The translations under genes and the position numbers were made by a program. Below are positions 1 through 43,951 of a DNA stretch of 43,951 nucleotides, piece after piece. The DNA comes from Rhodospirillales bacterium (lineage in GTDB: Bacteria; Pseudomonadota; Alphaproteobacteria; TMED109). Under the pieces are notes generated by a model. The model saw nothing but the letters and a program-made list of their open reading frames with translations, was not told the origin of the DNA and ran no database searches. The stretch spans positions 1 to 43,951 of the forward strand of contig VXPW01000040.1 in assembly GCA_009839325.1 (NCBI GenBank), written 5' to 3'. The number at the start of each line of letters is the position of its first letter. Within the stretch, counting starts at the first letter, position 1.

Positions 1-47
1 TTGTGTGTTTCTCCCTCTCGATGGACAGTAAACTGTCATCTTGGCGA

Positions 48-55
48 ATAGCTTA
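48..55. repeat. Left target-site duplication ATAGCTTA
   Basis: These eight bases sit immediately outside the left inverted repeat and recur exactly at 3211-3218 outside the right one. An 8-bp duplication is typical of IS1595-family transposition. Confidence 0.9.
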
Positions 56-78
56 GGGAATTACGTACTTCGCTAGCC
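56..78 (+). repeat. Left terminal inverted repeat of the IS1595-family element
   Basis: It begins GGGAATTACGT, then ACTTCG, then CTAGCC. It matches the complement of 3188-3210 at 20 of 23 positions; the three differences are at positions 12, 16 and 17 of the repeat. Similarity stops after base 78. Confidence 0.9.
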
Positions 79-150
79 GAATCTGACGCGCGCGCAATGC
101 CGCCCCTTGCGGGGGTCCGGCGAAATCCATAAGACTCTGGGCGGATAAAC

Positions 151-186
151 GGCGGGCGGGGTCCCACAAAAGTCCCCCAACCCGCC
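151..186 (+). promoter_or_regulatory. Hairpin in the transposase leader
   Basis: GGCGGG (151-156) pairs with CCCGCC (181-186), and an inner GGGG (158-161) pairs with CCCC (from 174). The hairpin lies between the left end and the transposase start at 293. It could reduce transposase expression from read-through transcription, as leader structures do in other insertion sequences; that role is inferred. Confidence 0.4.
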
Positions 187-292
187 TAGGTAAAACAGAT
201 CACGCCTTGCCGAGACAAGGCCAGACCCTTCGGGAGTGTGTACCAGCTCCCGCCGGGTTTCGGCAAGGATCTCCCGAAAGGAGATTCTTGCG

Positions 293-1222
293 ATGAATGC
301 AACCCGGAAACTCTCGCTCGTCGCCCTGCTCGAGATGTTCCCCGACGAGCGCTCGGCCGTCCAGTGGCTGGAGGCGCAACGCTGGCCGGACGGCCCGGAA
401 TGCACGCACTGCGGCTCCGACAACGTGCGTGCGGAGAAACACGCTAGGCCGATGCCGTGGCGGTGCCGGGACTGCCGCAAGCACTTCAGTGTCCGCACGG
501 GATCGGTGATGGCCGAATCGCCGCTGCCGCTGCGGAAGTGGGTGCTGGCGTACTGGCTCTACGCGACCAGCCCCAAGGGCGTGAGCAGCCTGACGCTCGC
601 CCGCGATCTCGGAATCTCGCAGAAGTCGGCGTGGTTCATGGCGCACCGTATCCGGGAGGCCATGCGCGACGAGGACCTGCCCCTGTTCGAGGGGCCGGTA
701 GAGGTTGACGAAGCCTACGTGGGTGGCCTTGAGAAGAACAAGCACCGCTGCAAGCGGCAGCGTGTGGGTGGGGGCGGCGGCGGCAAGACGATCGTCGCGG
801 GTGTCCTGGACCGCGCCACCAATCAGGTGAGTGCGGCCGTCATACCGGATGTCACGCGGTCAGTGATGCGACGGTTCATCCGGAAACGGGTACATCCCCT
901 CGCCATCGTCTGCACCGATGAGGCCGGGGGCTACCGCAACATTCCGTTCCGTCGCCGGATGGTGAACCACAGTCGCGGCCATTACGTCGACGGCGATGTG
1001 TACACCAACGGGATCGAATCGTTCTGGGCGTTGCTCAAACGAGCGCACAAGGGCACGCACCACTGGATGAGCCCTAAGCACCTGGACCGTTACGTGCAGG
1101 AATTGGCGGCACGGCACGGTCTGCGAAATCAGCCCACCCTTGACGTGCTGCGCACGGTTGTTCGGCGGGGGATCGGTCGGCGGTTGACCTACGCGGATCT
1201 TACCGCGCCTGTGCCCCGCTGA
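293..1222 (+). CDS. IS1595-family (ISXO2-like) transposase
   Basis: This 309-aa protein catalyses transposition of the element that contains it. An N-terminal zinc ribbon has Cys pairs at 37/40 (CTHC) and 58/61 (CRDC). A helix-turn-helix-like stretch follows around residues 95-125. The catalytic core shows D139 in VEVDEAYVGG, D209 in CTDEAGGY, and N239, E242 and K249 in the YTNGIESFW block typical of ISXO2/IS1595 enzymes. The ATG at 293 is chosen because AAAGGAG lies 8 bases upstream; an earlier in-frame start would add 19 residues without a ribosome site. A six-Gly run near residue 160 is unusual but in frame. The gene looks intact. Confidence 0.92.
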   Translation: MNATRKLSLVALLEMFPDERSAVQWLEAQRWPDGPECTHCGSDNVRAEKHARPMPWRCRDCRKHFSVRTGSVMAESPLPLRKWVLAYWLYATSPKGVSSLTLARDLGISQKSAWFMAHRIREAMRDEDLPLFEGPVEVDEAYVGGLEKNKHRCKRQRVGGGGGGKTIVAGVLDRATNQVSAAVIPDVTRSVMRRFIRKRVHPLAIVCTDEAGGYRNIPFRRRMVNHSRGHYVDGDVYTNGIESFWALLKRAHKGTHHWMSPKHLDRYVQELAARHGLRNQPTLDVLRTVVRRGIGRRLTYADLTAPVPR

Positions 1223-1260
1223 CGCAGTGGACCGCGCCGGCTGCAGATGGTAAAAGGGAA

Positions 1261-1307
1261 TGCCGCCCGAATGCAGTTTTTCGCGAGAAAACCGCGTCCG
1301 GGCGGCA
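1261..1307. terminator. Large hairpin between transposase and tRNA-Ile
   Basis: TGCCGCCCG (1261-1269) pairs perfectly with CGGGCGGCA (1299-1307). Inside, a second stem joins GCAGTTTT with AAAACCGC with one mismatch. It lies 38 bases after the transposase stop and 14 bases before the tRNA. It may end transposase transcription or act in processing of a transposase-tRNA transcript. No U-tract follows the outer stem, so a classical terminator is not certain. Confidence 0.5.
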
Positions 1308-1321
1308 CAGGAAACTCAGGA

Positions 1322-1397
1322 GGGCCCATAGCTCAAGCGGTAAGAGCACCGGACTGATAATCCGACGATGCGGGATCGACACCCGCTGGGTCCACCA
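1322..1397 (+). tRNA. tRNA-Ile (anticodon GAU), carried by the transposon
   Basis: A full cloverleaf can be drawn: acceptor GGGCCCA/TGGGTCC (one G-U), D stem GCTC/GAGC with GG in the loop, anticodon stem CCGGA/TCCGA (one C-A mismatch at the top), loop CTGATAA with anticodon GAT at 1356-1358, a 4-base variable loop, T stem GCGGG/CCCGC and T loop ATCGACA. CCA is encoded. The T loop has A instead of the usual T at position 54 but keeps T55, C56 and A58. The gene sits inside an IS1595-family element, not in an rRNA operon where tRNA-Ile(GAU) is usually found. No clear promoter lies between the 1261-1307 hairpin and the tRNA, so co-transcription with the transposase is possible. Confidence 0.82.
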
Positions 1398-1406
1398 GAG
1401 TAGCGC

Positions 1407-1456
1407 ACAGCGAACGCGTAACGCGTACGCTGTGTGCATGCTACATGCATGCTACA
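1407..1456. repeat. Hairpin followed by two tandem 11-bp repeats
   Basis: ACAGCGAACGCG pairs with CGCGTACGCTGT (1407-1433, one mismatch, 3-base loop) just after the tRNA and may end its transcription. It is followed by TGCATGCTACA repeated exactly twice (1435-1445, 1446-1456), each containing the palindrome GCATGC. The repeats lead straight into the 17-bp palindrome at 1460. Together they form a dense non-coding block of unknown role. Confidence 0.6.
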
Positions 1457-1459
1457 AGA

Positions 1460-1476
1460 TGTTCCATTATGGAACA
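1460..1476. promoter_or_regulatory. Operator-like palindrome, copy 1 (TGTTCCATTATGGAACA)
   Basis: This is a 17-bp palindrome with 8-bp perfect arms around one central base. The same site with a different centre occurs at 2099-2115. Two copies of TGTTCCANNNTGGAACA about 640 bp apart in one mobile element suggest a dimeric DNA-binding protein. This copy lies just beyond the terminator of the leftward gene pair. Confidence 0.55.
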
Positions 1477-1508
1477 AGCTGGAGTCTTCGGAAAAGGCTG
1501 ACGACGCG

Positions 1509-1536
1509 AAAAAGCTGAAGCTCAACGCCAGCTTTT
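1509..1536 (-). terminator. Rho-independent-type terminator of the leftward cargo pair
   Basis: On the minus strand AAAAGCTG (1536-1529), an 11-base loop and CAGCTTTTT (1517-1509) form a stem ending in a T run. It follows the stop codon at 1545 by a few bases. A wider pairing (1489-1500 with 1529-1539) is also possible. Confidence 0.65.
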
Positions 1537-1544
1537 CCGAAATC

Positions 1545-1823
1545 TTACGAGTCGACTTCGCCTGCGTTCAGCAGCCAGCTCTGGATAACCCGGTACTTGT
1601 CAATCTTCGAGGGGAAGTCCAGCAATGGGCTCTCTTCAGCTAGCAGCTCCCGGTAAAAGGGAAGCGCGCCGAGACTCTCCGGCCAGTCGGCTTTCGGCTT
1701 TCGTTCGCGGAAAGCCTGAATGATCGCGCGGCGTGCTTTGTCCCTGTCGCCCGCCCTGAAAACCGAACGGGCGATCTCTTCCGGCGTCTGATCCGTGGGG
1801 AGCAGGTGGATGGGATCGGGCAT
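1545..1823 (-). CDS. Small transposon-borne protein of unknown function (92 aa)
   Basis: I do not recognise this protein. It is 92 residues, starts MPDPIHLLPTDQTPEEIA, has a basic helical middle (RDKARRAIIQAFRERKP) and an acidic C-terminal half (LLAEESPLLDF). The start is well supported: GGAGG lies 7 bases before the ATG at 1823. It follows the membrane-protein frame by 34 bases and is followed by a terminator, so the two probably form one unit. It has no signal peptide or transmembrane segment. It is clearly cargo, as it lies inside the inverted repeats. The palindromes at 1460 and 2099 flank the unit, which would suit autoregulation, but no obvious DNA-binding fold is visible. Confidence 0.75.
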   Translation of the reverse strand: MPDPIHLLPTDQTPEEIARSVFRAGDRDKARRAIIQAFRERKPKADWPESLGALPFYRELLAEESPLLDFPSKIDKYRVIQSWLLNAGEVDS

Positions 1824-1857
1824 GGTGTCCTCCGGTGGACGGGGTTACCTCGGGGAG

Positions 1858-2079
1858 CTACACACTTCCGTCCGCGCCGCCGTCCGTACCGATATCCCCT
1901 TCATCAATGTTGCGAGATACGTCGGCGCGACCAGCAAGCGTCGTAGCGACCACCAGCGCAGCCGCGAGCGTCGGAATCGTCCAGACCATCTCGCCGGTGA
2001 AGTAGGCGACCGCATAGGACGGCAACAGAACGATCGTGATTTGGGCAGCGAGACGCGCTGGCGTGGACAGTTTCTTCAC
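1858..2079 (-). CDS. Small two-helix membrane protein, transposon cargo (about 73 aa)
   Basis: I do not recognise the family. The frame encodes a positively charged start (KKLSTPARL), then two hydrophobic segments, ITIVLLPSYAVAYF and TIPTLAAALVVATTLAG, and a hydrophilic acidic tail (NIDEGDIGTDGGADG). That pattern predicts a two-pass inner-membrane protein. The start is uncertain: I chose GTG at 2079 because no ATG occurs in frame after the upstream palindrome, but no good ribosome-binding site precedes it. Its stop lies 34 bases before the next leftward gene. A plausible promoter (TTCCAC, 17 bases, TAAGGT) runs into the palindrome at 2099-2115, so this gene is probably first in a regulated pair. 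Confidence 0.5.
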   Translation of the reverse strand: MKKLSTPARLAAQITIVLLPSYAVAYFTGEMVWTIPTLAAALVVATTLAGRADVSRNIDEGDIGTDGGADGSV

Positions 2080-2098
2080 AAAGTCGTACAGGGCGCAC

Positions 2099-2115
2099 TG
2101 TTCCAGAATGGAACA
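2099..2115. promoter_or_regulatory. Operator-like palindrome, copy 2 (TGTTCCAGAATGGAACA)
   Basis: Seven-base perfect arms surround a 3-base centre, matching the 1460-1476 site except for that centre. On the minus strand the bases just upstream read TTCCAC, 17 bases, TAAGGT, a weak -35/-10 pair that abuts the palindrome. This is a typical operator position over the transcription start of the leftward cargo pair. Confidence 0.5.
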
Positions 2116-2317
2116 CCTTACCCCATTCGCTGGTAGAGTGGAATCAGCAAATCCTGCGTGGCCCCGCTGAGTCGGGTCGCCCGCTAAATACAACAGCCTC
2201 TTGCCCGGCTCGGGGTAGCTCCCCAAGCCCAGGCGAATAGGCGGGATTCTCCACCTTTCCACGTGGGATTTGCTACGGCCCGGCGTCCGCCCGGCCGAGC
2301 ACCGTGGAAAACACGTC

Positions 2318-2725
2318 ATGGTTAGAAGAATCCTTGTGGCCGCAGCCATCGGGCTCGCGGCCGTGTGCGGTTCTGCTGGGGCGCAGGACATGTACACCCT
2401 TCCATCACTGCCGGGATTGCCCGGCCTGCCGGAACTGCCCGGCGTGGGCACGATGCCGGTGAATCCGTACCAGCCTCGCGTGCAGGTTCCCTACATGGAC
2501 CCGAACGTGGGGCAGATCCTCGAGTACGGCCGCCAGAACCAGCAGCTCTACGAGCGCCGGCGCCAGCGGATGAACAATAATCTCTTGCTGCAGCCGTGGG
2601 AGATGCAGGAGCAGTACGACAGCTACCAGCGGCAGCGGAGGAACGCCCTGCGGAGCATCCTGCAACGATGCGCCCAGTACAACCGTGGGTGCTTCAATGA
2701 ACTCGGGGGATTGGGGTCGGAATAA
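2318..2725 (+). CDS. Exported Pro-rich protein of unknown function, transposon cargo (135 aa)
   Basis: The protein starts MVRRILVAAAIGLAAV and has a clear Sec signal peptide with a likely cut after SAGA (near residue 22). A Leu-Pro-Gly-rich segment with repeated LPGL/LPEL units follows, then a Gln/Arg/Asn-rich helical region with tracts such as YERRRQRMNNN and YQRQRRNAL. Two Cys near the end (RCAQYNRGCF) could form a disulfide. Function unknown; the composition suggests a periplasmic or surface-associated protein. The ATG at 2318 is preferred over one 48 bases upstream because the signal peptide then starts at once. The ribosome site is weak (GGAAAA). A hairpin at 2742-2765 follows. Confidence 0.65.
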   Translation: MVRRILVAAAIGLAAVCGSAGAQDMYTLPSLPGLPGLPELPGVGTMPVNPYQPRVQVPYMDPNVGQILEYGRQNQQLYERRRQRMNNNLLLQPWEMQEQYDSYQRQRRNALRSILQRCAQYNRGCFNELGGLGSE

Positions 2726-2741
2726 CGCCAGTTCGTCACGT

Positions 2742-2765
2742 GGAGGCAGTCTCAGCACTGCCTCC
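2742..2765 (+). terminator. Hairpin between the two rightward cargo genes
   Basis: GGAGGCAGT pairs perfectly with ACTGCCTCC around a 6-base loop, 17 bases after the stop at 2725. It lacks a clean T run (TTCATCT follows), so it may attenuate rather than stop transcription into the next gene. Confidence 0.5.
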
Positions 2766-2785
2766 TTCATCTAGGAGACCCTTCA

Positions 2786-3067
2786 ATGTCACCCAATCAC
2801 GATGCTAGAACCGACTACGAAGAATGGCTTTGGAGTTTGTCGGCACAAGTCGCCCTGCTGAACGAACTCCTGTCCAGCGTCATTGTTGCCGCACTTCCCC
2901 CAGATACTATCGACGCGATTGTCGAGGACCTAGACGTCCCCGGTCCTGACGACTCCCCACGACTTCAACGTGCTCTCGAGACGGCGAGCGACAACTTGGC
3001 GGAAGTCCTTTCCCAAAAACGTGCGGCACTTCGGGCGTCTGGGAAGCCTGCGTCCATGGGAGAATAA
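2786..3067 (+). CDS. Small acidic helical protein of unknown function, transposon cargo (93 aa)
   Basis: I do not recognise it. The 93 residues start MSPNHDARTDYEEWLWSL and are predicted mostly helical, with a hydrophobic helix (VALLNELLSSVIVAAL) that is too mixed to be a confident membrane segment, an Asp/Pro-rich linker (DLDVPGPDDSP) and a second amphipathic helix. AGGAGA lies 8 bases before the ATG, so the start is well supported. It is the last gene before the right end of the transposon and is followed by a strong terminator at 3143. It might be a partner or adaptor protein, but nothing in the sequence shows that directly. Confidence 0.7.
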   Translation: MSPNHDARTDYEEWLWSLSAQVALLNELLSSVIVAALPPDTIDAIVEDLDVPGPDDSPRLQRALETASDNLAEVLSQKRAALRASGKPASMGE

Positions 3068-3142
3068 ATGCCGTCGCTGCGGCGGCCTAGTCATTGGTTT
3101 TTTCATGTCCAGAGATTACCAGCTCTACTGATCTATGTTCTA

Positions 3143-3184
3143 GGGGCGGGTACGGTATCCCTCCTGAACCCGCCCCGAACTTTT
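3143..3184 (+). terminator. Strong terminator near the right end of the transposon
   Basis: GGGGCGGGT (3143-3151) pairs perfectly with ACCCGCCCC (3168-3176) and is followed by GAACTTTT. It lies between the last cargo gene and the right inverted repeat, so cargo transcription would stop before leaving the element. Confidence 0.75.
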
Positions 3185-3187
3185 ACT

Positions 3188-3210
3188 GGCTAGTCAAGCA
3201 CGTAATTCCC
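3188..3210 (-). repeat. Right terminal inverted repeat of the IS1595-family element
   Basis: Read on the minus strand it begins GGGAATTACGTGCTT and ends CTAGCC, matching 56-78 at 20 of 23 bases. Similarity to the left end does not extend further inward. Confidence 0.9.
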
Positions 3211-3218
3211 ATAGCTTA
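3211..3218. repeat. Right target-site duplication ATAGCTTA
   Basis: It is an exact copy of 48-55, immediately outside the right inverted repeat. Confidence 0.9.
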
Positions 3219-3728
3219 AACAGCTCAGTTCGGAATTACAAACAAACTTCAGGAAACCAGAAAACCTGTATTATGCGTTCGCGTATTTCGCAATGTGAAA
3301 AAAGAACGTCAGTAGACATAACTTATGAGTGCAGCTTTTTTGACTTACTTGACATGCTACCCTGCCACCAATCAATTGAAGAAGCAGCCCCGCATCGACG
3401 GCTTTCTCTTGTCAGAAACAATCACTTCCCTTCAGCCTCGTCTTCCAGGCGATCATGGAAGATCTCAAGCTTGCCGGGCCGCCAAGCAACATCGGCTGTA
3501 CGTGTTCAACCGGCGTCGTGACATCACAGCTGTTTCGTCTATCTGTACTTGGTCACGTGGTTAATTCCAATTGAAGCGGCCAAGAAAAACCATGCTGCCT
3601 CCATTTGCCTGTCGTGGCTCGAGTGCTCGCAGCGGCCCGGTTAAGCCGGCTGGCGGTCGTGCAGCCGCCGCGGCGTCGGAGGCCGTTATGATGCGCCCGC
3701 GATCGGCCAACGGCGACGGAGACACTTG
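3219..3728. other. Gene-free stretch, AT-richer than its surroundings
   Basis: About 510 bases between the transposon and the SDR gene. Two short overlapping open frames (from 3273 and 3325) have no ribosome-binding site and no recognisable content. The first 150 bases are clearly richer in A and T than the core genome, suggesting older foreign DNA as the insertion target. I see no RNA gene here. Confidence 0.5.
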
Positions 3729-4466
3729 ATGCCAATACATGATTACAGGACGGCCTTGGTTACCGGAGCGTCCGCGGGAATCGGCAGGGCGGCCGTACGT
3801 GCCCTGCGCGATGCCGGCCTTTCCGTTGTCGCTGTAGCCCGCCGTGCCGACAGGCTCGAAGCGCTGGCCGACGAAACAGGCGCAACCCCCTTGGTGCTCG
3901 ATCTTTGCAATACCGACGCGCTGTATGACGCGCTCGCACCGCTCGAGGTCGACGTCTTGATCAACAATGCCGGGCTCGGACGCGGCATGGCGAGCTTTGT
4001 CGATGCCGAACGCGGGGACATCGACCTGACGATTGAAACCAACGTGACCGCATTCCTGCACACGCTTCGCGCGGTCCTCCCGGGGATGCGCGAGCGTAAG
4101 CGCGGTCACGTGGTCGGGATCGGCTCGGTGGCCGGGCTGTATCCGCTCCAGTCACCGATTTACGGCGGCTCGAAGGGGGCTGTCCGCCTCGCCTCGCAAA
4201 ACCTGCGGCTAGATCTGGCCGGTACGGGGATCCGCGTCACCGAAATCTGTCCGGGCCGCGTCGTCACCGAGTTCGTGGCGGGCGCCGCCGGCGAGGAAGC
4301 AGCCCGCAAGACCTACGGGTCGTTCGATGAGTTGCAGCCGGAGGACATCGCGGAGGCGATCCTCTACGCCGTCAGCGCACCCTGGAGGGTGAACGTCTCA
4401 ACCATCGAGATCGTGCCCACCGAGCAGGCCTTCGGCGGACTCCGGTTCACCCGGTTCGAACGCTGA
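3729..4466 (+). CDS. SDR-family NADP-dependent oxidoreductase, YdfG-like
   Basis: A 245-aa classical short-chain dehydrogenase. The Rossmann nucleotide motif TGASAGIG is near residue 14, NNAG near residue 80, a Ser in GIGSVAG and the active-site Y-x3-K in IYGGSKGA. The C-terminal block (EICPGRVVTEF, then IEIVPTEQAFGG) matches the YdfG type, which oxidises 3-hydroxy acids and L-allo-threonine and has also been linked to malonic semialdehyde reduction. Arg-Arg after the second strand (VARRADR) suggests NADP preference. The ATG at 3729 follows an in-frame TTG at 3726. Acts in the cytoplasm; the exact substrate cannot be read from the sequence. Confidence 0.88.
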   Translation: MPIHDYRTALVTGASAGIGRAAVRALRDAGLSVVAVARRADRLEALADETGATPLVLDLCNTDALYDALAPLEVDVLINNAGLGRGMASFVDAERGDIDLTIETNVTAFLHTLRAVLPGMRERKRGHVVGIGSVAGLYPLQSPIYGGSKGAVRLASQNLRLDLAGTGIRVTEICPGRVVTEFVAGAAGEEAARKTYGSFDELQPEDIAEAILYAVSAPWRVNVSTIEIVPTEQAFGGLRFTRFER

Positions 4467-4550
4467 GTCCCTGATCACGGAGCAGCAACGTGGGATCGGG
4501 TGCGTTCGTACCCGGGGCAAGGTGGACGGGATCCCGGGGGAGTTGGACCA

Positions 4551-4991
4551 ATGCAGAAACGATTCAACGGCAGCTGTCATTGTGGCGCAATCCGCGTAAC
4601 GCTCGAAGCAGAGGGAAACGCCTCCCTGTCTCCCCGCCACTGCGGCTGTGACTTCTGCCAGCGGCACGCTGCGCTGTACGTCTCGGTTCCGTCCGGTCAC
4701 CTTACGTTGACCTTGGCCGAACCCGATTGCGTGAGCTGGTACCGGTTCGGCCACCAGACGGCAACGTTCCTGCTCTGCAGGCGATGCGGCGTATTCGCGG
4801 CCGCGACCTGCGAACTTGAAGGGCAGCTCTATGCGGTGCTGAACGCAAACGTACTGGCGCCGCCGTTGTCCGTCGACAAACCCTCCGTGCCGGTCGCCGA
4901 TTACGAGGCCGAGGACATCTCCGTCCGGCTCGCACGGCGCAAACAACGTTGGATTTCCCATGTCACGGTGGTGGAAGGGCCATCGGCGTGA
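4551..4991 (+). CDS. GFA-family (glutathione-dependent formaldehyde-activating type) zinc protein
   Basis: This 146-aa protein has the Gfa/CENP-V fold signature: CHC (GSCHCGAIRV) near the start, CDFC (CGCDFCQRH) and CRRC (LLCRRCGVFA), which bind structural and catalytic zinc ions. Family members include glutathione-dependent formaldehyde-activating enzyme, but most are uncharacterised, so the reaction here is open. The ATG at 4551 has GGGGGAG about 8 bases upstream. It stands alone between the SDR and the 2-hydroxyacid dehydrogenase. A class III alcohol dehydrogenase that acts on the formaldehyde-glutathione adduct is encoded at 25245, but not nearby. Confidence 0.8.
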   Translation: MQKRFNGSCHCGAIRVTLEAEGNASLSPRHCGCDFCQRHAALYVSVPSGHLTLTLAEPDCVSWYRFGHQTATFLLCRRCGVFAAATCELEGQLYAVLNANVLAPPLSVDKPSVPVADYEAEDISVRLARRKQRWISHVTVVEGPSA

Positions 4992-5254
4992 CAGACACGG
5001 GGAACTACGCCCGCGAAGATTCGCTTCAGAGACCTCCCTGTGCCTACCGTACCCGGATAGATGCACGGAGAGCGAACGCGACTTCTTGATGAGCCGGAGA
5101 CTTCCGGAACCGGCAAGGCATTGAGTGCCGGCTTCGATCTGTTAGAAGTCCGTGCGGCCGGTCCGTACGGCGGTTACCTCATTTCCAGTTGATCAAACCG
5201 TCAGGGCCCGAGCAATGACCACCACCCTCCCCTCGCGAAGCTCCTCGCCCCGCC

Positions 5255-6229
5255 ATGCCTGAGCCGCTGATCGCCTTCCTCTGGCCGGAAGTCGATTTCC
5301 GGGCGACCGGTCTCACGGTACCCGATGGCTTCGCGATCCGTTTCGGGCGGGCAACCGTCCGCGCCGAAGTGGAGGCCGGCGCCGCCGGCGCGGACTACAT
5401 CCTGATCGGATCCGGTTTCGGCTTCGTGGACAAGGCGCTGCTCGACCTAGCGCCCAGGGTCAGGCTGGTTCAGCTGACCGGTGCCGGCTACGACAATGTC
5501 GATCATGCCGAGTGCGCGCGTCGCGGTATTCCCGTGTGCCACGTCCCGGGCCTCAATGCACCGTCGGTGGCGCAGCTGGCGGTCCAGCTGGCTTTCCGTC
5601 TCACCCGCCCCCTCACCATGATCGAGGCCGGGGGCGAGACCGAGTGGCTCGCCGCTCGCAAGGCGCACGCCGACATGGCGCACGAGCTTTCCGGCCGGGT
5701 CGGTGTCATCGGTTACGGCCATATCGGCAAGCAGATCGCTCGCATGTTCCGCGGTCTCGGGCTTGAAGTCGTACGGGCTGAGCACGCGCGTCAGCACGAC
5801 CCGGAAATCCAGGGAGTGCCGCTGGACGAGCTCCTGGCGACCTCCGACATCGTCACGGTGTCGCTGCCCGCGCGACGTGACACCCACCATGTGCTCAATC
5901 GCGAGCGCGTCGGTCGCATGAAGCCCGGAGCCATGCTCATTCACGTCGGCCGGGGGGGAGTCGTCGATGACGACGCCGTGGCCGAGGCTCTCGAGACCGG
6001 ACGGCTTGGGGCAGCCGGCTTCGACGTGTTCGAGTCGGAGCCGTTGCCCCCTGATCATCCCTTTCTCAATCTGTCCGAAGCAGCGAGGAACCGGCTGCTC
6101 GTCACCCCGCACGTGGGGGGTCAGACCTTCGAATCCAAGCGACGGAATTTCGAAGTGGCGTTGAGCAACGTCGTCCGGGTGTCGCGCGGCGAAGAGCCGA
6201 TCAACCGCGCACCAGGCCCCGGCTCCTGA
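5255..6229 (+). CDS. D-isomer-specific 2-hydroxyacid dehydrogenase
   Basis: A 324-aa NAD(P)-dependent dehydrogenase of the phosphoglycerate/hydroxypyruvate/glyoxylate reductase superfamily. The Rossmann motif GVIGYGHIGKQIA lies near residue 149. The catalytic triad is visible: Arg in SLPARRDTHH (near 206), Glu in FESEPLPPDHPF (near 259) and His in TPHVGG (near 284). The N-terminal substrate domain has VQLTGAGYDNVD and VAQLAVQLAF. It probably reduces a 2-keto acid such as hydroxypyruvate or glyoxylate; the substrate is not determined by sequence. No close operon partner; a Baeyer-Villiger-type gene faces it 118 bases downstream. Confidence 0.88.
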   Translation: MPEPLIAFLWPEVDFRATGLTVPDGFAIRFGRATVRAEVEAGAAGADYILIGSGFGFVDKALLDLAPRVRLVQLTGAGYDNVDHAECARRGIPVCHVPGLNAPSVAQLAVQLAFRLTRPLTMIEAGGETEWLAARKAHADMAHELSGRVGVIGYGHIGKQIARMFRGLGLEVVRAEHARQHDPEIQGVPLDELLATSDIVTVSLPARRDTHHVLNRERVGRMKPGAMLIHVGRGGVVDDDAVAEALETGRLGAAGFDVFESEPLPPDHPFLNLSEAARNRLLVTPHVGGQTFESKRRNFEVALSNVVRVSRGEEPINRAPGPGS

Positions 6230-6346
6230 CCACGACGGATCCAGACGGCCCGATCGCGCCATTCAAGCCGAGGTGACGGCCGAAGCGCCGCGCCCGCCTA
6301 TCGGTCCAAACCGGCCGCCAGACGCGCGACAGCCGGCTTTTGGCGC

Positions 6347-7999
6347 CTAGGCTCCGACCTTCTCTCCGGTCATCACGAAACCTTCATAGCCCTTGGCGAC
6401 GATGTCGTCGCAGGCCTTCTTGTACGTGTGCACACCGCCGACATACGGCATGAAGACCCGCGGCTTCCCGGGGATGTTGGCTCCCATGTACCAGGAATTG
6501 GCCTGCGGATAGAGCGTGGCGTCCGCCACTTCACGGACATGGTTGACCCAGTCCTCCTGGGCCTTCGCCGTCGGCACGATCCGGTTCTGGCCGTCACGCC
6601 GCATCCGCTCGAGGCAGTCCGCGATCCAGTCGACGTGCATCTCTATCGACAGGATCATCTGGCTCTTGACGCCGGGGCTCTGCGGACCCGTCACCATGAA
6701 CAGGTTGGGCAGCCCCGCCACCATCAAGCCGAGGTAGGTGCGCGGCCCTCCGGTCCATTGCTCCTCGAGCGTGACCCCGTCCTTCACCCGGATGTCGATC
6801 GCGAGCATCGCGCCCGTCATGGCGTCGAAGCCGGTGGCAAATACGATCGCATCCAGTTCGAAGTCCGCTTCCGTCGTCCGGATTCCGCTTCGCGTGATCG
6901 TCTCGATCGGGGTCTTCCTGAGGTCCACGAGCGACACGTGCGGTTCGTTGTAGGTCTCGAAATAGTTGGTATCGAGGATCAGGCGTTTCGTGCCGATCGG
7001 GTGATTGTCCGGGCACAGGTGTTCAGCGGTCACCGGGTCCTTCACCGTTCGACGAATCTTCTCGCGCACGAATTCCGCCGCGGTCTCGTTGGCGTCGATG
7101 TCCTGAAGCAGATCGGTGTACGAGAACAGGAAGCTGATGCTGCCGCCCTCCTGCCACTTGGCCTCGTACTGGGCGCGGCGTTCCTCCGAAGCAGCCTCCA
7201 GCGCCTTCTTGGTCGGCGGCGGATAGCCCGCGATCCCGAACGGCGTGTCATACGCAGCCTGGCGGCGTTCGCCATACGCCGCCTTGTGCTCGCGCACGGT
7301 CTCTGGATCGTGCGGGCGGTTGCGGGCCGGCAGAATGAAATTGGCGGTACGCTGGAACACGGTCAGCTGCGCTGCCTGCGCCGCGATATGCGGGATGGAC
7401 TGCACGCCGGAGGAGCCCGTGCCGACGACGCCTACTTTCAGGCCGGTGAAGTCGACACCGTCCTTCGGCCAGAGCCCCGTGTGGTACGACTTGCCCTCGA
7501 ACGCATCGAGGCCCGGATAGGCTGGGCGGCGCGGCGTGGAGAGATTGCCGGCCGCCATGATGCAGACCGGCGCGGTCACCTGCTCCCCGGCCGCCGTCGT
7601 CAGCGTCCACAGCAGCGTGTCCTCGTCGAATTCCGCCGCCGTGATCCGCGTGTTCAGCTGGACATCGCGCATCAGGTCGAATCGCTCGACCACGTGGTGG
7701 ATGTACTTCAGGATCTCAGGCTGGGTTCCGTACCGTTCCGGCCACTCCCATTCCTGCTGCAGGTCCTCGTCGAAGGAGAAGGAGTACTCGAGGCTCTCGA
7801 CGTCGCAGCGGCAACCGGGATACCGGTTCCAGAACCAGGTTCCGCCGACACCGTCCCCCGTCTCGTAGGCGCGCACCCGGAGGCCGAGCTTCCGCAGGCG
7901 GTAGATGGCGTACAGCCCCGCGACCCCGGCCCCGACAATGACCGCGTCGAAGTCGGCGTTCGGATTCGAGAGGAACGGGCTGGCTGCGTCGTCCGGCAT
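6347..7999 (-). CDS. Flavin-containing Baeyer-Villiger-type monooxygenase
   Basis: A 550-aa class B flavoprotein monooxygenase. The FAD-binding GxGxxG is in VIVGAGVAGLYA near the start, and the NADPH site is in VGVVGTGSSGVQ. Between them is FEGKSYHTGLWP, which fits the Baeyer-Villiger fingerprint FxGxxxHTxxWP. It would insert oxygen next to a ketone to form an ester or lactone, using NADPH and O2. The start is one of two adjacent ATGs (8002 or 7999); AGGAGA is best spaced for the second. It lies about 100 bases downstream of a nitronate-monooxygenase-like gene on the same strand and may be co-transcribed with it. The ketone substrate is unknown. Confidence 0.9.
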   Translation of the reverse strand: MPDDAASPFLSNPNADFDAVIVGAGVAGLYAIYRLRKLGLRVRAYETGDGVGGTWFWNRYPGCRCDVESLEYSFSFDEDLQQEWEWPERYGTQPEILKYIHHVVERFDLMRDVQLNTRITAAEFDEDTLLWTLTTAAGEQVTAPVCIMAAGNLSTPRRPAYPGLDAFEGKSYHTGLWPKDGVDFTGLKVGVVGTGSSGVQSIPHIAAQAAQLTVFQRTANFILPARNRPHDPETVREHKAAYGERRQAAYDTPFGIAGYPPPTKKALEAASEERRAQYEAKWQEGGSISFLFSYTDLLQDIDANETAAEFVREKIRRTVKDPVTAEHLCPDNHPIGTKRLILDTNYFETYNEPHVSLVDLRKTPIETITRSGIRTTEADFELDAIVFATGFDAMTGAMLAIDIRVKDGVTLEEQWTGGPRTYLGLMVAGLPNLFMVTGPQSPGVKSQMILSIEMHVDWIADCLERMRRDGQNRIVPTAKAQEDWVNHVREVADATLYPQANSWYMGANIPGKPRVFMPYVGGVHTYKKACDDIVAKGYEGFVMTGEKVGA

Positions 8000-8104
8000 C
8001 ATCCGTCTCCTAGTCGCACCCGAACAGTCCGATCCACTTGCGGGACACGTCGGCAATTTCGGCCCGAGACACTATACGGGCGATTCCGGCGGCCGCGTGC
8101 CTCC

Positions 8105-9502
8105 CTAGTCCCCCGTCTGCAGACGGGTGACCAGCTGGCGGACGGTCGGAATGAAACCGCCCTCGTAGAACGGGTCCTCGGCGAACCGCCAGGCGTTGTG
8201 GCCCGCGAACATGAGCTGCGTGTCCACGTCCGCGTTGTGGGCAATGTCCTGCAAGGTCTTCTGGATACAGAAGCTCCGCGGATCGGCCTTCCGGCCGGTG
8301 CGGTGATCCTCGTTGTCGGCCCAGTTGGAGAACAGGCACTGCGACAGGCAGCCCATGCACTCGGTCTGGTCCCGGCGAATCGACCGGGCCCGGTCCGGCG
8401 AGACGAACAGCATCGTCTGCGCCGGGGTCCGGAGGCCTTCCGTGTGCCCGGCCGCCAGCCATTCGCGGGCACGGGATGCATCGGCCGGGATCATCCACAC
8501 CCGGCGCTTCCTGGCCCCGACCTCGACCGCCTCGGTCTGGTCACCCTCCGCTTGCAGGGCGTACGGCACCTGCCGGAGGCTTCGCTCATCGAGTTCCTCG
8601 AGGAACTTGTTCCGTACCGCCGATGAATAGAAGCCCGTCGGGCTGTGGCGGTGCAGACTGACATCCCCGTGCCTGAGCGTGAGCAGGCGCTTCTTCCACT
8701 GGGGCGAAATCGGGCTCTCGGTGGTCAGCAGCGGGCGCGTGCCGAACTGGAACGCGACGGGCCCCAACTCGGGGTTGTCGATCCAGTCCGCCCAGTCGCG
8801 GAGATACCACACCCCGCCCGCGATGATGATGGGCGTGTCGGCGAGGCCGACCGCCGACATTTCCCTGCGGAGCGCGGTCACGCGCGGATACGGCGGTTCC
8901 GGCTGTTTCGGATCTTCCGCGTTCGACAGTCCGTTGTGACCGCCGGCCAGCCACGGGTCCTCGTAGACGACGCCGCCCAGCCATTCCGGATTGCGGTGGT
9001 AGGAGCGCCGGAACAGCACACGGAACGCCCGTGCCGAACTCACGATGGGGTAGTAGTACACCCCGAATCGCGCCGCGATTTCACTCAGCTTGTACGGCAT
9101 GCCGGCGCCGCATGTGACCCCGTGGATCAACCCCTTTGCCCGCGCCAGAATGCCCTCGAGCACCCGGCGGGCCCCGCCCATTTCCCACAGGATGTTGACG
9201 TGCAGCCGGCCTTCGCCCCGACGCTCCTCATGGGCGATCTGCGCCTGGGTGACGCCGCCGGCGATCGAGTACCGGACCAGCTCCTCGTGCCGTTCGACGC
9301 GTGTCCTGCCAGAGTAGATCTGGGGGATCACGCGTCCCTTGGCGTCCAGCGAGTCCGCGTTCACGCCCGAGAAGGTGCCGACGCCGCCGGCGAACGCCCA
9401 CGCCCCTGCGCTTCGGCCGTTGGTCACCGAGATTCCCTTCCCGCCCTCGATGAGGGGCAGGATCTCCCGGCCAGCCATGCGGATCGCATTCAGGGGCTTC
9501 AT
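8105..9502 (-). CDS. Nitronate monooxygenase-like FMN oxidoreductase with Cys-rich C-terminus
   Basis: A 465-aa protein of the 2-nitropropane dioxygenase/nitronate monooxygenase superfamily. Barrel landmarks include GVTCGAGMPYK (central His/Cys strand), TPIIIAGGVW and VAFQFGTRPLL (phosphate-binding loop). It is longer than the usual ~320-360 aa because of a C-terminal extension of about 120 residues carrying CMGCLSQC and a further Cys in SFCIQKTL. Those four Cys could bind metal or an Fe-S cluster; that is inference. The gene begins 31 bases after the pnp stop, so it may receive transcription from that operon, and it precedes the Baeyer-Villiger-type gene. Substrate unknown. Confidence 0.75.
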   Translation of the reverse strand: MKPLNAIRMAGREILPLIEGGKGISVTNGRSAGAWAFAGGVGTFSGVNADSLDAKGRVIPQIYSGRTRVERHEELVRYSIAGGVTQAQIAHEERRGEGRLHVNILWEMGGARRVLEGILARAKGLIHGVTCGAGMPYKLSEIAARFGVYYYPIVSSARAFRVLFRRSYHRNPEWLGGVVYEDPWLAGGHNGLSNAEDPKQPEPPYPRVTALRREMSAVGLADTPIIIAGGVWYLRDWADWIDNPELGPVAFQFGTRPLLTTESPISPQWKKRLLTLRHGDVSLHRHSPTGFYSSAVRNKFLEELDERSLRQVPYALQAEGDQTEAVEVGARKRRVWMIPADASRAREWLAAGHTEGLRTPAQTMLFVSPDRARSIRRDQTECMGCLSQCLFSNWADNEDHRTGRKADPRSFCIQKTLQDIAHNADVDTQLMFAGHNAWRFAEDPFYEGGFIPTVRQLVTRLQTGD

Positions 9503-9533
9503 CCGTGAACCTCTCCGGCGCGCGGCCGCCAGT

Positions 9534-11687
9534 CTACTCCCAAGCCGGAGGGCGCATGCGCCGGGCGGGCTCCGGCGCCGACTTGGCGCGATTGGCCAGG
9601 TCCTCGCCGGACGCCTGGTCCACCGCCTTCATCGACAGGCGGACCCGGCCACGGTCGTCGACTTCGATCACCTTGACCTTGACCTCGTCCCCCTCCTGCA
9701 CGACGTCCTGGACCGAGCGGACGCGGCGCGGAACCAGTTCGCTGATGTGGACAAGGCCGTCGCGCTTGCCGAAGAAGTTCACGAACGCGCCGAAATCCAC
9801 GACCTTCACGACCGTTCCGTCATAGATGCCGCCGATTTCCGGCTCAGCCACGATGCTGTTGATTTCCTTGAGCGCGAGATCGATGGATTCCTGGCTGCTG
9901 GAGGCGATCTGCACCGTGCCATCGTCGTTCACGTCGACCGTGGCGCCCGACGTTGCACAGATCTCGCGAATGATCTTGCCGCCCGGGCCAATGATTTCCC
10001 GGATACGGTCCACCGGGATCTTGATGCCGACGATCTTCGGTGCGTGCGCGCTCATCTCGGAGCGAGCGCTGCTCAGGGCCCCTTCCATCGCGTCGAGGAT
10101 GTGGAAGCGTCCGTCGCGCGCCTGGTTCAGGGCCGTCTGCATGATCTCCTCGGTGATTCCCGTGATCTTGATGTCCATCTGTAGCGACGTGATCCCGTCC
10201 CGGGTCCCGGCCACCTTGAAGTCCATGTCCCCGAGGTGGTCCTCGTCGCCGAGAATGTCCGAAAGGACGGCGAACTGGTCGTCCTCCTTGATGAGCCCCA
10301 TGGCGATTCCTGCCACCGGGCGCGCCACCGGGACGCCCGCGTCCATCATGGCCAGCGACGACCCGCAGACGGTCGCCATCGACGACGATCCGTTCGATTC
10401 CGTGATCTCCGAGATGACCCGGATCGTGTAGGGAAAGGTTTCCGCATCGGGAAGGAGCGGGCGCAGAGCGCGCCAGGCCAGCTTGCCGTGACCGATTTCA
10501 CGGCGACCGGGCCCGAACATCCGGCCGGTTTCACCGACCGAATACGGCGGGAAGTTGTAGTGCAGCATGAAGCGCTCGCGGGCAACCCCGTCCAGCGATT
10601 CAACCACCTGCTCGTCCGGCGTGGTTCCCAGAGTCACGCTGACCAGCGCCTGCGTCTCGCCGCGCGTGAACAGTGCGGACCCGTGCGTGCGCGTAAGCAG
10701 TCCGGCGCGGCACTCGATCGGCCGGACGGTCTGCACGTCGCGCCCGTCGATCCGGGTGCCGGTCTCCAGGATGGCGGACCGGACAATGTCCTTCTCGAGC
10801 TTCTTGAGCGCGTCCCCCACGGCCGTCGCGTCGTGCTCTTCGCCCGCCCGCTCGCCGACGTCGGCGCGCACCGCGGCCACTTGCTCGACCCGCTGCTGCT
10901 TTTCCTGCACCTGGTAGGCCGCGCGAAGGCCGTCGCCGCCAGCCTCGGCGACGAACGCCTGCACCGCGCTGTGATCCTCGGCCTCTTCGGTCGCCCAAGG
11001 CTCCCGGGCAGCGGCAGCAGCCAGGTCGGCGATGGCACTGATGACGGGCTGCATGTGCTCGTGGCCGAACATCACTGCTCCCAGCATGGTCTCCTCGGAC
11101 AGCTCGTTGGCTTCCGATTCCACCATCAGCACGCCATCCCGCGTGCCGGCCACGACCAGATCAAGATGACTGTCGGCAAGCTCCGGAATGCGCGGGTTGA
11201 GGACGTAGGCGCCATCCGCAAAGCCGACCCGCGCCCCTGCGATCGGGCCCATGAACGGCGCGCCCGAGAGCGCCAGGGCGGCGGACGCGCCGACCATTGC
11301 CGGGATGTCGGGATCGTTCTCGAGGTCGGCGCTCAGCACCGTGCAGATGATCTGGAGCTCGTTGCGGAACCCGGCCGGAAACAGGGGGCGAATTGGTCGG
11401 TCGATCAGCCGCGACGTCAGGGTTTCCTTCTCCGAGGGCCGCCCTTCACGCTTGAAGAAGCCGCCGGGGATACGGCCGGCTGCCGACATCTTTTCCTGAT
11501 AGTTGACGGTCAGCGGGAAGAAGTCCGCGCCCTCGCGAACTTCCCTCCGCGCCACGGCGGTGCATAGGACCTGGGTCTCCCCGTACGTGACCAAGACCGC
11601 GCCGTCGGCCTGCCGGGCCATCAGCCCGGTCTCGATGGCAAGGGGACGTCCGCCCCAATCGACTTGCTGGCGTTGGATATTGAACAT
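9534..11687 (-). CDS. pnp: Polyribonucleotide nucleotidyltransferase (PNPase)
   Basis: A 717-aa 3'-5' phosphorolytic exoribonuclease of mRNA decay. Two RNase PH domains are visible (first with [12 protein letters not shown] and [12 protein letters not shown]; second with [13 protein letters not shown] and the [13 protein letters not shown] catalytic block with its conserved Asp residues). These are followed by a KH domain ([15 protein letters not shown], near residue 565) and an S1 domain ([20 protein letters not shown]). Length is normal for the family. It is the last gene of the nusA-to-pnp cluster, 177 bases after rpsO, and is preceded by a long hairpin that could serve for autoregulation as in E. 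coli. Confidence 0.97.
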
Positions 11688-11721
11688 GGAATTAAACGCT
11701 CCTCTTCATATTTCTGGTCGC

Positions 11722-11788
11722 GACCAGCCGCGTCCGGTTCGCGGGCGTCTCGTCCGCGAGCGGAATCCGGAGTCGCTCGCGGCTGGTC
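11722..11788 (-). promoter_or_regulatory. Long hairpin in the rpsO-pnp intergenic leader
   Basis: GACCAGCCGCG (11722-11732) pairs perfectly with CGCGGCTGGTC (11778-11788). Inside are TCCGG/CCGGA (11733-11737 with 11767-11771) and TCGCGG/CCGCGA (11739-11744 with 11754-11759). In E. coli a double-stranded leader of pnp mRNA is cut by RNase III and then used by PNPase to repress itself. This hairpin has the right position and size for the same role, which is inferred. Confidence 0.6.
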
Positions 11789-11864
11789 CCGGCGCCGGTG
11801 CACAGTCCACCGGCATCCGGACCGCCGCCCGCCGGCTTGGGCCGGCCCGGTCGTTCACGGACAA

Positions 11865-12134
11865 CTACTTCCTAAGATTGAGACGACGAAGGATGTCCTG
11901 GTACTTGGCCTCATTGGATCTCTGAAGGTAATCGAGAAGCCTGCGGCGCGAGTTGACCATTCCAACCAGCCCCCGCCGTGAGTCCGCGTCCTTGTGGTTC
12001 GCCTTGCAGTGCTCGGTGAGATTGTTGATCCGTTCCGTCAGGATCGCGATCTGGACCTCGGGTGAGCCCGTATCGGACCCGTCCCGAGAGTATTCGGAAA
12101 TGAGCGCCGTCTTGCGCTCAGCTGTAATCGACAT
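11865..12134 (-). CDS. rpsO: 30S ribosomal protein S15
   Basis: An 89-aa S15, the usual length. It starts [15 protein letters not shown] and contains the signatures [20 protein letters not shown] and [24 protein letters not shown], which bind the central domain of 16S rRNA. The ATG at 12134 overlaps the truB stop (TGATG), so the two are translationally coupled. It lies between truB and pnp as in most proteobacteria. Confidence 0.97.
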
Positions 12135-13066
12135 CAGCTGTTCCCTTCGGACCGGTTGCGCATCCCCGGATCGTTCCGGAAGACCCGCCGGGGAGAAAAC
12201 TCCCGGTTGCTCCACTGGCCGACCGCCACTGCCCGGCCGTCGCAAGAGGCGACAACAGCGCCTTCCCTGATGAACTTGCAGGGGACTTGCTCCGGACAGA
12301 CACGACGACCCTGCCGGGCGCGTGCCGCTTCCCTCTCTGTCAGTTCCAGCACCGGGATGCCGGCCAGTGCCGCGTCGAGGGGCAGAAGTTCCGCACCAAC
12401 CCCCCCTTTATCCGCGATTGCAGCAAGTTCTGCAACCGTTACGGCGTCCTCCTCGGCGAACCGGCCGGACCGGGTCCGCCGCAGCATGACCACGTGTCCC
12501 TCGGTGGCGAGGACCTTCGCCAGGTCCCGGGCCAGGCTACGAACATAGGTCCCCTTGCCGCAGGCCATGTGGAAGTCCGCGTGATCCGCATCCGGCATGT
12601 CAACGAGTGCAAGCTCGTGCACCTGTACCCGGCGCGGCGCCGGCTCGACCGCGGTCCCCGCCCGCGCCAACGCGTAGGCGCGCCTGCCCTGGACATGGAC
12701 AGCGGAGTAGGCGGGCGGAATCTGCGTGATCGTGCCCGTAAACGCCGGCAGGGCCCTGCGGATCGCCCCGGACGACGGTCGCGTCGAGCTGCATGCCGTG
12801 ACCTTGCCGCCGGCATCGAGGGTGTCGCGGGCTTCGCCCCAGCGGACCCGGAAGCGATAGGCCTTGGTGCCCTCCATCGCCCACTGCATCGTCTTGGTGG
12901 CCTCCCCGACCGCAATCGGCAGGACACCCGTGGCGAGCGGATCCAGTGTGCCTGCGTGACCCGCCTTCGAGGCGCCGAGCAACCGTTTCACCTGCGCGAC
13001 GGCGCGCGCCGAAGACATCCCGGCGGGCTTGTCCAGAACAAGCCAGCCGGCTGGCTCAGGCGGCAT
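12134..13066 (-). CDS. truB: tRNA pseudouridine(55) synthase
   Basis: TruB makes pseudouridine at position 55 in the T loop of tRNAs. The catalytic Asp is in the [16 protein letters not shown] motif near residue 40. Further landmarks are [13 protein letters not shown] and [14 protein letters not shown]. The start at 13066 ([14 protein letters not shown]) overlaps the rbfA stop by 11 bases and gives a normal 310-aa protein; an ATG at 13102 would add 12 residues (MSTVSSTPRRRL), and neither has a strong ribosome site. The element-borne tRNA-Ile keeps T55, the TruB target. Confidence 0.95.
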
Positions 13067-13439
13067 CAACCGGCGACGGGGCGTCGAGGAGACGGTCGAC
13101 ATCCGCTGCCCGGTCCAGCTGCTGGTCCAGCCGGAAGTGAAGTTTGGGTGCGTACCGGAGACGCGCCTGGCGGGCTACGGCTCCGGCGAGGTACGGCGCC
13201 GCCCGAACAAGGTGCTCCAGCAGTTCGGCCGGCGCATCCGCCCGGTCCGTACCGAACGGGAGAATGAAGACGTCGGCGCGCCGGAGATCCGGACTCATCC
13301 GCACCTCGAGGACCGTGACATTGGCCTCACGAAGCACCGGGTCCCGGAGCGAATCGCCGGCGAGCACGTGGGCCAGCGCTTCCTGAACCGCGCGCCCGAC
13401 CCGGTACTTCCGGGCGCTTTCCCAACGGCCTGCAGCCAC
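13056..13439 (-). CDS. rbfA: Ribosome-binding factor A
   Basis: A 127-aa RbfA, a KH-like factor that helps mature the 30S subunit and 16S rRNA 5' end. The sequence has KYRVGRAVQEALAHVL near the start, the strand VTVLEVRMSPDLRRADVFI, and LRYAPKLHFRLDQQLDRA near the end, all typical. The gene starts 5 bases after infB and overlaps truB. The start at 13439 fits the family. Confidence 0.93.
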   Translation of the reverse strand: MAAGRWESARKYRVGRAVQEALAHVLAGDSLRDPVLREANVTVLEVRMSPDLRRADVFILPFGTDRADAPAELLEHLVRAAPYLAGAVARQARLRYAPKLHFRLDQQLDRAADVDRLLDAPSPVDAA

Positions 13440-13444
13440 GGCGC

Positions 13445-16324
13445 CTAGTCTCCCAGCGTGCGACGTTCCTCACGCGCGACGAAGCACTCGATGACGTCAT
13501 CGGCCCGGATGTCCTCGTAATTCTCGAACGACATCCCGCACTCGGTTCCGGACCGCACCTCGTCGACGTCGTCCTTGAACCGCTTGAGCGTGGCCAGCGT
13601 GCCCGTGTGGATGACGACGTTGTCGCGAAGCAGGCGCACCTTGGCGCCGCGGCGGACGACGCCCTCGGTCACCTCGCAGCCGGCCACGTTGCCGATCTTG
13701 CTGACCTGGAACACCTGCTTGATGCGGGCGTAGCCCAGGAAGTCCTCGCGAATCTCGGGCGCGAGCAGGTCGGAGAGCATGGACCGGACGTCGTCGATCA
13801 GCTCGTGGATGAGTCCGAAGTAACGGATGTCCACGCCCTGTCGACGGGCCAGCTGCCTCGACACCGCATCGGCACGGACGTTGAAGCCGATCACCAACGC
13901 CGGTGTCGCCGCCGCCAGGGTCACATCCGACTCGGTGATGGCGCCGACACCCTGGTAAAGGATCTGGCAGCCGACCTCTTCAGTGGTCAGCGCCGTCAGC
14001 GCCTGCGCGATCGCCTGCAGCGACCCGTGCGCGTCCGCCTTGATGATGACGGCGACCGTCTGGCGCTGGGCGGTTCCCATGCTCAGGAGCATCTCCTCGA
14101 CGTTGGTGCCCTTCGCCAGTGCCGCCACCCGCTTTTGCTTCTCCATGCGCTCGCGGTACTCGCTGACTTCGCGTGCCCGCGCGTCGCTCTTGACCACGAC
14201 GAACTCGTCACCCGCCTCGGGAACCTCGCTCAGGCCGAGCATCTCGACCGGCACCGACGGCGCCGCGCCCGGCACCTTCGCGCCGCGTTCGTCGGTCAGT
14301 GCCCGCACCCGGCCCCACTTGGACCCTGCGACCACGATGTCCCCCACGCGGAGCGAGCCACGCTGCACCAGCAGGGTGGCGACCACGCCGCGGCCCCGGT
14401 CAAGGCGAGCCTCGATGACGACGCCCTCCGCCGACCGCTTGGGGTTGGCCTTGAGGTCCGCCATCTCGGCCTGCAGCAGAATCGCGTTGATCAGGCCGTC
14501 CAGGTTGGTCTGCTTGGTCGCCGACACCTCGACCGGAATCACGTCACCGCCATGGTCCTCGGTGATGATCTCGTGCTGCAGCAGCTGACTCTTCACCCGC
14601 TCGGGATCCGCCCCCGGCGTATCGATCTTGTTGATTGCGAGCACGATCTGCTTGTTGGCGGCCCGGGCGTGCTGCGCGGCCTCGATCGTCTGGGCCATGA
14701 CCCCGTCGTCAGCGGCCACCACCAGCACCACGATGTCCGTGACGTCCGCCCCGCGGGCCCGCATCGCGGTGAACGCCGCGTGCCCGGGCGTGTCGATGAA
14801 CGTGATCTTCTGGCCACTCTCGGTGGTGACCTGATACGCCCCCACGTGCTGCGTGATGCCGCCGGCCTCCTTGGCCGCCACGTCCGTCGACCGGAGCGCA
14901 TCGAGGATCGACGTCTTGCCGTGATCGACGTGTCCCATCACGGTCACGACCGGACTGCGCTGGACCAGGTCCTCGGGGCTGTCGTCAGCCGCCTTGAGAC
15001 CGATCTCGACGTCCGCGGCCGACACCCGCTTCACTCGGTGGCCGAGTTCCTCGACCACGAGTTCCGCGGTGTCCGCGTCGATGGTCTGGGTCACGGTCGC
15101 CATGACGCCGAGGCCCATCAGGGTCTTGACCACCTCGGCGCTCCGCACGGCCATCCGGTTGGCCAGTTCCTGCACCGTGATCGCCTCCGGGACGACGACC
15201 TCGCGCACGACCTTCTGGGCGGTACTGCCCTGCGCCCGTCGCTGCGCCTGCCGCTCGCGCTCACGCGCACGGCGGACCGAGGCCAGCGAGCGCTGGCGCT
15301 CGGTGTCGTCCAGCGCCTGCTGGACCGTGATCTTTCCCGAACGCCGGCGTTCGGTCTGGTCCGCCCGGTTCGCCTGCTTGCGGGCCTCCCGGCGCGGCCG
15401 GTTGCGGGGCTTGCGCGATCGCTCGGTCGTCTCCGGTGGTCTGGGTACCGTCGGCCGCGGGGATCCCGTCCGCGGGGCGGCGGGGCGAGAACCCTGGGGA
15501 CGCTGCCCGGACGGACGAGGGCCTGCGGACCGAGGCCCGGCCGGCCGGGAATCGGGATGTCCCGGACCTCCGGTTCGGGCCTCGCTCGAGCGCGGGCCAC
15601 CGGGCCGTGGGCCGGACGGACCGGCCCCCGGAGCCCTCGGGCCGGTCGATCGGTCGCGGTGCGGCCGCGGCCCGCGCATCGCGGGGGGCGGCGCGTCCGG
15701 GGCGTCGTCGCTGCGGCTCGCAGTCCGGGGCGCCCTGGCGACCACACGGACGTCCGGTCCGAGCGAACGGGAGGGATCTTCGGTGACGCCCGGGTCGCCC
15801 TCTTCCATCGGCGGCGGCCCGGAGTCCAGCAGATCCGGAGTCGGTGCCGGCCGTTCGAGCGGGCGGCGACGCGCCTCGGGCGGCGCTTCGAGCTCGTGCT
15901 CGGGGGGTGGCACGATCGTCACCTGCTCGGTCATCTCGGGGAGTGGCTCGGCGAGCCGTCGGGCCCGTTCCTCAAGGGCCCGGAGCCGGGCTCGGCGCTC
16001 GCCTTCCGACAGGCCGCTGGGAGCGCTCTTGCGCTGAGGGGCCGGAGGCGGCGGCGATACGGCGTCAGTCCGACCGGCCGATGGCGTGATGGTCGGCCGC
16101 GGGGTCAGCGTGGACGACGTCGCCTTTGCCTTGTCCTCCTCCATGCGCCCGCCGGCGCCCTTCTTGAAGACCCGCTTCTTGCGACGCTCGACCTCGACCG
16201 GCTTGCTCCGACCGCGTGAAAAGTTCTGGCGCACCGTGCCCCCGCTCACCGTGCGGCTGAGCTGGAGGCTCTCGGGACTTCCGCCTTTGGCGTCGGGATC
16301 AAGGCCAAGGGGTTTATCGGTCAT
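13445..16324 (-). CDS. infB: Translation initiation factor IF-2
   Basis: A 959-aa IF-2, the GTPase that places initiator tRNA on the 30S subunit. The G domain begins with [11 protein letters not shown] near residue 465, followed by [15 protein letters not shown] and NKID. C-terminal domains II-IV follow, including the fMet-tRNA-binding end. The first ~300 residues are low complexity, rich in Pro, Gly, Arg and Ser with repeated GPR/GPRPG-type units, followed by a basic stretch (RRKSGK-like) and the conserved IF-2 N domain ([19 protein letters not shown]). The ATG at 16324 overlaps the ylxR stop by 4 bases. Confidence 0.97.
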
Positions 16325-16926
16325 GCCTGATTTCCGTGTTCGGCCGGACGCAGGCCGGCCAGGCGTTGCAAATCGCGCTTGATTCGGTCACAGAGTGATC
16401 CGGCCCTAACCGCGACGTAGGCGGCGCTGTCAACGCCGAAAGGGGTTCCGAGCTTGGCCTTCGACGGGCCCGTGCCGGTGGCGACGCTGCCCGCGTCGGC
16501 CGCGCGCAACATCCGTCGCGACTCCGTTCCGGCGTCATCCGCCACGATCAGCAGTCCGACGTCACCCGCGTTTACGGCCTCGAGGCACCGGTCCCGCCCA
16601 TACACCGCGTGACCTGCCCGGCGAGCGAGTCCCACCAGGTCAATCACCCGCCTGGCGACCAGCTCCTCCACTTGCCCGGCAAGGTCCGGAGGCACATCGA
16701 CCCGGCGCTGGAAGGCCCGGGAAAACAGGTTGCGTCGAACCGCCTCGTCGATCCGGTTCCGCCGGGCTCCGACCCATGCCCCCCGGCCGGGCAGGCGTTC
16801 CGCGAGATCCGGCACGACGTCCGCGCCATGTGCGACAAACCGCACGAGGCCGGCTCGCGCTTCCACCGTCCTCGCCACGATGCAGCGGCGGGCGCCGGCG
16901 TCTTCGGTGGTCCGCGCGGTCATCAT
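16321..16926 (-). CDS. ylxR: YlxR-family RNA-binding protein (DUF448) fused to an L7Ae-like domain
   Basis: A 201-aa protein between nusA and infB. The N-terminal YlxR domain shows RRCIVARTVEARAGLVRFV and the motif LPGRGAWVGARRN. The C-terminal part (LARRAGHAVYGRDRCLEAV ... LLIVADDAG) is the L7Ae/ribosomal L7-like domain often joined to YlxR in alphaproteobacteria. It probably binds RNA or nucleoid; YlxR has been linked to regulation in Bacillus. The ATG at 16926 overlaps the nusA stop (ATGATGA). Confidence 0.88.
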   Translation of the reverse strand: MMTARTTEDAGARRCIVARTVEARAGLVRFVAHGADVVPDLAERLPGRGAWVGARRNRIDEAVRRNLFSRAFQRRVDVPPDLAGQVEELVARRVIDLVGLARRAGHAVYGRDRCLEAVNAGDVGLLIVADDAGTESRRMLRAADAGSVATGTGPSKAKLGTPFGVDSAAYVAVRAGSLCDRIKRDLQRLAGLRPAEHGNQA

Positions 16927-18578
16927 GCAGTCGTTTCCGCTGTCGGGGACGCGTCTGCGGTCGCGGCGTCCGAACTGGCTTCTTCATCGGCGAACCAGTG
17001 CGCGCGGGCCGCCATGATCACCTGGTTTGCCTCGTCTTGCTCGAGCTCCACGTCGGGCAGCTGGATCCCGGGCCCCATCTCATCGTCGTTGGCCTGGTAG
17101 AACACGCGGAGCTTCTCCACGGCCACCTTGTCGGCCAGCAGCTCCGTCAGTTCGTCGTTCGAAAGATCAGCGAGCTGGTCGAGCGTCCGCACGCTGTTGA
17201 GACCCAGCACCACCAGCATCGACGGGCTGAGCTGCTCGATGGCCGCCACCTCGTCGGTCACGCCCAGCTTGGTCCGGACCTTCAGCAGCTCCTCGTTGCG
17301 TTCGAGGATCACTTTCGTGGCGCGCTCACGGAGCTCCTCGGCGACTTCCTCCCGAAGGCCTTCGATTTCCGCCAGTTCCTCGAACGGGACGAACGCAATG
17401 GCCTCCAGCGAGTCGAAGCCTTCCGTCACCAGCAGGTGCGCCACGACTTCATCGACGTCGAGGGTCTTGACAAACATCTTGATGAGCTGCCGCAGCTCGT
17501 CCTGCCGACGGTCGGATTCCATCTTCTCGGTAAGGATCTTGATCTCCCAACCGGTCAGTTTCGTCGCGAGGCGCACGTTCTGGCCGCGCCGTCCGATGGC
17601 GTAGCTCTGCTGGTTCTCGGGAACCACCACTTCCACCCGCGTCGCTTCATCATCGAGAATGACCTTTGTCACTTCGGCCGGAACCAGCGCGTTGACGATG
17701 AACGTGGCGGTGTCGGGCGACCACTGGATGATGTCGACGCGCTCGCCCTGCAGTTCGCCCACGACGGCCTGAACTCGGCTGCCCCGCATCCCAACGCAGG
17801 CGCCCACGGGGTCGATCCCCGGGTCATTCGAAATCACCGCGATCTTGGCGCGGCTCCCCGGGTCACGGGCGGCGGCAACGATCTCCACGATCCCGTCGTA
17901 GATCTCCGGAACTTCCTGGGCGAACAGCTTCACGAGAAATTCGTTGCACGCTCGCGACAGCAGGATCTGCGGTCCCCGGGTCTCCTCACGCACCTCCATG
18001 ATGTACGCGCGGATCCGGTCGCCGGTCCGGTACGCCTCCTTGGCCAGGGTCTGGTCGCGGCGCATGAACCCCTCAGCGCGGCCCAGATCAACGATCACGT
18101 TGCCGTACTCGAAACGTTTGACGATGCCGTTGATGATCTCGCCGACACGGCCCTTGAATTCCTCGTACTGGCGTTTGCGCTCAGCCTCGCGGACGAGGCG
18201 GTACACCACCTGCTTGGCCGTCTGCGCGGACAGGCGTCCCAGGTCGATCGGCGGCAGCGGCTCGTGGAGACGATCACCAATTTTTGCGTCCGGATCGCGC
18301 GCTTTCCCGTCCTCGAGGCTGATCTGTCGATGCCAGTCGTCGACGGGATCCGCCACCTCCAGCACCCGCTGGAGTGTGATCTCGCCGGAATTCCGGTCGA
18401 TGCTTGCCTTCACCTCGAGGTCCTGACCGTACTTTCGCAGCGCCGCCACCTGCACGGCTTCTTCCATGGCGCCCAGCACCACGTCGGTATCGATCAGGCG
18501 CTCATTGGCGATGGACTGGGCGAACTCGAGTAGTTCCGGCCGCCCAAGTTCAGGAATTGCGTTCACGTTCTGCGTCAA
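16923..18578 (-). CDS. nusA: Transcription termination/antitermination protein NusA
   Basis: A 551-aa NusA. It has the N-terminal RNA-polymerase-binding domain (ELLEFAQSIANERLIDTDVV), an S1 domain (GEIINGIVKRFEYGNVIVDLG), two KH domains (with GACVGMRGSRVQAVVGEL and AIGRRGQNVRLATKLTGW) and C-terminal helix-hairpin-helix repeats. The end, NQVIMAARAHWF, is typical of alphaproteobacteria. The start codon is TTG at 18578 with GAGG 5 bases upstream. It is the first gene of the operon here; the rimP gene that normally precedes nusA is not visible upstream. Confidence 0.96.
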   Translation of the reverse strand: MTQNVNAIPELGRPELLEFAQSIANERLIDTDVVLGAMEEAVQVAALRKYGQDLEVKASIDRNSGEITLQRVLEVADPVDDWHRQISLEDGKARDPDAKIGDRLHEPLPPIDLGRLSAQTAKQVVYRLVREAERKRQYEEFKGRVGEIINGIVKRFEYGNVIVDLGRAEGFMRRDQTLAKEAYRTGDRIRAYIMEVREETRGPQILLSRACNEFLVKLFAQEVPEIYDGIVEIVAAARDPGSRAKIAVISNDPGIDPVGACVGMRGSRVQAVVGELQGERVDIIQWSPDTATFIVNALVPAEVTKVILDDEATRVEVVVPENQQSYAIGRRGQNVRLATKLTGWEIKILTEKMESDRRQDELRQLIKMFVKTLDVDEVVAHLLVTEGFDSLEAIAFVPFEELAEIEGLREEVAEELRERATKVILERNEELLKVRTKLGVTDEVAAIEQLSPSMLVVLGLNSVRTLDQLADLSNDELTELLADKVAVEKLRVFYQANDDEMGPGIQLPDVELEQDEANQVIMAARAHWFADEEASSDAATADASPTAETTA

Positions 18579-19215
18579 GGCGCCTCATTACCGGCCGACC
18601 GTTCCCGCACCTGCGGGAAGCGTGCACCCGGCGCTTCCTTCAAATTTGTGCCGGGCCCGCCAACCCGGCTTGCACAGCCAAGCGCGAGACATGCCCGGAT
18701 TAGTACGACCTACGGGATCCGCGATGACGTCGCGGAAGGGGAGGGTCGTCCCCCGGCCATTGCGCGCGCAGGCACAAATGGCGGCTGCCGACCTTCGCGA
18801 CGCCACACTTCACACATCTAAGGAGACGATCACGGAAAGCCCGCATGGACACCATACAGTTTCTCCAAGCGGGTTCAACCGAGTTGGACCAGATGCATGT
18901 GACCATTTGGTAGTCGGATCAAGGGTCTCCGCGCTCCATTTCCCTGCATGGGATTGCGCTGCGCACATCTTCGCATGGCTGCGCCGGTCTGCACCAAGCG
19001 AATACCGCGGCCAATGCGCGAGGCGGGTGGAAAACCTGTGGACAGATTGGGGAAACGCCTGGACATGCGGATGTGCGCTCGTCGCAGCAAGCATCACGGG
19101 ACCCGTTTCGGTGGATCGGAGCGGCTGTCGACCGGGCGGCGGGGTGGCAGGGACCGGTCCCCGGCATGTCTTCTTGGACGACGTGGGCGCGCGATTGCCG
19201 TGCTCTGCCAGTTTC
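18579..19215. other. Gene-free stretch upstream of nusA
   Basis: About 640 bases between nusA and tRNA-Leu. I read both strands for rimP, whose normal place is here, and found neither its length nor its motifs. The promoter of the nusA operon must lie here, but I see no convincing -35/-10 pair. Remaining open frames are short, without ribosome sites. Confidence 0.55.
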
Positions 19216-19302
19216 TGGTGCGGGTGGTCGGACTCGAACCGACACTCTGTTGCCAGAACCGGATTTTGAATCCGGCGCGTCTACCAATTCCGCCACACCC
19301 GC
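19216..19302 (-). tRNA. tRNA-Leu (anticodon CAA)
   Basis: On the minus strand it begins GCGGGTGTGGCGGAATTGG. Acceptor GCGGGTG pairs with CACCCGC, the anticodon stem CCGGA/TCCGG encloses TTCAAAA (anticodon CAA, complement at 19266-19268), a long variable arm typical of class II tRNAs follows, then T arm GTCGG-TTCGAGT-CCGAC. CCA is encoded at 19218-19216. Confidence 0.95.
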
Positions 19303-19430
19303 GCGCAGCGCCTACGGGGACTCAACTCCATTGGCGCCGACTTCGCAAGTCCGGAAGGCACCGGCCGATCCAGCGCCCGCGATGCCGGATCGGTTGCATT
19401 GGGTTGCTGGCGCAACCATACTGCCGGACT

Positions 19431-19805
19431 ATGGAAGGGCAGGCACAAACGACGCCCAGTGTATTGGCGGCCCGGGTCGTTTCTCGACCGGGCCGGCGGG
19501 CATCAAGCCCGAAAAACGTCTTCCGGGACGGTGAAATCAGCCAGTTGGTCGGGCTCTTCTCGCGCATGCTGAAGGCCGGTTTCTGGCACGACTACTCCAT
19601 CGACCATTCGGACACGCTGGCCGTGTTCTGCGTCTACCGGTACGCCCGCGAAGCGCCCGAGTACCAGTTGGTGCGCGGCAACCAGGACAGCCGACTACCC
19701 GAGTGGCAGGTCTTTCAGCGGGGAAGGTTCCTCAAGCATTCGGCGAGTCTGCCGCTACTGCTCACCTGGCTTGAGGCGCGCGCCCGACGCGTGCGGCGGG
19801 GCTGA
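19431..19805 (+). CDS. DUF2794 family protein
   Basis: A 124-aa protein matching DUF2794, a family found mainly in alphaproteobacteria and without known function. Recognisable parts are VFRDGEISQLVGLFSRM, GFWHDYSIDHSDTLAVFCVY and GRFLKHSASLPLLLTWLE. The first ~30 residues are poorly conserved and the start is uncertain; ATG at 19431 is the first plausible one. The next gene begins 9 bases after its stop on the same strand, so it may be co-transcribed with the thioesterase. Confidence 0.75.
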   Translation: MEGQAQTTPSVLAARVVSRPGRRASSPKNVFRDGEISQLVGLFSRMLKAGFWHDYSIDHSDTLAVFCVYRYAREAPEYQLVRGNQDSRLPEWQVFQRGRFLKHSASLPLLLTWLEARARRVRRG

Positions 19806-19814
19806 CCCAACCGC

Positions 19815-20246
19815 GTGCCGAAGCCGTTCCGCTGGCGCATGCGGGTCCGTTACAACGAGGTCGACGCCCAGGCTCTGGTGTATTTTGCGCAGCACCTGAC
19901 CTACTACGACAACGCCATCACCGAGTTCCTGCGGTCGCTGCCGTTCGACTTGTTTGACTACGCACGTGCATCGGGTTTCGACTTCAACGTCGTCCACGCG
20001 GAAATCGATTTCGCCCGGCCGGTACGACTTGACGACGAGCTCGACGTCGCGGTCGCGGTCGCCCGGCTGGGAACCTCCAGCGTCACGTTTGCCACGACCC
20101 TGCATCCGGCCGACGGCGACGACATCCTCTCCCGTGGCCGCGTCATCTGGGTGCACGCGGATCAGGGCACGATGCGTTCGACCCCGATCCCCGACGACCT
20201 GAGTAGCCAACTCGCCAGGCATGTGACCGCGCCGTCCGACCCTTGA
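19815..20246 (+). CDS. 4-hydroxybenzoyl-CoA-type (YbgC-like) acyl-CoA thioesterase
   Basis: A 143-aa single hot-dog-fold thioesterase. The signature VRYNEVDAQALVYFAQHLTY holds the family's conserved catalytic Asp (EVDAQ), and FNVVHAEIDFARPVRLDDEL is the second strand pair. Such enzymes hydrolyse short or aromatic acyl-CoAs. The start is GTG at 19815. It lies between DUF2794 and a molybdenum-carrier-like gene on the same strand. Confidence 0.85.
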   Translation: MPKPFRWRMRVRYNEVDAQALVYFAQHLTYYDNAITEFLRSLPFDLFDYARASGFDFNVVHAEIDFARPVRLDDELDVAVAVARLGTSSVTFATTLHPADGDDILSRGRVIWVHADQGTMRSTPIPDDLSSQLARHVTAPSDP

Positions 20247-20329
20247 CGCGCCACGCGTTTCCGCCGCCCCGTCCACGGCAACCGCGGGCGTCCGTCCGTC
20301 CGCGGCCGGGCGCGGGTTCCCGGCGTGCG

Positions 20330-20818
20330 ATGGTGCTGGTGTCGGGGGGGCAGACCGGCGCCGACCAGGGCGCCCTAGAGGCCGCCCGCGCCTGCGGCAT
20401 TCCGATTACCGGCTGGTGCCCCGGTGGACGGTGGACGGAAGCCGGGCCGCTCAGCCGGTGCTGGCCGTTGACGCCAACACCCCTGCGCCGCCCCATCCAG
20501 CGGACGCGCCGGAACCTGCGCCTGGCCGACGGTGTCCTAATCCTTGCCGGACATCGGCTGCGGGGAGGCAGCGTCGTGCTGCCCCGAACAGCCGGCGCGT
20601 CACGCCCCCGGCTCGTGCTCGATCCGCGCTCTTCGCGCGCCGTGCCCGCGGCAACCCGTTTTTGCCGACGCCACCGGATCAGGCTCCTGCTGGTCGGCGG
20701 CCCTCGCGAGAGTCAGGAACCCGGCATCCGGATAGCGGTCCGGGACATGATGACGCGGTTCTACCGGGCGCTTGCGCCCGCTGCCTCACTCCCACTCGAT
20801 CGTGCCGGGCGGCTTTGA
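20330..20818 (+). CDS. Putative molybdenum-carrier-like (SLOG superfamily) protein
   Basis: A 162-aa protein starting [19 protein letters not shown], which matches the nucleotide-binding loop of the putative molybdenum carrier family (Rossmann-like, related to LOG/DprA). [11 protein letters not shown] follows, also typical. A Molybdenum link is by family name only. An earlier in-frame TTG at 20243 would add 29 Arg/Pro-rich residues and overlap the thioesterase stop; I prefer ATG at 20330. The 3' end overlaps the oppositely oriented guaA end by 33 bases. Confidence 0.65.
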
Positions 20819-22327
20819 CGTGACGTCGTACAGCACCCGGTTGATGCCCGGAAGCCGGTTGACGATCGTGGTCGCCACGTCCGCGAGAAAGTCCGCCGAG
20901 AACGGATAGACGCCGGCCGTCATGCCGTCCACCGACGTCACCGCCCGCAGCGCCAGCGCGTAGTCGTACGAGCGCCGGTCGCCCATCACGCCGACGCTCC
21001 GAACCGGCAGCAGGACGGTGAACGCCTGCCAGATGTCGTCGTACAGGCCGGCCTTGCGGATCGCATCCAGATAGATCCGGTCGGCTTCACGGAGCAACGA
21101 GATCTTGTCCCGGCTGACCGTGCCCGGAATCCGGATCGCGAGTCCCGGTCCCGGAAACGGATGGCGGCCCACCAGGCTTGCCGGCAGGCCGAGTTCCCGG
21201 CCGAGTTCCCGAACTTCGTCCTTGAACAGCTCGCGAAGGGGCTCGACCACCTGCATCTGCATCCGCTCCGGCAGGCCGCCGACGTTGTGGTGGGACTTGA
21301 TGGTGACGCTCGGCCCACCCGACGGGGCGACCGACTCAATGACATCCGGATACAGGGTGCCCTGCGCCAGGAAGTCGGCGCCGACGTCGCGCGCGACCTT
21401 CTCGAATTCCTCCACGAACACGCGGCCGATGGTCTTCCGCTTTGCTTCCGGTTCCTCGATGCCGTCGAGCGCCGCCAGGAACGCATCGCCCGCATCCACG
21501 GTGCGAAGCTCGATGTTGAAGCGCCCTCGGAAGGTCGCCTCGACCTCGTCTGCCTCGCCCGCGCGCAGGAGCCCGTGGTCGACGAACACGCAGGTCAGGC
21601 GGTCACCGACCGCCTCGTGAACCAGGCGCGCCGCCACCGAGCTGTCAACACCGCCGGAGAGCCCGCAGATGACCCGTCCGTCGCCCACCTGGTTGCGAAT
21701 GCGCTCGACGGCCTCCGCACGAATCCGCCCGACCGACCACGAACCGCTCAGGCCGGCAACGTCCCGCACGAAACGGCGCAGGAGCGCCGAACCGTCCGGC
21801 GTATGCACCACTTCCGGGTGGAACTGCACGCCGTAGTAGTGACGGCGGTCGTCGGCAATGGCCGCGAAGGGCGCGGCCTCGGTCCGGGCCACTGCCCGGA
21901 ACCCTTCCGGCACGGCGTCGACGCGGTCGCCGTGGCTCATCCACACAGGGTGGCACTCGCCCGGTTTCCAGAGACCATCGAAGAGTGCCGACGGCGCCGT
22001 GATCTCGATGTCGGCGCGTCCGAATTCCCGGGTCCGCGCGGCGCCCACCCGGCCGCCCAGGGCCTCCACCATGGCCTGCTGTCCGTAGCAGATCCCGAGG
22101 ACCGGCACGCCGCTCCCGAAGATCTCCGGAGCGACGGCGGGCGCCGATTCGGCGGCGACCGAGTCCGGGCCGCCCGACAGGATGATGGCGCCGGGCGGGG
22201 GATCGAGATGATCGGCCGCGCGGTGCCAGGGAACGATCTCGCAGTAGACGCGGTGCTCACGCACGCGTCGCGCGATTAGCTGGGTGACCTGGCTCCCGAA
22301 GTCGACAACGAGGACACGCTCGGTCAC
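20786..22327 (-). CDS. guaA: GMP synthase (glutamine-hydrolysing)
   Basis: A 513-aa enzyme making GMP from XMP. The N-terminal glutamine amidotransferase has catalytic Cys80 in GICYGQQ and the His/Glu pair in GVQFHPEV. The C-terminal ATP-pyrophosphatase has the P-loop [10 protein letters not shown] (near 220) and ends with KPPGTIEWE, the normal GuaA C-terminus. The ATG overlaps the TPR gene stop by 4 bases, so translation is coupled; guaB lies just before that, giving both steps from IMP to GMP in one unit. Confidence 0.97.
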
Positions 22328-22833
22328 CCGTCCAGATTCTTCCGGTACAGCGCGATCTGCTCGGCCAGGTCATCGCCACTGGGACACGGGAAATCGCAGA
22401 CGGCTTCGATCTTGGCCAGATTGGCCTCGGCCTCCTCCAGGCGCCCGAGCGCCAGGAAGGTCTCGGCCTGGTAATGAAGCGCTCCGGTGTGCTCGGGGGC
22501 GAGCGTCAGTGCCTTCGCGTAATGCTTGAGCGCCTTGTCAAAGTTCTGCAGGCGGCGTTCCAGGTATCCGAGCTGGTTCCACGCCTCGGCCGAGTCCGGT
22601 GCTTCCGCCAGCACGGCGCCGAGCGCCAGCCGGGCGTTCTCGTAGTAGCCGCCCTCGATGAGATCGCTGGCTTCCGCGAGGAGCGACGCGGTCTCGTCTC
22701 CGCCGCCCACCCCGAACGAGTCGGTGGGTTCCTCCATGGCGAGGGCGGCAGGGGCGGCGGTCGCCACCAGCAGCACGGTTGCTGACGCTGCAAGGCGATG
22801 CCGCCATGCCGGACCAACCAACTTAGTCATCAT
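22324..22833 (-). CDS. Exported tetratricopeptide-repeat protein
   Basis: A 169-aa protein with a signal peptide (hydrophobic [15 protein letters not shown], likely cleavage near residue 32) and three or so TPR units ([55 protein letters not shown]). Two Cys in [13 protein letters not shown] may form a disulfide. It probably works in the periplasm as a protein-binding scaffold. It sits between guaB (42-base gap) and guaA (4-base overlap), but nothing suggests a direct role in GMP synthesis. Similar small TPR genes occur beside unrelated genes in alphaproteobacteria. Confidence 0.8.
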
Positions 22834-22875
22834 GTACCTCCGACGCCGACACGGGGAGAATGGCGAGCGAGGGAA

Positions 22876-25108
<2,233 letters not shown>

Positions 25109-25244
25109 CGTCAGGCCACTCCCCGCCCCGGGCGGCGAAAAGGGAACCGCTCCGCGTCGGCCAGGGCGGCTGGAACCGAACCCCGCAGGTCCGTCCCGGG
25201 CCAGGGCGCGCGACGGCACGCGGTCGACGCAATCCGGCCGGTAT

Positions 25245-26354
25245 TCAGTAGATCACCACGCTGCGGATGGATTCGCCGCGGTGCATGAGATCAAAGGCGT
25301 CGTTGATGTCTGCCAGCGGCATCGTGTGCGTGATCATGTCGTCGATGGCGATCTTTCCGTCCATGTACCAGTCGACGATCTGCGGCACCTGGGTCCGGCC
25401 CTTGGCCCCGCCGAAGGCGGTTCCGCGCCAGACCCGGCCGGTCACCAGCTGGAACGGACGGGTGGCGATCTCGGCGCCGGCCGGAGCCACGCCAATGATG
25501 ACCGACTCGCCCCACCCCTTGTGACAGCATTCAAGGGCCTGGCGCATGGTGGTGACGTTGCCGATGCATTCGAAACTGTAGTCGGCGCCGCCCCGCGTCA
25601 GTTCGACGAGGTGACCCACGACGTCGCCGCCCACGTCGCTGGGGTTGACGAAATCCGTCATGCCGAACTTCCGCGCGGTCACCTCGCGCGCCGGATTGAT
25701 GTCGACGCCCACGATCATGTCGGCACCGACCATGCGCAGACCCTGGATGACGTTGAGGCCGATACCGCCGAGCCCGAACACCACGCAGTTAGACCCGGGC
25801 TCGACCTTGGCCGTGTTGATGACCGCCCCGATGCCCGTCGTCACGCCGCAGCCGATGTAGCAGATCTTGTCGAAGGGAGCGTCCTTGCGGACCTTCGCCA
25901 CCGCGATCTCGGGCAGCACGGTGTGGTTGGCGAAGGTCGACGTGCCCATGTAGTGCAGCACGGTCTCGCCGCCGAGCGAGAACCGGCTGGTTCCGTCCGG
26001 CATCACGCCCTGGCCCTGAGTCTCACGGATCGCCTGGCACAGGTTGGTCTTGCCGGACGTGCAGTACTCGCATTGCCGGCATTCCGGCGTATACAGGGGA
26101 ATGACATGATCGCCCGGCTTTACCGACGTCACGTCTGGCCCCACATCGACCACCACGCCCGCGCCCTCATGCCCGAGGATGGCCGGAAACGCGCCTTCGG
26201 GATCATCGCCAGAAAGCGTGAACGCATCTGTGTGGCAAATGCCCGTGGCTTTGATCTCCACGAGCACCTCGTTGCCCTTCGGCCCCTCGAGATCGACTTC
26301 CTCGATCACGAGCGGTTTGCCGGCCTCGACGGCCACAGCTGCCCTGGTTTTCAT
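25245..26354 (-). CDS. frmA: S-(hydroxymethyl)glutathione dehydrogenase / class III alcohol dehydrogenase
   Basis: A 369-aa zinc-dependent dehydrogenase that oxidises the glutathione adduct of formaldehyde. Catalytic zinc ligands are C40 (GICHTD), H62 (GHEGAG) and a Cys in YIGCGVTTG. Structural zinc ligands are C92, C95, C98 and C106. The NAD-binding motif is [14 protein letters not shown]. The Arg and Thr typical of class III ([12 protein letters not shown] context) support the formaldehyde role. The ATG at 26354 has AAGGAGAC 9 bases upstream. adhC is an equivalent name. No S-formylglutathione hydrolase gene is adjacent. Confidence 0.93.
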
Positions 26355-26729
26355 GGCACGATGTCTCCTTCTTCCGCGGTCGACGCAGAAAACCGACCAT
26401 ATCACGCCGGGGCCATACTCTAGGCTCCAAACCGACCCGAGATTCGTTGGCCGGAGTGCCCCTGCCCCGCTTCTGCGAAGAGGATTTCAGTCTCCTGCCC
26501 GTCCCTTGGCCGCGCCGCCAGCTGACCTGCCCGGATGGACGTCGCGAACCAGCCCGGAGCCAAGCCGCCCGAAACGAGCAGGCGAGCCGATCGAGAGGCC
26601 TTCCGGTCACTCGGGCGGGCCCGGTCACGCCGAACGCGGTGGCGACCTCACGGCGGTGGACCGCAGACGTTGTGCGCGGCAATTGCCAGGGGCACAATCC
26701 CGACGCCGTCTACTCCGTCAGGTTTCACC
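26355..26729. other. Non-coding divergent promoter region
   Basis: About 375 bases between the divergent alcohol dehydrogenase and the DSD1-type gene. An open frame continues upstream of 26730 on the plus strand but its Arg/Pro-rich translation looks non-coding. I see no RNA gene or clear operator. Confidence 0.5.
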
Positions 26730-27854
26730 ATGACCACGCCCCCGCCCGCCCAGGCCGGCATGCCGCTCGCCGATGTCGACACGCCGGCCCTCCTTATTGA
26801 GATGGACGCTTTCGAGCGCAATCTCGACACCATGGCCCGTGGCATCGCAGCCGCGGGCGTCCGTCTCCGCCCACATGCGAAAACCCACAAGTGCGCGCCG
26901 ATCGTGCGACGGCAGATGACGCTGGGGGCCGTGGGAGCGTGCTGCCAGAAGGTGAGCGAAGCGGAGGCGCTGGTGCAGGCCGGGGTGCCCGATGTCCTCG
27001 TGAGCAACCAGGTCGTCGGGGGCCGGAAGATCGCCCGGCTGACGTCCATGGCCAGCGAGGCAAAGGTCGGGGTTTGCGTGGACGATGCGCACAACGTGGC
27101 AGAGATCGGCGCGGCGGCCGACGGCGCCGGCGTCAGCATCGACGTGTTGGTGGAGATCGACGTCGGGATGTCGCGCTGCGGCGTCGCGCCGGGCGAAGAG
27201 GCGCTCACGCTGGCACGGCAGGTCGCCGCAACCGCTGGCCTCCGGTTCGCGGGTCTCCAGGCCTACCACGGCCTCGCGCAGCACATCCGCAGCCATGCGG
27301 AGCGGCGCGCGGCCACCGACGCTGCCATCGACCTGACCCGATCGACCGTCGACTTGCTCGGCCGGCAAGGAATCCCGTGCGAAATCGTGGCGGGCGCAGG
27401 CACAGGTACATGGGAATTTGAAGCGGCAAGCGGTGTCTACAACGAGTTGCAGGCGGGCTCGTACGTCTTCATGGACGCGGACTACGCGCAAAACCTGGAT
27501 GCGACGGGGGCTCCGGTCGCCACTTTCGAGCAGGCGCTCTTCATCTATTCGACCGTGGTCAGCAGCCCGGTTCCCGAACGCGCCGTCGTGGATGCCGGTC
27601 TCAAGGCTCTGTCGGCGGAATCCGGCGCGCCGGAAGTCGCCGACATCGAGTCGGCACGCGTCGCCGGTGTCTCCGATGAACACACGACGATCGACCTGTC
27701 AAATTCCAACGCTCGCCTCGCGGTCGGCGACGGTGTCAAGTTGATTCCGTCGCACTGCGATCCCACCGCAAATCTGCACGACTGGTACGTGTGCGTGCGG
27801 AATGACCGCGTGGAATCCCTTTGGCCTGTCGTCGCGCGCGGATGCATCTGGTAG
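26730..27854 (+). CDS. DSD1-family PLP enzyme (D-threonine aldolase / 3-hydroxyaspartate aldolase type)
   Basis: A 374-aa fold-type III PLP protein. The PLP lysine is in RPHAKTHKC (near residue 53). EIDVGMSRCGV and AGAGTGTWEFEAASGVYNELQAGSYVFMD-type segments are conserved, and the C-terminal zinc-binding His and Cys are in PSHCDPT. This architecture fits D-serine dehydratase, D-threonine aldolase and erythro-3-hydroxyaspartate aldolase (BhcC). Which one cannot be decided from sequence alone, and no other beta-hydroxyaspartate pathway genes are adjacent. The ATG at 26730 starts the conserved part. Confidence 0.82.
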   Translation: MTTPPPAQAGMPLADVDTPALLIEMDAFERNLDTMARGIAAAGVRLRPHAKTHKCAPIVRRQMTLGAVGACCQKVSEAEALVQAGVPDVLVSNQVVGGRKIARLTSMASEAKVGVCVDDAHNVAEIGAAADGAGVSIDVLVEIDVGMSRCGVAPGEEALTLARQVAATAGLRFAGLQAYHGLAQHIRSHAERRAATDAAIDLTRSTVDLLGRQGIPCEIVAGAGTGTWEFEAASGVYNELQAGSYVFMDADYAQNLDATGAPVATFEQALFIYSTVVSSPVPERAVVDAGLKALSAESGAPEVADIESARVAGVSDEHTTIDLSNSNARLAVGDGVKLIPSHCDPTANLHDWYVCVRNDRVESLWPVVARGCIW

Positions 27855-27914
27855 CGGACAGCCAGTTCAGCATGCCGGCGGGATCCCGTCAGAACGGTTG
27901 TGACCACGGCCGGT

Positions 27915-27946
27915 TAGCCGATGGACAGGTCCCCGCCCCTCGGCTA
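27915..27946 (+). terminator. Hairpin between the DSD1-type gene and metK
   Basis: TAGCCGA (27915-27921) pairs with TCGGCTA (27940-27946), followed by GTTT. It lies about 60 bases after the DSD1-type stop and 80 before metK, so it is most simply a weak terminator. I could not match the metK leader to a SAM riboswitch class. Confidence 0.4.
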
Positions 27947-28028
27947 GTTTCGGAAACTGCATCGACGCGACTATCCGCCCAGCACCAGCGGCCTGCAGCA
28001 GCGCCATTGTCCCGTCACGAGTCATACC

Positions 28029-29187
<1,159 letters not shown>

Positions 29188-29204
<17 letters not shown>

Positions 29205-29913
29205 ACCGCCTCGTTATCGCTGTTACGGACGGCGGCAGCGCGGCCGCCTGCGACCCGGCCGGAAGGCCCTGATCGAGCACGTCCTCCCCGAGCTCTCGAT
29301 CCCCGTGGACCGGCCGGCAGGCACGCTCCAACCGGCTTCCCTGTTTTCCGGGCCCGTGACCGAAACCTGGCTGGAAATCGGTTTCGGGAGTGGCGAGCAC
29401 CTGACCGCCCTGGCCCACGCCAACCCGGACACCGGGTTTCTGGGGTGTGAGCCCTTCATCAGTGGCGTCGCCGCACTGCTTGCCCATCTGCCGATCAAGG
29501 ACCGCGCGCGGACCCGGATCCTGGCGGACGACGCCCGTCTGCTCCTCGACGCGTTGGCGCCCGCGTCAATCGGCCGCGTGTTCCTCCTGTTCCCGGACCC
29601 CTGGCCCAAGCGCCGGCACGCGAAGCGGCGATTCGTGCAGCCACACACGCTCGACCAGCTGGCCCGGGTGATGCGTCCAGGGTCGCGGCTGCGGTTCGCG
29701 AGCGACCACCCGGTGTGCCAGCACTGGACCCTGCGGCAGCTCATCGATCATCCGCAGTTCGAATGGACCGCCCGCCGCCCCGGGGACTTTCTCGCACCGC
29801 CCGAGGATTGGCACGGGACTCGCTACGAGACCCGTGGCGCCCCCGGATCGGTCAGCCCGCTGTTCCTCGAGTTCGCCCGGATCGGGATGGCCGCATCGCC
29901 ACGCGGTTATTGA
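29188..29913 (+). CDS. trmB: tRNA (guanine-N7-)-methyltransferase
   Basis: A 241-aa TrmB that methylates G46 in tRNA variable loops using SAM. It begins with the alphaproteobacterial signature [17 protein letters not shown], has the SAM motif [11 protein letters not shown], and the catalytic [17 protein letters not shown]. The start is GTG at 29188, inside the metK end, giving translational coupling. Bases 29664-29783 of this gene reappear as a decayed copy at 30826-30944. Its stop overlaps the end of the convergent vapC by 7 bases. Confidence 0.95.
29664..29783 (+). repeat. Parent copy of a trmB segment duplicated at 30826-30944
   Basis: This ~120-base part of trmB is about 90% identical to 30826-30944 in the same orientation. 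The copies are 1.16 kb apart and bracket a VapBC module. Confidence 0.85.
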
Positions 29914-30317
29914 CCGGCCAGCAGATCGTCCATGGTGACTGCCGTCTCAGGAAATGTGCGCACGATCCGGGTGTCTTCGGTGACCAGCGGATAACCCATC
30001 GACTTCGCCAAAGCGACAAACTCGCAGTCGTATGCGGAACAGGCCGACTTGGCGACAAGGTCCATCACGGCAACGGAGTCGACGTCGCGCTCACCATTAA
30101 CCAACTCGGCCTCCGCACTTCGAATCAGTGCGCTTGCCTGAGCGAGTCCGATCACGCCGGCGCGAAGATAGCGGGCCAATACGTTGCGGAATTCGGATCG
30201 CCACAGCGTCGGCACATACCACTCATCGGTATGTCGCCGCAGGGACACAGCGCTCTCGGTATGCGCCCCCGGCAGCCAGTAGTACGCGACGATGTTCGTG
30301 TCAACCACGACGTTCAC
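29907..30317 (-). CDS. vapC: VapC-type PIN-domain toxin
   Basis: A 136-aa PIN-domain ribonuclease. The acidic catalytic set is complete: D6 (VVVDTNIVAY), E42 (WRSEFRNVL), D97 (CSAYDCEFVALA) and D115 (LVTEDTRIV). Such toxins cut tRNA or rRNA when released from their antitoxin. The start overlaps the antitoxin stop by 4 bases (ATGA). The stop overlaps the end of trmB on the other strand by 7 bases, so the module is packed right against a core gene. Confidence 0.88.
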   Translation of the reverse strand: MNVVVDTNIVAYYWLPGAHTESAVSLRRHTDEWYVPTLWRSEFRNVLARYLRAGVIGLAQASALIRSAEAELVNGERDVDSVAVMDLVAKSACSAYDCEFVALAKSMGYPLVTEDTRIVRTFPETAVTMDDLLAGQ

Positions 30318-30550
30318 GGCCGGCCGCTACGCTTGTACTGGTCCACGAGGTCGTGATCGACAGGTGGCAGCTTGCCTCGCAGCTTGGCAGCTTCGGCCAT
30401 CAGTTCCGCCTTGGATCGCGGCGGTTGCTCCGCGTAGCGTTCGAGGCAGGCGATGACCTCGTTCTGCAGGCTTCGGTGGTGATGTCGCGCAATGTCCTTC
30501 AATCGCTCATGGAGCGTGACGGAGATGCCCTTGATCGTGATGGACGGCAT
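30314..30550 (-). CDS. vapB: Ribbon-helix-helix (FitA/VapB-type) antitoxin
   Basis: A 78-aa protein starting MPSITIKGISVTLHERLKDI, an RHH DNA-binding strand-helix-helix typical of FitA/VapB antitoxins (HHRSLQNEVIACLERY is the second helix pair). The C-terminal tail would bind and block the PIN toxin encoded next. The ATG at 30550 is chosen because it opens the RHH motif. Repeated TTGCA sequences just upstream (30558-30583) are likely its operator. Confidence 0.85.
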   Translation of the reverse strand: MPSITIKGISVTLHERLKDIARHHHRSLQNEVIACLERYAEQPPRSKAELMAEAAKLRGKLPPVDHDLVDQYKRSGRP

Positions 30551-30557
30551 GTGCTGA

Positions 30558-30583
30558 CTTGCAATTTGCAACCAAAATGCAAG
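30558..30583. promoter_or_regulatory. Likely VapBC operator (TTGCA inverted repeats)
   Basis: CTTGCA (30558-30563) and TGCAAG (30578-30583) form outer inverted repeats, and TTGCAATTTGCAA (30559-30571) is a near-perfect inner palindrome. They lie directly upstream of the antitoxin start at 30550, as expected for autoregulation by an RHH antitoxin-toxin complex. Confidence 0.6.
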
Positions 30584-30716
30584 CATGGGCATGGTGGCAC
30601 GTTCTGTCAACGTCGCGGTGCGGATTCCGAATGGGCACGTCATCATGCCGGGCAGGCACAAGAGGCACCTGTCCACGCGCAGTACCGCCTTGGCGTCCAC
30701 CGGGCCGGTCGTACCC

Positions 30717-30818
30717 GAACATGTCGTTGATCAGGTAAATCCGGCCGCGCGGGCTGTCGAGTTCGTCCCCCAACAGCACGCACGCCGGACAGGCGGCGGT
30801 GCCGAAGCCGCAGTCGCA
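30717..30818 (-). pseudogene. Relic of the N-terminal Fe-S domain of glycolate oxidase subunit GlcF
   Basis: The minus strand reads CDCGFGTAACPACVLLG then DELDSPRGRIYLINDMF. This is the highly conserved start of GlcF (C-x2-CGFC-x3-CP ... LLGDELDSPRGRIYL). The fourth position Cys of CGFC is now Gly, and no start or downstream GlcF sequence follows, so it is a fragment. A GlcF C-terminal part lies at 43038. The fragment sits between the vapBC operator and the trmB relic. Confidence 0.75.
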
Positions 30819-30825
30819 TGCAGGA

Positions 30826-30944
30826 CCGGGTGATGCGTCCAGGGTCGTTGCTGCGGTTCCCGAGCGACCACCCGGCGTGCCGGCACTGGACCTGCGGCGG
30901 CTCATCGATCATCCGCGGTCCGAATGGGCCGCCCGCCGTTCCGG
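30826..30944 (+). pseudogene. Partial decayed copy of trmB
   Basis: About 119 bases match trmB 29664-29783 at roughly 90% identity, starting CCGGGTGATGCGTCCAGGGT. One base is missing near 30890 (GGACCTGCGG against GGACCCTGCGG), which shifts the frame, and no start or end of the gene is present. It lies downstream of the VapBC module, so the module is bracketed by the two copies. Confidence 0.85.
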
Positions 30945-31038
30945 TCCCGGTTCAGACGCCGGCTGTGCGTCGGCGTCGCTACCCCGTCGTAAACCGCCGA
31001 CGTTGAGGTCACGGCAGATCAATCCATAATGTCGGAAG

Positions 31039-31053
31039 TGTAACTATGTAACA
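31039..31053 (+). promoter_or_regulatory. Possible Zur-type operator upstream of the CobW GTPase gene
   Basis: TGTAACTATGTAACA keeps the outer TGT...ACA and internal AAC/GTAAC elements of alphaproteobacterial Zur sites, but only about 10 of 15 positions are palindromic. It lies 14 bases before the ATG at 31068. The zur and cyclase genes have similar TGTTAT/ATAACA-like sites. Confidence 0.35.
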
Positions 31054-31067
31054 GGCAGGCTTGCGAG

Positions 31068-32411
31068 ATGACCCAGCGTGTTCCCGTGACCGTGCTGACC
31101 GGATTTCTCGGCAGCGGCAAAACCACCTTGCTCAACCGAATTCTGACGGAGAACCACGGTCAACGCATTGCCGTGATCGAGAACGAATTCGGCGAGATCG
31201 GCGTCGATCAGGAGTTGGTGATCAATGCCGACGAAGAAATCTTCGAGATGAACAACGGCTGCATCTGCTGCACCGTGCGAGGCGACCTGATCCGCATCCT
31301 GGGAAACCTGATCAAGCGGCGTGACAAGTTCGACCGGATCTTGGTCGAGACCACCGGACTGGCGGACCCGGGCCCGGTGGCGCAGACGTTCTTCGTCGAC
31401 GACGAAACCCGCGAGTCGTTTGACCTCGACGGCGTCGTCACCCTGGTCGATGCGAAACATGCCGAGTTGCACCTCGACACCAGCGAGGAAGCCGCATCGC
31501 AGATCGCCTTCGCAGACGTCATCATCATCAACAAGATTGATCTGGTCGACACCGATGCGCTCGATGCGCTGAAACGGCGGCTCAGGTCGATGAATCTCAT
31601 GGCCCGCATCGAACAGGTCGAGATGGCCGACGCGCCCATGGAGCAAGTGCTGAATGTCGGCGGCTTCGATCTCGACCGCGCACTGGAACTCAAACCAAGC
31701 TTCCTTGAACCGGAGTATGCCTTCGAGTGGGGTGGTGTACTGCGCCTGGACGGCAAGGCGAAATTCAGGCTTCAGAATGGGCCTGATCCCGTGATGTCGG
31801 CGGTGCTGGAACCCATCCGGGCGGCCACGACCGAGGCCCTGATGGAGACCGCGGAACGCGTCTACACCCGATTCTCCGCACCCGGCGAGGTGCTGCAGCC
31901 GGGCGCCACGATGTCCCCGGGCGAAACCCTCTGGACGCTGACGCTCACCGATGCCGATCAATACGAGTACACGCTTGAAGCCGATCAGCCGGGCCTGTAC
32001 GCGCTGTTTACCGAGCACACGCCGGAGGAATTCGACGCCGGGTTCTACGGCGACTCAGGTGCGGACATCGACGTTGCCACGGAGCATTTCTTCAATCCGG
32101 AGCACACGCACGACGACACTGTCGGTTCGATCGCCCTGGAACTCGAGGGCGACATCGACGGTACGGCGCTCAACGCGTGGATGGGCCAGCTGCTGCAGAC
32201 CCGAGGCCCCGATATCTTCCGGATGAAGGGTATTCTGGCGATCGCGGGCGAAGAGCGGCGATTCGTGTTCCAGGGCGTGCACATGCTGTTCGACGGTCAG
32301 CCCGGCAATGCCTGGGGCGACCAGCCCCGCGCCAGCCGCCTGGTCTTCATCGGCCGCAATCTGGATGAGGCAGAGCTGGCACAGGGTTTGCGCAATTGCC
32401 GGGCGCGATGA
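31068..32411 (+). CDS. CobW/COG0523-family GTP-dependent metallochaperone (ZigA/ZNG1-like)
   Basis: A 447-aa G3E-family P-loop GTPase. It has Walker [10 protein letters not shown] (12-20), the metal-binding CxCC at C65-C67-C68 (NGCICCTVR), [10 protein letters not shown] (Walker B region, near 94) and NKID (155-158). The C-terminal CobW domain contains [10 protein letters not shown], an acidic/His segment. It is longer than the common ~330-400 aa because of a longer linker between the G domain and C-terminal domain. Zur-regulated members of this family deliver zinc to proteins when zinc is scarce. It lies beside a WD40 gene and close to zur/znu genes, which supports that role. A degenerate paralogue is at 35117. 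Confidence 0.88.
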
Positions 32412-32698
32412 GAACAGTCGCCATCGAGCTCGGGGGCGAATCGACCGAAACCGACGGCTGGCATTTGGAGTGGTCTGCCGCGAATCGGCGCTTTGCCAGC
32501 CGGTGAGACGATCCACGCCCCGGCGGGAGCAAAGCCTGTCCCCACGGCCGTTGCGGGCTCGGCGACAACCGTGAATGCCCGACGGCAGTCTCATGTTCCT
32601 GTTTCCCGGCAATCCGAGAGCGCGGATTGCCGGTCTGCGAGGCGATCAATGCGGTGTGACAGGCGAGGTTCCTTCAACCGACGGCCAGGTGGAACGCC

Positions 32699-33742
32699 GT
32701 GAGTGACTATGGGCTCGATAGTTGGACAGTGAACGCGCCGCTGACCGGCGTGTGTGTCGAGCGTGGCGGGCAGTTTGCAGCATTTGCAGGAGGGGACGGA
32801 TGCGTTCGCACCGTTTCCCTTGTCGAACCGGAATCCTCCCTCTCGGTATGGCCACTGACAGAAGGCGCAGTGCTGGCGCTGACCCCTGATTGTCAGGAGG
32901 GCGGCTTCCTGTGTGGGGCTGATGACAGCACTCTGTACCAAGTCCACCCCAACGACGGACCTCGAGAGCTGGCGCTGCTCACCCGTTCCTGGCCGGATCA
33001 ACTGGTCTCGCACCCGTGCGGCCTGCGAGCGGTCTCCGACGGCCCGGAAGTCCGGCTGCTGGACGCCGAGGGCCGGCTGGTCACCGTACTTGCCGAGCAT
33101 CCAAGCACCGTCGCCGGCCTGGCCTTTGACGACGGCGGCCGGCGTCTGGCCGTCTCGCACTACAACGGGGTCAGCCTTTGGACACTGGACCGGCGAAGCC
33201 GTGAACCGCAGCGCCTGTGTCATCGAGGCTCACATCTCGATCTCACCTGGAGCAGGAACGGTCGGTTTCTGGTGACGGCCACGCAGGAAAAGACACTGCA
33301 CGTGTGGGATCTCGCGGCCGGGCAGGACGCCACACTCGGGCCGTGCATCAACAAGGTGAAGGCACTTAGCTGGAGCGCTGACGGATCGTGGCTGCTCGCC
33401 TCGGGGGCCGATACCGTTAGCGGTTGGTCATTCTCGAACGGCCGCCTGCCGGCGGCTGCGCCGCACATGCTGGGGCGCTACAGCGAGCACCTGATCGGCA
33501 ACGTCAGCGCCAATCCCAGTCTCGCCCTGGCGGCGGCCGGGTACAACGATGGCGGTCTTGAACTGGTGAGCCTGGCGGTTCAGCCGCAGAGGCGCCGGCT
33601 GGTCAGCGCGCCGGGCAGTCCGATCGCAGGCCTCGCGTGGTCCCCGAACGGGGACCACTTGCTCGGCGGAGACAAGGACGGGCGATTGTTCGCGTATCGT
33701 TTCGATACAGATTCGCTCGCCCGCCTTGCCTGCACAGATTGA
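32699..33742 (+). CDS. WD40 beta-propeller protein, zinc-locus neighbour
   Basis: A 347-aa protein with about six to seven WD-like blades: repeats end in elements such as VSLWTLDRR, LHVWDLAAGQ and VSGWSFSNG, with GH-like starts replaced by looser strands. It has no signal peptide, so it is probably cytoplasmic, unlike the periplasmic propeller AztD. The start is GTG at 32699. It lies 287 bases after the CobW GTPase gene on the same strand and may be co-expressed. Similar WD40 proteins beside COG0523 genes are known in some alphaproteobacteria. Function unknown; a scaffold for metal delivery is a possibility. Confidence 0.72.
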   Translation: MSDYGLDSWTVNAPLTGVCVERGGQFAAFAGGDGCVRTVSLVEPESSLSVWPLTEGAVLALTPDCQEGGFLCGADDSTLYQVHPNDGPRELALLTRSWPDQLVSHPCGLRAVSDGPEVRLLDAEGRLVTVLAEHPSTVAGLAFDDGGRRLAVSHYNGVSLWTLDRRSREPQRLCHRGSHLDLTWSRNGRFLVTATQEKTLHVWDLAAGQDATLGPCINKVKALSWSADGSWLLASGADTVSGWSFSNGRLPAAAPHMLGRYSEHLIGNVSANPSLALAAAGYNDGGLELVSLAVQPQRRRLVSAPGSPIAGLAWSPNGDHLLGGDKDGRLFAYRFDTDSLARLACTD

Positions 33743-33748
33743 CGCTCG

Positions 33749-34921
33749 CTAGACGACTGCGATCGGGTTGCCCGGTGAACCCGTGGCACCCTTGATCGGC
33801 AGCGTCGAGAAGATGAAAGCGAACTTGTAGACGCCGTCATTGGCCAGATGGTCGAGCCGCACGTTCTCCAGGATGTGGATACCGTTCTTCGGCAGGAAAA
33901 TCTGGTGCACGGGGAATGCCAGGTTCGGATCCGGGTTGGGCACGCACTCGATCGCCCAGACGTCGGCCGCACCCACGGAAATCCCCTTGGCTGCGAGCCA
34001 CTCCGCCGCGCCCACGCCAATTCCGGGCTCGCCAGAATTGAACCGGGCGTTGTCCTTCATCCACAGCTCTTCGCCCCAGCCCGTGCGCCACATGACCGCG
34101 CTGCCTTCGGTGATGTCAGCTTCGCTCATGCCTTGACGTTCGAGGCAGGCCTGCAGGTCGGCGACGGTGATCTCCTCGCCCTTGTCCAGCATGCGCCCCT
34201 TGAGGCTCATGACGTCGAACAGAATGCCACGACAGAAGAACGGCTTGACATGTTCCATGCCGAGCGCTTGCAGCCCGTAGGCACCGGCAGTGGACCCTGC
34301 TTCGGCGTCGTTGTTGTGCAGGTCCTTCGTGGAGAACCCGTTGTAGAACCTCTCCTCTGACAGGTCGCCCGCCTCGCCGACGCGGGCGCCGATGTGGGCG
34401 AGTCCGTCGAACTGCGTGCCGACCTGACCGATTTCGGTGGTCAGGATCTCGTCGTGCCAGATGATCTGGTTCTTGCCGAACGCGCCCCCGGTCGGAGCGC
34501 CCGGGATCCGCAGCGCGAACACTCGCTGGCCGAACAACGGCATGCCGTACTCGTAGACGCGGCCCAGGCTGTAGACCTTGCCCTTCTTGATCAGGCTCAC
34601 CGCGTCCAGCGCCACCTCGGGCGTCATGTGGTTGGTCGAGCCGGTCTGGTCGCCCTCGCCCCAGCGAGACGGCCACCATTTCTCAGCGATCGGTGTGCCC
34701 TCGATACCGCCTTCGGCAGCGTGTGCAGGCTTCACCAAGTCCAGTTCATGCATCACGCCATCGCCCAAGGCTCCGACTGCGGCCGCACCCGTGGCTATGG
34801 TGGCGGTCTTGATGAACGTGCGGCGGGACTCGGACTTGAGACCGTCACCATCTTGGGCCTGATCGGACTGTGCGCCCGTATCCTGGTCTTCGGATTCAAT
34901 TGGACGGTGTTCGTCGCTCAT
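33749..34921 (-). CDS. Tat-exported cyclase-family (kynurenine formamidase-like) metal-dependent hydrolase
   Basis: A 390-aa protein of the cyclase family (PF04199). The N-terminus is a Tat signal with SRRTFIKTA (twin Arg 33-34) and a hydrophobic segment ending near PAHA. The core has the metal-site variant VGTQFDGLAHIG (classic HxGTHxD), RGILFDVMSL and HQIFLPKNGIHILENV. Family members hydrolyse amides, lactones or formamides with zinc or manganese. GGAGG lies 7 bases before the ATG at 34921. A Zur-like palindrome 44 bases upstream suggests zinc regulation. Substrate unknown. It lies convergent to the WD40 gene, 6 bases apart. Confidence 0.82.
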   Translation of the reverse strand: MSDEHRPIESEDQDTGAQSDQAQDGDGLKSESRRTFIKTATIATGAAAVGALGDGVMHELDLVKPAHAAEGGIEGTPIAEKWWPSRWGEGDQTGSTNHMTPEVALDAVSLIKKGKVYSLGRVYEYGMPLFGQRVFALRIPGAPTGGAFGKNQIIWHDEILTTEIGQVGTQFDGLAHIGARVGEAGDLSEERFYNGFSTKDLHNNDAEAGSTAGAYGLQALGMEHVKPFFCRGILFDVMSLKGRMLDKGEEITVADLQACLERQGMSEADITEGSAVMWRTGWGEELWMKDNARFNSGEPGIGVGAAEWLAAKGISVGAADVWAIECVPNPDPNLAFPVHQIFLPKNGIHILENVRLDHLANDGVYKFAFIFSTLPIKGATGSPGNPIAVV

Positions 34922-34964
34922 CGTGGGTCCTCCCAAGTTGGTGTCGGCAAGAATGCCCGTCTAA

Positions 34965-34982
34965 GAAACATTATAACATTTC
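34965..34982. promoter_or_regulatory. Zur-like operator upstream of the exported cyclase gene
   Basis: GAAACATTATAACATTTC is an 18-bp palindrome, matching itself at 14 of 18 positions around a TTATAA centre. The right half TTATAACATTTC agrees fully with the known alphaproteobacterial Zur consensus (GNAATGTTATAACATTNC-like). It sits 44 bases upstream of the cyclase start. Confidence 0.6.
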
Positions 34983-35116
34983 ACTATGACCAAGTGTCAA
35001 TCCCCGGCTGTGAAGTCGACCGCAGGGCGACGCGGCAAATCGGCAAGATTTTGCAGCGGCGGACGGTGACGGCTGGTTGCGTCCGTACCGGCCGCAGCAA
35101 GGCATCCCCCCTTTCA

Positions 35117-36166
35117 CTAAATCGGTAGCGACGGATCCTGCGCCGCTCGGGCCGCGCGAGCTGCCCGCGCTTCGCTCATGCGCTGAAACAGGGGTAAGTC
35201 CTGGCGCAGGCTGTTCTCAACGGCGGCGCGGTCGAGATCGGAGGTAATGAACAGCAACCGGGAGCGATCGACCTCGGCCTCAGGCAGCCATTGTGGAGGC
35301 TGGTAGACGTGCTGGACGCCGTTGATGACTACGGGACCGTCCATGCCCTTGATGTTGATCGCACCCTTCGTTCGGTACATGACGTCTCCGTTCGACTGGG
35401 TGCCGGCGTTCAGCCAGCCGTGCAGGGCCTCCCATTCGAGCGCGTGCGAGAATTCGATTGCGAACCCGTGCAGCCCGTTCTCGAGCAGATCGCTTTCGGC
35501 ATAGTGCGGCGACGCCAGCCAGCCGCCCAAATCGCCGTCGAGCAAGCGTGTTTCCAAGCCCGCCCCGATCAATGCGTCAGCCAGGAAAGGCTGATCGGAC
35601 GGCACGCGGACGGCGCCGGGGTTCAATCCCCGCAGCAGGGCGTGTGTTGCCGGCTCGGCGCGTGATGCGGTGTCGAGCACGATGCGGTCGGCGACGGCGA
35701 GCTGCTTGAAGCCATACTGCGACCGCGCAAGCGCGTTCAGACCTTCGCCGCCCATGACCGCCACCACGCTGTCGAGCCGAAAGTACTCGGTGACCAGCGC
35801 ATTGTTCAGCAGTGTTTGCATGATCGGAGCCGGATCCGCATCGGCGAGGGTTTCGATCAACACCTGGTCAAATTCGATTTCGCCTTGAGCCCGCCGGGCA
35901 AAGAGCCGGCGCAGGCTGCTGACCAACCCCGAGCGGGTGATACAGCAGAGACAGCCAATGGCATGCGGCACCATCTGCCCGGCGACGCGGTCGGTCGTGG
36001 TGGCGGCGAACTCCGGACCGTCGACATCGTTGCTGATCACGGCCCAGCGGCTGCCGTCCGTTTCAAGAAGGTGCTCGACGGTTTCCGTTCTCGTGCGGGC
36101 ATCGACCCCGCAGACCACGATGGCCGGCAACTTGGCTCGGGCGGAGTCAGGGACAAATCTCAGCAT
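35117..36166 (-). CDS. Degenerate CobW/COG0523 paralogue lacking GTP-binding motifs
   Basis: A 349-aa protein that aligns along its length with the CobW GTPase at 31068. The metal motif CxCC is kept (C72, C74, C75 in IGCLCCITRSG), as is the C-terminal CobW domain (YRTKGAINIKGMDGPVVINGVQ). The nucleotide motifs are gone: Walker A is GVDARTRTE instead of GxxGxGKT, ETTG is ETLADADP, and NKxD is LDTA (164-167). It should not bind GTP in the usual way. The frame is intact and lies 142 bases after znuA on the same strand, so this looks like a selected pseudoenzyme, perhaps a zinc-binding partner or regulator, not a decaying gene. Confidence 0.8.
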   Translation of the reverse strand: MLRFVPDSARAKLPAIVVCGVDARTRTETVEHLLETDGSRWAVISNDVDGPEFAATTTDRVAGQMVPHAIGCLCCITRSGLVSSLRRLFARRAQGEIEFDQVLIETLADADPAPIMQTLLNNALVTEYFRLDSVVAVMGGEGLNALARSQYGFKQLAVADRIVLDTASRAEPATHALLRGLNPGAVRVPSDQPFLADALIGAGLETRLLDGDLGGWLASPHYAESDLLENGLHGFAIEFSHALEWEALHGWLNAGTQSNGDVMYRTKGAINIKGMDGPVVINGVQHVYQPPQWLPEAEVDRSRLLFITSDLDRAAVENSLRQDLPLFQRMSEARAARAARAAQDPSLPI

Positions 36167-36307
36167 GGTGGGTTCACCTGGACTGTTCAGGGACGAGTGT
36201 GTTCGTCCGGTCGTTAGCGGGGTGCCTTGCTTCCATCGGCGCGGACCAACGCCCCGGACGGCCAGCCTCGCGAAGTGCAGACAGGCGCGCGCTCATCCGC
36301 TGACCGG

Positions 36308-37213
36308 TCAAGCTGACAGCGCCCGCGCAAGCGTCAGCGCGTTGTAACGCATCATGTCGAGATAGGTGGACGCAGGGCCGCCGGGCCCGGAAAGCGCGTC
36401 GGAGTAGAGCGTCCCGCCGATGGAAGCCCCGGTTTCGCTGGTAATTTGCTCGAGCAGACGCGAGTCGGAGATCGATTCGAGAAAGACGGCCTCGATCCCC
36501 TCTTGACGGATCTGCCGGATCAGCGCGGCGACATCCGTGGCAGACGCCTCGCTTTCCGTGCTGACGCCATGGGGCGCCACGAAGCGCAAACCGTACGCCT
36601 CGGAAAAGTATCCGAAGGCGTCGTGGGACGTCACGACAGTGCGTCGGTCCGCGGGCAACCCCGCGAACAGCCTGCGGACTTCCGCCTCCAGCGCCTCGAT
36701 TTCGGCCACATACGCAACGCGATTCTGGTGGTAGAAGTCCGCGTTCCCCGGATCGGCGGCGGCCAGCGCCGCAGTGATGTTGTCGACATAGACCAGTGCG
36801 TTGGCGAGGCTCTGCCAGGCATGCGGGTCGAAGGCATCGTGGTGGTCGCGACCGGCAAGCGCGATCGGCTCGATCCCATCGGTTGCCACCACACGGACGC
36901 CGCCGAAGTGCGACGCCTCCACGAGTCGATCCAGCCAGCCTTCGAATGACAGGCCGTTTACGACGAGGATCTCTGCCTGGCTCACCGCGCTCGCATCCCC
37001 CGGGATCGGCTGATACACGTGTGCGTCGCCATCCGGCCCGACGAGCGTGGTGACGGCCACCTTGTCCCCGCCGATGCGCTCAACCATGTCTCCAAGAATC
37101 GAGAAGGTGGCGACCACCGGGATGGGCCCGGCGGACCACGCCGGCGTTGGACCGGTCAGCGCAAGGGCGAGAAGAGCCGTCGTCGCCGTCAGCAGGTCTC
37201 TGCGGATGAGCAT
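36308..37213 (-). CDS. znuA: Zinc/metal ABC transporter substrate-binding protein (ZnuA/AztC-like)
   Basis: A 301-aa periplasmic cluster A-I binding protein with a signal peptide ending near AWSA. Likely metal ligands are H65 (GDAHVYQP), H131 (DPHAW), H215 (VAPHGVSTE) and D272 (LYSDALS). Three His plus Asp equals the ligand set described for AztC of Paracoccus, while E. coli ZnuA uses three His and the Mn-binding PsaA type uses two His, Glu and Asp. The His-rich loop of ZnuA is reduced to RDHHDAFDPH. Zinc is therefore the likely cargo. Its start lies 12 bases after znuB. Confidence 0.88.
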   Translation of the reverse strand: MLIRRDLLTATTALLALALTGPTPAWSAGPIPVVATFSILGDMVERIGGDKVAVTTLVGPDGDAHVYQPIPGDASAVSQAEILVVNGLSFEGWLDRLVEASHFGGVRVVATDGIEPIALAGRDHHDAFDPHAWQSLANALVYVDNITAALAAADPGNADFYHQNRVAYVAEIEALEAEVRRLFAGLPADRRTVVTSHDAFGYFSEAYGLRFVAPHGVSTESEASATDVAALIRQIRQEGIEAVFLESISDSRLLEQITSETGASIGGTLYSDALSGPGGPASTYLDMMRYNALTLARALSA

Positions 37214-37225
37214 TGGGATGTCTAG

Positions 37226-38092
37226 CTAGGCTTCAACGTGACGATATGGATAGGCCCGCGCGGCAAAGCTGCCTGCCGGTCCAAAGGTGAGCGACAGCCC
37301 GTATGCGAGTCCTGCTGCGAGGATGATCGCCGGCCCGGACGGCAGCCCGAAATGGTAGGAAACAAGGAGGCCGCAGACGCTCGCGGCAACTGCGATAGCG
37401 ACCGCGGCAAGGATGAGTCCGCCAATGCTGGCAGCCCAAAACCGCGCGGCAGCGGCCGGCACGATCATGATGCCGACGACCATCAGGGTGCCGAGCGCGT
37501 GGAAGCCGCCGACGAGGTTCAGCACGACAAGCGCGAGAAACGTGAAATGGGTCACGGCGCTCAGCCTGCTCACCGCCCGCAGGAACTGCGGGTCTGCGCA
37601 CTCGAGGACCAGGGGGCGGAAAAGAAGTGCGAGCGCAAACAGCGTGAAGCTCGCGATGCTGCACAACAGGATCAACGCCGAGTTGTTGAGCGCGAGCACG
37701 GTGCCAAAGAGCACGTGCATCAGGTCGACGTTGCTGCCGCGGGTGGAGACGATCAGCACGCCGAGCGCCAGCGAGATCAGGTAGAAGGCAGCCAGGCTCG
37801 CGTCCTCCCGCAGCGCCGTGACGCGGGTGACGAAACCCGAAAGCAGCGCGACGGCTATTCCGGCCAGCAGCCCGCCTATCGTCATGGCCCCGAGCGAGAG
37901 CCCCGCAACGAGATAACCGACCGCCGCGCCGGGCAGGATCGCGTGAGCCATCGCATCGCCGGTCAGGCTCATCCTGCGCAACAACAGAAAGACGCCCACC
38001 GGCGTCGCGCCTACCGAGATCGCAATGCAGCCCAGCAGCGCGCGGCGCATGAACCCGAATTCGGCGAACGGCTGAACCAGCGCTTCCCACAT
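37226..38092 (-). CDS. znuB: Zinc ABC transporter permease
   Basis: A 288-aa ABC-3 family inner-membrane permease with about eight hydrophobic segments (for example IGGLLAGIAVALLSGF and FLALVVLNLVGGFHALG). GDAMAHAILPGAAVGYL holds the conserved region near the first coupling segment, and ALGTLMVVGIMIVPAAAA is the typical late helix. The ATG overlaps the znuC stop by one base (TAATG). It works with the ATPase and substrate-binding protein on either side. Confidence 0.92.
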   Translation of the reverse strand: MWEALVQPFAEFGFMRRALLGCIAISVGATPVGVFLLLRRMSLTGDAMAHAILPGAAVGYLVAGLSLGAMTIGGLLAGIAVALLSGFVTRVTALREDASLAAFYLISLALGVLIVSTRGSNVDLMHVLFGTVLALNNSALILLCSIASFTLFALALLFRPLVLECADPQFLRAVSRLSAVTHFTFLALVVLNLVGGFHALGTLMVVGIMIVPAAAARFWAASIGGLILAAVAIAVAASVCGLLVSYHFGLPSGPAIILAAGLAYGLSLTFGPAGSFAARAYPYRHVEA

Positions 38093-38835
38093 TACGAAGC
38101 GTGTCTCCCGCAGTCGTGGGGCGGGCCGTCACATGCCTCGCACATCTGGCGGGCACGAAACTGGTTCGCTGCCGTCAGCACCTCTGCCGTTGGACCGTGT
38201 GCCACGAGATCGCGCGCCAGTATCAGCGTCTCGGGAAAATATTCCCGCACTGTCTCCGCATCGTGCAGAACGGCGATCACCGTGCGCCCTTCGCCATGCC
38301 AGCGCTGTACGACACCCAGGAGATCGATCATCGTCTTGGCATCGATGGCCGTGAACGGTTCGTCGAGCAGCACGAGCCGCGCGTCCTGAAGCAAGAGCCG
38401 AGCGAACAGTGCCCGCTGAAGCTGTCCGCCCGACAGTGAACCGACGGGTCGGGACTCGAACCCGGTGAGACCGACGGCTGAAATGGCATCGTCGACCCGA
38501 GCACGAAGCGTGGCACGCAACCCGAAGAAGCCGCCGATCTCACTCCAGAGCCCCACAGCCACGAGATCGACGACCGTGATCGGAAACGACTGATCGATGT
38601 CCGATTGCTGCGGCAAATAGGCAATGTCGTTCCGTGTACAGGTTCCGAAGTCGACCCTCCCTGCGAGCGGACGCAATGCGCCCGTCATCCCCTTCAGTAG
38701 TGTCGACTTGCCCGCGCCGTTAGGCCCCACGACGGCGGTCAGACTGCCGTCGGCAACTTCGCCGTCGAGCTGGCGTACCGCCGGATGGCGGTCATATCCG
38801 AGGGTCAGATCCTGAAACGCAACGGCGTAGGTCAT
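38092..38835 (-). CDS. znuC: Zinc ABC transporter ATP-binding protein
   Basis: A 247-aa ABC ATPase. Walker A is GPNGAGKSTLL, the signature is SLSGGQLQRALFARLL, Walker B is LVLLDEPF and the switch His is in AVLHDAETV. The C-terminal tail MCEACDGPPHDCGRHAS has three Cys and two His, a possible zinc site that standard short ABC ATPases lack. The ATG at 38835 overlaps the stop of the upstream 44-codon frame by three bases, pointing to coupled translation. An earlier in-frame start would add 14 residues without support. Confidence 0.92.
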   Translation of the reverse strand: MTYAVAFQDLTLGYDRHPAVRQLDGEVADGSLTAVVGPNGAGKSTLLKGMTGALRPLAGRVDFGTCTRNDIAYLPQQSDIDQSFPITVVDLVAVGLWSEIGGFFGLRATLRARVDDAISAVGLTGFESRPVGSLSGGQLQRALFARLLLQDARLVLLDEPFTAIDAKTMIDLLGVVQRWHGEGRTVIAVLHDAETVREYFPETLILARDLVAHGPTAEVLTAANQFRARQMCEACDGPPHDCGRHAS

Positions 38836-38966
38836 AGGTTCCCCGGCGTGGACGTCGCCCAGAAAAACGCGGCCCAAAGCGCCATTACGAGCAGTGCCAC
38901 CACGGCAAGCCGCGGACCGACGCCCACGAGGAGCGCCCTACCCGCCACGTGGTGCCAGACTCTCAT
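38832..38966 (-). CDS. 44-aa single-pass membrane microprotein between zur and znuC
   Basis: The frame starts MRVWHHVAGRALLVGVG, has one hydrophobic helix (LAVVALLVMALWAAFFW, residues 20-36) and ends ATSTPGNL. Its ATG (38966-38964) overlaps the zur stop in ATGA, and its TGA (38834-38832) overlaps the znuC ATG, again in ATGA. Two four-base overlaps in an operon with no other gaps strongly suggest a real, coupled gene. Basic residues and two His precede the helix, giving a likely N-in topology. I do not recognise the protein. It could assist the ZnuBC transporter, or be a translational bridge. Confidence 0.65.
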   Translation of the reverse strand: MRVWHHVAGRALLVGVGPRLAVVALLVMALWAAFFWATSTPGNL

Positions 38967-39364
38967 GCCTGATCCCGTGCGGATCCGCAGCTTGCACATT
39001 GGCCGTGGACCTCGATCACATGGCGCGTCGGCGCAAATCCCGACTGTCCCGCGATGCTGGACAGTGCCTTCAAGAGGTCCGGTGAGACGAATTCCTCGAC
39101 CTCCCCGCAGTCATCACAGATCGAGAGAATCGATGCGTCTCTATGCGAATCGGACTTGCAGGCGATGAAGGCGTTGAGGGATTCAAGACGGTGCACGCCG
39201 CCACGCTCCGTCAACGCTGCCAAGGCACGATAAATGGTCGGCGGAGCAAGCTGCGGGTTGTCGTCACGCAATTGGCCTAGGACCTCGTAAGCGGACATCG
39301 GCGTTCCGCGACGCCGCAAGATGGCTAGCACCTCCGCCTGCATGATCTCGCCACGCTTCTTCAT
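38963..39364 (-). CDS. zur: Fur-family zinc uptake regulator
   Basis: A 133-aa Fur/Zur-type repressor. It has the winged helix (SAYEVLGQLRD ... PPTIYRALAALTERGGVHRLES) and two CxxC pairs, CDDC and CASC, for structural zinc. The regulatory-site residues are HRDASILSICDDCG and the preceding SHRD. It would repress the downstream orf44-znuCBA genes and other targets when zinc is sufficient. The ATG at 39364 has GAGG upstream. A Zur-like site lies about 52 bases upstream, so it is probably autoregulated. Its position in the znu operon argues for Zur over Fur. Confidence 0.9.
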   Translation of the reverse strand: MKKRGEIMQAEVLAILRRRGTPMSAYEVLGQLRDDNPQLAPPTIYRALAALTERGGVHRLESLNAFIACKSDSHRDASILSICDDCGEVEEFVSPDLLKALSSIAGQSGFAPTRHVIEVHGQCASCGSARDQA

Positions 39365-39415
39365 GCGATCCTCGTGCTCAATCCCAGGGTCGCCGGTCCC
39401 AAAGTAAAGTGTGTT

Positions 39416-39430
39416 TGTTATGTTATATCA
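39416..39430. promoter_or_regulatory. Zur-like operator upstream of the zur-znu operon
   Basis: TGTTATGTTATATCA contains the half site TGTTAT and, on the other strand, TGATATAACATAACA. It lies 52 bases upstream of the zur start in an AT-rich patch and probably controls the whole zur-orf44-znuCBA unit. Confidence 0.55.
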
Positions 39431-39784
39431 AGTCCGTGGTGAAATCGTGACGTTCCCGACCGGCCTTGGAATGCAGATCGCCAAAGAGGGGATTCTGGAC
39501 CGGGTGTTCCGGGCCCCACGGGGAAGCGCCGGCCAAGCACGAAACCGAAACCGGCTCATCCGACGACGCCATGCCCGGCGGGAGCAATCCGATCCGCGCC
39601 CGGCCCGGCCAGCGCGTAAACGACACTCGATCGCCAACGCCATCGGCGCGACAGATTTCTTGAACGCACACGAACCCTGGTAGCGGGATGGGCGGACAAG
39701 GCTCGCCGTCGTGGCTCTCGCGTCACCCGGCGCTAACCTCCCGGCACGTTCATGCGGCGCACGTTCAGCCGCAGGAGATCGCGC

Positions 39785-40279
39785 ATGTTCCTGTCCCACT
39801 TCGCGACGTTGGCCGCCTACAATCGTTGGGCCAACGCCCGCCTTTATGACGCCTGTGCGGGCCTCAGCGACGCGGCCCGCAAGCTCGACCGCCGGGGGTT
39901 CTTCGGTTCGATCCATAACACGCTGAACCACATCCTCGTCGGTGATCGCGCCTGGCTGGACCGCGTCGAGGACATCGATTCCGGTGCAATCGCCCTCGAC
40001 GCCGTGCTGTTCGACGATTTTGCCGCGCTGCGCGATGCCCGCACGGCCGAAGACGAGCGAGTTGACCGGGTGCTCGCGCGCATGGACGAAGCTCGCATGG
40101 CCGGCGATCTCGTCTACCGCAACGTGGCAGGCACCCGGTACCGCACGCCGATGCGTCTGGTGTTCACGCATCTCTTCAATCACCAGACGCACCATCGCGG
40201 CCAGGTTCACGACATGCTGAGCCAAGCTGGTGCCACGCCGCCTGAACTGGATCTGATCTACTACGTCCGAGCGCTCTGA
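39785..40279 (+). CDS. DinB-family (DUF664-like) protein
   Basis: A 164-aa four-helix DinB-like protein. Metal-ligand His are in GSIHNTLNHIL (near 44-49) and NHQTHHRGQVHDML (near 140). The start MFLSHFATLAAYNRWANARLYDA is classical for the family, which includes possible metal-dependent thiol-S-transferases. CAGGAG lies 7 bases before the ATG at 39785. No partner is adjacent; the zur gene is divergent 420 bases upstream. Exact role unknown. Confidence 0.85.
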   Translation: MFLSHFATLAAYNRWANARLYDACAGLSDAARKLDRRGFFGSIHNTLNHILVGDRAWLDRVEDIDSGAIALDAVLFDDFAALRDARTAEDERVDRVLARMDEARMAGDLVYRNVAGTRYRTPMRLVFTHLFNHQTHHRGQVHDMLSQAGATPPELDLIYYVRAL

Positions 40280-40543
40280 CCTACCGATGATACGCCCGCA
40301 GAGGACCGACCACGGGCAGTGTGCCGTCAATAGTGTGCCGTTGGCACGTCATCAAGCCTCAGGGTTGCTCGACTGCACTGCCCTTATCCTACAGACACGA
40401 TCCTTCGCCCCTGCCGAACGATTTCCGCAAGTCTGTGTTGATGTCGGGCGTCTAAGCCGCCTTCCGACCGCGATGACTCGTTCCCTCCCGGACTTGGTGG
40501 TGTCCTGTGCTACGTCTTTGGTGGAGGGACGGCGCGAGCGGTT

Positions 40544-40948
40544 TCAGCAATGAATTACGGTCACGCCCTCGGCAGCGGCGGCACTCGCCAAGTCCCGGTC
40601 CAGGGTTGCCAGACTGTCGCCGCGGCGTAGAGCAGTCTCCAAATACGCGGCGTCGTAAGCGCTCAGCGCATGGGTTCGCGCGAGCGCCATCATGGAGTTC
40701 CCGTCATGGTCTTCGTCACGCTGAAGACGGAGATTGCGCAGCCCCATCAGGAACCGCGCACTGTCTGCCGGTTCAGTCCGTGCCCGTCGTTCGTTGACTT
40801 GCAGGACATTGCGGAACTCGTACCAGAACAGTCCGGGGACCACGCCGCCTAGTGGGTGCAAGTCCTCCAACTGCCGCTCCGCGGCGTCGGCCCGCTCATC
40901 TGGGAAGCACCACGTGGCAGCGATCGAAACGTCGACGACAATCGCCAT
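40544..40948 (-). CDS. VapC-type PIN-domain toxin (second module)
   Basis: A 134-aa PIN protein. Catalytic acids are D6 (VVDVSIAATW), E44 (FWYEFRNVL), D99 (LSAYDAAYLE) and D117/D119 (LATLDRDL). It matches the VapC family of RNases paired with Phd-type antitoxins. It starts as the antitoxin frame ends (one-base overlap). It differs from the first VapC (29907) and pairs with another type of antitoxin. Confidence 0.88.
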   Translation of the reverse strand: MAIVVDVSIAATWCFPDERADAAERQLEDLHPLGGVVPGLFWYEFRNVLQVNERRARTEPADSARFLMGLRNLRLQRDEDHDGNSMMALARTHALSAYDAAYLETALRRGDSLATLDRDLASAAAAEGVTVIHC

Positions 40949-41181
40949 CAGGCGCGCCCATGGTCTCTGGCGGCGCGGACTTCCGCGGCCGTTACCCTCG
41001 GCCGTCGGGACCTTTCGTCACGTAGCAGCGCCATCGTACTTGCTACCGGACTGTTCAACGGCACGAGCCGCGCGGCCGGTTCGCCGTTGCGCGCGATGAT
41101 CACGTCCTCACCTGCCTCTGCACAAGCAATGAGATGCGACAGCTGCGCCTTCGCCTCTCCAATATTGATGATTCGGGGCAT
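40948..41181 (-). CDS. Phd/YefM-type antitoxin
   Basis: A 77-aa protein starting MPRIINIGEAKAQLSHLIA, the Phd/YefM DNA-binding fold. AGEDVIIARNGEPAARLVPL is the diagnostic strand-turn segment. The C-terminus is basic (RPRVTAAEVRAARDHGRA) and should wrap the PIN toxin. The ATG at 41181 starts the conserved part; an earlier ATG would add six residues. Confidence 0.85.
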   Translation of the reverse strand: MPRIINIGEAKAQLSHLIACAEAGEDVIIARNGEPAARLVPLNSPVASTMALLRDERSRRPRVTAAEVRAARDHGRA

Positions 41182-42053
41182 TGCGTGCGGCTCCAGCAAG
41201 GGCCTTCCAACCTACGTACTGGTAGTGAGCACCGTCAGCTTGGTCAACGCTTGGTCACGAGCGCCCATGTACCGCATTCACAGAAGTGGCGAGCCTTACC
41301 TTCCATTGTGCAGCACGTGCCAAACTGACAGGCCATGCCCAAGTCCGAGAAGGCACAGAAAGGGCTGGTTGTGGCCCGTAGCGCGGAACGGCAATGAGGC
41401 CCACCAAACGCATGGTTAGCGGGGCGGCTCGGGCCGCATGTACGACGCGGTCCCGGCTGTGACCGGTTACGGCTTCTCCAGAGTTGAAAGCCTGATGGAC
41501 CCCTTGAAGACCGTTTGCAGACGCACTTTTCTTGTGTCCTAGCGTGCATGCCCCAGCCGACTCCATGTGAGTGTGTACCGGTGCATCCGCTCACGTCTGT
41601 CTCGATTTAGGACTTCCAGTGATGCAAACGGATGCTTGCCCCGCCGACCAGGCATGCAGGCATCAGCTGCCGGCGCAATTGAACTAACAACCAGGAGGGG
41701 CCCGAGGCGCCGGCCGGACAGTCTCGCCAACTGGCGATCTATGGGTTGAACGCGCCGCGTCGGCCTTTTGCGCCGTGCATGAGCAAGCGAAAAGTTCCTG
41801 ACCCGGAACGACAGGTGACAGGACCGCAGGCCCGCGCAACGGGCAGCAGATCGGCATTGACCGCCGTCAGGTTGCCATCCCTGGCGACCGTTTCTCCCAT
41901 GACCAGGAGTGCCAGGGAAGCGGCAGCGGAACGACGGGCGAGGCAGTACATGAAGGCTGCCAGATCCCCGGCATTGCATGGCCGCGCCGGAGTCCCGCTA
42001 GGCCCCCGCGCCCGGTCGACACCCCGCCCGTCCTGTGACGGGCGGGGCGCTCG
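41182..42053. other. Gene-poor stretch (about 870 bases)
   Basis: No open frame here has both a ribosome site and recognisable content. The longest (about 150 codons, leftward from 41979) has Arg/Ser-rich, shadow-like composition. Codon structure is unlike the core genes around it. The only clear structure is the hairpin at 42022-42047. It may be eroded accessory DNA beside the toxin module. Confidence 0.5.
42022..42047 (-). terminator. Perfect 11-bp hairpin downstream of the intradiol dioxygenase gene
   Basis: CCCCGCCCGTC (42022-42032) and GACGGGCGGGG (42037-42047) pair fully around a four-base loop, 7 bases after the stop of the leftward gene. There is no T tract, so termination may need other factors. 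Confidence 0.6.
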
Positions 42054-42773
42054 TCAGCCCTGCTGCTGGCGGATGATGTCCATCAGCTCCGGCGGCGGCA
42101 TCCAGCCCTCGGGCACCTGAAGGTTGAAGGTTCCCAGCTTGATCCCATCTGCGGTTTCGGTATCGAAGGCAACGATCAGTCCCGCCCGTTCGGACTCCGA
42201 CAGCGGCTTGAGGAGAAGATCGCTTTCGAGCAGCGGGTCGTCATGGAAGTACATCTGCGTCGTGACACCCGGATTCAGCGGCGGATGCACCTTGAAGTGG
42301 ATGTGCGCCGGGCGGTACCAGTCGCCGATCGCCGCATAGGGTGCGGGGCGGATGGTGCGGAACCGGTAGCTTCCGTCCTTGTCGGTGACGATGCGGGCGT
42401 AACCCTGGAAATTGGGGTCGAGCGGCGCCGGGTTACCGTCCTTCGGATGGTCGTAGCGGCCATGCACGTTCGCCTGCCAGATCTCGAGCACACAGTCTCC
42501 GACCGGCCTGCAGTTCGCGTCCTGGATCTTGCCGACCACCTCGATGACCTCACCGGCAGCCCTGTCGGTCCCGCCCGCGATGTGGGTCATGTCCCAATCC
42601 TGCTCCCCGGTGGTGTAAGGAAAGAACGGCCCGTCAATCTGGTACGCGGTCACTGAGCAGGCGGCGCGCGCCACCCCTGCAGTTGCGACGGAAGCGGCCG
42701 CGACACCTAGTCCCGACAGCATGCTGCGGCGCGACAACCGGCGTCGTGCCGCCGAACGGCTCATCTTGTTCAC
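42054..42773 (-). CDS. Exported intradiol ring-cleavage dioxygenase
   Basis: A 239-aa protein of the protocatechuate 3,4-dioxygenase/catechol dioxygenase family. It has a Tat-like signal (RRLSRRSMLSGLG, hydrophobic to ARAA). The ferric-iron ligands are visible: Tyr in HGRYDHP, Tyr in DWYRPAHIHF and its two His. The start is GTG at 42773, supported by GGGAGG about 8 bases upstream; ATG at 42764 would be poorly spaced. Export is unusual for central catechol degradation, but secreted intradiol dioxygenases are known. No other aromatic-degradation genes are adjacent, so the substrate is open. Confidence 0.87.
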   Translation of the reverse strand: MNKMSRSAARRRLSRRSMLSGLGVAAASVATAGVARAACSVTAYQIDGPFFPYTTGEQDWDMTHIAGGTDRAAGEVIEVVGKIQDANCRPVGDCVLEIWQANVHGRYDHPKDGNPAPLDPNFQGYARIVTDKDGSYRFRTIRPAPYAAIGDWYRPAHIHFKVHPPLNPGVTTQMYFHDDPLLESDLLLKPLSESERAGLIVAFDTETADGIKLGTFNLQVPEGWMPPPELMDIIRQQQG

Positions 42774-43037
42774 TGATCCCCTCCCTGGGCAGCGACCGAC
42801 CAGCCACCGGCCGGGTCTTGCTCCCGGCGGAGCCTAACACGCCGATCAGCGGCCACGGTCCGAAAAAAGCTCGTAAATGGGCAGGGCTCACCCGGCGCAG
42901 CCCGGTTCGCCTCCCACAAAGGCATCGCGCCGCCCAAGAGAACATCCAGCGCCGTCCTTGGCGTCCCCGCGGTGGTGCATGCAGCAATTCCGCGGTGCGG
43001 GCCGGGCGGAATCGAAACTTCCGCCCAACCAACCCCC

Positions 43038-43850
43038 TCAGTGAAGGGCCGCTGGCCGAGGCCCCCCGGTCGCCCAATCCAGCAGTTCCACCGTATGAAC
43101 CACCGGGATGTCGCAACCCCCGGCAATCTGCACCATGCAGCCAATGTTGCCGGCGGCGACAACGGCGGCGCCGGTCCGTTCCAGGTTGCCGACCTTTCGC
43201 TCGCGCAGCCGCTCCGCAATCTCGGGCTGCAGCAGGTTGTAGGTGCCGGCCGACCCGCAGCAGAGGTGTCCCTCGGCCACCGGCCGCACGTCGAACCCGG
43301 CTGCCGTCAGGAGCGAGGCGGGCATGCGGGAGATCTGCTGGCCATGTTGCAGGGAACATGCCGAGTGGTAGGCAACGCTCGTGCCGGCGTGTGGCCCGGA
43401 TGCGGCCGGCAGCGTCAGGCGCTCCACCACTTCGGTGACGTCGGCCGCCAGGCCGGCGACCCAAGCCGCGTCCTCACGGTCCGCGTCCGTCCCGAGCAGG
43501 TGGCCGTAATCCTTGAGCATCGTGCCGCACCCGGACGCGTTCACGACGATGGCGTCGAGCGGTTCCTGGGCGTCCAGCGCACGCCACGCGGCAATGTTCC
43601 GCCGGGCAGCCTGCTTGGCGGCGTCCTCCCGACCCATGTGGTGCACCAATGCGCCGCAGCAGCCGGCCATGGCGGCCACGACCACGTCGGCGCCCAGCCG
43701 GGTGAGCAGCCGCACTGTCGCGTCGTTGATCCGCGGGTCGAGGGCCTGCTGCACGCATCCGGCGAGCAGCGCCACCCGCAGCTGGCGTTCGCCCGTGGCC
43801 CGGTGGACGGAACCCGGCCGGACGAAACCGCTCGGGACAGGTTGCCGCGG
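43038..43850 (-). CDS. glcF: Glycolate oxidase iron-sulfur subunit GlcF, C-terminal part
   Basis: The C-terminal ~270 residues of GlcF, with both CCG domains: ALLAGCVQQALDP, AGCCGALVHHMG, ASGCGTMLKDYG, YHSACSLQHGQ and HLCCGSAGTYNLLQPE. GlcF passes electrons from the glycolate oxidase flavin subunits GlcD/GlcE to the membrane. The frame continues upstream past 43775 (RVALLAGC preceded by GSVHRATGERQL) and then enters the G/C-only run at about 43850, so the N-terminal Fe-S domain is not readable. A relic of such an N-terminal domain is at 30717. The gene is probably complete in the genome. Confidence 0.88.
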   Translation of the reverse strand, partial: PRQPVPSGFVRPGSVHRATGERQLRVALLAGCVQQALDPRINDATVRLLTRLGADVVVAAMAGCCGALVHHMGREDAAKQAARRNIAAWRALDAQEPLDAIVVNASGCGTMLKDYGHLLGTDADREDAAWVAGLAADVTEVVERLTLPAASGPHAGTSVAYHSACSLQHGQQISRMPASLLTAAGFDVRPVAEGHLCCGSAGTYNLLQPEIAERLRERKVGNLERTGAAVVAAGNIGCMVQIAGGCDIPVVHTVELLDWATGGPRPAALH

Positions 43851-43951
43851 GGGCCGGGGGGGGGAGGGGGCCGGCGGGGGGGGCCGGCCCCGGCCCGCCG
43901 GGCGGGGGCGGGCGCCCCGGGCCCCCGCCCCCCCACCCGCGGCGGGGGAGG
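43851..43951. other. G/C-only low-complexity contig end, probable artefact
   Basis: The last ~100 bases are almost only runs of G and C (with isolated A), and the GlcF frame loses sense exactly there. Real coding DNA of this genome has balanced codon positions, so this is most likely a low-quality read end or assembly error. Confidence 0.8.

Follow-up and report, generated by a model that had tools for sequence, protein, structure and literature searches.

Positions 56-3210 of contig VXPW01000040.1 from a Rhodospirillales bacterium (the window, 43,951 nucleotides) are a real, complete transposon of the IS1595 family that carries passengers, i.e. a transporter insertion sequence (IS). The reading favoured here, held with slightly better than even confidence, is that of a known kind of transposon whose cargo includes an exported-protein gene headed by an undescribed, riboswitch-like leader RNA, which would switch between two folds and probably respond to a ligand or condition. 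If unrelated exported-protein genes, a part of them on two transposon families, are all headed by one kind of structured 5' leader, this would amount to a mobile regulatory cassette. Should the leader act as a sensor, it could reveal a way for unrelated symbionts to adjust what they secrete or display on their surface to a single signal.

An ordinary IS1595 frame

The left (56..78, + strand) and right (3188..3210, + strand) terminal inverted repeats match at 17 of their first 20 bases and lie within a 29-nt inverted repeat (50-78 with 3188-3216, 83% complementary). The ends begin with GGGAATTA and those of relatives are GG..TTATA-like; terminal repeats shared with relatives are a mark of the IS1595 family. 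Immediately outside, ATAGCTTA occurs at 48..55 and again at 3211..3218 (8/8 identical), an exact target duplication of the 8 bp typical of IS1595. The transposase (293..1222, + strand; 309 aa when read from its ATG at 293) matches PF12762 (E 1.2e-35, 123.3 bits) and PF12760 (2.6e-8) in Pfam as well as the NCBIfam IS1595 model NF033547 (181.5 bits; cut-off 75). Ends, duplication and transposase had all been claimed in a sequence-only reading of this DNA, and all are confirmed. Its proposed comparison with a close relative was also borne out. In a congener (G003, L191) the 55-bp left contig end is found at 98%, joined directly to the right flank with a single copy of ATAGCTTA; the comparison covers 55 bp on the left because the contig begins there. 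The insertion is absent from a second genome too (G002, L192). The empty site attests a past insertion; present activity of the element is a prediction. No second copy was found in its own genome. The transposase would act on the 23-bp ends, move everything between them and leave the 8-bp duplication.

IS1595 elements with passengers, such as tISCpe8, MTnSag1 and ISNha5, are already known (PMC3129680, PMC5704250, PMC11891212), and the frame is therefore ordinary. The window element resembles them in its IS1595 transposase, inverted ends and passenger genes, and has an 8-bp duplication. As passengers, passages of these papers name a transcription regulator and resistance genes, whereas the element studied here carries a tRNA gene, a protein of the TPE-motif kind and an exported protein headed by a structured leader. 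Terminators inside the ends, also claimed earlier, were not upheld: the element has two terminator-like sites, fewer than the average of 3.6 in shuffled sequence. Visual inspection shows a GC hairpin near 3144-3176, followed by GAACTTTT, whose loop exceeds the length allowed in the terminator scan. An inverted repeat with 20-nt arms (1261..1307, 85%) separates the transposase from the tRNA, and a hairpin is visible by eye in the equivalent spot of another element, L069. A repeat search also returned the palindrome GTTCCATTATGGAAC at 1461..1475.

Modular cargo and a tRNA gene

The four small genes of the earlier reading are unequally secure. The 135-aa secreted protein (2318..2725, + strand), with a signal peptide-like start, is related to a protein of L031 (44% in the alignment) and has no match among plasmids. 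The 92-aa protein (1545..1823, - strand) reaches no Pfam or NCBIfam cut-off; its TPEEIARSVFR segment places it with a recurrent TPE-motif kind found in ORFs of other elements. For the 93-aa acidic ORF (2786..3067, + strand), a search of 144 genomes gave no relative in any of the 143 besides its own. A possible 73-aa membrane protein (1858..2079, - strand; GTG start picked by eye) stands as an open frame only and matches no Pfam or NCBIfam family.

Among 30 curated elements, a small TPExLARAxLR-type protein occurs in 10 and tRNA genes in 4. The secreted protein and leader RNA are found together again in L031, another IS1595 element, and an exchange of cargo is visible between L023 and L032. To judge from these sequences, the cargo is modular, made up of the TPE-motif protein, sometimes a tRNA, and the exported-protein gene with its leader RNA. 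The suggestion of an evolved cargo unit is thus only partly sustained: its modules recur in other IS1595 elements, but the whole set was not seen in a DNA search of 144 relatives. The curated elements exclude those having ends but no duplication (L025, L147, L263, L268, L275, L278). L263 was dropped as a bounded element because a pair of tRNA genes in opposing orientation had been taken for its ends. The ends proposed by script for L075, L142, L158, L255, L261 and L282 were taken as chance (12-14/20 end matches, duplication 7/8); those of L075 were replaced by better ends at 4240-11680, and those of L024 by the ends from an earlier comparison, moved by one base.

The tRNA-Ile(gat) gene (1322..1397, + strand), as claimed earlier, is recognized by ARAGORN and by Rfam (62.8 bits) and has the canonical fold, anticodon and CCA; its function is a prediction. 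The chances are about even that it is a chance or decaying passenger and no selected cargo. In keeping with this, just 4 of the 30 elements hold any tRNA and the types differ, position 54 is by our own reading an unusual A, and the nearest public DNA matches among those listed are phage records at about 80%. The opposite is suggested by density, since the elements contain six tRNAs in 96.5 kb against 1.4 expected at host density and none in the reversed-sequence control, by L258, which has two tRNAs and almost nothing else inside, and by L069, where a tRNA occupies the matching place after the transposase. Mobile tRNA genes are familiar from phages and plasmids, but the present one lies between IS1595 ends, behind the transposase. 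A literature search on tRNA as transposon cargo, with most subscription papers outside its scope, returned nothing on point by title.

A role of the transposon as supplier of the host's only tRNA-Ile(gat) was considered and rejected. The window copy is the sole tRNA-Ile(gat) among 40 host tRNA matches. However, tRNA-Ala(tgc), which often neighbours tRNA-Ile(gat) in rRNA operons, is missing as well, and the rRNA operon is therefore probably unassembled. Next to the main finding, the recurrence of tRNA genes and of a small protein in IS1595 elements adds lesser points that can be checked.

A predicted leader RNA with two possible 3' pairings

The secreted-protein gene is closely preceded by a structured RNA (2142..2294, + strand; model R1), whose closing stem pairs 2146-2161 with 2259-2274. 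The sequence-only reading had missed it. Covariation supports the structure: 33 of 37 pairs show double changes, and the covariation score is 0.511 against 0.142 in shuffles, in an alignment fitted to the model. The arm of the closing stem finds its best partner in its own copy in 75 of 91 cases. Within this long variable stem the core is nearly invariant (GAATA, CCCGCY/GGCGGG). The 5' side of a proposed pseudoknot, GTCGGGTC (2171..2178, + strand), would pair with GGCCCGGC (2277..2284, + strand), which overlaps a competing terminal hairpin. At least 7 of 8 pseudoknot pairs can form in 85 of 90 copies, at least 4 of 5 hairpin pairs in 77, and both in 73; covariation within the pseudoknot is weak, which counts against the switching account.

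In the mechanism proposed here, the exported-protein gene would have about 150 nt of structured leader as its 5' UTR, closed by the long variable stem around the conserved core. Close before the start codon, the 3' strand GRCCCGGC would pair either back with GUCGGGYC, as a pseudoknot, or with the next GCCGG, as a hairpin. This choice would set how strongly the exported protein is translated, probably in response to a ligand or some condition; no clear case of masking of the ribosome site was seen. Like riboswitches and orphan 5' leaders in Rfam, the RNA combines a conserved core, a variable covarying stem, a place in the predicted 5' UTR and two 3' pairings that may exclude each other. It differs from them in matching no family in Rfam 15 (at E up to 1 in the window, L025, L026, L031 and L067; also at the gathering threshold) and in its association with diverse exported proteins instead of a single pathway. 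Such Rfam hits as arose at E up to 1 were chance ones that fell outside the RNA or overlapped it only slightly. A paper search on the leader, again with most subscription papers outside its scope, found nothing on point by title.

A less probable account, though one to be taken seriously, is an ordinary transporter IS in which a stable fold of the 5' UTR boosts or safeguards the expression of exported-protein mRNAs, with neither switching nor ligand. The strong closing stem and the position just before start codons agree with it, as does the fact that the pseudoknot strands vary little (pairing of 98.6%, compared with 97.8% after shuffling, and double changes in two cells only). A plain stabiliser, however, needs no near-invariant core, nor the joint retention of two competing pairings in 73 of 90 copies. 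The model, the collected copies and the predicted competing pairs lend themselves to direct tests.

Distribution and downstream genes

In total, 104 distinct leader copies were collected from metagenome-assembled genomes titled as several phyla; one hit (L022 in G000:C73; 17.2 bits, E 0.24) was excluded from the count. Fourteen copies lie inside transposons with both ends, belonging to two families, and no IS1595 transposase was found near most of the others. The second family is IS1-like (L083, L102) and resembles the window element in that its ends match, its duplications measure 8 bp and its cargo includes this leader RNA, but its ends begin GGTAGTG and its transposases resemble IS1, that of L102 over the Pfam cut-off at 35.1 bits and that of L083 short of the cut-offs of both Pfam and NCBIfam. 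Searches of plasmids and phages with the leader gave no match, and the core pattern was found zero times in viral contigs.

By a crude, home-made rule, the next gene is signal-peptide-like in 62 of 97 cases, compared with 6/100 on the mirror side, 33/1040 at random points and 65/594 among other ORFs. By the same rule 35 of the 97 leaders have no signal-peptide ORF, and 6 have no downstream ORF of at least 45 aa. The start codon follows at a median of 28 nt in the 67 cases with a hydrophobic start. Over 102 leaders, 38 of 58 TTGAC/TTGCA boxes fall between -35 and -26 relative to the model start; the window copy lacks a -35 box at this usual spacing, and a search for plus-strand promoters there found none. 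Position and gene association are observed directly, while the transcription start is a prediction. It is very improbable that the segment acts as DNA, as a folded, integron attC-like recombination site swapping cargo genes, for although differing genes follow it in different elements and L023 and L032 have exchanged cargo, its fixed short distance to the start codon on one strand, the promoter-box spacing and the signal-peptide bias all speak against this.

More tentatively than the reading of the window itself, the leader may represent an undescribed riboswitch-like class mainly controlling exported-protein and lipoprotein genes, common to apparent sponge symbionts of several phyla and spread in part by transposons, of two or more IS families, that carry it. 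It would then be a mobile control that responds to a shared signal from host or community, with a possible benefit to its carriers. Palindromes upstream of the RNA (3/103 against 5/2060 control windows) are too few to build on; the window has one, GTTCCAGAATGGAAC, at 2100..2114, and similar ones precede the RNA in L031 and L064.

The transposon at 56–3210 and its empty site

The element at 56–3210 has the following features that the sequence-only reading ascribed to it: an inverted-repeat check found the inverted ends, the exact 8-bp target duplication was confirmed in the sequence and the IS1595 transposase by family profiles, and the tRNA-Ile(gat) was likewise confirmed. Decisive among the checks was the proposed comparison with an empty site, which succeeded. 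The congener genome G003 carries the site with no insertion and with a single ATAGCTTA, where a 55-bp left stretch (98%) is joined to the right flank, the match to the latter (92%) starting at the flank's first base. The insertion is absent from a second congener, G002, too. The simplest reading is a genuine insertion that would postdate the split from the G002 and G003 lineages. In the available assembly, the host genome amounts to 2.73 Mb in 111 contigs. Transposition of the element would follow the IS1595-family standard.

IS elements with passengers (transporter IS) are already published: they are defined in PMC3129680 and PMC7986276, with tISCpe8, MTnSag1 and ISNha5 as examples in PMC5704250 and PMC11891212, and Siguier 2009 appears in reference lists. 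A literature search found no description of the leader RNA discussed below, no account of tRNA passengers of transposons and none of IS1595 in sponge symbionts, which is weak evidence of absence.

Related elements and their cargo

Element DNA was matched in 19 of 144 genomes (its own counted), including 7/7 within the genus. The first bounding round yielded eight further elements, seven with an 8-bp duplication and L025, which has the ends and lacks the duplication; that of L024 was accepted after shifting the ends by one base, as read from the output. A class-wide transposase search matched 50 of 385 genomes at E ≤ 1e-60, and 30 of its loci were fetched. Curation of all loci left 30 elements bounded on both sides, which add up to 96.5 kb: the window's own, seven from element DNA, seven from the RNA and 15 from the class transposase search. 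The duplication is 8/8 in 29 of them; L080 is included only because its whole contig starts and finishes with the repeat.

The cargo differs from element to element. Among other things, L025 and L030 carry lipoproteins, the former matching NCBIfam slam_lipo at E 8e-6 and 26.2 bits, under the cut-off of 80, and L023 and L032 carry putative DNA methyltransferases, so named by eye, whose end looks HNH-like. Between these last two, cargo stretches are 90% and 86% identical in DNA against 68% for the transposase DNA, which points to an exchange of cargo. A TPExLARAxLR-type small ORF, of which the window's 92-aa protein (1545–1823, minus strand) is one, occurs in 10/30 curated elements against one match in 150 kb of flanks; the count for the elements is inflated, as the motif was drawn by eye from some of them. 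Near-identical palindromes (1461–1475 and 2100–2114) bracket the window's minus-strand small genes, and similar ones precede the leader RNA in L031 and L064.

Four of the 30 elements carry tRNAs, six genes (the anticodon of one, in L069, unread) against 1.4 expected at host density (P ~0.003) and none in a reversed-sequence control. The window's tRNA may be an aid to translation or a relic. The 1.7-kb element L258 (361–2066), near a tRNA-Arg gene, holds a transposase, tRNA-Ala(tgc), tRNA-Ser(gct) and little besides. At L263 (1183–2766), five tRNA-like genes lie close to an IS1595 transposase, and element ends were not found.

A leader RNA: spread and structure

Beyond the transposase, the segment at 2142–2294, upstream of the secreted-protein gene, stood out as well-conserved DNA in the 144-genome comparison. 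Eight copies of this RNA share a closing stem whose sequence differs among them; with the register written by hand, it pairs throughout in seven and partly in L028. With R1, a model including this stem (its E-values are rough), 27 copies came to light, spread over 10 of the 144 relatives (7/7 in the genus); under stricter filters the own genome alone matched among 398 drawn from the phylum. A core pattern leaving the stem out, run over genomes of 84,980 species, matched 104 stretches, of which we estimate about two to be chance matches. All 80 fetched pattern loci match R1 at E ≤ 0.05, four of these matches being truncated where the locus stops and a fifth incomplete. Together, 114 RNA matches (27 + 87) give 104 distinct sequences. 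Among the taxa named in record titles are Alpha- and Gammaproteobacteria, Gemmatimonadetes, Acidobacteria, Bryobacterales and Chloroflexota, and some of these assignments may reflect binning errors. We infer a sponge origin of these genomes, since the word sponge stands in one title and four sponge genera fit the prefixes CAR, COS, RHO and IRC. Those genera are sampled in PMC8163846, the available part of which does not contain RHO, COS or IRC as words. Locus L067, where no transposase was found, has three RNA copies inside 6 kb (6251–6400, 10628–10779 and 12069–12224), each preceding a different lipoprotein-like gene.

In the 91/104 RNAs cuttable at fixed anchors, part of which entered via R1 and the majority via the stem-free pattern, the closing stem averages −28.5 kcal/mol with own arms versus −12.7 with swapped arms, and the own arm is the best partner in 75. 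Alignment A6, which was fitted to the model and so leans toward its structure, has double changes at 33/37 pairs, values reached by 0/500 shuffles. The pseudoknot is not part of R1; its cells are paired in 98.6% of cases versus 97.8% when shuffled and at most 57% when slid. Double changes occur in two cells only, so the pseudoknot is conserved, while covariation does not prove it.

Exported-protein genes and transposons

A signal-peptide ORF lies downstream in 62, and a lipobox in 27, of the 97/104 RNAs with at least 210 nt of downstream sequence, compared with 6/100 and 1/100 on the mirror side, 33/1040 and 3/1040 at random points, and 65/594 and 10/594 among other ORFs (Fisher P 3e-28 and 3e-17 versus the last, related loci not being independent). 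In 102 leaders scanned, 38/58 TTGAC/TTGCA boxes fall at −35 to −26 relative to the model start; the window's copy has none there. From this spacing in other copies, transcription would begin near the RNA 5' edge, after which the core would fold, and the choice of the 3' strand GRCCCGGC between pseudoknot and hairpin would change how accessible the downstream ribosome site is.

The RNA lies inside IS1595 elements with both ends in 12/104 distinct sequences (the window's element, L027, L030, L031, L064, L069, L075, L080, L115, L125 with two RNAs, and L141) and inside IS1-like elements in two (L083 and L102); L130 is a partial case, and L147, like L025, has ends without a duplication. An IS1595 transposase lies within 5 kb in 23/104 and none in 81/104, many loci being short, and 3/15 bounded elements chosen by transposase alone hold the RNA (L253, L259 and L266). 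The RNA is thus no inherent component of transposons: many exported-protein genes have it as their leader, and transposons carry some of these genes. The 5.6-kb element L125 (2166–7811), from a record titled Candidatus Porisulfidus (sponge), combines its two leader RNAs with a tRNA-Glu and lipoprotein-like genes.
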